A stretch of DNA of 64,000 bases from NCBI GenBank assembly GCA_017449065.1, contig JAFSKF010000018.1, positions 1 to 64,000 on the forward strand, in the 5' to 3' direction. Below the pieces are notes generated by a model. That model was not told the DNA's origin, searched no databases, and saw only the letters and a program-made list of their open reading frames with translations. A program made the translations under genes and the position numbers. Source of the stretch: Bacteroidales bacterium (GTDB lineage Bacteria; Bacteroidota; Bacteroidia; Bacteroidales; UBA3663). This document shows, one piece after another, positions 1-64,000 of the stretch; the stretch's first letter is position 1; each line of letters starts with the position of its first letter.

Positions 1-561
1 ATGCAGGCGTCCGGCGGGCAGGAAATAGAGGTCGCCCTGGTGAGCCTCGTGCGTGGCAATCACGTCCTGCATGGGCGAATGCCCGTTCACGGGTTCTGCA
101 TTTGCGAGTTCCACATATTCATCGGGCGTGATGCTTTTCTTCAGGCCTGCATAGATTTTGGCTCCTACGTCGCTCTTGATGATGTACCACATTTCGGTCT
201 TGCCGTTGCAGCCGTGCCGTTCCTGCGCCAGTTTGTCGTCGGGATGTACCTGCACACTCAGATCCTGACGCGAGTCGATGAACTTGATGAGCAGCGGGAA
301 CTGATTACCGAACTTCTTATACACCTTGTCGCCCACCAGACGCCCCTTATATTTGTCGATGAGCTGCGTGAGGTTCAGGCCTACATCGACGTCGTCAATC
401 AGGCCGCGTTCGATGGCTACGCTCTCGTGTCCGGGCACGCCCGAAATCTCCCAGCTTTCACCGATGTTGGGTTGTGCCGTAAATATTCCCTTGAAGGGGG
501 CAATCTGATAACCGCCCCAGATGGTGGTCTTCAGGTAAGGGTCGAATTTATAGGGTTTCAT
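1..561 (-). CDS. manA: Mannose-6-phosphate isomerase, class I (partial, C-terminus off window)
   Basis: This gene starts at the ATG at 561-559 and runs off the left edge, leaving 187 residues from the N-terminus. The translation opens MKPYKFDPYLKTTIWGG and contains the type I phosphomannose isomerase signatures GESWEISG, QVHPDD and KTEMWY. In this family the Gln and His of QVHPDD and the Glu of KTEMWY belong to the zinc site. The enzyme interconverts mannose-6-phosphate and fructose-6-phosphate in the cytoplasm and has no signal peptide. It lies 23 bp after the GH88 gene on the same strand, so it is probably the last or a late gene of the catabolic operon that starts at the promoter at 6140-6171. 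Identification of the family is firm; a role in using mannose from the PUL substrate is inference. Confidence 0.93.
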   Translation of the reverse strand, partial: MKPYKFDPYLKTTIWGGYQIAPFKGIFTAQPNIGESWEISGVPGHESVAIERGLIDDVDVGLNLTQLIDKYKGRLVGDKVYKKFGNQFPLLIKFIDSRQDLSVQVHPDDKLAQERHGCNGKTEMWYIIKSDVGAKIYAGLKKSITPDEYVELANAEPVNGHSPMQDVIATHEAHQGDLYFLPAGRLH

Positions 562-584
562 ACTTTGTCGAACAAAATAAGTGT

Positions 585-1862
585 TTATTGTTTAGCTAAT
601 ACCTCCGGCTGCACGGCAGACTTCATTTTTCCCTGCGACTTCAGCAAAGCCTCAATATAATAGTAGTCGGCATAGCTGATGGCAGCATCGATTTCCGATC
701 CGGCAGGATGATGTCCGGTGGAATGTAGCAGGAATGCAGGACACGAAGCACCTCCCCTCCAGGCATCGCCTTGCAAGGTGAGCAACGTCTTGTCGGCAGC
801 CGCACGGTAACGTTCCGATTTCCCGGCAGGCACATAGTCTGCCAGTTCATACAAGGCGGAAGCAATGGCACAGGCTGCCGATGCGTCACGCGGAGCCACC
901 GTTTCGGATGGAGTCAGTTCCTTACCCGACGTTGGAATACGCGGATCGTTAAAGTCCCAGAAAGGAATCCCGTCCTCAGGCAGGCGGTCCAGATAGGTGT
1001 CAGTCACCTTCTGTGCGAAATCGAGATATTTCTGATCGTGCGTAAACCGATAAACCATCGTATATCCGTAGATGGCCCAAGCCTGTCCTCGTGCCCACAT
1101 GCTGTCATCGTTCAATCCCTGATGCGTGCAGGCATAAAGGAAATGTCCGTCAAGCGTATCGTAAACCGCCACGTGATAGCCGGAATAATCCGGACGAAAA
1201 TGGTTCAGCATCGTAGTGTTGGCATGATTGATGGCAATCTGACGCAACGAATCGTCGCCACCGTTCTGGGCTGCCCAGAAAAGGAGTTCCAGGTTGATCA
1301 TATTGTCCATGATAGTATTATGTCCGCCATAATCGGACACATGACGCGGCCACGAAAGGATCGTACCTGCCTTCGGGTTGTACAAGGTTGCCAACGTATC
1401 GGCTGCTGCCAGCAGCACTTGCTTGTAGTGCTCGCTGCCTGTCACCCGATATCCGTTCAAGAAACTGGTAATCACCAGAAAGCCCAAGTCGTGATCGTAG
1501 GCAGGTGTTTCGGCCAGAAACGCCAAGGGTTCCGTAAAGTTTTCAGCTTCCTGCAAGATGACAGAATCCCCGGTTGCCATATAGTCGTACCAAAGCACGC
1601 CCGGGAAGAACCCTCCGCACCACTCGGTCTTATCGACTTTACGGAGATTCCAATGGTGCTCACCCTGCAGAATGTTGCGGGGAGACATCGTATAATCGAT
1701 CTGGCCGCCGTTGGCAGAACGCAATTCATCGAGCGTGCGACGTACCTGCGTATCGCAGTACGAAAGATCGGCTTCTACATTCAAAGTGTCAGAGTTTGTG
1801 CTGCAAGCCGCACAGCCCATCGCACAAAGAACGAACGCAGACAAGAACCAGTGTTTACGCAT
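585..1862 (-). CDS. GH88 unsaturated glucuronyl hydrolase, lipoprotein
   Basis: The 425-residue product fits the GH88 family, which removes the 4,5-unsaturated uronic acid left at the end of oligosaccharides by polysaccharide lyases. The two aspartates expected by comparison with Bacillus UGL are visible: D125 in HDLGF and D186 in IMDNM. The N-terminus is a lipoprotein-type signal (hydrophobic stretch, then AMGC/CAAC; Cys17 or Cys20), so it is probably anchored facing the periplasm. It sits 25 bp downstream of a heparinase-fold lyase gene, and the two would act in sequence: lyase, then unsaturated-uronate removal. Whether it prefers unsaturated glucuronyl or galacturonyl ends cannot be told from sequence. 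GH105, the related family, is less likely given the motifs. Confidence 0.9.
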   Translation of the reverse strand: MRKHWFLSAFVLCAMGCAACSTNSDTLNVEADLSYCDTQVRRTLDELRSANGGQIDYTMSPRNILQGEHHWNLRKVDKTEWCGGFFPGVLWYDYMATGDSVILQEAENFTEPLAFLAETPAYDHDLGFLVITSFLNGYRVTGSEHYKQVLLAAADTLATLYNPKAGTILSWPRHVSDYGGHNTIMDNMINLELLFWAAQNGGDDSLRQIAINHANTTMLNHFRPDYSGYHVAVYDTLDGHFLYACTHQGLNDDSMWARGQAWAIYGYTMVYRFTHDQKYLDFAQKVTDTYLDRLPEDGIPFWDFNDPRIPTSGKELTPSETVAPRDASAACAIASALYELADYVPAGKSERYRAAADKTLLTLQGDAWRGGASCPAFLLHSTGHHPAGSEIDAAISYADYYYIEALLKSQGKMKSAVQPEVLAKQ

Positions 1863-1887
1863 AGTTTTAGTTTTTGGGGTTATCCAA

Positions 1888-4176
1888 TCATTCTTTTTCC
1901 GGAAGGTGTATCACATTCAGCTTTCCCTTGTAGGTTTTGCCCATCACCTTCACTTTGGCGCTATCGCAATCGGTCGAAACGATGAGCTGACGAGTTCCGT
2001 CGGCATGCTCCACTAAAACAGCGACTGCGCTGGTTGTTTTTTTGTCCAATATTTTTACATCCGGATAGGTCACTTGCCGGATGGTGCCCGGCTTGGACTC
2101 CGAAGCAGGTTCAAACACAGAAACGAAAGGACGTGTCCAAGCCTCACCTCGCTGACGGGCTACGAATGTCAGCGTGGGCTGGCCTTTGATGTTATAGGGC
2201 ATATCGTTGATGCGCGACAAACCTTCGGTGGTGGGAGCCAGACACTGGAAGACCGTCCGGTCGGCCTCGCCTTTGGTCCATTGGGTCATCGTGACGTCTC
2301 CGTCGCTCCAGAGCTGCTTAGCGCGGGGTGTCATGAACTTCTCGTCGGGGTGCATCACATACGTCACCTTCACGTCTTTGTCCGTCTCGGCACTCATCTT
2401 GTCGAACAGATAGCTGTAGGCATACAGATGCGCTCCGGCAAAAGCCAGTTCCTGTGTGGGTTGCAATGGCAGCAATCCGTTTGTTTGGGCATCGCTGGTA
2501 TGCATAATCTGTCCGACGTTGTGGTAGAAGTAATCGTGCATCCGGTCCTGCCCATCCTGCCTGCGGCTACGGAAGATATCCACGAAATAACCATTCTGAT
2601 CGCCCGTGGTAACCAATATCACCTGCCGGTTCTGATTGCTGCGGGTTTCGGGTTCGAAGAAATAGACCTCGCTGATCTGGGCGGTGATACCCTCTCCGAT
2701 CGTCTCTTCATCGTTGCGCAGAATCTGCAACGGATGGTTCGACTTCATCACGGCATAGGTTGAGACGCCGTCAACGCATACGGTGTTATGGGCCGGGAAC
2801 TGCGAATAATATTCCTTATAGTCGTCTCCGCTGTAAAGGCTGTAACCGATGCCGCCATCGGGTGCCAGGCGCAAGCCTCGTCCGTAGAGTTCCAGACTCG
2901 GACCATTCGCGTGCATATGGTTGCCATCGCTACCGTTGATGGCAAAGGCAAGACTCTTCAGCCGGTCCATGCCATTGCGCTGTATCAGCCAGGAAGTCCG
3001 GGGGGCTGCAAACGTCCGGCTAGGTTGCAACGACTTCAGATCGATGCCTAATTTCCGGTAAATATCTGGATTCAGCCTTCCGGGGTGGGTATCACCGAAG
3101 CCGATGGTCATGCTGTCGGGGAAAAGATATTCGACATTGTTGCGGGCTGCCAGAGCGATGATAGGCAATTGCTGCATCAAGTCGCGTCCGAGCTGTTCTT
3201 TATACAGACGCACAAACTCTGCCAGATCGCCCAAAACCACTTGACTGTAGCCCGGACACTCGCACCAGATACCGTTGGCAGGATCATATCCGTAGTCGGT
3301 CAATGCCTTCAGACTCCACTGGCGGATGCTCTTGCCGGTCTCTACTATCTCGAAATAATGCTCCTGCCCTTTACCGTCGGCATAGGCTGAGTTAGGCTGT
3401 AACACTTGTCCGATATTGAAGATAAACCGCGCCTGCATCAGGTCCCAGTTGTTGTGGGGCACACCGTTCTGTTCGATGACATCGGCCCAATGCTTGAAGG
3501 CAGCCTCGTATTCCTGTGCCTTGAACTCGCCTGCCCCGAAACCTTTATAGTCTTTCAGGATTGCATAGAGTTGGGTCAGTTTGGGAACCACGTCCTCATG
3601 AATCACCTCCTGTGTCTGCAATCCGTAAAGCGTCTGCATGTGTCCGTGGTCAAGGTCCAATGGCATCTTCGTATAGAGCACGCCCATCAGGTAGGTGTCG
3701 AGCACCCGCCATGCTGCCCGCGCATATTTGTCTTCACCGGTCTTCTGCCACAATTTGGCGGCATCGAGTGCTGCGCCGGCAATCTCCAAATTGAGGCTAC
3801 CAATGATGTTGCCGGTCTGGCTGATAGCCGCCCACTCATAAGGTTCTCCCACCAGATTCCGGTTGCGCAGATACATACCGCGTGGATCCTCTTGACGGGC
3901 TTCCAACTCCTCCAGTTTCGGACGGGCATAAATCGTCACGTGACTGCGGGCTCCATTGAACTGCAAAGTTGGAACAGCAGCCGAGTCGCCTCCACAATGG
4001 TCGTAGCGTTCGCCTCGCATATACTGCTGGGTGGCATGGGTGTTCCAATGCATCTGTAAGCGGTCGGAGAGCCAAGTCTCTCCGCGATCGACGTAACTGT
4101 CGATCTTCGCCTTGTTCTGTCCGAAGGCTGGACCGACGGCAGCAAGTACTAATAGGAATAGAAGATATTTGCGCAT
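1888..4176 (-). CDS. Heparinase II/III-fold polysaccharide lyase
   Basis: The 762-residue protein has a typical Sec signal peptide ending near FGQ. It then has an all-helical N-terminal half, as in the alpha/alpha toroid of heparinase II/III enzymes, and a C-terminal beta-rich half. The family-typical beta-sandwich entry is visible around residues 415-480: DGNHMHANGPSLELYGRG, then SQFPAHNTVCVDG, where His and Asn residues contribute to the active site of this fold. Such enzymes cleave uronic-acid glycans by beta-elimination and leave unsaturated ends that the adjacent GH88 can remove. The gene lies 11 bp after GH97 and 25 bp before GH88 in one operon. I cannot assign a PL number; PL12, PL21, PL33 and PL37-type relatives are all possible, so the substrate is open. 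Confidence 0.8.
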   Translation of the reverse strand: MRKYLLFLLVLAAVGPAFGQNKAKIDSYVDRGETWLSDRLQMHWNTHATQQYMRGERYDHCGGDSAAVPTLQFNGARSHVTIYARPKLEELEARQEDPRGMYLRNRNLVGEPYEWAAISQTGNIIGSLNLEIAGAALDAAKLWQKTGEDKYARAAWRVLDTYLMGVLYTKMPLDLDHGHMQTLYGLQTQEVIHEDVVPKLTQLYAILKDYKGFGAGEFKAQEYEAAFKHWADVIEQNGVPHNNWDLMQARFIFNIGQVLQPNSAYADGKGQEHYFEIVETGKSIRQWSLKALTDYGYDPANGIWCECPGYSQVVLGDLAEFVRLYKEQLGRDLMQQLPIIALAARNNVEYLFPDSMTIGFGDTHPGRLNPDIYRKLGIDLKSLQPSRTFAAPRTSWLIQRNGMDRLKSLAFAINGSDGNHMHANGPSLELYGRGLRLAPDGGIGYSLYSGDDYKEYYSQFPAHNTVCVDGVSTYAVMKSNHPLQILRNDEETIGEGITAQISEVYFFEPETRSNQNRQVILVTTGDQNGYFVDIFRSRRQDGQDRMHDYFYHNVGQIMHTSDAQTNGLLPLQPTQELAFAGAHLYAYSYLFDKMSAETDKDVKVTYVMHPDEKFMTPRAKQLWSDGDVTMTQWTKGEADRTVFQCLAPTTEGLSRINDMPYNIKGQPTLTFVARQRGEAWTRPFVSVFEPASESKPGTIRQVTYPDVKILDKKTTSAVAVLVEHADGTRQLIVSTDCDSAKVKVMGKTYKGKLNVIHLPEKE

Positions 4177-4187
4177 TTGTTTTGTAC

Positions 4188-6122
4188 TTAAAGTTTCTCA
4201 ATCACGAACACAGCTCCTCCGGATTCTTCCAGATTCATTTCCAGATTCTTTCCGCCCTTGAACTTGTTCATAGTCGTGATTTGCACATTCGTCCGTGTGT
4301 TCAGATTCTTGTTCCCTTCATAACGGGTCACCCGGTATTTCTGTTTCTTGTCGAGGAACGTGGTTGGCAGCGTCAGGGTGCGGGCTTCTTTCCCGTTCAG
4401 AACGCCGACATACCACTTTTCGCCGCTACGCCGGGCAATGGCGGCATACTTGCCGATTTCGCCGGCTAAGGGCAGCGATTCGTCCCAGGAGGTTGGCACC
4501 TCAGCCCAAAGGGCGTTCTCGGCTTCGTCTTTGCAATCTGCAGGATTATCGTACCAGTAGAGGAACTGTATCGGACTGTATAGTACAACCGGTAGAGCCA
4601 GCTGGTGTGCGTGCGTGGTTTTGATTTTCCTCGAATAGTAGCAAGGTGTGTAATCGGCAGGACCTGCCACCATACGGGTGAATGCCAACGTCACATTATG
4701 GTCGGCTTCCGGAAATTCCTCGTTGCCGCCCACACCCTCCTGAGTCATCAGGTGCGGATAAGTGCGCGATACGCCCGTCGGCCGGTATTCGTCGTGGATA
4801 TCCACCATCAGCTGGTAGCGGGCACATTTGGCAACTGCCTCATGCAGCCAGGTGGTCCAATGCTGGTTGCCGATCTGCACGAACCCGAACTTAATGCCTG
4901 CCAGGCCCCATTCCTTATAGACCGGCAGCATCGCGTCGAGCTGGTTGACCAACGCCCGCTGGTTGACATAAACCCATACGCCAATGCCTTTCTGCCGGGC
5001 ATACTGGCAAATGGCTTTCATGTCGAGGTCACGCTGTGGTGAGGGCTGGGTGGCATCCGAAGCCTTGTCCCACTCGGGACCGTACCATCCGGCATCCAGA
5101 TGCACATACTGCAAACCTTTCCGTGCCGCGAAGTCGATGTATTCGAGCACCGCTTTCTGGTTCAGCTGGCAGGCGCGGATCACTTTACCCGGCTTGATGT
5201 ACGAGATATCTTCCTGCCGGCAAGGCTCGTTCAGATTCAGCAGAAGTTCCTCCCGGCACATCAGGTCTTTGGGTTCGCTAACAGCCATCACCACGCGCCA
5301 GGGACAATTATATGGTGTGATGATGTCGGCGCAATCGTACATGCTGGCATGAAGCGTATGCTGCTTCGTAGTATCGAGTTCGAACTTAGTACGCACAAAA
5401 TCGACCACCCCTGCCTCTGCCAGACACACATAAGTATCATCGGGCAACGACATCGTCAACGGACGCTCACATTCTCCCGCCCAGTTTTCCAAAGGAAGCA
5501 GGGAGTAGGGTCCTTGTGCCCATTTCTCGTAATACGCCCGGGTACCGGCCGGCATCGAAAACTGCGTCTGTTCGCCAGTGATGTGAACAAACAGGCCGTT
5601 GGTAGCCAACGGGAAATGATAGCGGAAAGCGATACCCTCGTTGTAGGCCCTCACTTCAAGGTTCATGAAGTAGGTGCGCTCTTTGTTATAGCCACCCAGG
5701 TCGGAAGCCTTGGCATTGCCCTCGCCTTTCTTGAATTTCAAAGTGAGCACGTTATACCGGTTGCGTATAGTGGCGTTCTCGCCGTAAGGGGGTGTCCAGA
5801 CTTCATCGACTGACGTCGTGTCTTGGCCGATGTACGACAGATTCTCGCCCCACACTTTGGCATTATCGTTGGGCACGCCCAAGGCATTCTCAAAGTACTG
5901 GTTTTCGACAATGACACCCAATGCGGATTTCTCCACAACGGTCTTGCCGAGGTATTTCACTTCGTAATACATCTGCCGGGCCTGTCGGGCATCGGCTTCC
6001 TGCGTAAACCGGAACTCGTAGGTCTGGTCGGGCGACTGAAGCGAGAACTGCTCCAGCACGTCGGCTTGGCCTACCATCGGACATCCGATCGCTAAGGCGA
6101 TAATGGCTGAGAATCTATTCAT
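4188..6122 (-). CDS. GH97 alpha-glycosidase (SusB-like family)
   Basis: I chose the ATG at 6122 (644 residues, MNRFSAIIALAIG...) rather than the longer reading frame from 6206. The extra 28 residues precede a good signal peptide, and the region holds a promoter (6140-6171). The protein has the GH97 layout: N-terminal beta-sandwich, central (beta/alpha)8 barrel, and C-terminal sheet. The segment VDIHDEYRPTG followed by MTQEGVGGNEE is characteristic; in the retaining alpha-galactosidase branch the Asp in this position is the nucleophile, so a retaining enzyme is more likely than an inverting SusB-type alpha-glucosidase. It would act in the periplasm on alpha-linked terminal sugars. Substrate assignment as alpha-galactoside is inference from that motif. 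Confidence 0.9.
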   Translation of the reverse strand: MNRFSAIIALAIGCPMVGQADVLEQFSLQSPDQTYEFRFTQEADARQARQMYYEVKYLGKTVVEKSALGVIVENQYFENALGVPNDNAKVWGENLSYIGQDTTSVDEVWTPPYGENATIRNRYNVLTLKFKKGEGNAKASDLGGYNKERTYFMNLEVRAYNEGIAFRYHFPLATNGLFVHITGEQTQFSMPAGTRAYYEKWAQGPYSLLPLENWAGECERPLTMSLPDDTYVCLAEAGVVDFVRTKFELDTTKQHTLHASMYDCADIITPYNCPWRVVMAVSEPKDLMCREELLLNLNEPCRQEDISYIKPGKVIRACQLNQKAVLEYIDFAARKGLQYVHLDAGWYGPEWDKASDATQPSPQRDLDMKAICQYARQKGIGVWVYVNQRALVNQLDAMLPVYKEWGLAGIKFGFVQIGNQHWTTWLHEAVAKCARYQLMVDIHDEYRPTGVSRTYPHLMTQEGVGGNEEFPEADHNVTLAFTRMVAGPADYTPCYYSRKIKTTHAHQLALPVVLYSPIQFLYWYDNPADCKDEAENALWAEVPTSWDESLPLAGEIGKYAAIARRSGEKWYVGVLNGKEARTLTLPTTFLDKKQKYRVTRYEGNKNLNTRTNVQITTMNKFKGGKNLEMNLEESGGAVFVIEKL

Positions 6123-6139
6123 CGTAACTGTTTTTTGTG

Positions 6140-6171
6140 CAAAGATAGGAAGATTCTGGAATGTCTCCAAA
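6140..6171 (-). promoter_or_regulatory. Bacteroidetes-type promoter for GH97-lyase-GH88-manA
   Basis: Read on the minus strand there is TTTG (6171-6168), a 20-bp spacer, and TATCTTTG (6147-6140). This matches the Bacteroidetes sigma-ABfr consensus TTTG-N19-21-TAnnTTTG. Transcription should start about 6133, just 10 nt or so before the chosen ATG at 6122. It gives the GH97-heparinase-GH88-manA group its own start separate from the upstream GH127/MFS genes. Confidence 0.75.
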
Positions 6172-6210
6172 GATTTCCAAATGTATATACGTTCATCGGT
6201 GGGCATACGC

Positions 6211-8154
6211 TCAATGGGTCTGCCAATAAATGACGTATCTTTGTCGATGGGTTTCGTAAAGCGGCTTCACTGGGATGCCGTCCTGTGTCATCCACATCAA
6301 CCCGTCCTGCCTTTTCAGCTGGCTGAGATCCAAAAGCACGCTTCGCAACGATGCAGGGACGGCATAGTCGTACCCATAGTAGTCGTTGTGTTTCTGCGGG
6401 TCGCTCCAGCAGTTCATTTCCTCGGTGCCTAACTGACCGGCCAGCAGTACTGGACCATAGAACACCGCCACACGATGCGGATCATCGGGTGTGGCTTCGG
6501 TTCTGAGCGACATCGGCATCGTATATTCCACCACATCGCCGTCTTTCCAGTTCCGCCGAAGCACGACGTAGCCAGCTTTGTCGGTTTTGGCCGATGCCTT
6601 CTTCCCGTTCACACGAACGCTGACGGTTCCCGCCCACGAGGGTTTGCGCAGCAGCATCGTGAACTTTCCGGAGCCGGACACCTTGAGCCGGGTGGTCTCT
6701 TCTTGCGGGAAGCGGGTTTCCTGCCGAAGCACGATGCCCCTCTCCTGCCAGTCGAGCTGGGTGGGAATGAAAAGGTTAACATACAGGCTGTCGTTCCCCG
6801 GATTGTGCCAATAAACACTTTCGGCATACTTACTATGGCTCTCGAACGAACTGCCCACGCAGCACCAGAAACTCTGGTCGTAGGTGGAATAGAGCTTGTA
6901 GGCTCCCGTCTGGGTTGGCAGGAAATAGTGCACCATGCCGGTTTCGGGGTCCTGCTGACCCAGAATGTGGTTCATCAACGCCCGCTCGTAGTAGTCGAAA
7001 TAGGTGGCATCGGCAGGATTGAGTGCATAGAGTTCCCGCGTCAGTTTGAGCAGATTATATGTGCAACAGGTCTCACCGGTATTGCCGGTCAGATGCTTGC
7101 TGGTGGTAGCGGGATCGAAGAAATGTTCTTTGTCGCTCAGACATCCCGGAGCCAGCACATGGTGTCCGATCATCTCGTGCCAGAAAGCATTCACCATCTC
7201 GTAAGCCGAAACGTCCGAGGCTGCCGCATGCGGATTCTTCGGTAAGCCTAACTGATAGCTCCGGAGTTCGGCCGCCGTCTTGGGCAGGAAGGTATTGCAA
7301 TGCTGGGTTCCCATATTGAAATCCCGGGCATACAGCGGATCGGTCTTTTCGTTGTGATAGAAGAACCGGGCATTCCTGAGGTCATCGGCATTACCGGTCA
7401 ATGCATACAGGTCGTAGAAAGCCTCGCCGATGCCTCCGAATTCGTTCCGCAAGGCCCGTTGGCGCACTGCTTCTGCCGATGGGGCTTTTCCGTCGGTATA
7501 TCGGTTCAGGTTTTCTTCGCTCAGGAAACGGGTCGCCCATGCCGAAAAGTCCTTGCAGATGGCCAGTGCCGTTTCGTTGCCTGACAGCCGGTATTGCTGC
7601 AAAAGACCTGCCATGATTTTATGGATCGTGTACCAGGGTGCCCAGACGGAAGTCCCCTTCAGATTGCGTTTCAAAAGTCCCTCGGGGAAGGCCGATAAGT
7701 AGCCGGTTCCGATGGTTTCCTGGCATTCCCGAAGGCCTGCCACCAGACTATCGCCTTTCAGCTTGAATATTTCCTGTCGCGTATTGGCATACATCAGGGC
7801 GTAAGCCGAGAGCAAGTGTCCGATGGCATGTCCGCGCAGATCGCAATCCAGACTTTCCCATCCGCCCAGTTTCTCCACCTTCTGCTTTCCGCTATAGCCG
7901 CCCTCTAAGGCTGCCCAGGCTCCGGCTGTGGTTTGGAAACTATGCAGCAACCGCGTCACCGGGAAACTGCAAATCCAAGCCGAATCGAGTTGCTGGTTCC
8001 GACGCCATTTCGATCCGTCGGTAAGCTGCACGCGCTGCAATGGGAAGGCTTCGGCCTGCAGTTTGACGGGTTGCGTGACGGGAGTTCCGTCCGATGCTGC
8101 CTTCAGCACACAGCCGACCGTCAGCAGCCCCACAATCAACAGTATCTTATTCAT
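6211..8154 (-). CDS. GH127-type (DUF1680) glycoside hydrolase, putative beta-L-arabinofuranosidase
   Basis: The 647-residue product begins with a signal peptide and then shows the alpha/alpha-barrel family formerly called DUF1680. The zinc-cysteine active site typical of GH127/GH146 is present: E361 and C363 in GETCC, and C431-C432 in FWCCVGSS. In the Bifidobacterium longum enzyme HypBA1 the equivalent Glu and two Cys hold zinc and the remaining Cys is the nucleophile. E244 in GGIGEAF lies where the family has another active-site Glu. Known members release beta-linked L-arabinofuranose, although other specificities exist. The gene follows the MFS transporter by 10 bp and is probably co-transcribed with it. 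Family is secure, substrate less so. Confidence 0.88.
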   Translation of the reverse strand: MNKILLIVGLLTVGCVLKAASDGTPVTQPVKLQAEAFPLQRVQLTDGSKWRRNQQLDSAWICSFPVTRLLHSFQTTAGAWAALEGGYSGKQKVEKLGGWESLDCDLRGHAIGHLLSAYALMYANTRQEIFKLKGDSLVAGLRECQETIGTGYLSAFPEGLLKRNLKGTSVWAPWYTIHKIMAGLLQQYRLSGNETALAICKDFSAWATRFLSEENLNRYTDGKAPSAEAVRQRALRNEFGGIGEAFYDLYALTGNADDLRNARFFYHNEKTDPLYARDFNMGTQHCNTFLPKTAAELRSYQLGLPKNPHAAASDVSAYEMVNAFWHEMIGHHVLAPGCLSDKEHFFDPATTSKHLTGNTGETCCTYNLLKLTRELYALNPADATYFDYYERALMNHILGQQDPETGMVHYFLPTQTGAYKLYSTYDQSFWCCVGSSFESHSKYAESVYWHNPGNDSLYVNLFIPTQLDWQERGIVLRQETRFPQEETTRLKVSGSGKFTMLLRKPSWAGTVSVRVNGKKASAKTDKAGYVVLRRNWKDGDVVEYTMPMSLRTEATPDDPHRVAVFYGPVLLAGQLGTEEMNCWSDPQKHNDYYGYDYAVPASLRSVLLDLSQLKRQDGLMWMTQDGIPVKPLYETHRQRYVIYWQTH

Positions 8155-8164
8155 TATTCAGTTG

Positions 8165-9322
8165 TTATTTCTTTACAAAAAAAGCACAATAGGTAAGATA
8201 GGCAATCTGTGCGGCAATCACCAAGGCACCTCCCATGATGCCGGCCTGCTCGTTGGCTGTACCAACCAGGAATGACACCGTGCCGCCAGCCACAGCCATA
8301 ATCATCAGACCACTGATTTCGTTGGCCTTGTCCGGACGGTGCTTCAATGCCATACCATACACGATGGGGAAAACACAAGAGCAGCAGAATCCGATGCCTC
8401 CGATGCAGATGAAATCGAGCTGCTCATGGCTGAAGAGGGCCAGCGCTACGGCAAAGGCCAGACAGGCAATAATGTTCAACCGGAAGTAGCGCACCTCCGA
8501 CAGCTTGGTCATGAGGAACATACCGATGAAAGCTCCGATGGTACGGCAAACAAAATACACCTGCGGGGCGATGCCTGCGGCCTCTTTGCTGTAGTCGAAT
8601 CGCGAGATCATCACCTTCGAGCTCAGGAAATTGGTGCTGACATCGGTTCCTACGGCAAAGAAGATGCCGAAGAAAAGCAACAGTATGGTCTTATCGGAGA
8701 GCAGCGCCAACGTCTGGCTGACCTTTGAACCTTGCTGCGACATCTCCCGCTCAATGGGTGTCAGGAGCAGCCAAAGTCCGGAAACCAGTGTGATGGCACC
8801 CATGATGGGGAAGCACAGATACCACTTGCCTTCGTCACCACCACCCAGCCACTTGACGGCCGCCAGGACGATGAACGGACCGACGAACGAGGAGATTGCC
8901 TTCACCACCTGACCTGCCGTCAGGCTGCTGGTAAGCAGACGCTCGCTGGTAATGACGTTTTGCAACAAGGGGTTGAGCGACACCTGCAAGATGGCGTTGC
9001 CGATACCTAAGAAAGCATAGGCAGCAAGGGTCATCGCGCTGTTATAGTGAATCAGCGGCAATATCATACCCACGATGGTAATGGCCATCGACAGCAGCAC
9101 CGTATTCTTACGTCCGATGCGGTTCATCATCAGTCCGAACGGAATACCCAACAGGAAGAACCATACAAAGACAACCGACGGAATGAGTCCCGCCATCGTT
9201 GGCGACCAACCGAAAGCCGAGGCTGCATAGTCACTTGAGATGCCTACGATGTCGCAGAATCCCATGATGAAGAAAGCAAACAGGACGGGCAATATCGCCC
9301 CTACATTCTTTTTATTTTCCAT
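8165..9322 (-). CDS. MFS sugar transporter
   Basis: From the ATG at 9322 the protein is 385 residues (MENKKNVGAI...); the frame is open further upstream but the added residues look non-coding. It has about twelve hydrophobic segments and the major facilitator layout, with the cytoplasmic loop signature NRIGRKNTV after the second helix. Overall it resembles the sugar-MFS group that includes FucP-like and other monosaccharide:proton symporters of Bacteroidetes PULs. It would import a monosaccharide or small product released in the periplasm. It heads the MFS-GH127 pair. I see no clean TAnnTTTG promoter upstream, but a set of spaced 22-bp repeats lies there. The sugar carried is unknown. Confidence 0.85.
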   Translation of the reverse strand: MENKKNVGAILPVLFAFFIMGFCDIVGISSDYAASAFGWSPTMAGLIPSVVFVWFFLLGIPFGLMMNRIGRKNTVLLSMAITIVGMILPLIHYNSAMTLAAYAFLGIGNAILQVSLNPLLQNVITSERLLTSSLTAGQVVKAISSFVGPFIVLAAVKWLGGGDEGKWYLCFPIMGAITLVSGLWLLLTPIEREMSQQGSKVSQTLALLSDKTILLLFFGIFFAVGTDVSTNFLSSKVMISRFDYSKEAAGIAPQVYFVCRTIGAFIGMFLMTKLSEVRYFRLNIIACLAFAVALALFSHEQLDFICIGGIGFCCSCVFPIVYGMALKHRPDKANEISGLMIMAVAGGTVSFLVGTANEQAGIMGGALVIAAQIAYLTYCAFFVKK

Positions 9323-9436
9323 AATGATGCACATTTTTAATTTTATATAGAATACGAACGCCCCGGGGCTTTTACTCAATCAGGTATTTGTTTATCTTTC
9401 ATAGGGGCATATAATCTCATTGATAAAAAAACTTTA

Positions 9437-9520
9437 TGCCTACGGAAAATTTGCTGGTTGCCTATGAAAAATTTGCACGATGCCTATAAAAAAATTGCGC
9501 GATGCCTATGCCGCAAAAAA
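9437..9520. repeat. Four direct 22-bp repeats between divergent genes
   Basis: Units start at 9437, 9459, 9481 and 9503. Each begins TGCCTA and continues into an A/T-rich stretch with TTGC near the end; the fourth is degenerate. The spacing is exactly 22 bp, about two helical turns. They sit between the divergent MFS gene (start 9322) and the secreted-protein gene (start 9663). The rest of this intergenic stretch (9323-9662) is A/T-rich and shows only a weak promoter-like TATCTTAG just before 9630. Confidence 0.75.
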
Positions 9521-9555
9521 GTTATCAGTTATAAGTTATCAGTTATAAGCTATAA
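9521..9555. repeat. Heptamer tandem array (GTTATCA/GTTATAA)
   Basis: Five consecutive 7-bp units are visible: gttatca, gttataa, gttatca, gttataa, gctataa. They directly follow the 22-bp repeats. Similar A/T-rich heptamer arrays flank the four-helix-bundle gene near 54.4-54.9 kb in this window. Confidence 0.8.
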
Positions 9556-9662
9556 GTTCGTAATTTGGCAATGAATAAAAAAAGGTATTCTTTTAGGTAT
9601 GTCCAAATTTTTGTTCGTATCTTAGTAGGGAATAATCCCAATTTTTTAATCAATTTTTACTT

Positions 9663-11765
9663 ATGAAACATTTACTAACTTTTTTCAACGTGTTCCACCG
9701 CCCATTGCGGTCGAACGCAGTTTCGTGTGGAAAACTCCGCACCACGAAAACACTTTTAGTCGCTTCCCTCGTTTGGATGATGGGGGTTGGTGCGATGTGG
9801 GGAGACGACGTCTCTCGTATTGACTATTGGGACTTTTCCTCTGGATGGTCAAGTACTAGATCTGGAGGAAGCACATCCTATAGTGATGGAGTACTTACTG
9901 TGAATTCGGGAACGGACAATACTAAGCGTGGTGATATTAAGAACGCTAGTAGTATAGAATTAGGTGCCAATAAAGTCATTTTCTATGAGATTGAATGTAC
10001 TGCCGATGATGTTTCCTTAAATGACAGTGATAAGAAATTCGGCTATACTGCTACTATAACTGCTTTTGATTCTAAAGCTGTAGTTAACGAGCAAGTGGTA
10101 AAAAAAGGTAGTCAAACCGTTAATTCCACCCATATGCTTGTCTACTTTGACTTAAGTACGACTAATGCTAACACAGCATACTTCACAGGTGATTCTGGCA
10201 ACAAATTCACTGACGATCAAAAAAATTCCTATAAGACAGCTTTGATTGCTGCAACGGATGTAACCATTTCCAGTCCCAATTTCACTTTGATAGGTTCTGC
10301 AGCAACTAATTTCAAGATTTATAAAATGGGGTCAGCTAAGAGTGTAAACGCTCTGCTTGCAGAATATGGAATCAGTCCAATCTATAATGTAACTAAAGAT
10401 CTTTGCTATGATAATAATGCACTGTACACAGCTGTCTCTGCAGCTGCCAGCGGTGATGAGATAGAATTGAATGGCGCTGTGGAGATTGGTAATCGAGTGG
10501 ACAATACAGGAACTGGTGAGAATGTCAAAACCATTAATATAACTGTGGGCAGTGGTAAGAATGTAACTATCACGCGCAAATCTGGCTATGAAGGATTGCT
10601 GTTCCTTAATAGAAACAGTTCGGATAACAAGATGTATATTGACGGAAGCGCAGGTTCCTTGACTATCGACAATAATGCTGCCGCCAATATTATGTTTGAA
10701 CTCCGAGAGTCTTCCACCTTGTCGCTTAAGAATGTGACTATACAGAATTCTACTGCACGTGTCATTGACGGACATTCAGGTCCTATTATGCTTGACAACG
10801 TGACTTTCAAAAGCTGCAAGCCAGCTACGGCCAGCAACGTTGAGAGCCAAAATGGTGATGTGAACTATCAAACAAAGGCTGTGGTCACTTTCCGTGGCAA
10901 TAATCTGACGATGCTGAACAACAACCAGTTCATTGATTGTGGTGATGAGCACATCTATCTGGACGATACAAATAGTGAAGCCGCTACGAAAATCAAGGCA
11001 AAGAACGACGATAATACAGTGTTTGCCACCCATACAAGACCTATTGTGTTGAGTCTTCCAGGAAATCGTACAGTCGGAACAAGCAAGTGGATTGTGTCTC
11101 GCGGCTATGGAAAGAGTTTCCCGTGTGTGTTCTACAACGAAGGCTATTATGCTACAACAAACGGCAATAACACAGACCTCTTTGCAGTTAAAGTAGATGG
11201 ACCAACTTACGATCTTACTATTAGTTCCGCAGGATTGTCAACTTTAGTGCTACCCTTCAATGTAGCAACTCTGCCTTCAGGCGTAACTGCCTATAAGCTC
11301 ACCACGACAAACAGTGTGGTATCTGCCAATGAGGTTTCAAGTATCACAAAAGATGAACCTGTATTGATAAAGGCTGAAGCAGGAACATATACCTTTACTG
11401 GCGATGCAGCAGCTTCGTATACTTCTGGAACCCACCAAAGTGGTGCGCTCATTGGCACATACACAGCTGTTTCAGCTGCTACTGGTGAGTATGTCCTTCA
11501 GAATGGAGCAGAAGGTGTAGGATTCTACAGATTGGCAGAGACCAGTAACTGCATCATCAGTCCCTTCCGTGCTTATCTCTCTAGCGCAGAAACTGCAAAT
11601 GCCCGCTCGCTGACCATCGTATTTGAAGACGAGACAACAAGTATCAATACTGTTCTGAATGAAGAGCAGAAGACAAATAGCTATTATGACCTCGGCGGAC
11701 GTCATGTAGATAATCCGACAAAGGGTCTCTATATCGTCAATGGCAAAAAAGTTTTTGTCAAATAA
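9663..11765 (+). CDS. Secreted beta-helix-like protein with unnamed N-terminal domain and C-terminal sorting-like tail
   Basis: This 700-residue protein has an unusually long signal region, with the hydrophobic core at about residues 30-46 after a basic stretch. Residues 54-230 form a domain that is clearly also present near the C-terminus of the 1138-residue protein encoded at 35916-39332. Residues about 250-480 look like a right-handed beta-helix, with repeated short strands such as GSLTIDNNA and LSLKNVTIQNS. A beta-rich region follows. The last ~28 residues, YYDLGGRHVDNP...GLYIVNGKKVFVK, match a short tail common in secreted proteins of this group and resemble a type IX secretion sorting signal. 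I do not recognise an enzymatic motif. It stands just upstream of a 53-residue peptide gene. Third-position A/T use is higher than in the flanking PUL genes. A surface adhesin or glycan-binding role is a guess. Confidence 0.75.
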   Translation: MKHLLTFFNVFHRPLRSNAVSCGKLRTTKTLLVASLVWMMGVGAMWGDDVSRIDYWDFSSGWSSTRSGGSTSYSDGVLTVNSGTDNTKRGDIKNASSIELGANKVIFYEIECTADDVSLNDSDKKFGYTATITAFDSKAVVNEQVVKKGSQTVNSTHMLVYFDLSTTNANTAYFTGDSGNKFTDDQKNSYKTALIAATDVTISSPNFTLIGSAATNFKIYKMGSAKSVNALLAEYGISPIYNVTKDLCYDNNALYTAVSAAASGDEIELNGAVEIGNRVDNTGTGENVKTINITVGSGKNVTITRKSGYEGLLFLNRNSSDNKMYIDGSAGSLTIDNNAAANIMFELRESSTLSLKNVTIQNSTARVIDGHSGPIMLDNVTFKSCKPATASNVESQNGDVNYQTKAVVTFRGNNLTMLNNNQFIDCGDEHIYLDDTNSEAATKIKAKNDDNTVFATHTRPIVLSLPGNRTVGTSKWIVSRGYGKSFPCVFYNEGYYATTNGNNTDLFAVKVDGPTYDLTISSAGLSTLVLPFNVATLPSGVTAYKLTTTNSVVSANEVSSITKDEPVLIKAEAGTYTFTGDAAASYTSGTHQSGALIGTYTAVSAATGEYVLQNGAEGVGFYRLAETSNCIISPFRAYLSSAETANARSLTIVFEDETTSINTVLNEEQKTNSYYDLGGRHVDNPTKGLYIVNGKKVFVK

Positions 11766-11811
11766 CTCAGAGATAATTTAAGAATTATTAGATGAATAAA
11801 AAAGTATCATT

Positions 11812-11973
11812 ATGGAAAAAAGAATATATGTAGCTCCCAAAACAAACGTCGTCGTTTTGCAAATGAGCAGTCAGATTATGGCATTAAGTGGTGAGTATGT
11901 TAAAAACGGTGACGCCAGTGGAGAACTTGAGAACCTCGGCAGTCGTTCCCGATTGTGGGGTGATGATGAATAA
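11812..11973 (+). CDS. Small peptide of unknown function (53 aa)
   Basis: The frame reads MEKRIYVAPKTNVVVLQ, continues with MSSQIMALSG, and ends SRSRLWGDDE before TAA. It lies 46 bp after the large secreted protein and is followed by a rho-independent terminator at 12010-12047, so it is the last gene of a two-gene unit. It is clearly related to the 56-residue peptide on the other strand at 12415-12585: both start M-x-K-x-Y-x-x-P with V-V three to four residues later, carry a small-residue S/A stretch near residue 20, and share a Ser-Arg-Ser-Arg then Trp/acidic end. There is no signal peptide. Short proteins with this 'KxYxxPxxxVV' opening are common in Prevotella and relatives but have no assigned function that I know of. 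Confidence 0.7.
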   Translation: MEKRIYVAPKTNVVVLQMSSQIMALSGEYVKNGDASGELENLGSRSRLWGDDE

Positions 11974-12009
11974 GCGCGTCTGAATCTTGAACAAAGTCAA
12001 TAAAAATGT

Positions 12010-12047
12010 ACTCCCGATTGCCTTTCGTTGGTAATCGGGAGTCTTTT
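12010..12047 (+). terminator. Rho-independent terminator after the 53-aa peptide
   Basis: The arms ACTCCCGATT (12010-12019) and AATCGGGAGT (12033-12042) pair perfectly over 10 bp, with further pairing into the loop, and are followed by CTTTTC. The position, 37 bp after the stop of the small peptide, fits the end of the plus-strand module. Confidence 0.85.
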
Positions 12048-12300
12048 CTGAATGACAAACGAAGTTTTAACTCTACTCCAAGAGCCCTTACTATCCACAA
12101 AATCTATTATATTTCTCTATCTTTTTTATTTTTCCGCAAAAACTACGGATATTGTTTTTTATTTGGAACTCTGCACCGTCAACAACAAGGAAATATTATG
12201 CCAAGACGGGCACATTGGAGAAAGACATTATTGAGCAGGGAAAGGTTAGCGACTTGAGGCTTTCCTAAACGAAGCCAATTCTGTCAACTGTGATGAAAGT
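12048..12300. other. Gene-free A/T-rich stretch with a possible degraded coding fragment
   Basis: I see no intact gene here. One plus-strand frame (12155-12268) reads through TGTLEKDIIEQGKVSDLRLS before a stop. That faintly resembles the start of leucine-rich BspA-type surface proteins, but there is no start codon context and no continuation. It may be a decayed fragment. Confidence 0.3.
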
Positions 12301-12390
12301 ATTTACAAAAAAGAGGATGTGCACATGTGAAGTGAACCCCGAAAGTTTTTTGTCTAACTTTCGGGGTTCACTTCACATGTGCACATCCTC
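12301..12390 (-). terminator. Very long perfect hairpin, probable terminator, insertion-sequence-like
   Basis: Arms 12313-12347 and 12356-12390 are perfectly complementary over 35 bp with an 8-nt loop. On the minus strand the hairpin is followed by six T residues (12312-12307), so it works as a terminator for the minus-strand module that ends with the 56-residue peptide, 24 bp away. The inner half (GTGAACCCCGAAAGTT, with GTCTAACTTT on the other side) looks like the terminal inverted repeat of IS3/IS150-group elements as I remember them, so it may derive from an insertion sequence. Confidence 0.7.
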
Positions 12391-12414
12391 CAAATAAATA
12401 ATTGGAAAAGAGTA

Positions 12415-12585
12415 TTACTGTTCGAAATCAATCCAATCAGAACCACGAGATCGTGATGCTCCGATGTCGCCTGCATCTGTATTATCAATTCCACTAATAC
12501 CTGCATTACCCAAAGAAGCGGCAATAACAGAGATTGTATCAATTTTTACCACTTGTACAGATGGTGTTTCATATACTTTCTTCAT
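12415..12585 (-). CDS. Small peptide of unknown function (56 aa)
   Basis: The frame starts MKKVYETPSVQVVKID, continues with ISVIAASLGNAGISG, and ends SRSRGSDWIDFEQ. It is 23 bp downstream of the 680-residue secreted protein on the same strand and is followed by the 35-bp hairpin terminator. It is the same family as the peptide at 11812-11973. It has no convincing signal peptide, although the middle is rich in small residues (Ala, Ser, Gly, Ile). The arrangement, large secreted protein then small peptide then terminator, is repeated in mirror image by the plus-strand module. Function unknown. Confidence 0.7.
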   Translation of the reverse strand: MKKVYETPSVQVVKIDTISVIAASLGNAGISGIDNTDAGDIGASRSRGSDWIDFEQ

Positions 12586-12608
12586 AGTGTATTATTTTTA
12601 GAATCAAA

Positions 12609-14651
12609 TTACTTTACAATCACTTTTCGTCCGTTGACAACATAAATGCCAGGATGGCTATATGACTCGACACGCTGACCTGCCAAGTTATAAATAACCT
12701 TTGGCATATTGGCTGTTTCTTCAACTTGTTTCAAGCTTGTAACCTCACCCACGCTTGTAAATGTATCAAGGTCCTCAGCGAAGTTGAAACGGTACTCACC
12801 TACCCCATTGGAACCAACGAAATAAGCCTTATTAGCAGGAATATCGGCAGAACCCGTATAGCGGGCAAAAGTCAATGCTCCGTTAGCTATAGACTGCGAC
12901 TTGCTGATGGTATAAATATCTCCGCTAATACCGCTTACTGAAGTTGCAGCGGTTGTGCCAATCAGGATATTCGTACCAACAGTTTCTGCAGAGCTGGCGG
13001 TCTGTAAGGTAAAGATTGTCTCTGTAGCCAGTTCTGGAGCAAACAAGACAACGCCGGTTTCTGCCGGAATATTGGCAGTATTGGCTGAAATATTGGTGAA
13101 ACGAACCACCGATCCGTCCTGACTTGAGGCAACGTACGCCTTTACGCCTTCAGGAATCAATGCATCATAATCAACACAGAAACTTGCCCAAGGGCAATCG
13201 GCACTAAGAGTTACCGTCGGAGCAGCAACCATCTTCCAGTCGTTATTTGCCTTGACAAGACGATATCCCTGGTTAGCTACTACAAACTTATCAATAGCTG
13301 TGTACTGAGTAGTATAGCCAGAGCCATAGGCCACAATCAGATTTTCGGCAGGATTAGCTGCTTCTATAACAATAGGAACCGTATTCGTCAATTCTCCATA
13401 GACCTTCACTTCCTGATACTTTGTACCACTCCATTCACCAGAACCTGCCAAATAAACATTGGAACAACAGTTATTAAACACATTGTTACCAGCCAGGAAG
13501 AGGTTTCGTTGATTGTCATAAAGGACACCATATTCGGTAGTAGAGATATTCTCAAATGTACAATCTTTCACATAAAGGCTTCCGCTACCGCCACTATACT
13601 GAACACGAGCCACGGCACCATTCTGTTTCGAACTGATATTCCGGAATTCAATACCCTCAAGATAAACAGTTCCTCCATGACTTACTTCAAAGATAGAAGG
13701 AGACGTTGAATAATCCCCACTATTTCCGTCTATAGTCAGCGATCCCGACTCATTGGACTTAACCGTAACAGTTTTGGCAGCTGCAGCAAGGAACATCATA
13801 TTGGCATTACTCTTGTGATTAAGCACCACGTCATAGCCTGCAGCATTGGTGATAGTAACGTCATAGTTGAAGTTCACACGATTTGAGACATTCACATCGC
13901 TAAAGATTAGCAAGGTATTGCCATCCTCAGCTAAAGCACCTACGGCATCGTTGAGATTATCATAAGTAACACCTGTGGCGGTATTAAGGACAACCGGGAA
14001 CGATGCTGTCATTGCTGGCTGATAGGAAGCTGTTGTGTATCCGCTACTGTAGAATTTGCGGTCTCCGCTTCCAGCACTCGCCATATCGGAGAGTTTGTTC
14101 GTGATGAGTAAGGTAAAGGTACCTGTTGATCCATCATAATCAGCAGCTTCCTTGATTGCAGCCAAAGCTGTACCACTAAAAGTGAAGTCGCATTGCGTAT
14201 TTTCGGTATCGATTTTCTCCTTTCGGGTTGTCACACCATTTATCAATGGAGAATTTGACGGGGTTCCTGTGGTATTCAGATCCAAGCCTACCGTTGTATT
14301 TACGGTAGCCGCCAAAGTAGCAACATCTGTACTTTTTGACCAATCGTTCGTAAAGGTCCACAATGCCAAGGCATCTGTTCCGCTTTTTCCCGTTAAGGTA
14401 AGTACCAGTTTTGTTGCTGCATTCAAATTCTCGACCGAATACTTCTGAAGTGTAAACATACCTGCTCTGTGGTTGCCTGCAAATTCCGTATTAGACTCAG
14501 AGGCTTCTTTGGGATAACCAGAATTCCAAGTGTAAACCGACTCCTTAAGACTTGTCCGGAAGAAGACATCCTGACTTGGAGAAACTGAAACATCTGCCAA
14601 CAGGCTCCCCATACTGAGCAGTCCTGCTAAGAAAAGTAGTGTTTTTTTCAT
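12609..14651 (-). CDS. Secreted beta-helix-like protein with N-terminal carbohydrate-binding-like domain and sorting-like tail
   Basis: The 680-residue protein has a clean signal peptide ending near LLADVS. Residues about 20-220 form a beta-rich domain resembling the CBM96/DNRLF type of carbohydrate-binding modules (repeated strand patterns with LVLTLTG, FTLLITNKL and a terminal strand). Residues about 225-420 are a beta-helix-like region parallel to that of the 700-residue protein, with SGSLTIDGNSG and YLEGIEFRNISS. A beta-rich region follows and then the tail YNLAGQRVESYSHPGIYVVNGRKVIVK, a short type IX-like sorting signal. No catalytic motif was recognised. It forms a two-gene unit with the 56-residue peptide. 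Similarity of the beta-helix to that of 9663-11765 suggests the two modules share an origin. Confidence 0.7.
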   Translation of the reverse strand: MKKTLLFLAGLLSMGSLLADVSVSPSQDVFFRTSLKESVYTWNSGYPKEASESNTEFAGNHRAGMFTLQKYSVENLNAATKLVLTLTGKSGTDALALWTFTNDWSKSTDVATLAATVNTTVGLDLNTTGTPSNSPLINGVTTRKEKIDTENTQCDFTFSGTALAAIKEAADYDGSTGTFTLLITNKLSDMASAGSGDRKFYSSGYTTASYQPAMTASFPVVLNTATGVTYDNLNDAVGALAEDGNTLLIFSDVNVSNRVNFNYDVTITNAAGYDVVLNHKSNANMMFLAAAAKTVTVKSNESGSLTIDGNSGDYSTSPSIFEVSHGGTVYLEGIEFRNISSKQNGAVARVQYSGGSGSLYVKDCTFENISTTEYGVLYDNQRNLFLAGNNVFNNCCSNVYLAGSGEWSGTKYQEVKVYGELTNTVPIVIEAANPAENLIVAYGSGYTTQYTAIDKFVVANQGYRLVKANNDWKMVAAPTVTLSADCPWASFCVDYDALIPEGVKAYVASSQDGSVVRFTNISANTANIPAETGVVLFAPELATETIFTLQTASSAETVGTNILIGTTAATSVSGISGDIYTISKSQSIANGALTFARYTGSADIPANKAYFVGSNGVGEYRFNFAEDLDTFTSVGEVTSLKQVEETANMPKVIYNLAGQRVESYSHPGIYVVNGRKVIVK

Positions 14652-14948
14652 AATAACAATAAATTAAAAGGGTTATAACTCGTAGTTTTTTATGAATATA
14701 CGATTCAAAACAGACAATCACTTAAAAGGAATTCAAAGATTTCTAATAAGATGCGCCTTCCCTTTATCGCAAAGAGAAGGCGCATCTTTCGACCATGTCG
14801 AACTCCATCTTGATAATCTTACTTTTCATGAGAACAACTATACTGCTTGTTACTCCGAAATAGTACTAACTAATTACTAACCATATCTAACTTAACCAAA
14901 TCTTTTTACATATATAGATACGGACAAATATGGGGTGACACTCAATGA
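14652..14948. other. Intergenic stretch with hairpin at 14748-14788
   Basis: No gene is visible. The hairpin has 13-bp perfect arms, AAGATGCGCCTTC (14748-14760) and its complement (14776-14788). It is not followed by a strong T run on either strand, so it may be a secondary terminator or processing site. I found no consensus promoter for the minus-strand gene starting at 14651. Confidence 0.5.
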
Positions 14949-14985
14949 AAACAATAAAAAAACTCGGAGTAATTGCTTACTCCGA
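14949..14985 (-). terminator. Rho-independent terminator of the SusC/SusD/FAS1 operon
   Basis: Arms 14964-14972 and 14977-14985 (TCGGAGTAA and complement) enclose a 4-nt loop. On the minus strand they are followed by GTTTTTTTATTGTTTT. It lies 66 bp after the stop of the last SusD gene and is a textbook terminator. Confidence 0.9.
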
Positions 14986-15050
14986 ATTCCGTAAAGTTTC
15001 TATTTGTTATAAACGAAAGTAAAAAGTTGATTCTCAGCCTTCTCCTACCT

Positions 15051-16703
15051 TTATTCGTTCTCCTGATGCGGGAGATACCAGTTCTTGGCATCTTCGAGTT
15101 TCGCCAGCATGGCAGCCTTCGCAGAGCCATACTTGGCAGCAATAGTCGAAGCCACGAAAGACGGATCATTACGGTGGTGGGAAATGCGGAGGATGTCGGC
15201 AAAGCGATTACCCTCGAACGCCGTTTCCAAAGCCATCTCATCGAGCAGCAAGCCTTCAACGAAAAGCAGGCTATCGACACCCGACTCGATGGCATAGCTG
15301 CGATACAGGTTCAAACCGGCGCCACAGCCACGCGAATGCATGCCGACATTATCGGCAAAGATTGTGGCATAGTTCAGGTTCGACTGTCCGAAGTCGAGAT
15401 ACGGAACGACATTACCGTCAGCATCCTGCCATTCGGAAGCAGGGCAATAGGCATTGGTAGTCAGAACATCCGCATTGAGGCCGTACTTCAGGAATGCAAA
15501 TGCCATATTATGCTTGCCCAAGCGGTTGATTGCCTCCGCATAATGCAGATACACATCGGAGGTACGATAGAGAATAACCGTCTGCGACAGATTCTTATAC
15601 TTACTCACGTAGGGCACCTGCAAGTCGGCATCGCCAACCGCTTTGTTGGCATAAGCATAAGTACCGTATTCGCCGCGCAGATCGCCAGGTGTGGTAACGG
15701 TAGCGCTGTAAGCGTAAGTCTGATTATCGAAGAGAGCAATTGCGTTGGATGCCGGTGCCAACAGATAATCGTCGGAGGCATCGAACATCTCCTGCAAATG
15801 TTGCAATCCAGCTATATACTCTTCCGAGCCCTGAATCAGCGACTGCATTTCGCTGGAAGTCGAGAAAAGACGCGTCCAGTTCTTGGTCGAAACCCGGGTG
15901 AAAGTGTTATCCGACCAACCGTTGCGATAATTGAGCACCAGGAGTTTGTTGCTCAACAGGTGGGCATAATACAATTCGGCAGCCTTTTCATACTGGTTCT
16001 GCAACAGATAGAGGTCGCCCAACAGCACACGTACAGGAAGGAACAGTTGCGAAGCGCTATAATCGCCAATGGTACCGTAGTTAGGGAAAATCTCCACCTC
16101 TTCGCTGTTGTCCGGAACCCAAGCCTGCAAATCGGCAGTCAGGACAGGCAACAGTCCGTCGAGCGAAAGGGTTTCCGCATCTTCCACCGACTTCGAGTCA
16201 TCGACATCAAGAATCGGAGTGGTATAATAGCTTACTTCGCCATAGGTAAGCGCCAGCTGGAGATAGCTCCACGCACGGATGGCAACCGCCTGCGCCATTT
16301 CATACTTCAGCACTTTGATGCGCTCACCGCTACTATTGGTAGCCAGCACAGTCGTATCGATTCTCGACAGCAGGTAATTGCAGTTGTTGATAACTGCATA
16401 CAAATCACTTTCCACCTGATATTCATTCTCGCCGGTAGCCTCGAACATCACAATGTCGCGCAAATCCTGCGAAGCATTATCGGTAGTGGTCAGCAGATCA
16501 GCTCTCAACTCACCCAGCACCACATAGCGGTCGGCCACCTTCTGCAACTGCTGGAGCACACCGAACATCGCATAACGAGCCTCATCTTCCGTATTGATTT
16601 TATAAGACTCGGCATCCATCACGCTATTCGAATCCACATCTAAGAAGTCGGAACAACTGCAAAGCGTCAGCGCCAGAGGCAACACATATAGTAATTTTTT
16701 CAT
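15051..16703 (-). CDS. SusD/RagB-family outer-membrane lipoprotein
   Basis: This 550-residue protein carries a lipoprotein signal (ALTLCSC, Cys at about residue 18) followed by DFLDVDSNS, a usual SusD start. The body shows the helical TPR-like pattern and the C-terminal region VSKYKNLSQTVILYRTSDVYLHYAEAINRLGK typical of SusD/RagB proteins, which cap the SusC pore and bind glycan at the cell surface. It is the last gene of the operon, 12 bp downstream of its SusC partner. Identity of the glycan cannot be read from the sequence. Confidence 0.93.
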   Translation of the reverse strand: MKKLLYVLPLALTLCSCSDFLDVDSNSVMDAESYKINTEDEARYAMFGVLQQLQKVADRYVVLGELRADLLTTTDNASQDLRDIVMFEATGENEYQVESDLYAVINNCNYLLSRIDTTVLATNSSGERIKVLKYEMAQAVAIRAWSYLQLALTYGEVSYYTTPILDVDDSKSVEDAETLSLDGLLPVLTADLQAWVPDNSEEVEIFPNYGTIGDYSASQLFLPVRVLLGDLYLLQNQYEKAAELYYAHLLSNKLLVLNYRNGWSDNTFTRVSTKNWTRLFSTSSEMQSLIQGSEEYIAGLQHLQEMFDASDDYLLAPASNAIALFDNQTYAYSATVTTPGDLRGEYGTYAYANKAVGDADLQVPYVSKYKNLSQTVILYRTSDVYLHYAEAINRLGKHNMAFAFLKYGLNADVLTTNAYCPASEWQDADGNVVPYLDFGQSNLNYATIFADNVGMHSRGCGAGLNLYRSYAIESGVDSLLFVEGLLLDEMALETAFEGNRFADILRISHHRNDPSFVASTIAAKYGSAKAAMLAKLEDAKNWYLPHQENE

Positions 16704-16715
16704 AACTGCGAACGA

Positions 16716-19700
16716 TTAGAGGTTGAGTTTAACACCAATGCTGAAAGTGCGACAAGCCGGCATCAGGCCGTAGTCGATACCTTGGGTCAGCACACTGCCT
16801 CCACACGAAGTTTCGGGATCTGCACCCAGATATTTGGTAAAGGTGACCAGATTATCGACCGACCCCCAAACAGACAGCCCTTCAATATACGGATTGTCAA
16901 TTGGGAGCTTATAGGTCAGACGCACATTGCGGATCTTGAAATACGAGCCGTCCTCAATCCAGCGATCGGAGAAGCGGCTGTTGCCCATCGGATCGCCATA
17001 GGACGATTTCGGCATCGAAGTCAGCTGTCCCTCACTCTTCCAACGGTTCAGCACCGCACGGCTCTGATTCCGGAACGTGCTCATACCCTCAAGCAGACTG
17101 CGCTGATAGTTGTAAATATCACCTCCGACGGCAAACGTACAATGGACATCGAGCGTAAAGCGCTTCCACTGCATATTGCTGCTGAACGAACCCGTAAAAT
17201 CCGGATTCGGATCACCGATAACGGTCATATCGTTCTCGTCGATGATACCGTCGGCGAAAGCGGCGTTCGGCTCCAGGAAATGCACATCTCCAGCCGTGAA
17301 ACTGCTCAAGGAAGTATCGGCATTACGTACTTTCAGATGGGCAGTTTCAGCCTCGGCAGTGGTGGCAAACACACCCTGTGTGCGATAGCCGTAGAAGACA
17401 CCGGCAGCCTGTCCCTTGCGCGAAAGGATGTGTCCATCGAAGAGATCGGTCACAAACTCGCCGTCGGCAAGATCTGTAATCTCGTTTTTATAGTGAGCCA
17501 GCTGCAACGACAGGTTCCACTTAAATGGCTTCAGATCGAGTGCCTTGACATCCAAATGGAACTCCACGCCCTTGTTCTCTAAGCTTCCGCCATTGGCCAG
17601 ATAGCTGCCCAAACCAGCAAAAGTGCTGTTTCGGCGATAGATTAACAGATCATCGGTGGTGTTCTTATAGAAATCGACGCCCATGGCAATGCGGTTCTGC
17701 CAGACAGCCAGATCGAGACCTGCATTCCGCTTCGTAGTCACCTCCCACTTCAACGACTCGTTGCTCAAGTGTCCGATCACATGACCCGTAGCAACACCCA
17801 CATAATTGACCGGCGACAAATAAGACTGTGAAGCCAGGGCTTCGATGGCATCATTGCCCGACTGTCCGATAGAAGCACGCAGACTAAGTGCATCCAACCA
17901 TTCCACATCGCTGAGGAAACGCTCTCCCTTGGCATCCCAACGAAGACCTGCCGACGGGAAGAAAGCCCAGCGGGCACCGAAAGCCTTGAACGAATCGGCA
18001 GCCTCGGCTCCGAAACGCGTAGAGGCATCAGCCGTCAGCACCGTCCAGAGTTTATACTTCTGCGCCAAGACATACTCGGCCTGCAAGTACAGGGATGTGC
18101 TACGCCACTCCAGATCGTAGCCGCCACTCTGCAGGAAATCGAGCGAAGTGGAAAGATTATAGATCTGGTCGTCGCCGGTATTATGGCCTTCGCCGTAGGT
18201 GCTCTTATACTTATTAATATATAAGCGGTCGCCCACCGAAGCATTCAGCTTGTGAATATCGGCAAACGTATGATGATAGTCAGCCTCCAAATTGGCATAG
18301 ATACTCGTCTGACGGATATTCTGCTCCTTGACCACATTATGCGAAGTGCCGACGTTCTCGATAACCACCGGGGTCACGCCGTTCATCGGACGGAAATAAT
18401 GCTCGTTGGTATTATCCTGATAATAGGCGAACTGCGCCTTCACATTCCAGTCGGGGCCGATGGTGAATGTTGGCGTCGCATTGATGCTGAAACGATATTG
18501 CTTGTGCTTACCCTTGGCATTCTCAATCAGTGCCAGCGGGTTCGTAATGCCCAAGGCATCAACGCCCGACAGATTCTGTGTCACTTCCGAACCGTCGTCC
18601 GTGTAACTGTACGGATGATAGAAGGGTGATTTAATCTGTGCCACAAAAGCCGGAGCACCGATAGCATCGGCACCGTCATCGCGCAATTCACGTTCCACGC
18701 GGGTAAAATAGACCTCTGCACCCAGATCGAACCATTTGGTCAGTTTGATGTCGGCATTCACACGCGTATTGATGCGCTGGAAATCCGACTCCTTCATCAC
18801 TTCATCGCCAGTCAGATAGCCCACCGAAACATTATACTTAGCAACATCGTCACCGCCCTGAATACCCAAGGCATAACGCTGGAAGACACCTGTCTGATAG
18901 ACTTCGTCGTTCCACTGGGTCCGGTTGTGATTGGCGTTATACGACTTATCGGCCTTCGAATCGTTGAACAAATCATCGAAAGTGCTGGCAGCGCTATTTC
19001 CCTTGGCGCTGTTCTTGTAAATCTCCGAAACATAAGTACGGAAGTCCTCTGCCGAGAGCACATCCGGCAAGTGGGGCTGCTGCTTCACAGAAACACTGGC
19101 ATCGAGCGTGATGCGCGTCTGGTTAGTAATGCCTCGCTTGGTATAGACCAAAATCACACCGTTGCCGCCTTTCGAGCCATACAACGAAGAGGCATCCTTC
19201 AGAACCTCAATGTGATCGATATCTGCAACGTCGATGTCTAACAGGCGGTTCGTCTGGTAACCTCCCATCACCGAAGTTTCCCCAGGGAACTCCTCCATCA
19301 CCACGCCATCGATGACGATCAGTGGCTGGGCATTCGTATTCAGGGAATTATAACCATTGATAAACAGATTGGCACCAATGCCATATTGTCCGCTGCGGCC
19401 AATAGCCCGCACATCATTGGCGAGCTGCGTACTCAGCACATCCGACAGCGAAACCGAAGCCGTATTTGTATAGCTTTCATGCTGTGCCGAAGCAGGCGAG
19501 AACAGATTCTCGTACATATAGATATTCTGTACGTGTGTACTGTCGGCTTGCACCGAAACCACCAACGAATAATCCAAACGTCCATCGTAGGAGAATTGCA
19601 GTTCGACAGATCCGTGCTGACCTTTCAGCCGGTAATGACCCTTGGCATCGGAAATCACCTGAACCTCACCGGTCTTAACCGTTACGCCCTGCAAACCCGT

Positions 19701-19808
19701 CTGCGTGGCGGGATCGAGCACGTAACCTTCAATCATGCTACCCTCCGACTGAGCCGAAACCTGCACCATCGAGGCGGCTGCCAATAATGTAAGAATATAT
19801 GCTTTCAT
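16716..19808 (-). CDS. SusC/RagA-family TonB-dependent outer-membrane transporter (first type)
   Basis: The 1030-residue protein has a signal peptide (ending near VSA). Next comes a carboxypeptidase-regulatory-like beta domain at about residues 25-100 (GYVLDPATQTGLQGVTVKTG), a plug with the IEVLKDASSLYGSKGGNGVILVYTKRG signature, and a large barrel to the C-terminus. There is no N-terminal STN signalling domain. The plug has an unusual opening (LSDVLSTQLANDVRAIGRSGQ) compared with the LQGRVAGV form of the other SusC here. It begins 5 bp after the upstream FAS1 lipoprotein and is followed by its SusD partner. It should import oligosaccharides together with SusD, powered by TonB. Confidence 0.94.
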   Translation of the reverse strand: MKAYILTLLAAASMVQVSAQSEGSMIEGYVLDPATQTGLQGVTVKTGEVQVISDAKGHYRLKGQHGSVELQFSYDGRLDYSLVVSVQADSTHVQNIYMYENLFSPASAQHESYTNTASVSLSDVLSTQLANDVRAIGRSGQYGIGANLFINGYNSLNTNAQPLIVIDGVVMEEFPGETSVMGGYQTNRLLDIDVADIDHIEVLKDASSLYGSKGGNGVILVYTKRGITNQTRITLDASVSVKQQPHLPDVLSAEDFRTYVSEIYKNSAKGNSAASTFDDLFNDSKADKSYNANHNRTQWNDEVYQTGVFQRYALGIQGGDDVAKYNVSVGYLTGDEVMKESDFQRINTRVNADIKLTKWFDLGAEVYFTRVERELRDDGADAIGAPAFVAQIKSPFYHPYSYTDDGSEVTQNLSGVDALGITNPLALIENAKGKHKQYRFSINATPTFTIGPDWNVKAQFAYYQDNTNEHYFRPMNGVTPVVIENVGTSHNVVKEQNIRQTSIYANLEADYHHTFADIHKLNASVGDRLYINKYKSTYGEGHNTGDDQIYNLSTSLDFLQSGGYDLEWRSTSLYLQAEYVLAQKYKLWTVLTADASTRFGAEAADSFKAFGARWAFFPSAGLRWDAKGERFLSDVEWLDALSLRASIGQSGNDAIEALASQSYLSPVNYVGVATGHVIGHLSNESLKWEVTTKRNAGLDLAVWQNRIAMGVDFYKNTTDDLLIYRRNSTFAGLGSYLANGGSLENKGVEFHLDVKALDLKPFKWNLSLQLAHYKNEITDLADGEFVTDLFDGHILSRKGQAAGVFYGYRTQGVFATTAEAETAHLKVRNADTSLSSFTAGDVHFLEPNAAFADGIIDENDMTVIGDPNPDFTGSFSSNMQWKRFTLDVHCTFAVGGDIYNYQRSLLEGMSTFRNQSRAVLNRWKSEGQLTSMPKSSYGDPMGNSRFSDRWIEDGSYFKIRNVRLTYKLPIDNPYIEGLSVWGSVDNLVTFTKYLGADPETSCGGSVLTQGIDYGLMPACRTFSIGVKLNL

Positions 19809-19813
19809 TGTTT

Positions 19814-21562
19814 TTACTCAGTTACAGGTTTTAGCAAAATATAATCCAAACGCATTGTATAGCCCATGCTTCCCTTATCGGCATTCGTCAGATTGGTTGC
19901 CACACGGATCTTCGTGTTGGTGGTCTGAGCATTGCTGCTGGCAAAAGCCGACGAAGCATAGTTGGCAAACGGGAAGCTGAAGTTCTTGGCCACCAGGAAC
20001 GTCGTCACTTCATATCCTTTCGTGACGAACGGCTCACCCGTCACCGGGTCGGCAGCAATCTTGGCATCCTCGTACATATTGTAACCAGAAGCGTTGGTGG
20101 TCTCGTGCACGTAGTTGAGATAGAAGCACACCTTTGTAGAATCGGCATCGTAGTAAGGATACTGAATGACTATGGAATCGCCTGCACTATAACGGACATT
20201 ATTCACAACCGTATCGTTACGCGCCACCAAGGTATCAGGCTGCTGATAGCCGATAGCCAGCGTATCGAACGCCATTGCCGGAACAAACACGGCATAGATA
20301 TCGTAGCGGGCAGCCAGCACATCCGGAAGATCGAAGACTACCTGCGGCTGCATCAGATTATTGGTCGATGTATTCAGCACCTCAATAAAGGCCATATCCG
20401 AAACCGAATCCTTGATGGGGCTGTCAACAGCACTTCTGCGCGACAAGGTAGCATAGTTCATCGCACGACCTGCCGACTGTTCCGCCTCCACCTTTATCTC
20501 TTTCAGAAACGAATCTTCCACCTTCTGGGGCATGGCATCCGCCTGATAATAGAGACCGTTACTTGCCGTTTGCTGCGTCAGACCTTCAATCAGATAAGAC
20601 GGATGGTGATAGGTATTATAGTTAGTGGTAGCAAGCGTATCGCCATCAGGGTGATAGAAATCCGGACGCTTGCGGAAAAGCATATCGTGCACAATCATCT
20701 CGCGAGTGTGGGCATCCTGCAAGGAATCGCTAATCGCATCACCCGTCTCATAAGTGCGGCGGTAGATAATCGTACCGGATGCGGTCCGGTCCTGAATCAG
20801 CGGACCGAAAGTGCGGAAATAGGGGGCAATTGTCTGATAGGCATCCGTCCAACCTGCATTGCTTGGAATGATAGCCGTATAAAGACTGTCCTCCAAATGG
20901 ATGGAACCATACTTTTTCATCCATTCGTTATGGAAGTAGAGAGTCCGACCCCGATTGTCCTCGCCCACAATCACTGAAGACCGGGAGGTCGTGGTATCGT
21001 TGAACGAAGCCAGATAAGAATATATCGAATCGAAAGTACCCTGGCGATGCTGCACGATTTCCCACAGATTATCGTAATAGTCGGCTTTGCTCTTCATCGG
21101 CCAGATAACACCATTATCGGCCACAAGCGGCTGATCGTTCAAGGCAATACCCGCGAAATACACCGTCGATGCCTGTTTGGTCAGTTCCTGATACTTTCCA
21201 TTCAGCATCTTGACGCGAACGTAGGCGGTATCAGCCAGATCGGAAGGACCATACAGATAACGAGCCACATGGTTTTTGATGATCTCGACCATCGATGTAC
21301 TATCCGCTGTGACACCCGACAAAGCATCGTTATCTGGAGCAAAGATCGTATAAGTCTGCGAAAACGCCAGAAGGCTGTCGCCTCCGGTTGATTCCAGCAG
21401 ACGGACAAATTCGGAAAAACGTCCGTCGTTGCGCAGCGTTTCCATCAGGGAAGCATTCTTTGCGCTACCGGATTCCGAATAATGGTCATCCCAAGCGCTA
21501 TCCTGGCAACCTGCTGTCAGGAGAACGGTCAGAGCTAATATAAGAAATAAGCTTTTATTCAT
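19814..21562 (-). CDS. FAS1 (fasciclin) domain lipoprotein, SusE/F-position
   Basis: The 582-residue protein starts with a lipoprotein signal (LLTAGC, then QDSAWDDHY). A FAS1 domain follows at about residues 35-160, recognised by SLMETLRNDGRFSEFVRLLES, YTIFAPDNDAL and the later VADNGVIWPM strand. The second half includes a beta-rich C-terminal domain with YDIYAVFVPA and MRLDYILLKPV. It lies 57 bp after the upstream SusD and 5 bp before the next SusC, so it belongs to the transport complex genes. It may be a surface glycan-binding or adhesive protein in place of SusE/SusF; that role is inferred from position and lipidation. Confidence 0.8.
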   Translation of the reverse strand: MNKSLFLILALTVLLTAGCQDSAWDDHYSESGSAKNASLMETLRNDGRFSEFVRLLESTGGDSLLAFSQTYTIFAPDNDALSGVTADSTSMVEIIKNHVARYLYGPSDLADTAYVRVKMLNGKYQELTKQASTVYFAGIALNDQPLVADNGVIWPMKSKADYYDNLWEIVQHRQGTFDSIYSYLASFNDTTTSRSSVIVGEDNRGRTLYFHNEWMKKYGSIHLEDSLYTAIIPSNAGWTDAYQTIAPYFRTFGPLIQDRTASGTIIYRRTYETGDAISDSLQDAHTREMIVHDMLFRKRPDFYHPDGDTLATTNYNTYHHPSYLIEGLTQQTASNGLYYQADAMPQKVEDSFLKEIKVEAEQSAGRAMNYATLSRRSAVDSPIKDSVSDMAFIEVLNTSTNNLMQPQVVFDLPDVLAARYDIYAVFVPAMAFDTLAIGYQQPDTLVARNDTVVNNVRYSAGDSIVIQYPYYDADSTKVCFYLNYVHETTNASGYNMYEDAKIAADPVTGEPFVTKGYEVTTFLVAKNFSFPFANYASSAFASSNAQTTNTKIRVATNLTNADKGSMGYTMRLDYILLKPVTE

Positions 21563-21619
21563 ATTTCATTCGTGTTTTTTCTAAAACAATTTACGTTCAA
21601 CACAAACCTTTCACTCAAA

Positions 21620-23281
21620 CTATTCTTCCTGTGAGGAGTAATAGTCCAACTGTCGCAAATTCGTATTGATCTTGGCCTCCCGCAGATAAATCGGCAGGTA
21701 CCAGGCATCGATGGAAGACATCTTATTCTTGATGGTGGTTACATCGTCGTCGTACTTTGGTTCGATAAAGTCCCAACTGTCGGAAACATTGCCATTGCGA
21801 CGGGCCAGACGCACCAGGTCGAACCAGCGCTTACCTTCGAAGCACAATTCGCGCAGGCGCTCTGTCAACACCAGTTTCTGCACATCGGACGGAGTAGCAT
21901 AGGCTGTATGGTCGAGCGAATCCTTCACCTCGTTGCCTGTCGTACAAGCCCGGATGTAGGAAACATTGCACAAGGTGACCACCTCATCCAGATCGGTATT
22001 GGTTTCGGCAATCTGAGCCAAAGCCTCGGCCTTCATCAGATAGACATCTGCCAAACGGTAGAAAATCCAGTTTGCCTGACTACTGCTGCCTCGATAGGTA
22101 TAGCTGCCGCCACCGAAGTCAGACGGAGGCGTTTGTCCCTCATACTTGAAGATACGTTTATTGGACGGAATGCTGAAATCCTTCGAGCGATAGTCGTAAT
22201 CCGGATCGGAAGCCCCCTTGGCGGTGTTATACAGACCTGCCAGAGAAGATGACGCCAGCAGTTTCGGATTTCGGCTCTTGTTGGAATTACCGTAGAAAAT
22301 CGCCGTGGCATTATTGGCATGTCCGGAAGTCGTGAAGTTCAGTTCGAAGATGCTCTCGTCGCTATTGCCGGTATAGAAGACCGTATTCAGGAAATTGCTA
22401 CCTTCAACGGCTTCCCGTTCCTCCTGCTGCACCTCGGTGAGCATGGTGTTGCAAAGCGCGATGCACGACTGATAGTCTGCTTTGGCATCGGCTGCAGAAA
22501 CCGGCTGCGTAATGGAAGCACGCCACAGATAATAGTCGGCCAGCAAAGCTTCGGCAGCCAGTCGGGTGACACGTCCTCTATTCTCGTCGTCGGAATCCCA
22601 CTCGATGGCGGCATAAGTCACAGCCAGACGCAAACTCTCGATCATATTGTCAATCACATAGCGTTCCTGATTCACCTGCGGATAGGCATCGGCGCGATAC
22701 TGGCTCGGCGCGATATTCAGATTGTAATAGGCAATCCAGGCTGCAGTATCTTGATTTGAGATGTTGTAATCGTATTCGTCAGTTTTACTGCTACCCAACA
22801 CCAATGGGACATTCTTGAACGAACGCAGCAGATAGAAATAGTTCAGGGCGCGGATGGTATAAGCCTCTGCCATATAAGCGTGACACGTAGCCTCATCGAA
22901 GTTGGCGTCCAAAGCCATGACGGTCGGTGCCTTTTCAATCACCTTGTTGCAATAATTGATCACCTCGTAGAAAGGTGCCCAGTTGCACCAGCTGTTGCTT
23001 GAACGGACATTGGCATTGATGATATCCGTTTCTGCAGAAGAAATGGCAGATCCATTCGAAACTTCGTCACTACGCAACTCTCCGTACAGCACCATGCGCT
23101 GCATGATGTCGTCGTCCTGCATATAACGATAGCAGGCAAGCACAACACTTTCCACCTGATTCCCGTTCTTCCAGAATTCTTCCTCAATGGTGCTGTCGTC
23201 GGGCATCAGTTCGAGCCAATCGCTGCACGACACTGCCGAGACAGACAATAAAAGAGACAAAAGATATATCGACTTTTTCAT
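21620..23281 (-). CDS. SusD/RagB-family outer-membrane lipoprotein
   Basis: This 553-residue protein opens with a lipoprotein signal ending SAVSC followed by SDWLELMPDDSTIEEEFW, a common SusD N-terminus. Later segments ANWIFYRLADVYLMKAEALAQIAE and LTERLRELCFEGKRWFDLVRLARR are typical of the SusD C-terminal half. It is 29 bp downstream of its SusC partner. The pair is distinct in sequence from the second pair at 15051-19808. Confidence 0.94.
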   Translation of the reverse strand: MKKSIYLLSLLLSVSAVSCSDWLELMPDDSTIEEEFWKNGNQVESVVLACYRYMQDDDIMQRMVLYGELRSDEVSNGSAISSAETDIINANVRSSNSWCNWAPFYEVINYCNKVIEKAPTVMALDANFDEATCHAYMAEAYTIRALNYFYLLRSFKNVPLVLGSSKTDEYDYNISNQDTAAWIAYYNLNIAPSQYRADAYPQVNQERYVIDNMIESLRLAVTYAAIEWDSDDENRGRVTRLAAEALLADYYLWRASITQPVSAADAKADYQSCIALCNTMLTEVQQEEREAVEGSNFLNTVFYTGNSDESIFELNFTTSGHANNATAIFYGNSNKSRNPKLLASSSLAGLYNTAKGASDPDYDYRSKDFSIPSNKRIFKYEGQTPPSDFGGGSYTYRGSSSQANWIFYRLADVYLMKAEALAQIAETNTDLDEVVTLCNVSYIRACTTGNEVKDSLDHTAYATPSDVQKLVLTERLRELCFEGKRWFDLVRLARRNGNVSDSWDFIEPKYDDDVTTIKNKMSSIDAWYLPIYLREAKINTNLRQLDYYSSQEE

Positions 23282-23310
23282 AGATTTGTACTTTTCAAGT
23301 TAACCATTCT

Positions 23311-26300
23311 TTAGAAAGTCACAGAGAGGCCCAAGGTCCAGTCTTTGGAACGAGGAGTTCTGGAGGTATCGTAAGCTACACCCGGCAGCGAAGAATTGAA
23401 GTTACGCACAGCCACTTCCGGATCGGTGCCGGAATATTTGGTGAACACCCACGGATTGTTGGTCGTCACATAACCGCTCAAACTCTTGGCATGAATTGCT
23501 TCCGCCCATTTCTTCGGAGCTGAATAACGGAAGGAGATATACTTGATACGCAAGAAGGAACCATTCTCCACATATCGGTCCGAACCCAACCAGTTGTAGG
23601 CCTGCTGATAGACGGCACGTGGCACATCGGTCACATCGCCTTCCTTGCGCCAACGCCAGTTCACAGTGGTACACTGATTGTTGTCGGTGTACATATTCTC
23701 GGCTGTCATACGACTGTAGTTGACAACCTTACCGCCATAGCGGAAGTTGCAGAATACCGTCATCGAAAGGTTTCCGTAACGAAGGGTCGTACCGAATCCG
23801 CCTTCCAGTTTCGGATTGGAGTTGCCCAAATAAACGACATCATATTCGTCGATAGATCCATCGTGATTGATATCCTCATACATCACATCGCCACCCTGGA
23901 ATTTGTATTTCGTTCCATTATAGTCGTACATCATCTGTTTCGGGTTGCCATTGTAATCGACCATGATGTTTCCGTCGGCATCGTAAGCTACCGGGCAGGA
24001 CTTACCTTCTGCCTGCGCCCGGTCGAAATTGTCGAAACTGTAGCTATAGACGCCCTTGTACCGGAAGCCATAAATAGAACCATAGGCATTGTTCTTCTGG
24101 ATGCGGGTCAGATAGACTCCGTTTCCTAACGACGAAGCATTGTCGTTGAACTGGTTCATAATCGATTCATCGATGTCAAGAATGACGTTCTTGTTATTAC
24201 CGAAGTTCAGGTTGAAGTCGAGCGAGAACTTACCTTTCTTAATCAGTTTGTCGGTATTGAACTCCAACTCCCAGCCCTTGTTCTCCAGTTTTCCGCCGTT
24301 CTTATAATTCAGATAACTGAAACCAGAAGAGGAAGCGATGGCGTAGGCTGACCAAAGCATATCGGTGGTTTTCTTGTCGTACAGATCGACTTTAGCAGAA
24401 ACCTTGTTGTCGAAGAAAGACACATCAAGACCCAGGTTAAACGACTGCGTCTTTTCCCAACGGAGATTGGTGAGCGGGATATTGGTCGGACGCACCACCG
24501 TTCCTCCCATATAGCCATAGCTGTCGATGGAATAGACACTATATTGGGAATAGTTGCTGGACGGCTGGTTACCGGTAATACCCCAACCTGGACGGACAGC
24601 CAGGAAGCTCACATAAGGCTGCAACGGCTCGAAGAACTTCTCCTCGGAAAGAATCCACTTGGCAGAAACGCCTGGGAAGATACCCCAGCGCTGATCCTCG
24701 CCGAACTTCGTACTGCCATCCACGCGAAGCACGCCACTCAGGATATACTTTCCTTTATAGCTGTAGTGAATATTACCCAAACCGGCCAGCGAACGGCTGG
24801 TGGAGTTTCCATTGGTCAGATAATAAAGGTACGAAGCAGAAGTGGCGTTTGAAAGCGACTCGCCGGGATGTCCGTAACTCTTGGTGGTCTGTGCCGATTG
24901 GGTAGCACTGGCGGTCTGCCAGGCCAGATTGGCGATGATCTTATGATCGTCGCTAAAGTAGGTCTCCAGTGCCAACTTGTTCTCGGTCTGGATATTCAAC
25001 CGTTCGGTGGTATATTCCTGCGCATTATTGATTGCCTGATTATCCCATGCGAAGTTCGAAACCGAAGCCGGCAGGAACTGGTTGCGCGTCAGGTTGTTCA
25101 CATCAAAGTTAATGTAGGCAGAATAGCGTAAACTGATCGGCGAATTATCCAACGAAGGATTCAGAATATTGTATTGCAAGCGCACCGTCGGCAGAATACG
25201 GCGGTTCACCTCCTGATTCTTAGCAAGATTGGCCAAAGCCACCGGATTGAACAGATTCCTTTGCGTAGCATCGAGTTTCGAATCACTTCGGATGTTGTAA
25301 TACTCGTCGGTGTTCACGCCGTTCTCATCCTGCCGGTAGATGCCCACGTTCGGCATTTTCTTATAGGCGATACCCAACAGCGTGGTATTGTTCGAATCGT
25401 AGTTCTCCAGATTCTTGTAGTTATTGCTGTAAGTGAACTGGAACTCGGTAATCACCTTGATTCGCTTGGAAATATCGTATTCCAGATTCATGCGCGAAGT
25501 CACCTTGGTGTAGTCCTGACCGATGGAAGTACCCGACTGGCTCAGATAACCGCCGGAAATCAGGAACGTGGCACGTTCACCACCACCGGAAACCGACAGA
25601 TAGTGATCATTGGTCCAACCATGCTGAGTAACAGCGTCGATCCAGTCGGTATTGTTGTTAAACTGTTCATACTCGGAGAACGAGGGGTTGTAGTTGTACT
25701 CATCGCGGCTGTATTGTGCATAGGTTTCCGTCGAAGCCAAAGTGCGGTTGAAATATGCCTGCTTCATCAGCATGGTATAATCGTCGCCCGACAGCATCTT
25801 CATACCAGAAGGCTGGAATTTCTCCGTCAGCTTATACGAATACTTGATGATCGGTTTGCCACGCTTACCTTTCTTGGTCGTAATCTTAATAACACCATTC
25901 GAGCCTTTAGAACCATACAGAGCGGTAGCCGAAGCATCCTTTAGCACATCGATACTCTGAATATCATCGACATTCACACAAAGCAGATCGGCGTACTGGT
26001 CGTCGGTGGCATTGTTGAAATCGAAATCGCTGGAAATGTCGCCCTCGAAAGGAATCTCGTTCAAAACAATCAACGGGTTGGCGTTACCCGACAAAGTGGT
26101 GGTACCACGGATTCGCATCTGGCTGCCTGCACCTGGTGCTCCGGAAGCCGCCACGATATCGAGACCAGCCACACGTCCCTGAAGCACATCCTCAGCCGAA
26201 GCCGTCGAAATACCTTCAATCTCTTCGCCAAAATCGAGGTGCGAAATTGCCATAGAAACCTGCTTGGTCGGAATATCGCCCATACCTACATTCTGACGAC

Positions 26301-26640
26301 GTTCGGCGGTAACCACAGCCTCTGTCAATGTCTGGACGTTCTCTTTCATCTTCACATTCCAGCTGGTGGTTCCCTTGATGGGTAGAACTAATGTCTGATA
26401 GCCAACGAACTGCATACGCAAGCGGTTCTTGTCGCTGCGTGCCTTCAGGAAGAAGTCACCGTTCATATCGGTAGTAACACCTCCCAATACACGATCGTTC
26501 TGGTCGATTTCGACAATATTGACGCCCGACAATTCTCCGAAATCGTCTTCAACATGTCCGGAGATAGTGATTTCCTGCGCCCACATCGGCAACATCAGGA
26601 AACTCAAAATAAAGAACAATATAATGCGTTGTGTCTTCAT
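23311..26640 (-). CDS. SusC/RagA-family TonB-dependent outer-membrane transporter (second type)
   Basis: The 1109-residue protein has a signal peptide (MLPMWAQ) and a carboxypeptidase-regulatory-like domain (ISGHVEDDFGELSGVNIVEI). Its plug carries AEDVLQGRVAGLDIV and IDVLKDASATALYGSKGSNGVIKITT, and the barrel ends in a terminal Phe as expected (DWTLGLSVTF). No STN domain is present, so it is not a signalling transporter. It starts 8 bp after a FAS1 lipoprotein gene and precedes its SusD. Expected role: import of PUL-derived oligosaccharides. Confidence 0.95.
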   Translation of the reverse strand: MKTQRIILFFILSFLMLPMWAQEITISGHVEDDFGELSGVNIVEIDQNDRVLGGVTTDMNGDFFLKARSDKNRLRMQFVGYQTLVLPIKGTTSWNVKMKENVQTLTEAVVTAERRQNVGMGDIPTKQVSMAISHLDFGEEIEGISTASAEDVLQGRVAGLDIVAASGAPGAGSQMRIRGTTTLSGNANPLIVLNEIPFEGDISSDFDFNNATDDQYADLLCVNVDDIQSIDVLKDASATALYGSKGSNGVIKITTKKGKRGKPIIKYSYKLTEKFQPSGMKMLSGDDYTMLMKQAYFNRTLASTETYAQYSRDEYNYNPSFSEYEQFNNNTDWIDAVTQHGWTNDHYLSVSGGGERATFLISGGYLSQSGTSIGQDYTKVTSRMNLEYDISKRIKVITEFQFTYSNNYKNLENYDSNNTTLLGIAYKKMPNVGIYRQDENGVNTDEYYNIRSDSKLDATQRNLFNPVALANLAKNQEVNRRILPTVRLQYNILNPSLDNSPISLRYSAYINFDVNNLTRNQFLPASVSNFAWDNQAINNAQEYTTERLNIQTENKLALETYFSDDHKIIANLAWQTASATQSAQTTKSYGHPGESLSNATSASYLYYLTNGNSTSRSLAGLGNIHYSYKGKYILSGVLRVDGSTKFGEDQRWGIFPGVSAKWILSEEKFFEPLQPYVSFLAVRPGWGITGNQPSSNYSQYSVYSIDSYGYMGGTVVRPTNIPLTNLRWEKTQSFNLGLDVSFFDNKVSAKVDLYDKKTTDMLWSAYAIASSSGFSYLNYKNGGKLENKGWELEFNTDKLIKKGKFSLDFNLNFGNNKNVILDIDESIMNQFNDNASSLGNGVYLTRIQKNNAYGSIYGFRYKGVYSYSFDNFDRAQAEGKSCPVAYDADGNIMVDYNGNPKQMMYDYNGTKYKFQGGDVMYEDINHDGSIDEYDVVYLGNSNPKLEGGFGTTLRYGNLSMTVFCNFRYGGKVVNYSRMTAENMYTDNNQCTTVNWRWRKEGDVTDVPRAVYQQAYNWLGSDRYVENGSFLRIKYISFRYSAPKKWAEAIHAKSLSGYVTTNNPWVFTKYSGTDPEVAVRNFNSSLPGVAYDTSRTPRSKDWTLGLSVTF

Positions 26641-26648
26641 AATCTCAA

Positions 26649-29183
26649 TTATTCAAAGCGTAAATACTTTCCATCTTCCAGAAGATGAACCACACTATAG
26701 GAATAAGTCTCGATACCGGTAGCTGCCGTAGTAACGGCATTGTTTACTATCAGGTCGCGGGTCATGATGTTATTATCGGACGCGCCCGTCTGAACCTTTA
26801 CGGCTGCGTAAGGCGAACCGTTGCGTTTCTGTCGGTAGTTGTAGTTATCGAGCACCTCCATAGACGTCCCGTTCTGCGTTACAAACAAAGGATAGAACTT
26901 ATGCGTGGCGTTATTCAAAGTAGCGCTCAGATATTCAGCTTCCTGAATATTTTCTCCGTTGATGAACAGAGAATAGTCCTGCACATGGTAACGGATGAAC
27001 CGCTCCATAATGTTCAGAAGAGAATCTTTCTTGGTCTGCAAATCCATGCCGGAAGCCTCTTCCTCAGCGGTAAGCGCACATTGTTCAATGGCATTGACAG
27101 AAGGCACTACCCCATCGGCAATCGCCTGCAGAATGCCGGCATTACCAGGCACATAGACCGTATAATGATACTGGTTCAGGAATTTCAGGCGATAATCGAT
27201 AGCGGCACAAGTAGATGTCGGATTCTTTTCGAACAAACCGCAATACTCGCACATATCGTAGAATTCCTTGAACTTATCGTCGGCACTTCCTGCCACCGAA
27301 GCTCCTGCATGCTGACGCAAGGTTGCATAGAGGGAATTGGGCGATGTCTGCAGAATGCCGTCAATGTATCGGGTATAGCCATTGGTTTTGTCGTAGGTTT
27401 CAAGCACGTTGCACGGGGCAGCGTTACCGGCTCCTTGGGCACCGACAACCTGATCGCCCGACCAGATCAGACGGATAGGAGCATATCCCTTGGTCACGTA
27501 CCATTCCCGGCCCGGCGTCAGTTCGCCGACAATAGTCTGCTGGTTCAGGATGTCGGTCAGGCGACTTGTCAAGGCACCCGAGATACCGCCGGAGGTATTC
27601 ACACCGATGGAGTCACCGGTGGTGCCGTTATGAACCGTTGCCGTAATGGCATTGGTGCTCGGATTCAGCCAGAAATCCCAGTAAGAGTTTCGGCGCACGC
27701 CGCTGTAACCGGCAGAAACCGGATCGGTATAGTTCACCATATACTCATCGGGCGTAACAAAGAAATTGTACGTACTTTTCAAAGAACGCAAGTAGTACTG
27801 GAACTGGCAGTAGTTGTCGCCCATCGCCAGATTGAACAGTTTCAGGCTCTGATCGACTTTCACAGGACCCATCACCGAACGGTAATCCAATGGAGGCAGC
27901 ACCTTATTGATCAAATAGACGATGCCGTTTCGGGCAACATAGCTTCCGACGATATTGTCTTCAGAGATTTCCATCTCATATCCTGCCATATCCTTCAAGG
28001 TGCCGTAATGACTGGGTGTGCTATTGGCAAACGACTGCAACTGGTGGTTCTTGACGATATCGGCACAGATATTATCCGGTACGCTATCCCACTTGCCACC
28101 GAAAGAGACATAGATATCGTGTCCCTCGGCCTCAAGGTCGTCGCTGAAGTATTCAGCCATCGCCTGGTTAGTCGGCACATACATGGCCGCCATATCACCC
28201 TCGTAGGCATAATTGCTATTAGCTCCTGCCGAACCGTACTGGTACAGGTTCCAACCCGGGTCGAAATACAAGGTACCCGACGCCGTCTTTCCGTTCACAT
28301 CGGTCTTGTGCGGGCGCACCGTCGATTCGTTGAAATAACGAAGCTCATAGATCTTCTGTCCGTCGGCAGTGGTCTTGTAAATCACAGGTTCACAGAAACG
28401 CTCCATCAGATGATTGAAGTCGGAAACCGATTCCTCCGTCCGAATATAGCCTGCCATGTTGTCAGGAATCATACAGATCCGGTCGAGCTCGTGCAGATAA
28501 CCGTTCTTGCAAGTGATATCGCGATTCACCACCTTGCTCTGGAACAAATAGGTCTGGTCGGTCGAGGCCCCGTTGCCGATCACATATTTCATATCATTGT
28601 CGGTAACCTTCAAAGAAGACATCACCTCGGGGAAGAACTGCACCAGCGTCCATGAGGTACCATCCATCAGCATCCGGATAGTATCGTTCTTGAACGACTC
28701 AAAATAAGCATTGTGCGGCATATCCTGATAAGTCACCAAAGGGATGGTATCCTCGATTTCCATCAAGGTTGTGCGACGGAACAGCGTACCGCCGTGATCC
28801 GTCTGCGACAAGCGCTCAATGAGCTGCGCATTCTCAATCATACAACTGCGAAGCATCAGGTACTTCATCGACTGGGGCAGCTTATCGTAGCTGGTATATC
28901 CTTTGCGAACGGCTTCGGGAGAACGGAAATAGCTCTCGAAGGTAGAATCGGGAGAAAAGAACAAGGTATTGGAACCCGTCCGTTTCATAGTCTCATAGTA
29001 GCCGCAGTCTTGAATAAGCTGGCAGAAATACTTGCAGTCGCCACGGTTAGACAGGTAATCGTAGATGTTCGGACCTAACCAAGAGGGTTCGCTCTCCTCA
29101 TAGTTTTCGAACTTGTCTTCACAGGAAGACATGAAGCCCAGGAGTCCTAATCCCAAACAAATATACAATGGTAGTTTCTTCAT
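26649..29183 (-). CDS. Large multi-domain FAS1 lipoprotein
   Basis: I start this gene at the ATG at 29183 (844 residues, MKKLPLYICLGLGLLGFMSSCED); the longer frame adds 26 residues ahead of a standard lipoprotein signal. At least two or three FAS1-like units can be seen: the first with YDYLSNRGDCKYFCQLIQD and TLFFSPDSTFESYF, a middle one with MAAMYVPTNQAMAEYF, and a late one with YHYTVYVPGNAGILQAIADG. The protein is probably outer-membrane anchored. The gap to the SusC downstream is only 8 bp, which supports a shared function with the transporter. No catalytic residues are recognised. Confidence 0.78.
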   Translation of the reverse strand: MKKLPLYICLGLGLLGFMSSCEDKFENYEESEPSWLGPNIYDYLSNRGDCKYFCQLIQDCGYYETMKRTGSNTLFFSPDSTFESYFRSPEAVRKGYTSYDKLPQSMKYLMLRSCMIENAQLIERLSQTDHGGTLFRRTTLMEIEDTIPLVTYQDMPHNAYFESFKNDTIRMLMDGTSWTLVQFFPEVMSSLKVTDNDMKYVIGNGASTDQTYLFQSKVVNRDITCKNGYLHELDRICMIPDNMAGYIRTEESVSDFNHLMERFCEPVIYKTTADGQKIYELRYFNESTVRPHKTDVNGKTASGTLYFDPGWNLYQYGSAGANSNYAYEGDMAAMYVPTNQAMAEYFSDDLEAEGHDIYVSFGGKWDSVPDNICADIVKNHQLQSFANSTPSHYGTLKDMAGYEMEISEDNIVGSYVARNGIVYLINKVLPPLDYRSVMGPVKVDQSLKLFNLAMGDNYCQFQYYLRSLKSTYNFFVTPDEYMVNYTDPVSAGYSGVRRNSYWDFWLNPSTNAITATVHNGTTGDSIGVNTSGGISGALTSRLTDILNQQTIVGELTPGREWYVTKGYAPIRLIWSGDQVVGAQGAGNAAPCNVLETYDKTNGYTRYIDGILQTSPNSLYATLRQHAGASVAGSADDKFKEFYDMCEYCGLFEKNPTSTCAAIDYRLKFLNQYHYTVYVPGNAGILQAIADGVVPSVNAIEQCALTAEEEASGMDLQTKKDSLLNIMERFIRYHVQDYSLFINGENIQEAEYLSATLNNATHKFYPLFVTQNGTSMEVLDNYNYRQKRNGSPYAAVKVQTGASDNNIMTRDLIVNNAVTTAATGIETYSYSVVHLLEDGKYLRFE

Positions 29184-29238
29184 AGTGGAAACTTTTTCTA
29201 AAAACTTCCGAATATTAGTATTGAACTCGCGATAATGA

Positions 29239-31311
29239 TCAGTGCTGATCTTCGTCATCAATCAGGTCGGCTGGCATAAACTCGATGTAATCGAAAAGGC
29301 CCTTACCCGCCAACATCTGTACGAACCGCAAATCGTGCTCCTCGTTGCCCGTAAAGGTGAAGGTGCCCAAAATGTAACGGAGATCGGCAGATGAGTTGCG
29401 TGCCGTGCCGTAAGGGTTGGCATAATCCTGCCACCAGTTGGTGCCGACGTAACTGTCCGGAGCTTTCATGAAGTTACGGTTCCGAAGGCTCTTGTCGTTT
29501 TCATAGCCGTAGGGATCCTCCTCATTGGTTTCGGCTCCGCGGGCAAGTTCCGTGCCCTGATTACCGTAGGTCTCGATCATATAGTAATCCTGCTCCCATC
29601 CGATATCGCCTTCCAACGCATTGGCTCGCATATCAAGCGGAATACCGCAGGGTTCTCCGTCCAAATAAATCTGTGTCACTCCTGCCTCCGAATTAGACTT
29701 CGCCGTTCCATAGACATGATAGCCGAAACGCACTTCATATTTGCCGGCAGGAATAGGACCAATATGGAAGGTAACATCGAAGAAACCCGTGGCATTGAGT
29801 TCGTCGCCATACAGATAATGGTGGACATTGGCAGCATAATAAACCATGTAGATGTTCGGACGCTCTTCTTCAAATATCAGATTCTTGCAATAGCCCGTCG
29901 GAATATACCGGTGCCACTGATTGTATTTGTTCGCATAGGCAACCACATCGTTGGTGACCAGTTCCGGAAGGAAGGTGCGGAACTCCATACGCAGACGGCG
30001 GTGCAGGACTTCGTTTTCCACATAGCTGTCGTAGCGCATGATGTTGTTCAACTGATGCAGGTATCCGTTCTGACAATCCTTGTTCGAATTGGCTGCCACA
30101 AAATGGATATAGCTGTTACTGTTGGCCATACCGCTCTGATAAGTCGGATTATCGGTCGTGTTGATGATGTTATACTTCTGGCATTGGATCAAGGCACCGG
30201 GTGCCATGGTCGGCCAATACTGCTCGATGCGGTAGTTTTCGTCGCAGATATCTGATTTGCGCTCAAACCAGGCATGCTCGGACACATAGCCGTAGGTAGT
30301 CACGAAATTGTCCGTACGGACGGCAGCCTGCAGGAAGTGATAGGCCACAAAATGGTTCAGGGCATTTTTGGGATCCTTCCGGTCGGTGACGTTCAGATCG
30401 ACAGGAATCGCAGAACCATTATCCAACAGTTTCTGATAAACGGCACGAGCATACTTCTCCATATCATCGACACTGGTAATGCCGCTGATTCCTGCCGCTG
30501 CCGTATATTCATCGTTGGCAGCCGCCAGCGTTTCGTCGGTTTCGAGCAAAGCCGTCCATCCGTATTTTTTCTCCTCGGGATAATGAGCACGGGTGGTAAT
30601 GGCGCTACCGTCGGGCAAGGTGGTCGGAGCCACATAACTCTCGTCCTCGATCAGCATCATCTGAGTATCGAGTCCGGTTGCTACAATGGCCTCTCCATAG
30701 AGGTTGTAACTGCCGTTGTTCTTAATCAGATTAGGCAGCAAATCGTTATTACCCTCAATCACGTGATCCACCACATGAAGCACACCATTGATCATTTCAA
30801 GATTGGCTTCTGTGATGTTCACTTCATCGTTGATGCACCAGGCTGTGCTGGCGGCACCCACCGGGAAATGGGTAATCAGGTAGCGTCCCACCATGTTTTT
30901 GGTCGGAATCGCACCTTCCTCAAAGTCGAACGTCGTGTAGCTCTTGGTACCATTGGTTTCTCCGTCTATGATGTGGTAGAACACCAGTTTCCTCAGGTCT
31001 TTGGCATTTAAGGTATCGACGTTCATCGGAGACGTTCCATCGCCTTTCTCCATATAGTAGGCTTTAAGGGCTTCGTTGCTGGGTACGAAAACGGTGTATT
31101 TTCCGTATGACTCCATGAGCGACCAGGCGTCCGCCTTTTCTAAAACATGGATAAATTCCGAATACTCGGCAGCATTCTCTGTCAGGTAATCGGCGATTTT
31201 CTGTCCTGTAAAGGTGGTGTAGCTGTCTCCTACATCATCCGAATCGGCACAACCGGTGCACACTCCCATTGTGACGAGTAATAACAAGCCAAGAACATGT
31301 AGTTTTTTCAT
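29239..31311 (-). CDS. FAS1 lipoprotein with C-terminal beta-sandwich-like domain
   Basis: The 690-residue protein has a lipoprotein signal (MGVCTGC) followed by ADSDD, an acidic stretch of the type used as a surface-export signal in Bacteroidetes lipoproteins. A clear FAS1 domain spans about residues 35-190 (IADYLTENAAEYSEFIHVLEK, YTVFVPSNEALKAYY, MINGVLHVVDHVIEG). A second, more diverged FAS1 unit with an insertion follows (about 195-440, ending CQNGYLHQLNNIMRY). The last 200 residues look like a beta-sandwich binding module (AGKYEVRFGYHVYG, TQIYLDGEPCGIPLDM). It is the first gene of the transporter operon, just after the hairpin at 31390-31433. Confidence 0.8.
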   Translation of the reverse strand: MKKLHVLGLLLLVTMGVCTGCADSDDVGDSYTTFTGQKIADYLTENAAEYSEFIHVLEKADAWSLMESYGKYTVFVPSNEALKAYYMEKGDGTSPMNVDTLNAKDLRKLVFYHIIDGETNGTKSYTTFDFEEGAIPTKNMVGRYLITHFPVGAASTAWCINDEVNITEANLEMINGVLHVVDHVIEGNNDLLPNLIKNNGSYNLYGEAIVATGLDTQMMLIEDESYVAPTTLPDGSAITTRAHYPEEKKYGWTALLETDETLAAANDEYTAAAGISGITSVDDMEKYARAVYQKLLDNGSAIPVDLNVTDRKDPKNALNHFVAYHFLQAAVRTDNFVTTYGYVSEHAWFERKSDICDENYRIEQYWPTMAPGALIQCQKYNIINTTDNPTYQSGMANSNSYIHFVAANSNKDCQNGYLHQLNNIMRYDSYVENEVLHRRLRMEFRTFLPELVTNDVVAYANKYNQWHRYIPTGYCKNLIFEEERPNIYMVYYAANVHHYLYGDELNATGFFDVTFHIGPIPAGKYEVRFGYHVYGTAKSNSEAGVTQIYLDGEPCGIPLDMRANALEGDIGWEQDYYMIETYGNQGTELARGAETNEEDPYGYENDKSLRNRNFMKAPDSYVGTNWWQDYANPYGTARNSSADLRYILGTFTFTGNEEHDLRFVQMLAGKGLFDYIEFMPADLIDDEDQH

Positions 31312-31433
31312 TCTGATATTCTTTTTGAGGTCTTTATTTCGGTATTATCTCATTCAATATACGATTTATCGCAGGCATCTACTCAACCCAAAATAAGTAG
31401 TTATCCCACATTTTTGGAATAACTACTTATTTT
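31312..31433 (-). terminator. Hairpin between the enzyme genes and the transporter operon
   Basis: Arms 31390-31404 and 31419-31433 are complementary over 15 bp (AAAATAAGTAGTTAT and its complement). The hairpin abuts the stop codon of the GH39 gene and is A/T-ended on both sides but lacks a long T run beyond the stem on the minus strand. It may reduce rather than end transcription into the FAS1/SusC/SusD genes. The remaining bases up to 31312 hold no clear consensus promoter. Confidence 0.6.
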
Positions 31434-33073
31434 TATTTTTCAACAATGAGCATACAGGTCCAAGGTTGCAACTGACATTGTATCTCCAGGCATCCCTTTT
31501 TATCTGCTATCAGCGTATCTTTCTGAAGGGCAAGGGCAGCCTGTCGCAAATGCGCCGTCTGTTCTCGGGTGGGCGAATGCGTTCTGCCCATCTTTTCCCA
31601 TTCGCCATAAGCATTACCATGATGATTGTCGAGTGTTTCTATAGTAAAGACAGCACCCGGCTTTAGCCCTTTGAGTTGCAGATGCAGGTCTTTAGGAGAT
31701 GCATTCATATAGGTATTAACATTGCGTTGCGAGGGCACCATCTGTTCAAATTCCCGAGGATAATTGAATGCGATGGCTGCCAGTTTTCCATTGCTCGAAT
31801 AACGGCTCACCACCAAGGGATCCTGATAATACAACTGCTCATCGCCCAATTGATTCAGCATCCGATAGGCATGAAAAGAGGGTTTGGCAATACCTTGGAA
31901 GTTAATCATACCAAATCCGCCATGGAAAATCTCCTCTCCTCCTCCTTTCTCTTCGAATATATCGGTAAATGTCCAATACATGACAGAATTAACCCGATGC
32001 TGGTTTTCGAGCATGGCTTTAACGATGTATGCAGCGGGAGGAAGCAAGTCATGCATCTTGTCACGCGATGATGGACTCGTACTCCATTCCGTTACATGTA
32101 TCTCAGCCTGCGGATACCGGCTATGGGCTACCGTTGTTCTCAGCCATTCCAAATCATCACGAAGAGAATGTACGTATCGGATTGCATCCTTTCCTTTCTT
32201 AGTTACAGGATCCAGCGCGTAATCGGTTGGATAAGCATGGCACGAAATGAAATCGACCGGTAGCTGTTGCTGAGCACAATAATTCAGGAAATCTTCAATC
32301 CAAACACCTTTCCATTGCTGTTTATTGATATCTTCCTGACTATAGAAAACCGATCTACTATTATCCGTCCGTTCTCCGTCGTGCCGATGATCAGCAATAA
32401 AGTTACTCGTTGCAGGGCCACCGACACGCAACCTGGGATTAACTTCTTTGATTGCTTCTGCCGTTGTTTTATATAGCAGGAAATAATCGGTTTTAGTGCC
32501 ATCGAAGAAGCCATGATCCAGATTCGGCTCGTTCCATACTTCAAAATACCAGGAGCAGACCTCTTCTTCTCCATAACGGTCGATCAGATGCTGGCAGAAA
32601 GCCTTGATAAGATTATGCCATTTGAAATAACGCCCCTTATCGGGTGTTACCCGATTCCGATACCACATCTGAATTTTGGTGGTATCGGCAGCAATGCCCT
32701 TCGGGAAAAACGACAGTTCGACAAAAGGGCGGACACCAATCTCAAGCATCCGGTCATAGACTTCATCAATATACTGCCAACTATATTTAGGGTTCCCGTT
32801 TTTATCTTCAAAATAAACACACATATCATCGTCAAACAATCCATGCATTCGCAAATAACGAAAACCACACTGGTCGTGTACTTGTCCCAATTGCTCTACC
32901 CACGATGTGCGTAAACCCTCGTTGACCCGTCCTGCACAAGTTCCAACGCTCCAATAATGATCGAGGGGCTCGGCACGGACTTTGCGAACGTCAATGCTTT
33001 GTGCCATTGTTGAAGAAAACGCCAGCAATCCTCCGGCTATAGCTAATAACAGATGTCTCAGTCTCATCATCAC
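31433..33073 (-). CDS. GH39-family glycoside hydrolase
   Basis: The 546-residue secreted protein has the GH39 barrel. The acid/base Glu is E182 in FEVWNEPN and the nucleophile candidate is E329 in HVTEWS, with CHAYPTDY between them, as in beta-xylosidases and alpha-L-iduronidases of this family. A beta-sandwich C-terminal part follows (LHLQLKGLKPGAVFTIETLD). A signal peptide ends near TMAQ. It follows the GH106 gene by 12 bp. Xylose, iduronic acid or arabinose could be the sugar released; sequence reading alone does not decide. Confidence 0.88.
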   Translation of the reverse strand: MMMRLRHLLLAIAGGLLAFSSTMAQSIDVRKVRAEPLDHYWSVGTCAGRVNEGLRTSWVEQLGQVHDQCGFRYLRMHGLFDDDMCVYFEDKNGNPKYSWQYIDEVYDRMLEIGVRPFVELSFFPKGIAADTTKIQMWYRNRVTPDKGRYFKWHNLIKAFCQHLIDRYGEEEVCSWYFEVWNEPNLDHGFFDGTKTDYFLLYKTTAEAIKEVNPRLRVGGPATSNFIADHRHDGERTDNSRSVFYSQEDINKQQWKGVWIEDFLNYCAQQQLPVDFISCHAYPTDYALDPVTKKGKDAIRYVHSLRDDLEWLRTTVAHSRYPQAEIHVTEWSTSPSSRDKMHDLLPPAAYIVKAMLENQHRVNSVMYWTFTDIFEEKGGGEEIFHGGFGMINFQGIAKPSFHAYRMLNQLGDEQLYYQDPLVVSRYSSNGKLAAIAFNYPREFEQMVPSQRNVNTYMNASPKDLHLQLKGLKPGAVFTIETLDNHHGNAYGEWEKMGRTHSPTREQTAHLRQAALALQKDTLIADKKGCLEIQCQLQPWTCMLIVEK

Positions 33074-33085
33074 AATATTTTATTA

Positions 33086-35851
33086 TTACTGTACAACTTG
33101 AATATTCAGTTCTTGAACAGCGGACTTATAATGATCATCACCGTCGGCTTCGAGGCAGAGCGTGATACCTGACCAAAGTCGCTTCGGATCGAAACCGAAA
33201 TAGCCGGGATCCAGTCGGAAGGTATATTCTCCGGTTTGGATGGCGGGACCGGAAAGAAGCACGACACGCGGACGAACCCGTGCATGACTTCCATCGGATT
33301 CCTGCCGGAGTGAATCGGCGAAAAACGGTTCGATGGTAAACTCCTCAACTCCAGCCTCAAGCTTCACATTCATCTTGATATGGCTATTGGGATTGTAAGG
33401 AATCGGCTTACCGTTCAAACGTGCCGAAAGGTATTGCATCTGCTTGCCTCGAGTAGCGGCATACCGGGCGCGGGTCAAAGCAACCATCTCTTCGTCCTGA
33501 TACCAGAAACAATCGTGCGGATCCTGACTTTCCGCACCATCTGCCAACCAACGGGAATAATAGACGCCACCTTCTGGTCTGGGATTTTCAAGCGCTTTCG
33601 CGATGAAGCGGGAGATATAAAACTGTGTTTCCTCCGACAAATCGAAATGCCCCTTACCAGCATCACAGAGGAAGGAAATACGACTATCCGGATACATCAT
33701 GCGGAAAGCAAGAGCTGGACGCACGCGCGCCTCCCACCATTCGTACTCTCCTTCAATCATCAAACCGGGAATCTTGTCGATGTTCCGGGTTCGTCCCCAC
33801 TCGATGTTTTCCCGTCCATATCCGCAAAGATTGGTACGTGGAGCATCTCCGTGATAAGAGATAATGCAGAGCGTCCTTTCCGGGTTCCAAGCCGCAAAGT
33901 TCCAAGGGAAAGTGGCCTGAGCCGAATGTCCGAAAGGAATGATGGGGGCATTGAGCAATTCCGGATGCTCTGTGCCCTCAGCAAACGAACGCATCAGCTG
34001 TTCGAAACGATCCTGACAACCCTGACTGACATCCCAGTTCTGCGACCCCCGCTGCACGAAAGCCATCGCTACGCCTAATGAATCCATCCAATGGCAGAAC
34101 CGAGAGCTGCGGAAAAGCACCTCCTCCGTCATGTTCTGATGACAATAGAGAACAGCCCGGACTTCCCGACTTCCTCGCGGCAGTCGCAAATAGCCACGGT
34201 TCCCTTCTTCTCCGGTCACATAATCAAAAGTAACCCGCTTTTGCTGTAAAGCCACCTTCTTCCGGATATAATCGGTTATCTCCAATACAGAATCAGCATG
34301 AGCATGCAAGCGGTCGAAACGGGTTCCAAAAGGGCCCATGGTGAGGGGACGGTCATCCCGATCTTGATGTGCAACACAATGGAGCACGAAAAAGTTCACA
34401 CCCGCTTCGATCACTTTATCGATATCCTCACGGAAACTGCTCAACACGGCAGGAATGTCTGCATCTCCCGGATAAGCTGTACCAAACTCGCATCCGATAA
34501 CAGGTCGTCCCGCAGTATGCCCATAGCGGGAAACAAACATCGGGCGTTCAATGGAACCATAGTGACATCTTGCCCAATATTCACTCATCGGAAGATCGAA
34601 AGCATATCCATATTGTTTGCGGTCGAAATCTCCATTTCCGTAAGGTTCTCCGGCCAACTCCAGATGATAAGTATGCAAAAAATTCTTGAAAGGTTCAACA
34701 AATTCGGTCATAAAAAGGCGTTGTTTCGCTGCTGATGACCTACCGATTCCTCCATAAAGGAAGTTTTTTCCTTCCCCTGACGTCAGGTAATCCGATCCTA
34801 AAGATTCCGTCCAATCCTGACCTCCGGCCTCCCAACTATCGACCAGAACCCAACGTAATGTGGTTCCACAATACGCTTTCAATTCGTCAAGCAACGGAGC
34901 CAGGAATCGTTGGCAGTGAGCCTCGACACCTTTTCTCGATAGCTTATCGACCTCCAAACCTAATCCTGATTCAGAAGCAGCCGTCACCATCTGACCTGTA
35001 GTTGTATATCCCACGCGACGATAAGTGACTCCGGTTCCCTCGGGTGTAAGGAGTTCGATACGATCCAGATTGGTTCCCCGATTGCTTGTCAGTCGCACAA
35101 AACGACACGCTATGGTATCACATTTGAAGTAAATCGGAATATCGCGTTCTTTCAAACCGACTCCGGCTGCAGTACCGACGGAGATCCATTCCTGTCCGTT
35201 CACACTTACTTCCACTTGCAGTTTAGGAGCATAATCCCGAGGACCGTCAAACGGATCCAAAGGCTGTTCTCTTTTCCCTCTCCACAAATTGAATCCTATC
35301 AGCGTTTTTTTCTTTGTAAGTGCAATCACAACCGAACTGTCTTTTTCCAACCTGCACTTCAAATCGTGCATCTCATCGGAACATGTGGTACGGAAGGTCT
35401 TAATATCGCGATAGAATCCCATTTTATGTGGCGGCACAGGCGGATTCTTTTTCGATGATACACTCCACGTGAGTTGTTTCATCGATTCCTCCGGCTGAAT
35501 CCAGGGGCCTCCCATCGCGGTATAACCCGGAGAATTATGAAGTCCCAACACAATGCCTAAACGTTGGGCTTCTTTGCAGGCATGTTTGATTGCATCAATC
35601 CATTCCTGCGATCCATAATCTACGGAACCTCGCCCGATTCCAACCCAAGTATCAAAAATGAAAGCAGATTCAATCCCGGCTGCCTTCATGTATTCAAGAT
35701 CTTTGGTAATTCCCTCTTTCGTGATATTGCCGTTCATCCATTCCCAATAACAGCCGGTTACAGGTTGCCAATCCGATTGACCGGTAACCTGTGCCATCAT
35801 TACAGACAGTTGACAGAAGCAAAAAGCCACATAGATAAGGATTCTTTTCAT
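33086..35851 (-). CDS. GH106-type alpha-L-rhamnosidase
   Basis: The 921-residue protein has a signal peptide and an early barrel segment CYWEWMNGNITKEGITKDLEYMKAAGI. It then has LGLHNSPGYTAMGGPWIQPEESMKQLTW, which I recognise as the hallmark region of GH106. GH106 enzymes are calcium-dependent inverting alpha-L-rhamnosidases that act on pectic rhamnogalacturonan and other rhamnosides. A beta-rich C-terminal part ends in GITLCLEADGDDH. The gene is 64 bp after the 1138-residue protein, separated by a hairpin at 35868-35895. Strong family match; exact linkage unknown. Confidence 0.87.
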   Translation of the reverse strand: MKRILIYVAFCFCQLSVMMAQVTGQSDWQPVTGCYWEWMNGNITKEGITKDLEYMKAAGIESAFIFDTWVGIGRGSVDYGSQEWIDAIKHACKEAQRLGIVLGLHNSPGYTAMGGPWIQPEESMKQLTWSVSSKKNPPVPPHKMGFYRDIKTFRTTCSDEMHDLKCRLEKDSSVVIALTKKKTLIGFNLWRGKREQPLDPFDGPRDYAPKLQVEVSVNGQEWISVGTAAGVGLKERDIPIYFKCDTIACRFVRLTSNRGTNLDRIELLTPEGTGVTYRRVGYTTTGQMVTAASESGLGLEVDKLSRKGVEAHCQRFLAPLLDELKAYCGTTLRWVLVDSWEAGGQDWTESLGSDYLTSGEGKNFLYGGIGRSSAAKQRLFMTEFVEPFKNFLHTYHLELAGEPYGNGDFDRKQYGYAFDLPMSEYWARCHYGSIERPMFVSRYGHTAGRPVIGCEFGTAYPGDADIPAVLSSFREDIDKVIEAGVNFFVLHCVAHQDRDDRPLTMGPFGTRFDRLHAHADSVLEITDYIRKKVALQQKRVTFDYVTGEEGNRGYLRLPRGSREVRAVLYCHQNMTEEVLFRSSRFCHWMDSLGVAMAFVQRGSQNWDVSQGCQDRFEQLMRSFAEGTEHPELLNAPIIPFGHSAQATFPWNFAAWNPERTLCIISYHGDAPRTNLCGYGRENIEWGRTRNIDKIPGLMIEGEYEWWEARVRPALAFRMMYPDSRISFLCDAGKGHFDLSEETQFYISRFIAKALENPRPEGGVYYSRWLADGAESQDPHDCFWYQDEEMVALTRARYAATRGKQMQYLSARLNGKPIPYNPNSHIKMNVKLEAGVEEFTIEPFFADSLRQESDGSHARVRPRVVLLSGPAIQTGEYTFRLDPGYFGFDPKRLWSGITLCLEADGDDHYKSAVQELNIQVVQ

Positions 35852-35867
35852 AGGTCGTGTATTTACG

Positions 35868-35895
35868 AGAAGGCGAGGAATATTCCCCGCCTTCT
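35868..35895 (-). terminator. Intra-operon hairpin upstream of GH106
   Basis: AGAAGGCG (35868-35875) pairs with CGCCTTCT (35888-35895), and the inner GGAA/TTCC pair after one mismatch. No T run follows on the minus strand, so it is more likely a processing or partial termination site between the 1138-residue protein gene and GH106. Confidence 0.5.
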
Positions 35896-35915
35896 TATTA
35901 AAACGTTTAGTGTGA

Positions 35916-38900
35916 TTACTTCACCAGAATCTTCTTACCGTTCACAATATAGAGACCAGGAGCGCTGATGCTTTCCATGCGATTGCCCTTGAGATCGAAG
36001 ATCATCTTCGACTGGTTAGCTACCGGTTTCTCGGCTTCTACACTGCGGATGCCTGTAGAAACTAAGGTATTGATCAAAGTTTCAACATCCTTGGCAGAAC
36101 CCATCTTCTTGATGATAAAGTTGGTTTCTGCCGAACCGATCAGCGTGAAGTTCGGATTCGAAATGACTACGTCGTTGGCAGCCGCGAATGCAGCACGATA
36201 TTCGTCCTTCTTGGTTCCGTCGAACTTCTCACCGCTATTACCTAAGAAGTAAGATACGTTCGGATTTCTGCCGGCAATATCAAAATAAACGAGCTGTGAA
36301 CCATCTTCGAGGATGTACTGCTGGTTGCTATTGCCACGCAGCAACTGTTCGTTAACAACTGCCGTTTCGCTGAACGACTTAATGAGGGAAGTGAAGCCGA
36401 ATTTCATATCGTTGAAATTCTGGGTTGCCTCCAGGTTCGTCAGTTCGCAAGTGTAGAATACCACCTTATGATCCTGCATATAGATCTTATCGACCTGATT
36501 GCGGATATCGCCACGCTTGGCATTATCGGTGCCAGAAGTTACGGTGATAGAACCGTCCTCGTTACCCTCTACCTTACCGTTTGTGCGGCTGGAAGTCCAG
36601 TTAGAAGGCAAAGTCCAATAATCCACTTCTTCAAGAGCTGCATACTCTGCGAAGTCGGCATCCTCGTAGTAATAGAGTTCCAGCTCGGTCATGCTCAACG
36701 GATTTCCGTCGTTGTCGCCCTTGATGGCAATGTAAGTGTATTTCTTGCGATCCTTGTTGAACAATGATACACAACCGTCTTCCTTGGTTACGGTGCCAGA
36801 GAAAGCATTGTGCTGCCACAGAGCTCCACCATTAGGAACGTAAGCCGATTCAACATCGCTGGCAATAGCCAATTCTGTATCGGTGTAGAAGAGCACATTG
36901 GTCGAGTAGTCGTTACCACCCTTGTAGTAAACCTTCAGAGTAGCGAAGTCCTGAATAGCCTCTGGCAAGGTGATGACGTAATAGTTTCCGTGAGGAACTG
37001 CTGTTGCCAGATCTTCGTCATAGACAGCGGCAAGAGCAGCGGCATTGTCGGCAGTTACATCGGTACCATCTGCAGTCTTCATCGAAAGCAGGTTAGACAG
37101 ATACTTCACCTTCTGCTGTTCAACGACAGGAGCCTCATAGACAGGATTCTCCGGAAGTGTTGCAACGATAGCCGTCAGATCGGCTGCAGAAATGGTTTCT
37201 TCAGGAATAGCGTCGATAGAAGCATACGGACGGATCCAGTCGATTACCAGAGCATCCTTTGTAGATTTGAAGGCATTGTTCAAACCAATGTACTGAGCGC
37301 AATAGCCCACTTGTCCAACGGTGAAACCGCAATCGGTCAGACGCCAGTAATAAACATCACCCTTCTTACCGGCAAAGTTCGTCATATTCAGGTTCGGTTC
37401 TACAGCATCCTTCTTGATGAAGAAAGTAGCACCGAAAGCCGAAAGATCGACATTCTCGGAAGTGCCAGCCATCTTGATAGCGATGTATGGGCAGTAAATC
37501 GGGTTGACAATAATCAGATTGCTTGAATCACGGATCTGATCGATTGGATCCGGAGCTGCCTTGTTGATATATTTACCGTATTCACGGCAAAGACCGATAC
37601 CGTTGTTGGCACTTGTCAGCTGGGAGTTCTCATCAATCTCGGGAATCAATGGAGTCTGTTTTAGAGTATCGGTACGTGCCCAATAAGGATTATTGATGGA
37701 CGATACCATGTAGCCGGAACCGTTAACAGTCTCCTGAGCCAGACGGGTATAGGAGCGCCACTTGTTGAAACGCCAGCCGTCAATCAGCACGCCTGCGTTC
37801 TGTCCGAGCACATCGCCATAAACAGAAGTCACCTCTACGGCTGCGTCGTTGAAATCCCATCCCTTGAAGTTTACGGCAGCCTCTTCAGCGGTCTTCTGAT
37901 AGTCAGAAGCTGTCAGCTGGAAGGTATAGGCAATAATCTCCGTATAATCCTCGTATTTGGGGAACTCACCGGTATAAGCCAACTTGCCTTCCTCATTGAT
38001 ATAATAGAAGTAATCGCCGGCCTTCATATCGTAGATAGCATTCTCACCGTCGCTATAACGCTGGGTGAACACCAATTCAGCAGGATTGCTGGCAGTTACC
38101 TGGCTGGCATCGACAAACACCAGATCGGCACCGGTTTGAATCAGCACACCTTCAGCAGTAGAAAGTTGGTATGCCTGCTGTCCGTTCACCATAGCGCCCT
38201 TGTTTACCGAGAACGACAAAGCGTCAGCAGGATCGCAGGTAACGAGCGCACGACCCGTATAATTGCCGACTGTAGTGGTTTCGGTAGCCAACTTCAAGCC
38301 ATACAAACCGTCTGGGGTTGACAATGAGCAATAGAACTCATTCTCGCCCAACTGATAAGTGATGGCCGACATAAAGGAAGTTGTGGCAACAGTCAGCGAA
38401 GAAATCTGCTCTTTCAGCACAGTTTCGTCGGTGGTATTGTTGTCTAACTTTGCCTGAGCTGCAGCAATCTCAGCCTTCAATGCAGCAACAGCATCGGCAT
38501 CGCTCTGCGCAAACTCATCGGCAAAAGCCTGAGCCTCAGCAATGGCGCGATCCAAATCGAGTTGTGCATCAGAATAGGTATTTGTTTTCAGCTGTACGCC
38601 ATAAATCTCCACCTCTGAAAGATAGAAATAGTTCGACCAGTCATAGACAATCACATAACGATATTTGTTGTGCGATCCGGTCGGGAAAGTAGCAGCATAC
38701 GAACCAGGCTCATTCTCACTCGGATTAACGGAACCTGTCATCCACTTGTTCGAGAAGACAGCATCGGCAAATTTCTGCTTCGAACCGTTCGTGCGGAGGA
38801 GATCGGTTACAATGCCGTTAAGTCCGTTGTAGTTCTCAGCCACCAGATCTTTATCTGCATAAGTTTCGCCGGAGCAATCGCCATACAGGCCCACGAAAAC

Positions 38901-39332
38901 GGTTCCCTGCTGGTGACGCTGATAGTATCCGTCGTTGTAAAGCACAATCTTCGTGAAGTCGATACCTTTCTCACCGAAGTCAAACACCAAGAAGCCTTGG
39001 TTAGCACCGACGAAGTTGGTGCGATCGTAATCACCGACTTGCTCACTGCCCACACCTCGGCAATCCACGAACTCGCCATCGGTAGCGTATGGCAGACGTG
39101 CGTAAGGAGCATGAATGGAATCGGTTTCTCCGTCAGCACATTTACCGACTACCAAGTCTTCGGCAGCCTGCCATTTTCCGGCTCTGGTGTAGTAAACCTT
39201 GCAGACCTCACTATTGCTCAAGTCCAGTTTGTACTTTCCCAATGCATCGGCAGCTTGGGTGTCTTGAGACGACATTGCGGCAACCAAGCCTAACGCTATA
39301 GCAGCCATGTTTGTTAATGTAATACTCTTCAT
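35916..39332 (-). CDS. Large modular surface protein: discoidin-like domains, FIVAR-like helix, unnamed domain, sorting-like tail
   Basis: The 1138-residue protein starts with a signal peptide. Its first domain (about residues 30-250) ends FYLSEVEIYGV, which is typical of F5/8C discoidin folds. A helical segment with heptad-like Ala/Asp/Glu (about 255-325) resembles FIVAR. A middle region and a second discoidin-like domain (about 780-900, ending SMTELELYYYED) follow. Residues 903-1085 are the domain shared with the 700-residue protein at 9663-11765, for example SGTDNAKRGDI, AVVNEQ and NFTLIGSAETNF. The last residues MIFDLKGNRMESISAPGLYIVNGKKILVK are the short sorting-like tail. No catalytic residues were recognised; glycan binding at the surface is likely but inferred. 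Confidence 0.75.
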   Translation of the reverse strand: MKSITLTNMAAIALGLVAAMSSQDTQAADALGKYKLDLSNSEVCKVYYTRAGKWQAAEDLVVGKCADGETDSIHAPYARLPYATDGEFVDCRGVGSEQVGDYDRTNFVGANQGFLVFDFGEKGIDFTKIVLYNDGYYQRHQQGTVFVGLYGDCSGETYADKDLVAENYNGLNGIVTDLLRTNGSKQKFADAVFSNKWMTGSVNPSENEPGSYAATFPTGSHNKYRYVIVYDWSNYFYLSEVEIYGVQLKTNTYSDAQLDLDRAIAEAQAFADEFAQSDADAVAALKAEIAAAQAKLDNNTTDETVLKEQISSLTVATTSFMSAITYQLGENEFYCSLSTPDGLYGLKLATETTTVGNYTGRALVTCDPADALSFSVNKGAMVNGQQAYQLSTAEGVLIQTGADLVFVDASQVTASNPAELVFTQRYSDGENAIYDMKAGDYFYYINEEGKLAYTGEFPKYEDYTEIIAYTFQLTASDYQKTAEEAAVNFKGWDFNDAAVEVTSVYGDVLGQNAGVLIDGWRFNKWRSYTRLAQETVNGSGYMVSSINNPYWARTDTLKQTPLIPEIDENSQLTSANNGIGLCREYGKYINKAAPDPIDQIRDSSNLIIVNPIYCPYIAIKMAGTSENVDLSAFGATFFIKKDAVEPNLNMTNFAGKKGDVYYWRLTDCGFTVGQVGYCAQYIGLNNAFKSTKDALVIDWIRPYASIDAIPEETISAADLTAIVATLPENPVYEAPVVEQQKVKYLSNLLSMKTADGTDVTADNAAALAAVYDEDLATAVPHGNYYVITLPEAIQDFATLKVYYKGGNDYSTNVLFYTDTELAIASDVESAYVPNGGALWQHNAFSGTVTKEDGCVSLFNKDRKKYTYIAIKGDNDGNPLSMTELELYYYEDADFAEYAALEEVDYWTLPSNWTSSRTNGKVEGNEDGSITVTSGTDNAKRGDIRNQVDKIYMQDHKVVFYTCELTNLEATQNFNDMKFGFTSLIKSFSETAVVNEQLLRGNSNQQYILEDGSQLVYFDIAGRNPNVSYFLGNSGEKFDGTKKDEYRAAFAAANDVVISNPNFTLIGSAETNFIIKKMGSAKDVETLINTLVSTGIRSVEAEKPVANQSKMIFDLKGNRMESISAPGLYIVNGKKILVK

Positions 39333-39373
39333 AATAGTAAAAATTTAAGAGGGTTACTTAATGATTATGAATA

Positions 39374-42106
39374 TTAGAAATAAAGTCTGATTTTACGTCC
39401 GACGATATACATCCCTTTGCCAGGTTTTTCAACCCGCAGGCCCTGTAAGTTATAGCAGGTTTCTTCATCGGATGAGGGAGTATGGATCTCTTCCAAGGCG
39501 GTCGGATCCGGATCGCTCAGCGTCAATCGTGTCAAGTACTCTGCCTTGGTGGCAATTCCGTTTGCCCAATAATCGATACCGTTATTGTGGTCGTTCAACA
39601 AGGTGAAAGTATTGGTCTGACCGGGAACGATATGGCCGGACACGTCCCAAGGTTTATCGTAGTCGGAGTTGACGTTAATCGTTTCTCCATCCGGACACAC
39701 CAGACGGAGGTTGGTGCGATTGTAGTTGTGCGCTTTATACGGATGTGTATAGATAGCCTTCTTATAAATGGCATCCGACAACGGAACATCCACCGAAAAG
39801 ACATCCGGATGGTTGGCTCTGGCGTATGCGCTGCCCGCTCCAGCGGTTGTAGTAGCGATGGTTGCCAGATAGGTAACACCGTCTTCCGGATGTGCCAAAC
39901 CCGTCACCTGCACATTATTGGCAGGCATGGTAAAAACAACGCCTCCATCCGTAGCAGGAATCTGAGTTACGGCAGCATCGGTAGCCGGGTCATACACAAG
40001 GATAGAGCCTGCAACCAGATTTGACTCGGGTCTTACCGATACCAACTGCCCTGCCAGCGCTTTACCGATGCCAGAAACACCGTCGGTATATTCGATAGTA
40101 TAGGCGGTCGCAGAGGTGGTTAATTCCAAGGTGCTCAACTTCAGGTCGGCATCTTCGCCGTTGACAATCATCCGGAACACATGACAACCGGCTTCCAGAG
40201 AAATATCGGAGATGCTTTCCGTTACATATTCTCCGTTTGTATTTTGCGTAAAGATGTCGCCTTTCTCCTCGCCATCGACCATCAGGCTGATCATGGGCGA
40301 GTTTTCTCCGGCAGCATAGCGCACATTCAAGGAATAGGTACCTGCAACGGGAACGATATAGGTATAGTTCCACCACTCTTCGTTGCCTACATTCGCAATC
40401 ACATAATTGTCGTCGCCTTCTTCAATATCGACCTGCTCATCAGTACGATAAACTTTGGCATAGTCGGAAGTGGTATCGTAGTAAGTACGTCCGTTGCCAA
40501 GGGCTGTGAAATAATCGAAATCGACGAAATGGACGGTTTCAAATACACTATGTGCTCCCATCACACGGGCTCCTGACTGATAGCTTACTGGATCGCCGGT
40601 CATATAGGCATTGCGAAACTTGCTCAACGTACCCCAGCCGCACCACTCATAGTAGTGTCCGGAATCTTTACCCCAGTTCTCGTAGCCGTATTTCTTCAAC
40701 AGGTAGTTGCGGTCTTTGGAAAGCCAGGACAGATTGGCATTGTCCATGCCCATACGTACCTTATAGTGTGCGTACGCCATTTCACGGCATCCGCTTGATC
40801 CGAGCACATCGCCGGCATCGGCAGTCGTAAGATCCTTATAGAACCAACGGCCGCTACGGCTCCAAGTTTGATAGAAGACATTCGGGTCCTCGGGTTCCAC
40901 GTTGTTAACCAGATCTTCATCGGTCGGAACCCACGACTCCGATGGCTTTGTGCCCGTAACGGAATAGGAAGTGGGAACCCACTGAGCGTTCCAGTTCTTG
41001 TCGTTGCAATAATTGGAATAATCGCTCACTGCCGTCAGGTTAACGCGGGTCGAATACTCGATACCCTTCAATATACGGTTGTCGTAAGCGCCATACAGGT
41101 CCTCGCCCTGATTCCAGCATTGTTCCGCCAGATTGACATACATCATGATGCCGCACTGCGTGTGACCCTGATCTCTGCAGGACTCCTGACATTGACCGTT
41201 TTTAAATATATAATGTGTCAGCTGTTCGTCGTATCCATAATTAGCTTGCGTCTGATAGTCCTGCGTGGTGCTTGCCGTAATGATACATTGCTCGACCGAT
41301 GAGAAGTTGGCACCATGATAGCGCGGGCCTGGCACATAAGGCAGATCATTATATTGCTCGAAATGCTTCTCCGGCGTTCCGTTCAGATACTGGAAGGCAC
41401 GGTCGAAAATGGTGTCATTATCCAAATAAACACCCATTGCCAGCAAAGCTCTTGCTGCAAACATACCCTGATTGCCGAAACGGCCTGCATCGAAGTTGAA
41501 GCAGTTCCAATAGAAAGTGATTCCGTTGGCGGAATCATCGATACTGGCATATTTATCGTACAGATTTTCGCTGGTGGTATAACCCGGATAGACCAGCATA
41601 TCCTTAAAACGCTGTTGATCGGCGGCGCTCCATCCCGGATAGTCACGCATCAGTTCTGCTGCCTCAATCAGAAGATTGATCTTGCCGCCATCCAACGGGC
41701 CGGTACCTCTTGCAGAAACATTGGTATAATTGGAATTGGCATTCAGATATTTGACTGCCCGATCGCCATAGGCCTTATCTCCGGTAATCCGATACAAAAG
41801 CGCCAAATCGTGCGCCTTACGTCCGTCAATACCGATGGTTCCGTTGTGTGCTCCTTCCTTAATCTGGGTTCCTCGGTCGCTGACACTTCCCGACGTTGAT
41901 GAATAACTGCTGGACTTCAATGCAACGAAGGTGCTGTAAAAAGGCTCGTGTTTGGCATCTACCATCGCCTTCATGCGATCGATGTCCGCCTGTGTATAGC
42001 TAATGCCAGGATGCACAAATGTACGTCCCGACAAATGGATGGACAACACCATCAGTACGACAACTGTGATATTCTTGCGTATGCTGTTTATTGAGATTTT
42101 TTTCAT
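39374..42106 (-). CDS. Secreted alginate-lyase-domain protein with carbohydrate-binding module and sorting-like tail
   Basis: The 910-residue protein begins with a signal peptide. Residues about 35-450 form an all-helical alpha/alpha toroid with segments such as HPGISYTQADIDRMKAMVD and CRDQGHTQCGIMMYVNLAEQCWNQG, which matches the Alginate_lyase (pfam05426-type) domain seen in PL5/PL38-like and related enzymes. Around residues 555-680 a CBM6/35-like beta-sandwich occurs (AGTYSLNVRYAAG, LEAGCHVFRMIVNG). A further beta domain follows and the tail CYNLQGLRVEKPGKGMYIVGRKIRLYF ends the protein. It is the first structural gene after the sigma factor (20 bp gap). Lyase activity on a uronic-acid polymer is likely; the polymer is not known. 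Confidence 0.75.
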   Translation of the reverse strand: MKKISINSIRKNITVVVLMVLSIHLSGRTFVHPGISYTQADIDRMKAMVDAKHEPFYSTFVALKSSSYSSTSGSVSDRGTQIKEGAHNGTIGIDGRKAHDLALLYRITGDKAYGDRAVKYLNANSNYTNVSARGTGPLDGGKINLLIEAAELMRDYPGWSAADQQRFKDMLVYPGYTTSENLYDKYASIDDSANGITFYWNCFNFDAGRFGNQGMFAARALLAMGVYLDNDTIFDRAFQYLNGTPEKHFEQYNDLPYVPGPRYHGANFSSVEQCIITASTTQDYQTQANYGYDEQLTHYIFKNGQCQESCRDQGHTQCGIMMYVNLAEQCWNQGEDLYGAYDNRILKGIEYSTRVNLTAVSDYSNYCNDKNWNAQWVPTSYSVTGTKPSESWVPTDEDLVNNVEPEDPNVFYQTWSRSGRWFYKDLTTADAGDVLGSSGCREMAYAHYKVRMGMDNANLSWLSKDRNYLLKKYGYENWGKDSGHYYEWCGWGTLSKFRNAYMTGDPVSYQSGARVMGAHSVFETVHFVDFDYFTALGNGRTYYDTTSDYAKVYRTDEQVDIEEGDDNYVIANVGNEEWWNYTYIVPVAGTYSLNVRYAAGENSPMISLMVDGEEKGDIFTQNTNGEYVTESISDISLEAGCHVFRMIVNGEDADLKLSTLELTTSATAYTIEYTDGVSGIGKALAGQLVSVRPESNLVAGSILVYDPATDAAVTQIPATDGGVVFTMPANNVQVTGLAHPEDGVTYLATIATTTAGAGSAYARANHPDVFSVDVPLSDAIYKKAIYTHPYKAHNYNRTNLRLVCPDGETINVNSDYDKPWDVSGHIVPGQTNTFTLLNDHNNGIDYWANGIATKAEYLTRLTLSDPDPTALEEIHTPSSDEETCYNLQGLRVEKPGKGMYIVGRKIRLYF

Positions 42107-42126
42107 GACAGTCTGTTTTTAGGTTA

Positions 42127-42663
42127 TCATCCGATACATTCTCTGATATAAGCGCGTATTTCCTTACGGCTGATGGCAAGATGATTCTCCACGGTGCGGG
42201 TGGAAAGCTGCAAGTCCTGAGCGATTTCAGGTACGCTCTTTTCCTCGAAGCGGACCATTTCGTAGATTTTCTGACGTTGTGGAGGCAACAACTTCATTCT
42301 TGCACGTTCTTTCTCTGCAATATCCTGTGCAGAAATACTGCTTTCCTCGTGTGTCGAGCTGACCGGGGTCGATTCGATGAAATACTCTTCCATCTCCTGA
42401 CGACGATAATAACGACGCAGGTAATCGGTGACGATGTTGCGCGAGATCGTATAAACCATATTACGCATGGTCTCACGGCGAATCAGCTGGCCGCATTCCA
42501 TCAGGCGCAAGAAAACATCCTGAGTCAGATCCTGGGCAAGTATCGCATCACCTAATTTATAAGTAATGTACTTGCGTACGTCTTCGCGATAGAGATTGTA
42601 GCACTCTTCTACGATCTGGTTCATCGATTGAGAGGTTAGGATTGAAGTAAGGTTGTTGTCCAT
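42127..42663 (-). CDS. ECF-type RNA polymerase sigma factor, Bacteroidetes PUL class
   Basis: From the ATG at 42663 the protein is 178 residues (MDNNLTSILTSQ...). An upstream ATG would lie inside the promoter at 42694-42724, so I rejected it. Region 2 shows DLTQDVFLRLMECGQ and NIVTDYLRRYYRRQ; region 4 shows LPPQRQKIYEMVRFEEKSVPEIAQDLQLSTRTVENHLAISRKEI, a typical helix-turn-helix. No anti-sigma factor (FecR) gene lies nearby and neither SusC has an STN domain. It heads the minus-strand PUL operon and probably directs or self-amplifies transcription of these genes. Confidence 0.9.
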   Translation of the reverse strand: MDNNLTSILTSQSMNQIVEECYNLYREDVRKYITYKLGDAILAQDLTQDVFLRLMECGQLIRRETMRNMVYTISRNIVTDYLRRYYRRQEMEEYFIESTPVSSTHEESSISAQDIAEKERARMKLLPPQRQKIYEMVRFEEKSVPEIAQDLQLSTRTVENHLAISRKEIRAYIRECIG

Positions 42664-42693
42664 AGTGATATGATGTTCATTTGTTTTCCGCTG

Positions 42694-42724
42694 CAAAGGT
42701 AGGCAGTTTTTTATATTCTGCAAA
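42694..42724 (-). promoter_or_regulatory. Bacteroidetes-type promoter for the sigma factor and PUL operon
   Basis: On the minus strand TTTG (42724-42721), a 19-bp spacer and TACCTTTG (42701-42694) match the housekeeping consensus exactly. The start site should be near 42687, giving a short leader before the ATG at 42663. The rest of 42725-42984, between the divergent genes, shows no clear promoter for the plus-strand gene. Confidence 0.78.
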
Positions 42725-42984
42725 ATGTTTTTACCTCAATTGGGTCGCATTTAATGGAAGAAGACACAGTCCTTCAAATCCCATTTATTTGATTTTGTAA
42801 ATCAACACTTTAAGCAATTGAGACTTTGATAAAATTAAGAAATTGAGACGCCAACGCTACGTTTTTCCAACTTCAGCGAAGAAAAAAGACTGACAATAAC
42901 TTGAAAGAAACAACGGAACCGATTAAGCAAAACAGGAGTTCCATTCGTATAATTTATCGAATCATAAAATATAATAATGTAAGT

Positions 42985-44457
42985 ATGAAAAAATTCTTTG
43001 GGGGACTTCTGATGTTCCTGTTCGCCTGGACTACCGGTTCTGCACAAACAGCAGTCAATCAGCTTTTCGTTTATCCTGCTCCGGAAGGCGCACCGCTTAA
43101 GCACGATTACGAAGTGTTCGTCCAGTCGGGAAGTAACCAAGAGTGGACACAGACAGACACATATATGGCCAAAGTAAATGCATCCGTCGGCAATAAAAAA
43201 CACAAAGTTTGCGAAATCTCCTATTGCGTATTCGATTTTTATGGTGGCGTTCAGATCAGGATTGTCAATAAAAAACGGAAATTCTCTTCCGTACGCATCC
43301 GTCCGCAGTCCCAAGGTATCGCTGCCGACGTGCTGAACGATTCCACCATCCAGTTCCAGCTCTCCCGTCCGGAAAACCTCAGCGTAGAGTTTGACGGGAA
43401 CATCACCGACAACCTGCTGGTATTCTCGTCCGAACCACCCGTAAGCAAAGACGTTGCCAAACGGGAAGCCAAACGAAGCAAACGGGCTTTCAAATACTAT
43501 GCTCCGGGATTCTACAACCTGCCGGACACAATTCATGTTCCTTCTAACACAACGATCTATCTGGCTCCCGGCAGTTACTTTACAGGCACATTCGCCATCG
43601 ACGATGCCGAAAACGTCAGCATTTTGGGACGTGGCATAGCACGTCCTGAGCGAGGCTATGAAGGCTGTCATGTATTCCGCGCAAAGCATGTGGAAATAGA
43701 CGGTCTCATCGTAAACACCTGCCCGATCGGTAATTCCGAGAATGTCTCTCTTCACGACATACGTAGCATTTCTCACCCGGGTTGGGGCGACGGTCTGAAT
43801 GTATTTGCTTCGACAAACATTTCCTACGACCGCATTTTCTGCCGTAACTCCGATGATTGCACGACAGCCTATGCTACCCGAAAAGGCTTCAGCGGGAATG
43901 TCCGGAACATACACATGCAAAACGCGGTGCTTTGGGCAGACGTTGCTCATCCTATCTTCATCGGTCTGCATGGGAATCCGGCGGTGGGAGACACCATCGA
44001 ACATCTGGTGTATGAGAACATAGATATCCTGGGACAATCAGAGCCACAAATCGATTACCAAGGCTGCATGGCTATCAATTGTGGAGACGACAATCTGGTG
44101 CGTGACGTGCTTTTCAATAATATTCGCATCGAAGATATCGAAGAAGGCTGCCTAACACAAATCAAGGTCGGTTGGAACCAGAAATACTGCACGGCTCCGG
44201 GACGAGGCGTCGAGAATATTACCTTCCGAAACATCTGTTATCAAGGCAGGACACCGAACCTGTCGGTTATAAGCGGCTACAATGAAGAACGCAAAGTGCA
44301 ACATATCACCTTCGAAGGATTAACCATCGGAGGAAAAGCCATTCACGACAAAATGGAAGGAAAACCCGGTTGGTATGCAACATCCGACTATGTGCCCATG
44401 TTCGTGGGCAATCACGTCAAGGATTTGCAATTGAAGGACATCACTGCTCCTCAGTGA
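42985..44457 (+). CDS. Beta-helix glycosidase-like protein (GH28/GH49-related)
   Basis: The ATG at 42985 gives 490 residues with a good signal peptide (MKKFFGGLLMFLFAWTTGSAQ); the frame continues upstream without a likely start. An N-terminal beta-sandwich (about residues 25-160) precedes a right-handed parallel beta-helix. The active-site region WGDGLNVFASTNISYDRIFCRNSDDC parallels the GH28 pattern NTDG...GDD, so the three carboxylates are probably kept. The GHG and RIK motifs of classical polygalacturonases are not apparent; QIKVGWN occurs where a RIK-like segment would be. The N-terminal domain recalls GH49 dextranases. Its 3' end overlaps the regulator gene by 17 bp in convergent orientation. 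Family level is a best estimate. Confidence 0.72.
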   Translation: MKKFFGGLLMFLFAWTTGSAQTAVNQLFVYPAPEGAPLKHDYEVFVQSGSNQEWTQTDTYMAKVNASVGNKKHKVCEISYCVFDFYGGVQIRIVNKKRKFSSVRIRPQSQGIAADVLNDSTIQFQLSRPENLSVEFDGNITDNLLVFSSEPPVSKDVAKREAKRSKRAFKYYAPGFYNLPDTIHVPSNTTIYLAPGSYFTGTFAIDDAENVSILGRGIARPERGYEGCHVFRAKHVEIDGLIVNTCPIGNSENVSLHDIRSISHPGWGDGLNVFASTNISYDRIFCRNSDDCTTAYATRKGFSGNVRNIHMQNAVLWADVAHPIFIGLHGNPAVGDTIEHLVYENIDILGQSEPQIDYQGCMAINCGDDNLVRDVLFNNIRIEDIEEGCLTQIKVGWNQKYCTAPGRGVENITFRNICYQGRTPNLSVISGYNEERKVQHITFEGLTIGGKAIHDKMEGKPGWYATSDYVPMFVGNHVKDLQLKDITAPQ

Positions 44458-47293
44458 CCCCTTTCTTTTTAATATACTCGTTGGGAGTGATTCCAGTCAC
44501 TTTCTTGAAGGAACGGAAGAACGAAGCTCGGGAACTGAAACCGCACATCTCGGCAAGGGCTGGCAACGTGTATTTTGAGAGATCTACCGTCGATACGATT
44601 CTTTTAAATTCCGCAATCCGATAGTCGTTGACGAAATCGTAATAATTCACCTGCAGACACTGGTTGAACAGGTAGCTCAGCAGATAGGGTGAGGTTCCGA
44701 TTCTGTCAGCGACATCGGCAATCTTCAAGTCTCGACGAAGGTACAAGCGTTCCTTCTCCATAACTCGCTTCAATTCACCGACCAGTCGGTCGCGTTCCTC
44801 TTTCGACAAGTTTATATTCTGATATTTATCCGAATCCGGCTGCATCAGAGGCTCTTCCTCTTCTTCCGCAATATTCTCTTCTTCCTCCGGCACCGAAGTG
44901 CTGATTTTCTGTACTTTTCCGATCCGTCCTGCATTTAACAAGAGTCTCAGCGCCCTGCGACGTCGGTACAAACCGATGCAAACCGCTACGGCAAAGATAA
45001 TAGCGAGCAATATAGCAGAACTTCTCAACACATTTCCGCCAGTAAGTGGCACGCGAACCACGAACTGATGCTCCACTTTCGGATCGGAGCAGTTTCTGAC
45101 TTTGAAGGTATGACTGCCCCAACTCAGATTGGCATAGCTGACTTCCGATTGTCCTTCGAGCGAGATCCATGCTGTGTCAACACCTGCCAGCTGATACTCA
45201 TAGTTCATGGCTTCGGGAGCCGTAAAGGTATATTCCGTCAGCAGGAACGTAAGAGTTCCTCCCTGTTCAGCCAAATGATACTCCCCACGTTTGAACAAAT
45301 CATCATAGGAAAGCGGTATCCTCTGATTGTTCACCTTGAGTCCTGATACACAATGCATCGAATCGGAAGCTAATTTGACAACACTTTCGTTGCTGTCTAT
45401 AAACAATAAGCCGGAATTGTTTCCCATCCACAACCGGCCCGACTCGTCCACGACGGGTTTACAAAGGGTGAAAGTAGGATTCGTCAAACCGTTAGAGAAA
45501 TTATACTCCCTCGAGTTACCTTCCCGATCCCGGCTGAATAACCCCTGTTGAGAGCCAAAATAAAGCCGGCCTTTGGCATCTTCGACAAGAAACCGTCCAT
45601 CGCTGGCTCTCATCTTTTCGTTGAAGCCGACAAGATTGACCTTGTTCAGCAACAGATCATAACAGGACACTTGACCTTTATCGGGAATAAAATACAACCG
45701 GTGCTGTAGGTCTTCGTAAATGTAGCGAACTTTCTGTTTCTGAATAAAGCCGGCAGGAAAGGCATCTGTACGCAAGGTTCCGTTAAACTCATCGTACAGG
45801 CACATTCCACTTTCCGTGCAAATCCATCCCCTTCCAGTCGAATCGAAAAAAATTTCGTAAACATTACCTTGAGGCAGCACTGAATTGGAACTAGTAAAAC
45901 GCTGTTTCTCTACACCGTCCTTATACACATATACGCCTATTTCTGTAGCAAACCAAAGACAACTGTCCGGACCTTGCGTGATGCAGAATATCTCTTTAGA
46001 TGCAAACGAAGGAAACTTCTGCAATTTGAAAGAGGAGGCATCGAACGCATACAAACCGCCTCCGTATGTACCTATATAATAAATGTCCTGTTGCCTGCAA
46101 ATGCTGAATACAATCTGACTATGCAAGTCGTTCGGTCCGAAAGAACAAGTTCTGCCGGTTGCTTCATCAACAAAGAACAAACCGCCTCGATAGCCGATCA
46201 TTTTCTGCGGTCCGTGAATACTTAGGGCACGGACAGCCAGATTCTGGGTATCAAAATCATGGTATGAATAGGTCTGAACCACATCGCTTTGAAACAGCGA
46301 ATAATCGACACCATGTTCGTAAAAACCGAACCACAACTGGTTATTGTTTCCGCACAAAACGGCATAAACCGAATTACTGCTGATGCCTATCCCCTGCTCT
46401 TTCCGGTGAGAATAATGACTAACAATTTGTCCCGTTTGAGGCTCGATGGCAAACACGCCGTTTCCGTCCGTACCAACATATAAAAGCCCGTCCTCGCTTA
46501 CCGACAGATCGCTAATCATGGGGCAATTCAAATCGGGTCCCGACTCGAAAACACCTTTTTTCAAACTAAAACGGAAAAGGCCATGATCGGCAGAACCCAT
46601 ATAAATCCATTCTCCGACGTGAGCAATACGGTTGAAAGCCTGCTGCGGATTGGTTGGGAGCACAAACCGCTGCCAACGGTCGGACTTTGTCTGGTAACAC
46701 AGCAATCCGTGCTTCGACACCGCCCACAGTTCATCATTCGGAAGTATAGCAAGATCCTGTAGCGCATTCTCAGGTGCCAGTTCATTCACATGAACCAGCC
46801 GCTTTTCGAGGGTTTTGTTCCGGATATGGTAGATGAAAAGACCTTTTTCGGTAGCAATATACAGACTTTCATCGTTGCTCAACGCCAATGCATGCACAGC
46901 CTCCGGGAACTTTCCCCTTTCCACTGGTTCCAATTCTGTTTTATCGTGAGGTAGCACATAAAGGCCATTACCGTTTCCGACCCACAGATTATGCTCTTTG
47001 TCGCTCAAAATAGAAGTCACACGTGTGCGATTACTCTTTTCTTCCGGAATCGCATAATGCTGCAGATATACGCCATCGAAAGACTCCAGAGACGAACCCG
47101 TTCCGAACCATACCGGGCCATTGGGTTCCTGATAGATCTCATTCACCAGCAAATCCCCCAGACCTTCGGACTTCGAGACATTCTGGAAAACCAAAGAACG
47201 GGCAAAGGAACCTGTCCCCGCTCCCAGAAGCAGAAAGGACAAAAGGAGCATCCTTAAACATATATCTTTGAATATTGGTTGCATTTGTTTCAT
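44441..47293 (-). CDS. Membrane-bound one-component regulator: Reg_prop sensor + Y_Y_Y + TM + AraC HTH
   Basis: Taking the ATG at 47293 gives 950 residues with a signal/anchor segment (MLLLSFLLLGAGTGSFA). A long periplasmic region follows with many propeller repeats (for example NEIYQEPNGPVWFGTGSSL, SILSDKEHNLWVGNGNGLYV) and a Y_Y_Y domain (YTFTAPEAMNYEYQLAGVDTAWISL). One transmembrane helix at about 755-776 ends in RRRR. After an acidic linker (PEEEENIAEEEEEP) the last ~95 residues are an AraC-type HTH (IADVADRIGTSPYLLSYLF and ALAEMCGFSSRASFFRSFKKVTGITPNEYI). The histidine kinase and receiver domains of a hybrid two-component system are absent. It should sense a PUL glycan fragment and bind DNA directly from the membrane. 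Confidence 0.88.
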   Translation of the reverse strand: MKQMQPIFKDICLRMLLLSFLLLGAGTGSFARSLVFQNVSKSEGLGDLLVNEIYQEPNGPVWFGTGSSLESFDGVYLQHYAIPEEKSNRTRVTSILSDKEHNLWVGNGNGLYVLPHDKTELEPVERGKFPEAVHALALSNDESLYIATEKGLFIYHIRNKTLEKRLVHVNELAPENALQDLAILPNDELWAVSKHGLLCYQTKSDRWQRFVLPTNPQQAFNRIAHVGEWIYMGSADHGLFRFSLKKGVFESGPDLNCPMISDLSVSEDGLLYVGTDGNGVFAIEPQTGQIVSHYSHRKEQGIGISSNSVYAVLCGNNNQLWFGFYEHGVDYSLFQSDVVQTYSYHDFDTQNLAVRALSIHGPQKMIGYRGGLFFVDEATGRTCSFGPNDLHSQIVFSICRQQDIYYIGTYGGGLYAFDASSFKLQKFPSFASKEIFCITQGPDSCLWFATEIGVYVYKDGVEKQRFTSSNSVLPQGNVYEIFFDSTGRGWICTESGMCLYDEFNGTLRTDAFPAGFIQKQKVRYIYEDLQHRLYFIPDKGQVSCYDLLLNKVNLVGFNEKMRASDGRFLVEDAKGRLYFGSQQGLFSRDREGNSREYNFSNGLTNPTFTLCKPVVDESGRLWMGNNSGLLFIDSNESVVKLASDSMHCVSGLKVNNQRIPLSYDDLFKRGEYHLAEQGGTLTFLLTEYTFTAPEAMNYEYQLAGVDTAWISLEGQSEVSYANLSWGSHTFKVRNCSDPKVEHQFVVRVPLTGGNVLRSSAILLAIIFAVAVCIGLYRRRRALRLLLNAGRIGKVQKISTSVPEEEENIAEEEEEPLMQPDSDKYQNINLSKEERDRLVGELKRVMEKERLYLRRDLKIADVADRIGTSPYLLSYLFNQCLQVNYYDFVNDYRIAEFKRIVSTVDLSKYTLPALAEMCGFSSRASFFRSFKKVTGITPNEYIKKKGVTEEQ

Positions 47294-47378
47294 TCTTGTA
47301 TAAGAAAGTTTCAGGTCAGAAGAAGTAGCATTACAAAATCTAAACGCATTTTTGCAATTTGATTGTGAATTGCGTGGC

Positions 47379-47397
47379 AAATTTAAGGCTTAAATTT
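47379..47397. promoter_or_regulatory. Palindrome upstream of the regulator gene
   Basis: AAATTTAAG and CTTAAATTT flank one central base, a perfect 9-bp-arm palindrome about 85 bp before the regulator start. An imperfect GCAATT...AATTGC pair lies at 47354-47373. Either could be an operator; this is inference from symmetry and position. Confidence 0.4.
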
Positions 47398-47509
47398 AAT
47401 ATTGCCAAAATTTTTGGCGTTTTTTTGAGCATTTTTCTTCCTTTTTACTTCTAATTGGAGCAAGTTTTGAAGTTATCTGCTGATTTATCCCCCATTTTTC
47501 ATTTTCTGA

Positions 47510-47745
47510 CTTGCGGAAGTTTCCGCCGACACAGCGGGAAGCATTTCCTGGCTTGCGGAAGTCCCGCCGACACAGCGGAAAGCATTTCCTGACTTGCGGA
47601 AGTCCCGCCGACACAGCGGAAAGCATTTCCTGGCTTGCGGAAGTCCCGCCGACACAGCGGAAAGCATTTCCAGACTTGCGGAAGTCCCGCCGACACAGCG
47701 GGAAGTATTTCCTAACTTGCGGAGTTCCCGCCGATTCAGTCGGCA
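47510..47745. repeat. Tandem 41-bp repeat array (five units plus a partial)
   Basis: Units begin at 47510 (42 bp), 47552, 47593, 47634 and 47675, with a diverged partial unit from 47716. Each starts CTTGCGGAAG and contains CCGCCGACACAGCGG, which can form a small stem. Units are nearly identical. The array sits between the divergent regulator and 5'-nucleotidase genes. Because 41 is not a multiple of 3, long open frames run through it on the minus strand, but they appear to be artefacts of the repeat. The flanks (47398-47509 and 47746-47844) hold no gene. Confidence 0.9.
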
Positions 47746-47844
47746 CAAACTCTGCTATATTTGTTTTTGAATATTTCCAACGGCTGGGTTCACCGTAAGG
47801 GAAACCATAGAAAATTCGACAGGAATAACATTTTTTTGCCTCCA

Positions 47845-47879
47845 GTTGTACCATCGTATTGAAAAATTCATTATCTTTG
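47845..47879 (+). promoter_or_regulatory. Probable promoter for the 5'-nucleotidase gene
   Basis: TATCTTTG at 47872-47879 is a perfect -7 box. A GTTG at 47845-47848 lies 23 bp upstream, slightly further than usual for the -33 box. The start site would be near 47887, about 40 nt before the ATG at 47926. Confidence 0.55.
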
Positions 47880-47925
47880 CACCTTGTTATTTAAGAAAAG
47901 AAATAAAGTGTAAAAATTTAGGACA

Positions 47926-49515
47926 ATGAAAAAGTTATCGATATTCAGCCTGAAGAAGTCGTTATTCCTGACGGTGCTACTCTCGATCGTTTTTGTAGCA
48001 TGCTCCGAGCAGGAAGCTCCGGAAATCCTTTTCATCCACACCAACGATACCCACAGCCAGATTGATTGCGGCTACAAGGACGGGCAACCGGTGGGTGGCG
48101 TCGTCGAACGTGCGTCCATTATCGAGAAGATGCGTAAGCAGGATCCGGATCTGGTTTATGTGGATGCCGGCGATATGATTCAGGGTTCCCCCTATTTCAA
48201 CATCTGGAAAGGCATTCTGGAGATGCAACTCATGAATATGCAGGGCGTGCTGGCAAGCACCTTCGGCAACCATGAGTTCGACAACGGCATTCCTGCCATG
48301 TGCGATATGCTCGAATATGCCGACTTCCCGATCCTATCGTGCAACTACGACGTGACCGGCACTGGTTTGGAGAAATATGTCCGCCGATCGATGATTATCG
48401 AACGCAAGGGCGTACGTATCGGCATTACCGGTGTGACCGTCGATCCGAACAACCTCATCTTCGCCCGCAACTGGGAGGGCATCCGATTCACCGATCCTGT
48501 GATTGCACTCAACGAAGAAGCCCGGAAACTGCGCGAACAGAAGTGCGACCTGGTCGTAGTACTGTCGCACAACGGCTATTATGCAAAAAGCGACAGCACC
48601 GGAGACCGCCGCATTGCCATGAACACCCGCAACATCGATCTTATTATCGGCGGACACTCGCATACCAACGTGGAAAACGGTGCCGAAGTGCCGAACTTGG
48701 ACGGCAAGCCGGTAATGATTACTCAGACTGCCGGCAAGGCCAACCCGATCGGCTGTGTGCGTGTGCAGATGAAAAAAGCACAAGGGAGCCCCTTCGGCAA
48801 CAAATATGAAGTGGAGAAAATCACCGCCTCGAAGATCCACCCTGATTCGCTGAATCTGGACGGCTATGCACAGGCCGTAAGCGACTTCATCGCTCCTTAT
48901 CGCGACAGCTTGGAAACCGAAATGAGCAAGGTGTTGGGATCTTGTGCGACCGATTTGGTCCGCTACCGTCCGCAAAGCCCGCTGGGCAACTTCGCCAGCG
49001 ATATCCTGCGAAAGTTCGGTGAAAAGATCTACGGCCGCCCTATGGATGTCGGCATCATGAACGTCGGCGGTTTACGCAACGACTTGTATGCCGGAGAACT
49101 GAAATTAGGCGACATCTACCGGATCTTCCCGTTCGAGAATACCGTTGCCATCCTGGAACTGAAGGGCAAGGATCTGGAGGCCACCATCCAGCAGATGATG
49201 GCAGACAAAGGACTGGAAGCGCTCTCCGGCACCCAAATCACGCTGGAGCCGAACGAATCGGGCAAGGCCGTAGCCACGAAGATACTGGTGGGCGGCAAGC
49301 CGATTCAGCCGGAAAAGGTCTATTACATCACCACCATCGACTATCTGGCAGAAGGCAACGACGGACTGACCGCCCTGACCCGAGCCCAAAAGAATCTGAA
49401 CACGGGTATTCTCTTGCGCGACATGATGATCGAATACGTTGAAGAACTGGCAGCCCAAGGCAAAGCCGTGGAAGGCTATTTAGACAACCGTGTCATCGTC
49501 AAGGCCGCAAAATAA
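47926..49515 (+). CDS. 5'-nucleotidase / UDP-sugar hydrolase family lipoprotein
   Basis: The 529-residue protein has a lipoprotein signal (SIVFVAC). It then has the calcineurin-like metallophosphatase motifs in order: HTNDTHS, DAGDMIQGS, GNHEFDNG, SHNGYYAKSD and GGHSHT, which supply Asp, His and Asn ligands for two metal ions. The C-terminal 5'-nucleotidase domain follows with MNVGGLRNDL and RIFPFENTVAILELKG. Many Bacteroidales split these domains between two genes; here they are fused. It would dephosphorylate extracytoplasmic nucleotides to nucleosides. The next gene begins 25 bp after the stop and is probably co-transcribed. Confidence 0.93.
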   Translation: MKKLSIFSLKKSLFLTVLLSIVFVACSEQEAPEILFIHTNDTHSQIDCGYKDGQPVGGVVERASIIEKMRKQDPDLVYVDAGDMIQGSPYFNIWKGILEMQLMNMQGVLASTFGNHEFDNGIPAMCDMLEYADFPILSCNYDVTGTGLEKYVRRSMIIERKGVRIGITGVTVDPNNLIFARNWEGIRFTDPVIALNEEARKLREQKCDLVVVLSHNGYYAKSDSTGDRRIAMNTRNIDLIIGGHSHTNVENGAEVPNLDGKPVMITQTAGKANPIGCVRVQMKKAQGSPFGNKYEVEKITASKIHPDSLNLDGYAQAVSDFIAPYRDSLETEMSKVLGSCATDLVRYRPQSPLGNFASDILRKFGEKIYGRPMDVGIMNVGGLRNDLYAGELKLGDIYRIFPFENTVAILELKGKDLEATIQQMMADKGLEALSGTQITLEPNESGKAVATKILVGGKPIQPEKVYYITTIDYLAEGNDGLTALTRAQKNLNTGILLRDMMIEYVEELAAQGKAVEGYLDNRVIVKAAK

Positions 49516-49540
49516 ACTCCCGCACCCGGTTAGTATCTGT

Positions 49541-52135
49541 ATGAAAAAATCCCGTAAAAGACTGTCCGTATTTCTCTATACATTATTTATAATGTGTAGC
49601 AGCGTGTCTGCCCAGCACCTGATGAACAGGATCGACACCCTGCAAATGCAACGCTGGACCGACAGCATCATGGCTACCCTGACCCCCGACGAACGTCTGG
49701 GACAACTGATCATGCCCATTGTGGATAGCAAGGACGACGAGGCTCACCGCCAGATTGTCCGTCGCGACATCCAGCAATACCATGTAGGCGGTCTGCTGTT
49801 TTCGAAGGGAACCTTCCAGACACAGGCAAAGATGACGCGATACGGACGCCAACTGTCGAAGAAAGCACCTCTCTGGATTGCCCTCGACGGGGAATGGGGA
49901 TTAGGTATGCGCCTGACCGATGCCGTAAAATACCCGCGCAACGGAGCATTGGGAACCATTCGACCCGAAGTACGCGATTCCCTGATGTATGAATACGGCA
50001 AGGAAGTGGCTCGCCAATGCCGACTGATGGGTATCAACATCAATTTCTCTCCCGTACTCGACATCAACTCCAACCCAAACAACCCGGTGATCGGCAACCG
50101 CAGCTTCGGTTCTACCATCTGGGACGTGATTCCGCCGGCATTGAGTTATAGCCGCGGTTTGGAGGACGGCGGCGTGATGGCTGTCGGCAAACATTTTCCC
50201 GGACACGGAGACACCGACACTGACAGCCACAAGACATTGCCTCTGCTGAAGCACGACCGGGAGCGTCTGCTTTCGTTCGAGTGCGAGCCATTCCGCTATT
50301 TCGTCAAAGCCGGTTTTGGAGGCGTAATGATCGCACATCTGGAAGTACCGGCACTGGAACCAGAGACCGGTCTGCCCTCTTCCCTCTCGAAGGCTGTGGT
50401 GACTGATTTACTGAAACAGCAGTTCGGATTCCGCGGACTCGTCTTCACCGACGGCCTGGCTATGAAAGGCGTGAACAACGTGCCCGACTACAGCGTGAAA
50501 GCACTATTGGCCGGCGTGGATGTTCTGCTCGACCCGGTTCCGTTGCAGAGCCAGTGGACCTCATTGAAGAAAGCCGTAGCAGACGGCACGCTTCCCCAGT
50601 CGCTCATCGACGAAAAGTGCCGGAAGGTGCTCGCCTGGAAATACCTGCTTTGCGTCAGCCAGGAAGATCAGACAGCAACGGACAGCCTGACGCAACGCAT
50701 CAACACGCCTCAAGCCCTGGCTTTGCGTGACGAACTGAACGCGGAAGTAGATAAAGCCAAGCTCGACACCACGAAGCATATCGCTGTACCTCAACCTCAA
50801 CTCTTGCAGGAAGCCGACCCGACCGAACAGGGCTTGCCTGCCGCCTTAGAGGCATTGGAAGCAGAGAACCGCAAACAGATCCTGAATCCGAAATTCCACC
50901 GCGTGGATAGCCTGGTGCAGGACGCGCTCGACAAGGACGCCTTTCCCGGCTGCCAGATTCTCGTAGCACACAAAGGAAAGATCATCTACAACCGCGCTTT
51001 CGGCTGGTTGGACTATGACCGCACAGAACCCAATTCGGTAGAAACGGTTTACGATCTGGCATCGGTATCGAAGATTGCCGGCACCCTTCCGGCGCTGATG
51101 CTTGCCTACGATGAGTTCAATCTGAAGTTCTCCGACCCAATGAGCTGGCACGTTCCGCAGCTACGCAACACCAACAAAAAGGACATCACCCTCCGACAAG
51201 CGCTGTTGCACGAAACGGATATGCGCGACGGCTATTCGTTCTATGCCATGACCTTCGATACGGCCTCGTTCAAGAAACGGTATTACAGCAGCATCCCGAA
51301 GGAGCCGTTCACGGTACAGCAGGACAAGAAATGCTGGTTCGACGAGCATCTCTGCTTCGATACGGCATGGATCAGCAAGACGCAGGATGCAACCTATACG
51401 TTACCGGTGGCGAAAGACCTCTATATCAAGCCCGCCTTCCGCGACAGCATCCTGAAGAAAATCATCGATCTGCCTCTGTTGAAACCTCACAAATATCGCT
51501 ACTCCGATCTGAATTTCATCCTCATCCGCGCTCTGATCGAACAAGTGGCGCAAAAGCCCATCGACCAATATCTTTACGAAAAAATGCCAGAGTTCTACGG
51601 TAACGACAAACTCTGCTACCGGCCTTTGGAGCACGGCATTCCATTGTCGCGCATCGCTCCCACCGAAGACGACCAGGCTTTGCGGCATCAGGTGCTGCGT
51701 GGCTATGTGCACGATGAGGCGGCAGCATGGAGCGGCGGCGTGGAAGGCAACGCGGGTCTGTTCGGCAGCGCTTCCGACCTGTTCCCGCTCTTCCAAATGA
51801 TACTGGACAAAGGCACTTATCACGGCAAACGCTACATCAACGAGATTACCGTAGAACGCATGACCACCCAGAAATCGCATATCTCGCGCCGTGGACTCGG
51901 TTTTGATAAACCCGAGCCCAACCGCAACAAAATCAGTCCGTGCTGCGAAGAATGTTCTCCGCAGACTTACGGGCACACCGGATATACCGGCACCTGTATC
52001 TGGGTTGATCCGAAAGAAGACCTGATTTTTATCTTCTTATGTAACCGCGTACATCCGCATCGGTGGAACACGACTTTGACCTCCGAAGGATACCGGACCC
52101 GAATCCATTCGATGATATACGAGGCAATCAAATGA
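49541..52135 (+). CDS. GH3 / serine beta-lactamase-like fusion protein
   Basis: The ATG at 49541 (864 residues, MKKSRKRLSVFLYTLF...) begins a signal peptide; the frame upstream overlaps the previous gene. The N-terminal half is a GH3 domain of the NagZ/hexosaminidase type, with KHFPGHGDTDTDSHKTLP from K217 and the nucleophile candidate D304 in FTDGLAM. The C-terminal half is a class C-like serine hydrolase with S508-V-S-K511, Y654-S-D-L-N658 and H812-T-G, corresponding to SxxK, YxN and KTG. Such fusions are known in Bacteroidetes and may cleave N-acetylglucosamine from peptidoglycan or glycans and trim peptides. Whether the second domain is a peptidase, esterase or amidase is not decided. Confidence 0.92.
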   Translation: MKKSRKRLSVFLYTLFIMCSSVSAQHLMNRIDTLQMQRWTDSIMATLTPDERLGQLIMPIVDSKDDEAHRQIVRRDIQQYHVGGLLFSKGTFQTQAKMTRYGRQLSKKAPLWIALDGEWGLGMRLTDAVKYPRNGALGTIRPEVRDSLMYEYGKEVARQCRLMGININFSPVLDINSNPNNPVIGNRSFGSTIWDVIPPALSYSRGLEDGGVMAVGKHFPGHGDTDTDSHKTLPLLKHDRERLLSFECEPFRYFVKAGFGGVMIAHLEVPALEPETGLPSSLSKAVVTDLLKQQFGFRGLVFTDGLAMKGVNNVPDYSVKALLAGVDVLLDPVPLQSQWTSLKKAVADGTLPQSLIDEKCRKVLAWKYLLCVSQEDQTATDSLTQRINTPQALALRDELNAEVDKAKLDTTKHIAVPQPQLLQEADPTEQGLPAALEALEAENRKQILNPKFHRVDSLVQDALDKDAFPGCQILVAHKGKIIYNRAFGWLDYDRTEPNSVETVYDLASVSKIAGTLPALMLAYDEFNLKFSDPMSWHVPQLRNTNKKDITLRQALLHETDMRDGYSFYAMTFDTASFKKRYYSSIPKEPFTVQQDKKCWFDEHLCFDTAWISKTQDATYTLPVAKDLYIKPAFRDSILKKIIDLPLLKPHKYRYSDLNFILIRALIEQVAQKPIDQYLYEKMPEFYGNDKLCYRPLEHGIPLSRIAPTEDDQALRHQVLRGYVHDEAAAWSGGVEGNAGLFGSASDLFPLFQMILDKGTYHGKRYINEITVERMTTQKSHISRRGLGFDKPEPNRNKISPCCEECSPQTYGHTGYTGTCIWVDPKEDLIFIFLCNRVHPHRWNTTLTSEGYRTRIHSMIYEAIK

Positions 52136-52145
52136 CAGAAAATGT

Positions 52146-52195
52146 AAAAAAGACCTATTTTAATGCAAAAAAGCAAAAAAGTAGGTCTTTTTTTT
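52146..52195 (+). terminator. Rho-independent terminator after GH3 fusion
   Basis: AAAAAAGACCTA pairs with TAGGTCTTTTTT across a 24-nt A/T-rich loop, and the plus strand ends in a run of T. The hairpin core (52151-52157 with 52182-52188) and flanking A/T tracts would work in either direction. It lies 10 bp after the stop. Confidence 0.88.
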
Positions 52196-52224
52196 GTATA
52201 TTATGAAAATTTTCCGTAATTTTG
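52193..52224 (+). promoter_or_regulatory. Promoter of the oad operon
   Basis: TTTG at 52193-52196, a 20-bp spacer and TAATTTTG at 52217-52224 match the Bacteroidetes consensus exactly. It begins in the T run of the preceding terminator. A start near 52231 leaves a leader of about 55 nt before oadG. Confidence 0.85.
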
Positions 52225-52285
52225 CAGGCAGAATTGTGTTATATGCAATTGTGTTATTGATTTTCTAACAAACTTAAAATAATTT

Positions 52286-52552
52286 ATGGAAGGATTAACT
52301 CCTATGCAAACCGCCCTGTTGCTGATGGTTATCGGCATGGGTACGGTATTCATTATTCTTCTGTTGATCATCTACCTTTCGAAGGCGATGATTTCGGCCA
52401 TCAACAAAGTGGCCCCTGAAGAAGCTCCTGTGACAAAGAAAACGGTTGCGTCTGCTCCGGCTCCAGTTCCTGCCAACGTGCAAGCTGCCATCAAGGCAGC
52501 TATTCAGCAAGTGGCTCCAGGTGCCGTGATTACCAAAATCACCAAGGATTAA
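52286..52552 (+). CDS. oadG: Oxaloacetate decarboxylase gamma chain (sodium pump)
   Basis: The 88-residue protein has one transmembrane helix near the N-terminus (TALLLMVIGMGTVFIILLLIIYL) and an Ala/Pro/Val-rich tail, the usual form of the OadG/MmdC small subunit that anchors and assembles the sodium-translocating decarboxylase. It is 21 bp upstream of the alpha chain and is the first gene after a consensus promoter. The family is short and variable, so the call rests on form plus position. Confidence 0.87.
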   Translation: MEGLTPMQTALLLMVIGMGTVFIILLLIIYLSKAMISAINKVAPEEAPVTKKTVASAPAPVPANVQAAIKAAIQQVAPGAVITKITKD

Positions 52553-52573
52553 AAAGTATTTAAGATAATAGTT

Positions 52574-54409
52574 ATGGCAAAAGAAGTAAAATTCAGTTTG
52601 GTCTTCCGCGATATGTGGCAGAGTGCTGGCAAGTACCAGCCACGCGTTGACCAGCTTGTTAAGGTAGCCCCTAAAATCATTGAAATGGGCTGCTGGGATC
52701 GTGTTGAAACCAATGGCGGCGGCTTTGAGCAGGTCAATCTGCTCTACGGCGAGAACCCGAACAAGTCGGTTCGTGCCTGGACCAAGCCTTTCCATGAGGC
52801 AGGTATCCAGACTCATATGCTCGATCGTGCCTTGAACGGTCTGCGTATGTTCCCATGCTCCAAGGATCTCCGCAAACTTTTCTATAAGGTCAAAAAAGCC
52901 CAAGGTACCGATATCACCCGTATCTTCTGCGGCTTGAACGACCCTCGCAACGTGATTCCTTCAATTCAGTATTCGAAAGAGGCAGGCATGATTGCACAGG
53001 CAGCTCTCTGCATCACCTTCTCTCCGATTCATACCGTAGAGTATTATGTCAATCTGGCCAAGAAGTTCATTGATGCCGGTGCCGACGAGATCTGTCTGAA
53101 AGATATGGCAGGCATCGGTCGTCCGGAGAGCCTCGGACAGATTGTTAAAGGTATTAAGGCCTATAAGAAAGACATCGTTATCCAGTACCATTCACACGCA
53201 GGACCTGGCTTCAATATGGCTTCCATCCTCGAAGTCTGCAAGAACGGCTGCGACTATGTGGATTGCGGTATGTCTCCACTCTCATGGGGTACCGGCCACG
53301 CCGACATCATCGCCGTACAGGAGATGCTGAAAGACGCCGGCTTCAAGGTAAAGGAAATCAACATGTCCGCCTATATGGAGGTACGCACCCAGATTCAGGA
53401 GATGATGGACGACTTCCTCGGCTATTACATTCCAGAGCTCAACCACCTCAACAACTCTCTGCTCGTCAAGCCAGGTCTGCCTGGCGGCATGATGGGTTCG
53501 CTCATGACCGACCTGGAGGAGAACCTGGAGGGTCTAAACCGTTGGAAAGAGAAGAACAACCAGCCGAAACTCACCACTGACCAGCTGCTCATCAAGCTGT
53601 TCGATGAAGTGGCTTACGTATGGCCAAAGGTCGGTTATCCTTGCCTGGTAACCCCATTCAGCCAGTATGTAAAGAACCTCGCCCTGATGAACGTTATGCA
53701 GATGGAGAAGGGCAAGGAACGCTGGAGCCTCATTGCCGACAATATCTGGGACATGATTCTCGGCAAGTCGGGACAGCTGCCCGGTCCGGTTGCTCCTGAA
53801 CTGGTTGAACTGGCCAAGAGCCAGGGCCGCGAGTTCGAGACGCAGGATCCGCAGTCGTACTTCCCAGACAATCTGGATGAGTTCCGCGCCAAGATGAAGG
53901 AAAAAGGCTGGGAACTCGGCGAGGACGACGAGGAACTCTTCGAGTATGCCATGCACCCATCGCAGTATGAGGCATATAAGAGCGGTCAGGCCAAAGCTGA
54001 GTTCGAGGCCGACCTCGCTAAGCGCAAGGCAGCCAAGAATGCTCCTAAGGGCGAAATCAAGGCTCAGGATCTGAAGGTAACTGTCGATGGACAGACCTAT
54101 ACCGTAAGCATCGCTCCTAACGACGGATCGGCTCCTGCCGCCGCAACCGCTGCCGCTGCTCATGTAGCTGCCGGCGAAGGCGCAGACGTTTTGGCTCCGT
54201 TGGAGGGCAAGTTCTTTCTGGTTAAGAACGCTTCCGAAACTCCCGTCAAGGTGGGCGACATGGTCAAGAAAGGACAAACCATCGGATACATTGAGGCCAT
54301 GAAGACCTACAATGCCGTAGCTGCCGATATCGACGGCCAGATCACCGCCATTTTGGCAAACCCCGGCGACAAGGTGTTTGAAGATGACCCAATCTTTAAG
54401 ATTAAGTGA
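52574..54409 (+). CDS. oadA: Oxaloacetate decarboxylase alpha chain with biotin domain
   Basis: The 611-residue protein has the pyruvate/oxaloacetate carboxyltransferase barrel at the N-terminus (RDMWQSAGKYQPRVDQL..., ICLKDMAGIGRPESLGQIV, HSHAGPGFNMASILEV). The conserved PYC_OADA domain follows, then an Ala/Pro-rich linker and a C-terminal biotinyl domain with the EAMKT motif; K577 should carry biotin. It transfers the carboxyl group to biotin for decarboxylation by the beta chain, which drives sodium export. A propionate-pathway role, typical for succinate/propionate fermenters, fits. The last codons and stop lie inside a 21-bp inverted repeat (54390-54436). Confidence 0.94.
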   Translation: MAKEVKFSLVFRDMWQSAGKYQPRVDQLVKVAPKIIEMGCWDRVETNGGGFEQVNLLYGENPNKSVRAWTKPFHEAGIQTHMLDRALNGLRMFPCSKDLRKLFYKVKKAQGTDITRIFCGLNDPRNVIPSIQYSKEAGMIAQAALCITFSPIHTVEYYVNLAKKFIDAGADEICLKDMAGIGRPESLGQIVKGIKAYKKDIVIQYHSHAGPGFNMASILEVCKNGCDYVDCGMSPLSWGTGHADIIAVQEMLKDAGFKVKEINMSAYMEVRTQIQEMMDDFLGYYIPELNHLNNSLLVKPGLPGGMMGSLMTDLEENLEGLNRWKEKNNQPKLTTDQLLIKLFDEVAYVWPKVGYPCLVTPFSQYVKNLALMNVMQMEKGKERWSLIADNIWDMILGKSGQLPGPVAPELVELAKSQGREFETQDPQSYFPDNLDEFRAKMKEKGWELGEDDEELFEYAMHPSQYEAYKSGQAKAEFEADLAKRKAAKNAPKGEIKAQDLKVTVDGQTYTVSIAPNDGSAPAAATAAAAHVAAGEGADVLAPLEGKFFLVKNASETPVKVGDMVKKGQTIGYIEAMKTYNAVAADIDGQITAILANPGDKVFEDDPIFKIK

Positions 54410-54436
54410 GCGAGCCTCACTTAATCTTAAAGATTG
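54390..54436. repeat. 21-bp inverted repeat spanning the oadA stop codon
   Basis: 54390-54410 and 54416-54436 are exact complements separated by CGAGC. The left arm contains the last codons and TGA of oadA (stop at 54407-54409). The transcript can form a strong hairpin, yet no T run follows, so it may slow, process or partly stop transcription before oadB. It directly adjoins the heptamer array that starts at 54436. Confidence 0.85.
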
Positions 54437-54463
54437 AATTACAAATTACGAATTACTAATTAC
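54436..54463. repeat. Left heptamer array of the four-helix-bundle cassette
   Basis: Four 7-bp units read gaattac, aaattac, gaattac, taattac. They end 22 bp before the small gene. The array is the inverse complement in type of the array at 54882-54909. Confidence 0.85.
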
Positions 54464-54485
54464 CTTCCTTCCAAACGAAACACGG

Positions 54486-54845
54486 ATGAAAGAAGAAAAT
54501 TTAGTAATGGATAAGGCAGAAGATTTTGCTATTCGAATTTGCAACCTATACAGTTATTTGTGTGAAAAGCAAAAAGAGAAAATACTGAGCAACCAGATTC
54601 TCCGTTCCGGCACCTCAATCGGTGCCAACATAGCGGAAGCAATCTATGCCGAATCTCCGGAGGATTTCACTCATAAACTGAAAATATCGAGAAAAGAGGC
54701 AAACGAAACAAGATATTGGCTCAAACTGCTGTTTCGCTCAAACAAAATCAACGAAACAGAATATAAATCAATGTTAACAGACTGCGAAGCACTTATCAAA
54801 CTATTGAGTAAGATTATCTTGACATGCCAAAACAATAATCGATAA
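54486..54845 (+). CDS. Four-helix-bundle protein (S23 / 23S rRNA intervening-sequence family)
   Basis: The 119-residue protein shows the family pattern of four amphipathic helices with ILRSGTSIGANIAEA near the middle and SRKEANETRYWLKLLF after it. An internal ATG at 54507 (MDKAED) is a possible alternative start. Members occur inside 23S rRNA genes, scattered in Bacteroidetes genomes, and as the related Avd protein of diversity-generating retroelements; their general function is unclear. This copy separates oadA from oadB and is bordered by inverted heptamer arrays, so it looks inserted. Codon use is more A/T-rich than in oadA and oadB. Confidence 0.9.
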   Translation: MKEENLVMDKAEDFAIRICNLYSYLCEKQKEKILSNQILRSGTSIGANIAEAIYAESPEDFTHKLKISRKEANETRYWLKLLFRSNKINETEYKSMLTDCEALIKLLSKIILTCQNNNR

Positions 54846-54881
54846 AAGAATCCAAATGACAATAACCAGTCGGCAACGAAA

Positions 54882-54909
54882 GTAATTTGTAATTTGTAAT
54901 CTGTAATTA
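54882..54909. repeat. Right heptamer array of the four-helix-bundle cassette
   Basis: Four 7-bp units read gtaattt, gtaattt, gtaatct, gtaatta. They are in the opposite orientation to the left array at 54436-54463 and end 16 bp before the oadB start codon. Confidence 0.85.
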
Positions 54910-54925
54910 AAAATTTATTTGTAAA

Positions 54926-56221
54926 ATGGATTTTTCAACAATTTTCGAAAAATTATATGAGATGACGGCGTTCAGCAACATTGCTGCAGAACCCACTTAT
55001 CTCATCATGTACGCGATTGGCTTCCTGTTCCTCTATCTGGGCATCGCCAAGCACTACGAGCCGCTGCTGCTCATCCCGATTGCTATGGGCATCCTGCTGG
55101 CCAACTTCCCAGGGGGAGAAATGGGCGTATTCGGAGCACAGGAAATCGTTTTGAATGGCATCACCTACCACAATGCAGTCTATCTGGCTGACGGCTCGGT
55201 ATGGTGCGACCCGAACGGAGTACCTTACGATGTCTATAACGTCGGACTTCCTAAGATTGCCCACGATCTGGGTCTGATGAACATGATCTACTACTGGCTC
55301 ATCAAGACCGGCTTCATTCCACCGGTAATCTTCATGGGTGTAGGTGCCATGACCGACTTCGGCCCGATGCTCCGCAACCTGAAACTGGCCATCTTCGGTG
55401 CCGCTGCCCAGCTGGGTATCTTCAGTGTGATTCTGGTGGCTGTCGGCAGTGGTCAGTTCACACCGCAGGAGGCAGGTGCCTTGGGCATCATCGGTGGTGC
55501 CGACGGACCGACCGCCATTTATACCACCATCAAACTGGCTCCTCATTTGTTAGGCCCAATCGCCATCGCTGCCTATAGCTACATGGCACTGGTTCCGGTG
55601 ATCATTCCGTTGGTGGTAAAACTATTGTGCACCAAGAACGAAATCCTGATTAACATGAAGGAGCAGGATAAACTCTATCCGAACACCCTTCAGATTAAGA
55701 ACATGCGCGTAGCTAAGATTATTTTCCCGATCTTCGTAACGGTTTTGGTTGCCATCATCGTTCCTTCGGCAGTTTCGCTGATCGGTATGCTGATGTTCGG
55801 TAACCTGATCAAGGAAATCGGCTCCGACACCTCGCGCATCGCTGAAACAGCTTCCAACGCTTTGATGAACATCGCTACCATTTTCCTGGGACTCTCGGTA
55901 GGTGCCACCATGACGGTACAGTCGTTCCTGAACTGGCAGACCATCGGTATCGTGGCTGGCGGTTTCTGCGCTTTCGCAGTTTCCATTGCCGGCGGTATCC
56001 TGCTGGTGAAGCTGTTCAATCTGTTTTCGAAGAAAAAGATCAACCCGCTGGTGGGCGCTTGCGGTTTGTCGGCTGTGCCGATGGCAAGTCGTGTGGCCAA
56101 CGAGATTGCCACCAAGTATAACCCGAAGAACAACATCCTGAACTACTGTATGTCGTCCAACATCTCGGGCGTTATCGGTTCGGCTGTTGCTGCCGGTGTG
56201 CTGATCGCTTTCCTGCGATAA
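54926..56221 (+). CDS. oadB: Oxaloacetate decarboxylase beta chain (sodium-translocating)
   Basis: The 431-residue membrane protein matches the OadB/MmdB/GcdB family. It has many transmembrane segments and the conserved motifs VGAMTDFGPMLRN and IIGGADGPTAIYT, whose Asp residues take part in sodium transport, and a C-terminal part with LVGACGLSAVPMASRVAN and SNISGVIGSAVAAG. It performs decarboxylation of carboxybiotin and pumps sodium outward. It is normally adjacent to the alpha chain; here a 4-helix-bundle cassette lies between. No separate consensus promoter was found, so its expression probably depends on read-through from oadA. Confidence 0.95.
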   Translation: MDFSTIFEKLYEMTAFSNIAAEPTYLIMYAIGFLFLYLGIAKHYEPLLLIPIAMGILLANFPGGEMGVFGAQEIVLNGITYHNAVYLADGSVWCDPNGVPYDVYNVGLPKIAHDLGLMNMIYYWLIKTGFIPPVIFMGVGAMTDFGPMLRNLKLAIFGAAAQLGIFSVILVAVGSGQFTPQEAGALGIIGGADGPTAIYTTIKLAPHLLGPIAIAAYSYMALVPVIIPLVVKLLCTKNEILINMKEQDKLYPNTLQIKNMRVAKIIFPIFVTVLVAIIVPSAVSLIGMLMFGNLIKEIGSDTSRIAETASNALMNIATIFLGLSVGATMTVQSFLNWQTIGIVAGGFCAFAVSIAGGILLVKLFNLFSKKKINPLVGACGLSAVPMASRVANEIATKYNPKNNILNYCMSSNISGVIGSAVAAGVLIAFLR

Positions 56222-56265
56222 TCAAGTGATAACTATCACGCACGAACAACCCTAATCTTACAGAC

Positions 56266-58140
56266 ATGAACAAAGTCTATATACTTATATCAATACTGCT
56301 GTGGTCTATCTCCACGGCAGTATTTTCCCAAAGCGCTTACTCTTTGGACAAAATGTCGGTTGAAAAACTCGACCGCGGACTCATTGCCATGCGGCAGTCC
56401 GAGGATTCGGTATCGGTCTCCTGGCGCCTGTCGCGAGAGGATCCGGACAATGTGCTTTTCGACCTGTGGGTTGACGGGAAATGCGTGATTAAGAACACGA
56501 AATACACCTACCTGATGCTGGCTTGCGACGGAACGAAAGAACATCGTTTCGAAGTGCAGGCTCATGCAGGCAAGTCGCAGAAAGCGATTGCGAAACGGTT
56601 GCAGAAAGCAAGCTACACGCTTCCGGCAAACGCCCCGATCGGCTATCTCGACATTGCCTTGAACCGGCCAGAAGACTACTGGTTAGATGTCAACAATTCG
56701 TGCAGTTATTCGCCCAACGACTGTGCCGTAGGCGATGTGGATGGCGACGGGCAGTTGGAACTGATCGTGAAATGGGATCCTTCGAATTCGCACGACAACT
56801 CGCACAACGGTTTTACAGGCAATGTGTATATCGACTGCTATGAGATTACCGGTCCAAGCGGCCTGAAATGGCGCATCGATCTGGGCCCCAACATCCGTGC
56901 CGGAGCCCACTACACACAGTTTATGGTCTATGACTTAGATGGAGACGGCAAGGCGGAGATCGTGATGAAGACAGCTGACGGCACCATCGACGGAGAAGGC
57001 AACGTCATTGGAGATTCCACGGCTTGCTGGGTGAACGAGAACGGACACATCATGGACGGTCCGGAACTGTTGACGGTGTTTGGCGGCGAAACCGGTAGAG
57101 CGCTTTACACGACGGATTATGTCCCCGGACGAGGCGCTCCCGGACTGTGGGGCGACAATCGCGGCAACCGCAGCGAACGCTATCTGGCAGGTGTCGGCTA
57201 TTTCGGCCATGAAAAGGACGGCAAACGGTTGCCATCGGTCGTGATGTGCAGAGGCTATTACACACGCACGGCGTTAGCCGCCTGGGACTGGGACGGATCG
57301 GAACTGAAGCAACGCTGGTTCTTCGACAGTTACGCTGACGGCTGGCAGGACTACAGCGGTCAGGGCAATCACTCGCTTCATGTCATTGATGTGGATACTG
57401 ACGGATTCGATGAAATCATTTACGGCTCCTGCACCATCGACCACGACGGCAAGGGATTATATTCGACCAAGCTCGGACACGGCGATGCCATGCACGTCAC
57501 CTGTTTCATGCCAGACGACGACTGCTTGCAGGTTTGGCAATGCCATGAAGTGAAGGGTACGGGTTCTACTTTCCGCGATGCCCGGACCGGCGAGATCTTT
57601 TTTCAGATTCCGTTTGCCGACGATTGCGGCCGCTGCATGGCAGCCGATATCGACCCGACAAACAAGGGCGTGGAAATGTGGTCGATCTGCACCGACGGCA
57701 TCCGCAACGTGAAGGGCGAAAAGATTGCCAATCCCAAACGATTGTCGCAGAACATGGGCAACTGGTGGGACGGTGATCTGTTGCGCGAACTGCTCGACAA
57801 GACGTACATCACCAAGTATAACTGGAAGACCCAGAAAATTGAACTGCTTACCAGTTTCTTGGGTGTGACCAGCAACAACAGCACCAAGTCCGTTCCTTGT
57901 CTGCAAGGCGATATCTTGGGCGACTGGCGCGAAGAAGTGCTGCTCCGCTCTAATGACAACGAACATATTTATCTGTTCCTCACCCCCTACACCACCGAAT
58001 ACCGCTTCAACTGTTTCTTGGAAGACATCCCCTATCGCTTAGGCCTTGTCGTTGAAAATGTCGGCTACAACCAGCCCACCCAACCCGGCTTCTATTTCGG
58101 CGAAGGCATGAAGTTGAGCCAGAGAAACCGGTGCAAATAA
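56266..58140 (+). CDS. PL11 rhamnogalacturonan lyase
   Basis: The 624-residue protein has a signal peptide ending near VFSQS. An N-terminal FN3-like region and an eight-bladed propeller of PL11 type follow. Several Dx(D/N)xDG metal-binding loops are visible: VGDVDGDGQLEL, VYDLDGDGKAEI and VIDVDTDGFDEI, which bind calcium in known members. PL11 enzymes cut the rhamnose-galacturonic acid backbone of rhamnogalacturonan I. It is 44 bp after oadB and 16 bp before rhaM. This supports use of pectic rhamnogalacturonan by the organism, but the gene is outside the main PUL. Confidence 0.93.
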   Translation: MNKVYILISILLWSISTAVFSQSAYSLDKMSVEKLDRGLIAMRQSEDSVSVSWRLSREDPDNVLFDLWVDGKCVIKNTKYTYLMLACDGTKEHRFEVQAHAGKSQKAIAKRLQKASYTLPANAPIGYLDIALNRPEDYWLDVNNSCSYSPNDCAVGDVDGDGQLELIVKWDPSNSHDNSHNGFTGNVYIDCYEITGPSGLKWRIDLGPNIRAGAHYTQFMVYDLDGDGKAEIVMKTADGTIDGEGNVIGDSTACWVNENGHIMDGPELLTVFGGETGRALYTTDYVPGRGAPGLWGDNRGNRSERYLAGVGYFGHEKDGKRLPSVVMCRGYYTRTALAAWDWDGSELKQRWFFDSYADGWQDYSGQGNHSLHVIDVDTDGFDEIIYGSCTIDHDGKGLYSTKLGHGDAMHVTCFMPDDDCLQVWQCHEVKGTGSTFRDARTGEIFFQIPFADDCGRCMAADIDPTNKGVEMWSICTDGIRNVKGEKIANPKRLSQNMGNWWDGDLLRELLDKTYITKYNWKTQKIELLTSFLGVTSNNSTKSVPCLQGDILGDWREEVLLRSNDNEHIYLFLTPYTTEYRFNCFLEDIPYRLGLVVENVGYNQPTQPGFYFGEGMKLSQRNRCK

Positions 58141-58156
58141 TAAAAACCAAACTACT

Positions 58157-58471
58157 ATGAAAAGAGAAGCATTCAAAATGTACCTGAACCCAGGTATGAA
58201 AGAAGAATACAAACGACGTCACCAGAACCTGTTCCCGGAACTCCGGAAACTATTACAAGAAGCCGGCGTGCGAAACTACAGTATCTACTTGGACGAAGAT
58301 ACCGACACCCTTTACGCATATCAGGAACTGGAGGGAGAAGGAGGCAGCCAGGATCTGGGAGCCACCGAAATCTGCCAGCGCTGGTGGGCCTATATGGCCG
58401 ACATCATGAAGACCAATCCGGACAACAGCCCTGTCACCATCCCGCTGCCAGAGATGTTTCATATGGACTGA
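58157..58471 (+). CDS. rhaM: L-rhamnose mutarotase
   Basis: The 104-residue protein matches RhaM/YiiL, which interconverts the alpha and beta anomers of L-rhamnose. The N-terminal FKMYLNPGMKEEYKRRHQNLFPEL with the His of RRHQ and the C-terminal RWWAYMADIM are typical of the dimeric ferredoxin-like fold. It is 16 bp after the PL11 lyase and probably co-transcribed. It would prepare rhamnose released from the backbone for catabolism. Confidence 0.93.
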   Translation: MKREAFKMYLNPGMKEEYKRRHQNLFPELRKLLQEAGVRNYSIYLDEDTDTLYAYQELEGEGGSQDLGATEICQRWWAYMADIMKTNPDNSPVTIPLPEMFHMD

Positions 58472-58481
58472 GGGGGAAGAT

Positions 58482-58647
58482 ACTCTGAGTAATCGGAATA
58501 ATCGGAGTAATCAGAAAAAATCAGAGTACTCTGAGTAATCGGAATAATCGGAGTAATCAGAAAAAATCAGAGTACTCAGAGTAATCGGAGTAATCAGGAA
58601 AAATCAGAGTACTCAGAGTAATCGGAGTAATCAGGAAAAATCAGACT
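58482..58647. repeat. Nonamer-based tandem repeat between convergent genes
   Basis: Two 46-bp units (58482-58527, 58528-58573) are followed by two 37-bp units (58574-58610, 58611-58647). All are built from 9-bp words of the type agtaatcgg/agtaatcag plus a 10-bp aaaaaatcag word; the short unit lacks one word. The array fills the gap between rhaM and prmA, and no separate terminator is visible. Confidence 0.85.
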
Positions 58648-58657
58648 AATCAGAAAC

Positions 58658-59455
58658 CTAAAGCCCAAACCTTATTACCACCCAGTTATTCTGACTGCGG
58701 TGGTAATTATATTTTAAACCGAGCGACTCGGCACAGGAGCGGATAGCTGGCACGTCCTCCTCGTAGAAGCCGCTCATCAGCAGAACGGCACCAGGATCCA
58801 TGTCGCGAACGTAAGCCGGCATATCGTGCAGCAGCACATTCCGATTGATGTTCGCCAACACCACATCGTAACGGTCCCCGTTGCCGAGCAACGAAGCATC
58901 GCCGCATTCCACATGCACCCGTCCCGCCATATCATTCATCAGAACATTATCGACCGCATTGGCAGCCACCCAATCATCGATTTCTATGGCTCGCACTTCC
59001 GCACCACGCAGGGCGCAAGCAATGGCAAGAACGCCGGTACCGGTTCCCATATCGAGCACCTTTTTGCCCGACAGGTCCAACAACAGAATTTCACCGAGCA
59101 ATTGCGACGTCGTTTCATGATGACCACTGCCGAACGACATATGCGGATGAATGGTGATGGTCTGATCTCCGAAGCTGATCGGTGTCAGCGCATTCTCCGA
59201 CTCCCACTGCTCGTTCCAGTTCTGGGTAGCCACCTCCTGAGCCACCCACTGCACCGTCACATCGGGCAAAGGAAGCTGGCCGATGCACGTCTGCAAGGCC
59301 TCTGAATCGAAGAGATGCTGCGGACAATATGCCATCAGACAGTCGGACTCCGTTGTGAAACTGTCAAATCCCAAATCAGCCAGTTCGGCAGCCAGGACAT
59401 CACAACAGGCCTCGCTGAACGGCATTGGAACCAATTTTACCTCTATATAATTCAT
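58658..59455 (-). CDS. prmA: Ribosomal protein L11 methyltransferase
   Basis: The 265-residue protein has the PrmA N-terminal domain with NWNEQWESENALTPISFGD. The Rossmann methyltransferase domain shows HMSFGSGHHETTSQLL, VLDMGTGTGVLAIA for SAM binding, and VLANINRNVLL in place of the NPPY-like motif. It trimethylates ribosomal protein L11 in the cytoplasm. It is alone on the minus strand in this part of the window. Confidence 0.94.
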   Translation of the reverse strand: MNYIEVKLVPMPFSEACCDVLAAELADLGFDSFTTESDCLMAYCPQHLFDSEALQTCIGQLPLPDVTVQWVAQEVATQNWNEQWESENALTPISFGDQTITIHPHMSFGSGHHETTSQLLGEILLLDLSGKKVLDMGTGTGVLAIACALRGAEVRAIEIDDWVAANAVDNVLMNDMAGRVHVECGDASLLGNGDRYDVVLANINRNVLLHDMPAYVRDMDPGAVLLMSGFYEEDVPAIRSCAESLGLKYNYHRSQNNWVVIRFGL

Positions 59456-59524
59456 AGTTTCGTTTGAACAAATACTCTTTTCAGTGAAAAATGACTGAAA
59501 AAAATTGTTAAAGTACCCTTCCGG

Positions 59525-59556
59525 TGTGCAAAGTTACGAAATAATTCTTACCTTTG
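59525..59556 (+). promoter_or_regulatory. Probable promoter for the aromatic/Ser-rich secreted protein gene
   Basis: TACCTTTG (59549-59556) is a perfect -7 box with TGTG 20 bp upstream (59525-59528) as a near match to TTTG. The leader of roughly 110 nt contains short repeats of TCTGAAA. The rest of 59456-59674 shows no gene. Confidence 0.6.
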
Positions 59557-59674
59557 TGGCGTCAAAAGGCGAAATTTTGCCCTCAGAAGTCTGAAAAAGT
59601 CTGAAATTCTGAAAAATTAAACTTTTCCTTGGCAAAATAGTCTAAAAGACAAAAGGATTTAAAAACCTACGACT

Positions 59675-61117
59675 ATGAAAAAGATGATTCTTACCTCAAT
59701 GGCTGTCGCCTTAACGCTCCCATTGGCAATGAGTGTAATGGCTCAGGACGACATCTATTACAGCAAGTCAAACACAAAGAAGGCAGTTTATAAGGAAACT
59801 GAAGAGACGAACTGGTCAACGAATGCCAACGATGACTGGGACATTGACGACTATAACCGTCGCGGTATCTCTGTTGCCAAAACATCATCGAATACCAACA
59901 CGATTCCTTCCTCCACCCTGTATGGTGACGAGGACGAAGACGATGTTCTGGCTACGGATTCTATCATTCCGACGCTGCACATCAGCAACGACGGCAAGAT
60001 GCTCTATACCGACAAGTCGGGCATTACGAAAGTCGATAAGGTGGTCATTGTGGGCACCTACGATTATAGTGATCGCATCCGTCGTTTCCACAATCCGTTG
60101 TTTGCCTATCATACGTACTGCCCTTGGTATGACGTAGCCTACTACGATCCTTTCTATTGGGATTACTGCTATTGGGATCCGTGGTGGTACTGCACACCGA
60201 GCTTCGGCTGGCATTGGGGCAGCTGGTGGGGTTGCTGGGATTTCGGCTACTACACCGGTTGGTACGGTGGCTGGTACAATCCGTACTGGGCTCCTTATCG
60301 CCACTACTATGAACCCGGCTTCTTTTATGGAGGCGGCGGTGGCGGACACTATATGGCTCATCACCGGAACCGCGGGCCACGCAACAACATGGGCGGCAAC
60401 TTCCGGAATCGCACCAACACAGGACGCAACCAGATTGCCAGTGCAAACGTGAACCGCAGCTACCGTTCGAGCAGCGGCACACGCAATGCGGTGGCTTCCG
60501 GAGCAACGCGCGGCAGAAACAACTTGGGCACACGTTCCGGCGTAAGTAATCTGGGAACTCGCGGTGAATCCGGTGCCGGCACCTTGTCGGCTTCTACGAC
60601 TCGCAGCGCCGTTGCTAACGGCACCCGTTCGACAACCTCCACCAGCACACGAACAGGCTCCAGCACCTATACGACACGTGGCAGTGCAAGCCGAGGTTCA
60701 AGTGCTAACAGTAGCGTGAACCGAAGCACCACATCCAGCACCAGCGCTGCAGCCAACAACCGCACCAGTGCTACAACCAATACACGTCAGCGCGTTGCGA
60801 ACAGCTCTCGCAACAGTTCATCGGGCGTAAGCGTCGGCAGTTCTACCCGTAGCGGTTCTTCATCCGGCACATACCGCAACAGCAGTTCTTCAAGCAGCAG
60901 CTATCGCGGATCGTCCAGCTACAGCGGAAGTTCTTCTAACTACAGCGGAAGTTCTTCTAACTACAGCGGAAGCAGTTCCGGCTACAGCAGCGGAGGAACC
61001 ACTCGTAGCTATAGCAGCGGCAGTTCTACCCGCAGTTACAGTGGTGGCAGCTCCAGCGGAAGCACCCGCAGTGGCGGTGGCGGCAGCAGTTCGCGTGGCG
61101 GAGGCGGACGCCGATAA
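59675..61117 (+). CDS. Secreted protein, Trp/Tyr-rich core and Ser/Gly/Arg low-complexity tail, unknown function
   Basis: The 480-residue protein has a clear signal peptide (LPLAMSVMAQ). Residues about 20-140 are an ordinary polar domain. About 145-235 are extremely rich in Trp, Tyr and Gly, with several Cys (YCYWDPWWYC, WHWGSWWGCWDFGYYTGWYGG). From about 240 to the end it is Ser/Gly/Arg/Asn/Thr low complexity, with short tandem repeats such as YSGSSSN. No known domain is recognised. It is 39 bp before an OmpP1-family gene. Possibilities are a surface matrix or adhesive protein; nothing in the sequence proves it. Confidence 0.8.
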   Translation: MKKMILTSMAVALTLPLAMSVMAQDDIYYSKSNTKKAVYKETEETNWSTNANDDWDIDDYNRRGISVAKTSSNTNTIPSSTLYGDEDEDDVLATDSIIPTLHISNDGKMLYTDKSGITKVDKVVIVGTYDYSDRIRRFHNPLFAYHTYCPWYDVAYYDPFYWDYCYWDPWWYCTPSFGWHWGSWWGCWDFGYYTGWYGGWYNPYWAPYRHYYEPGFFYGGGGGGHYMAHHRNRGPRNNMGGNFRNRTNTGRNQIASANVNRSYRSSSGTRNAVASGATRGRNNLGTRSGVSNLGTRGESGAGTLSASTTRSAVANGTRSTTSTSTRTGSSTYTTRGSASRGSSANSSVNRSTTSSTSAAANNRTSATTNTRQRVANSSRNSSSGVSVGSSTRSGSSSGTYRNSSSSSSSYRGSSSYSGSSSNYSGSSSNYSGSSSGYSSGGTTRSYSSGSSTRSYSGGSSSGSTRSGGGGSSSRGGGGRR

Positions 61118-61156
61118 GCTTCGAAAACATTTTCAATCTCTTAAATTTGCATGGTT

Positions 61157-62851
61157 ATGAAACGCTATATTCTTCCATTGATAGCCTTTTTGGCTTTACC
61201 TTTGAACGCGCAGAACGTAGTGGATGCAGTCCGCTTCGGATCGAACGACATTACGGGAACCGCCCGTTATCGCAGTATGGCAGGTGCCTTCGGCGCATTG
61301 GGTGGCGATCCTTCTGCCATGACCGACAATCCTGCAGGCATGGGTATTTTCCGAGGCACAAGCCAGATTTCTATCACCCCGAATCTTTCTTTCGCCCACA
61401 GTACGGTCGATGGTTCGGTGAAGACCAAAATCAAGAAATCAGATGCAGCTGTCAGCAACTTGGGTTACGTCATTTCGTTCAAGACCGAATCTGCAGAGCA
61501 TCTGGTAAACTTCAATGTCGGTGTCGGCTTTAACCACAGCGCCAGCCTGGAACGCCGCTATCGGATGGTCATGGATCAGCCTCTCAGTTCCTTCGGTGCC
61601 TACTTGGCCAATCGCGCCAACAATGCGCTGATGGCAACTGGACAGTATAGTAACCCTTATTATATTGAAACAAACGGGAAGAAAGATCCCATGTTTCCAC
61701 TTTCGGCGATATATGGATTCCATCGCTATGCTATTGATCAGGTGCAAACGACAGATGCTGGGGGAAATACAACCTTCTATGATGGCGTGGAATCATACGA
61801 CCAGCGCGAAGGACTTCCAAGCTACCAACGTCTATTGGTAAACGAGCATAACCGCAATGATGAATACAACATCAACTTCTCTGCCAATTGGGACGATTTC
61901 ATCTACGGAGGTCTGTCAATCAGTATCGCCGACTTTAATTCGACCATCAACTCCGAGATGAATGAGGATTATCAATCCGATTATAAAGGCAATTACACCC
62001 AATATTTCAACGATCTGGAAACCAAAGGATCGGGTGTAGGTATCAAGGCGGGCATTTTAATTAAACCTTCCGACCATTGGCGCTTGGGTGCGGCTGTGCA
62101 CACGCCGACGTGGTATCACATGAAGGACATATACGCAGCAAAGATGGTTACAGATGATACCCGATGTGATTATAAGGATCACTTCGAGGACGAGACCTAC
62201 GAATTCCGTTACCGCTACTATTCTCCTTGGGAGTATCAGCTCAGCACAGCATGGGTGCTCGGCAACAAGGGACTCTTGAGTTTGGAATACGACCTGAAGG
62301 ATTTCACCTCACAGAAATATAAAGTAGATGAGGATGATGACGACGGCACAGATCCGTATGCCGATGTCAATAGCTGCTTCGACGACTTCTGCGCCCTGCA
62401 GCACACTTTCAAAGCCGGTGCCGAGTTACGCGTAACCGATCACTTCAGTCTTCGCTGCGGATATGCCTACAAGACTTCTCCTTATCAGAAAGACTTGCTT
62501 GATCATCCCGGCAAGTCTCGCGGCTGGAGCAACGGCTATTTCGGGGACGACAACACCCTGCTTTATGATTCTTCGAATAAGCCGAACTATACAATTCTCG
62601 ATGATCAGCAGTACATCACAGCCGGTATGGGCTGGCACGGCGATTCCTGGTTCGTTGATCTTTCGTTCATGCATCATACCCAGAATGAACTCTTGGCGGC
62701 CTACCCAACTACCGATGCACTTTATAACATCGATGAAAACGGCATTGTCACCATGACCAACGATCCTAACTATGGTGCTGTATCTGCCGACCATGTGAAG
62801 CTGACGACCCGCAAACTGAACTGGGATCTTACCGTCGGTTTCCGATTCTAA
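61157..62851 (+). CDS. OmpP1/FadL-family outer-membrane protein
   Basis: Starting at the second ATG (MKRYILPLIAFLALPLNAQ, 564 residues) gives a good signal peptide; the ATG at 61151 adds only two residues. The mature start NVVDAVRFGSNDITGTARYRSMAGAFGALGGDPSAMTDNPAGMG is typical of the OmpP1/FadL/TodX group in Bacteroidetes, followed by a beta-barrel and a terminal Phe (TVGFRF). Such proteins take up hydrophobic molecules through the outer membrane. The substrate is unknown. Confidence 0.87.
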   Translation: MKRYILPLIAFLALPLNAQNVVDAVRFGSNDITGTARYRSMAGAFGALGGDPSAMTDNPAGMGIFRGTSQISITPNLSFAHSTVDGSVKTKIKKSDAAVSNLGYVISFKTESAEHLVNFNVGVGFNHSASLERRYRMVMDQPLSSFGAYLANRANNALMATGQYSNPYYIETNGKKDPMFPLSAIYGFHRYAIDQVQTTDAGGNTTFYDGVESYDQREGLPSYQRLLVNEHNRNDEYNINFSANWDDFIYGGLSISIADFNSTINSEMNEDYQSDYKGNYTQYFNDLETKGSGVGIKAGILIKPSDHWRLGAAVHTPTWYHMKDIYAAKMVTDDTRCDYKDHFEDETYEFRYRYYSPWEYQLSTAWVLGNKGLLSLEYDLKDFTSQKYKVDEDDDDGTDPYADVNSCFDDFCALQHTFKAGAELRVTDHFSLRCGYAYKTSPYQKDLLDHPGKSRGWSNGYFGDDNTLLYDSSNKPNYTILDDQQYITAGMGWHGDSWFVDLSFMHHTQNELLAAYPTTDALYNIDENGIVTMTNDPNYGAVSADHVKLTTRKLNWDLTVGFRF

Positions 62852-62879
62852 ACTTTTTTATTGCTACTGATACCCGTTT

Positions 62880-64000
62880 GTGGAAAACTATTTAGACACA
62901 TTAAACTCAAGCCAGAGGGCCGCCGTAGAATATTGCGACGGCCCCCAGTTGGTTATAGCAGGCGCAGGTTCGGGCAAGACCCGCGTACTGACCATGAAGA
63001 TTGCCTATCTGTTGCAGCATGGTTACCAGCCGGACGGCATCATCGCGCTGACGTTTACAAAAAAGGCAGCGACAGAGATGCAGAACCGTATTCAGACGCT
63101 GGTGGGCACAGGTCCTGCCCGACGCCTGTGGATGGGCACCTTCCATTCGCTTTTCGGACGGATTCTCCGCCGCGAATCCGCCCGCTTGGGATTCCGTCCA
63201 GATTTCACCATCTACGACCAGCAGGATTCGCGCAATCTCGTCAAGACCATCATCAAGGAAATGGGATTAGACGAAAAACAATACAAGCCGAATCAGGTGC
63301 ACAACCAGATCAGCAACGCCAAAAACAATCTGATTACGCCAGGCATGTATGCCGCCAACCGCGAACTGATGATGTTCGATGCGCAGGCAAAACGACCGAA
63401 GATTGCCGAAATTTACCAGCAATACTGGAACCGCTGCTATCAGGCAGGAGCCATGGACTTCGACGATCTTTTGCTCTATACCAACATCCTGTTCCGCGAT
63501 CACCCCGACCTGCTGGAGTATTATCAGGACTATTTTAAATATGTGTTGGTCGATGAGTATCAGGACACCAACCGTGCCCAGCATCTCATTGTCGAACAAC
63601 TGGCTCGCAAACACAAGCATCTTTGCGTGGTGGGCGATGATGCCCAGTCGATCTATTCTTTCCGTGGCGCCAACATCCGCAATATCCTCGACCTCCGGCA
63701 ACAGATTCCAGATACCCGTCTGTTCAAACTCGAACAGAACTACCGTTCCACCCAGAACATCGTGGATGCCGCCAACAGTCTCATCGCCAAAAACAAGGAA
63801 CAGATCCGGAAAACGATTTTCAGCGAGAAGGAACGCGGATCACTGCTGCGTCTGACGGGTTGTTACAGCGACCTTGAAGAAGCCACTCGTGTGGTTAAAC
63901 AGATTCAGGAACTGCACGACCGGAGGAACTATGCCTACCGGGACTGCGCCGTGCTCTACCGGAATAACTTCATCAGCCGCGTCTTCGAGGACGAACTCCG
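62880..64000 (+). CDS. UvrD/PcrA-type ATP-dependent DNA helicase (partial, C-terminus off window)
   Basis: The reading frame begins with a GTG at 62880; an in-frame stop at 62868-62870 and no ATG in between make this the start. The first 373 residues show the superfamily 1 helicase motifs: LNSSQRAAVEY (Q motif), AGAGSGKT (Walker A), LTFTKKAATEM (Ia), VLVDEYQDTN (II), VVGDDAQSIYSFRGA (III) and NYRST (IV). The protein unwinds DNA in repair and replication-restart. It lies 28 bp after the OmpP1 gene. UvrD and PcrA are not separable from this part alone. Confidence 0.94.
   Translation, partial: MENYLDTLNSSQRAAVEYCDGPQLVIAGAGSGKTRVLTMKIAYLLQHGYQPDGIIALTFTKKAATEMQNRIQTLVGTGPARRLWMGTFHSLFGRILRRESARLGFRPDFTIYDQQDSRNLVKTIIKEMGLDEKQYKPNQVHNQISNAKNNLITPGMYAANRELMMFDAQAKRPKIAEIYQQYWNRCYQAGAMDFDDLLLYTNILFRDHPDLLEYYQDYFKYVLVDEYQDTNRAQHLIVEQLARKHKHLCVVGDDAQSIYSFRGANIRNILDLRQQIPDTRLFKLEQNYRSTQNIVDAANSLIAKNKEQIRKTIFSEKERGSLLRLTGCYSDLEEATRVVKQIQELHDRRNYAYRDCAVLYRNNFISRVFEDEL

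Follow-up and report, generated by a model that had tools for sequence, protein, structure and literature searches.

Candidate LPP-like precursor peptides encoded behind exported surface proteins in a Bacteroidales genome

Linear polyphosphorylated peptides (LPPs), a RiPP class published in 2026, are known from the lpp cluster of Paenibacillus alginolyticus (PMC13381572). They were reported from the Bacillota only, with 1-3 precursors encoded in the cluster itself, often in the neighbourhood of capsule loci, and they are phosphorylated at one site only, S3 of the core A-Q-S, which stands 18 residues past the leader Tyr (PMC13381572). A survey has described Bacteroidales RiPP clusters with a GG leader and a PCAT exporter (PMC10352776); the family described here shares the order with them, whereas its leader type and its export peptidase are different, and neither YxxP nor T9SS is mentioned in that survey (PMC10352776). 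Here, we describe small peptides of a gut and rumen Bacteroidales lineage that resemble LPP precursors, a design previously reported from another bacterial group alone, without any tie to surface proteins.

Two convergent units in the window

The window, a stretch of 64,000 nt from a Bacteroidales bacterium (contig JAFSKF010000018.1), contains two convergent units, each composed of a large ORF and a small peptide ORF. The mirror-image arrangement that the first-pass annotation had described agrees in coordinates and strands with the ORFs and their translations, and comprises the following features:

9663..11765, plus strand, cargo protein A, 700 aa, exported, with a T9SS-like tail (ORF, translation; homology to cargo B)
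11217..11624, plus strand, pre-tail domain of cargo A, aa 519-654 (profile match E 6.6e-34)
11637..11762, plus strand, C-terminal tail of cargo A, T9SS CTD-like (tail profile E 1.6e-19)
11812..11973, plus strand, peptide A, 53 aa, with leader-like YxxP (Y6, P9), predicted phospho-acceptor Ser26 and acidic WGDDE end
12010..12042, plus strand, terminator hairpin of the plus unit, 13-bp stem (fold z -4.2)
12313..12390, minus strand, terminator of the minus unit, perfect 35-bp hairpin followed by U6 (-72 kcal/mol, z -16)
12415..12585, minus strand, peptide B, 56 aa, with leader-like YxxP (Y5, P8), predicted phospho-acceptor Ser24 and WIDFEQ end
12609..14651, minus strand, cargo protein B, 680 aa, exported, with a T9SS-like tail (ORF, translation; homology to cargo A)
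12612..12740, minus strand, C-terminal tail of cargo B (tail profile E 3.9e-18)
12804..13193, minus strand, pre-tail domain of cargo B, aa 487-616 (profile match E 1.1e-23)

Cargo A and cargo B are distant homologues (26% identity in a 629-column alignment, E 4e-14), each with a hydrophobic N-terminus, and they end in like tails, ...YDLGGRHVDNPTKGLYIVNGKKVFVK and ...YNLAGQRVESYSHPGIYVVNGRKVIVK. The short sorting-like tail proposed for each large protein was recovered by the tail profile, and the hairpin proposed behind each unit is present; the perfect 35-bp stem of the minus unit is exceptional. The beta-helix-like middle, in turn, was left unconfirmed, as no Pfam family passed its cut-off and the single-sequence AlphaFold model of cargo B (mean pLDDT 34) was too poor for a fold to be assigned.

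A peptide family behind surface-protein genes

The resemblance of the two ~55-residue peptides goes beyond chance, since a profile of the family retrieved 24 dispersed copies from this genome, which was read in the stretches around the profile matches. In a recent paralogue trio the differences at codon positions 1/2/3 amounted to 5/6/19, 14/8/23 and 10/9/23, a third-position bias from which we conclude that the peptide frame is coding and under purifying selection; conservation of the frame had been named at the outset as decisive for the peptides. The N-terminus is leader-like, with the Y and P of YxxP invariant across the family alignments, and a Ser follows at Y+17 to +21 in 84/84 peptides. 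In 57 of 64 peptides (this genome and 41 loci of other genomes) an A or C stands two residues ahead of this Ser, giving A/C-x-S as the usual motif, while the cores differ strongly from copy to copy. The SRSR...W/acidic end noted for the two peptides is largely common to the copies of this genome, whereas elsewhere just an acidic/aromatic end is kept.

No curated Pfam or NCBIfam family covers the peptides or the tails. The sole curated-family lead was a weak match of one member to the paeninodin lasso family (E 0.017), which gave rise to the idea of a leader; when the PDB was searched with the peptide profile, the leader chain of LppA was not among the matches. A phylum-wide scan with the genome-specific profile yielded almost no matches outside, for which the specificity of the profile is as likely a cause as absence.

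The pairing of peptide and tail-bearing upstream partner, postulated from two units only, was borne out by the neighbour counts. In this genome, 21 of the 24 peptides are preceded on the same strand, at a distance of at most 250 nt, by a gene whose product has a T9SS-like tail (binomial p ~1e-29 for ~80 tail genes in a genome assumed to have 2,700 genes), and in named rumen and gut Prevotellaceae and Bacteroidales the peptide was found behind a tail gene at 41/41 loci, one of them with a disrupted tail. The scan of other genomes was seeded on MKKTY[IQ][SN]P and GSYRNSLW and samples one part of the family. The tail itself was rejected as the determinant of pairing, because none of the 59 other tail genes had such a peptide within 450 nt downstream (0/59). 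Roughly three quarters of the tail genes are without a peptide.

The association is narrower than the first-pass annotation had supposed. A domain of ~140 residues ahead of the tail was present at 15 of 22 peptide-linked loci compared with 2 of 52 peptide-less tail genes of this genome (Fisher 1e-8), and in 36 of the 41 cargos of other genomes. Judged by these profile matches, the peptide link follows the pre-tail domain and is more specific than the tail alone, and each peptide gene is best read as the satellite gene of a single exported surface protein. The passengers of the peptide-linked cargos span Ig-like, carbohydrate-binding, GH43 and other domains, so a beta-helix passenger would be incidental. 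This range also bears on immunity, one of the roles initially listed for the peptide: the order of a large secreted protein and a small gene resembles toxin-immunity pairs, but toxin domains are absent from these passengers and the small proteins keep one N-terminus despite unrelated partners, which makes an immunity protein for a toxic secreted partner highly improbable.

With regard to secretion, the cargos resemble T9SS type A CTD cargo in being exported and in a short tail with KGxYIVNGKK that is similar to the last type A motifs, and in HBP35 the final 22 CTD residues are enough for secretion (PMC10202324). They differ in that the tail matched no Pfam or NCBIfam CTD model and is preceded by the pre-tail domain, which lacks a close PDB match. 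SprA (TIGR04189) was detected here and, without exception, in the tested genomes with a peptide behind a tail cargo, and in 25 of 27 genomes overall; two peptide-positive genomes are without it.

A single putative maturation cassette

One cassette in this genome, on contig C23, encodes within ~6.4 kb an RRE (PqqD; PF05402, 2.7e-16; C23:62140-62409), an HprK-like kinase (TIGR04352 HprK_rel_A, 1.6e-9, below the curated cut-off) with the P-loop SGTGKST and the motif NDDNP, an archaeal-type signal peptidase (TIGR02228, 6.7e-9, below the curated cut-off), an MsbA-like ABC exporter (7.8e-70) and an NTP transferase (NTP_transf_5; PF14907, 1.4e-32). The Ser/His/Asp residues of the peptidase (SM.PF ... 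HR ... GDGN) are conserved in 13 loci. Near the 20 RRE loci examined, a kinase homologue was present in 19 and a signal peptidase homologue in 17, the NTP transferase in only 4, and in G491 the RRE stands without kinase, peptidase or transporter within 7 kb. A PqqD ORF was found in all 21 peptide-positive genomes tested; as many as 127/198 genomes sampled from the order have PqqD genes, so that this co-occurrence is by itself modest (10/10 peptide-positive genomes of that sample against a base rate of 64%). The RRE profile matched the PDB chains of LppB (9x8z, E 3.7e-5) and of the lasso RREs TfuB1, PbaB1 and TbiB1, and N33 and D70, the residues with which LppB contacts the leader P and Y, are invariant as Asn and Asp. 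The 24 precursors of this genome are dispersed, none of them beside the cassette; in G377, G422, G460 and G461 a family peptide adjoins the RRE gene.

The set of a discrete RRE, HprK-like kinase, archaeal-type signal peptidase, MsbA-like exporter and NTP transferase is that of the LPP system, and the peptides share with LPP precursors the YxxP leader, a Ser in A-x-S ~18-19 residues past the Tyr and a variable C-terminal core. Unlike LPPs, they occur in Bacteroidales as ~24 dispersed precursors paired with exported surface proteins, and of the LPP leader consensus YxxPxVLxHQxIxFETxxS the Y, the P and the spacing to the Ser are kept while HQ and FET are absent. With this divergent leader and the scattered precursors, we did not assign the family to LPP itself. 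Paeninodin-like phosphorylated lasso peptides likewise have an RRE, an HprK-like kinase, an NTP transferase and a [Y/W]xxP leader, but the leader residue here is Tyr rather than Trp and in the RRE a Gly of the paeninodin RREs is replaced by Asn. No B2 peptidase (PF13471) exceeded the cut-off in 21 genomes, and judged by this enzyme full lasso biosynthesis is unlikely.

Adjacency to RRE genes bears on a further explanation, in which the peptide stays unmodified in the cytoplasm or periplasm and assists T9SS cargo as a chaperone, adaptor or escort, binding its pre-tail domain before secretion. The tight pairing with cargos bearing pre-tail domain and tail, the small size without a clear signal peptide and the conservation of a short N-terminal and a short acidic C-terminal segment, as found in small adaptors, would all suit such a helper. 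We nevertheless consider it unlikely, as family members also adjoin RRE genes and lipoprotein-like genes without a tail, SprA is missing from two peptide-positive genomes, most tail genes manage without a peptide, and the invariant YxxP and Ser fit recognition by an RRE and a kinase.

Proposed maturation and role of the peptides

Among the roles listed initially for the peptide, a modified secreted peptide is thus favoured. The peptides are probably LPP-like RiPP precursors that are matured in trans by one cassette, each co-expressed with a surface protein and probably acting there. Peptides A and B would be two of ~24 scattered precursors, all served by the single cassette on C23: the RRE would bind the KxYxxP leader, the HprK-like kinase would phosphorylate the near-invariant Ser ~19 residues past the Tyr, the archaeal-type signal peptidase would cut off the leader near the A/C-x-S motif and the MsbA-like transporter would export the core, while the NTP transferase may attach a further group. 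Since the precursor gene lies directly behind the partner gene, peptide and partner would be made together, and the exported peptide most likely works together with its partner on the cell surface, via the pre-tail/tail region, by binding, display or attachment.

The same maturation evidence is compatible with a secreted signal or antimicrobial RiPP that is merely co-regulated with surface proteins and has no physical link to them. The strong variation of the cores among copies would fit such a product, and the role of the Bacillota LPPs is not known (PMC13381572); an association with one pre-tail domain, however, is unexpected from co-regulation alone, even if inheritance of the module's 3' end from a common ancestor could also produce it, and we regard this explanation as rather doubtful.

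Returning to a peptide that acts with its partner, we put forward only tentatively the more specific version in which the mature core binds or joins the pre-tail/tail of its own co-encoded protein, giving a dedicated phosphopeptide for each surface protein. Across genomes, peptide core and pre-tail domain were correlated in a Mantel test (r 0.50). Within the genome, the similarity among cores follows the passenger upstream just as well as it follows the pre-tail domain, and for this reason we do not claim specific co-evolution of core and pre-tail domain.

If the proposed maturation is correct, a RiPP class published as confined to Bacillota extends to gut and rumen Bacteroidales, dozens of precursors at unlinked sites are served by one cassette, and the supply of each secreted surface protein with a peptide of its own provides the first functional context for LPP-type peptides. 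Should the core bind or join its own partner, a single RiPP factory acting in trans would decorate, or serve to anchor, dozens of different T9SS-secreted surface proteins. The family also gives an entry point to a large group of uncharacterised small proteins and to the finishing of T9SS surface proteins in these bacteria. As to the putative site of action, comparison of the modelled pre-tail domain with the PDB gave no clear match (best Foldseek E 0.44, best VIA Z 2.9), a result that does not show a new fold, and the pre-tail domain and tail of cargo A were together predicted confidently as an all-beta structure (pLDDT 89).

Two facing units and their peptide family

The two mirror-image units described in the first-pass annotation were located exactly in place by ORF reading of the window, one on the plus strand (large protein at 9663-11765, peptide at 11812-11973) and one on the minus strand (14651-12609 and 12585-12415). 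The large proteins are distant homologues in pairwise comparison, both small ORFs have an N-terminal KxYxxP and an acidic, Trp-containing end, and a hairpin closes each unit. The beta-helix suggested for the middle of the large proteins could not be confirmed from a single-sequence model too poor for judging the fold. The minus-unit hairpin is by far the longest perfect hairpin of the window:

12313-12390, with a U6 run after it on the minus strand: perfect inverted repeat, 35-bp stem, 8-nt loop, -72 kcal/mol

Upstream of the plus unit, positions 9436-9558 hold a 22-bp unit (ATGCCTATGAAAAATTTGCACG) that is present in 3.4 copies, and then AAGTTATCAGTTAT repeats.

Profile searches, begun from the two window peptides in the case of the peptide family, yielded 24 peptide copies in this genome and ~80 genes whose products have a T9SS-like C-terminal tail resembling that of the two large proteins. 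According to their coordinates, 21 of the 24 peptides have a same-strand tail gene ending ≤250 nt upstream, 20 following it directly and one being the second of a tandem pair, while a family YxxP small ORF was found within 450 nt downstream of 0/59 other tail genes of this genome. Named genomes were also searched with two short peptide motifs as seeds; the 41 loci obtained belong to Prevotellaceae and Bacteroidales of rumen and gut, and the same-strand gene immediately upstream encoded a tail protein in 41/41, with the tail disrupted in one (L092); the proposed pairing of peptide and tail-bearing partner was thus borne out in both sets. Differences within a paralogue trio of peptides lie mostly at third codon positions, so the reading frame is under selection, in agreement with the expected coding conservation. 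A tandem pair of peptides lies behind a single cargo gene at L043/L046 (G000:C28:42757-43133, G000 being this genome).

Exported partners and the pre-tail domain

The cargo passengers are diverse, and a ~140-aa domain directly before the tail is common to 36/41 cargos of the seeded loci. This pre-tail domain occurred at 15/22 peptide-linked versus 2/52 peptide-less loci of this genome (Fisher 1e-8), and one apparently unlinked match (C14:101400-102789) has its peptide on the upstream side. Pre-tail domain and tail were modelled as a confident all-beta unit (AlphaFold2, 35-sequence alignment, pLDDT 89) for which Foldseek and VIA-align found no clear relative in the PDB, and the domain (window 11217-11624 and 12804-13193) was absent among the Pfam hits; it is a candidate for a new domain family. 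Co-inheritance is seen between the peptide core and the C-terminus of its cargo, which falls short of demonstrating specific co-evolution. In a reversed module, L311 and L030 (G000:C14:100526-102789), the peptide precedes its tail-bearing pre-tail-domain protein; the protein ahead of the peptide at L021/L280 (G000:C49:35354-37499) has dockerin-like repeats (DVNKDGDIDVGDITALVNLI) and no tail.

SprA, part of the T9SS machinery, was found in 25/27 peptide-positive genomes. Peptides adjoin lipoprotein-like genes in the SprA-less G002 and G480, and also in G345, which has SprA; these three are more distant genomes. The link to exported proteins therefore seems wider than T9SS, the partner being in general an exported protein, which in the Prevotella-like group is a T9SS cargo. 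Peptides directly upstream of tail-less signal-peptide/lipoprotein-like genes were seen at L135, L137, L138, L140 and L141 (G345), L079 and L080 (G002) and L133 (G480).

Putative peptide leaders, the RRE cassette and likeness to LPPs

Neither the Tyr nor the Pro of YxxP varies in the first peptide alignment or in a wider one; a Ser follows the Tyr by 17-21 residues in 84/84 peptides, most commonly at +19, and in most peptides Ala or Cys stands two residues ahead of it. YxxP and the spaced Ser resemble a lasso or linear polyphosphorylated peptide (LPP) leader, and one member weakly matches the paeninodin family.

A gene for a PqqD-like protein (RRE) adjoins a family peptide in G377, and PF05402 was present, usually in single copy, in 21/21 peptide-positive genomes tested, which is supportive rather than decisive because 127/198 Bacteroidales genomes carry PqqD. 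Genes that recur near these RREs encode an HprK-like kinase, a signal-peptidase-like protein of ~150 aa and an ABC exporter, joined in some cases by a nucleotidyltransferase. The cassette of this genome lies on contig C23:

60664-61626: HprK-like kinase (TIGR04352)
61658-62122: signal-peptidase-like protein (TIGR02228, archaeal signal peptidase I)
62140-62409: RRE (PF05402)
62417-64063: MsbA-like ABC exporter
65797-67017, minus strand: NTP transferase (PF14907)

Among 26 other high-scoring RRE loci, just 4 have a signal-peptidase homologue inside their 1.5-kb flanks, and 2 of these 4 an adjacent family peptide. The RRE profile matches solved chains of LppB, PbaB1, TfuB1 and TbiB1, and the equivalents of N33 and D70, which in LppB contact the leader Pro and Tyr, are invariant across the aligned Bacteroidales RREs.

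The cassette corresponds to the LPP gene set of RRE LppB, kinase LppK, signal-peptidase-like LppS, exporter LppD and NTP transferase LppN (PMC13381572). LPPs, phosphorylated on S3 of a core that starts A-Q-S, 18 residues past the leader Tyr, were described as Bacillota-restricted, with 1-3 precursors per cluster and no settled role; neither Bacteroidales nor T9SS is mentioned in that text. YxxP and Ser also occur in the leaders here, but HQ and FET are missing and the precursors are dispersed rather than within the cluster, so that the peptides probably work like LPPs without being filed as such. We consider it probable that they are LPP-like precursors matured in an LPP-like manner. At the level of sequence, we regard the family, its linkage, coding selection, the pre-tail association, the cassette and the recognition residues as established. 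The RRE would bind the leader, the conserved Ser would be phosphorylated, and the leader would be cleaved near A/C-x-S; the peptide would be exported and act at the surface with its co-encoded partner. Direct binding or attachment to that partner, a stronger claim, is less likely than not.

At L182 (G494:C37), a second RRE cassette includes radical SAM genes and adjoins a Cys-rich YxxP peptide (MKTEKMTYEKPTIQKVEFDYKTGIAASGCGATYGAFEHCQICEMN); it probably belongs to a different RiPP.
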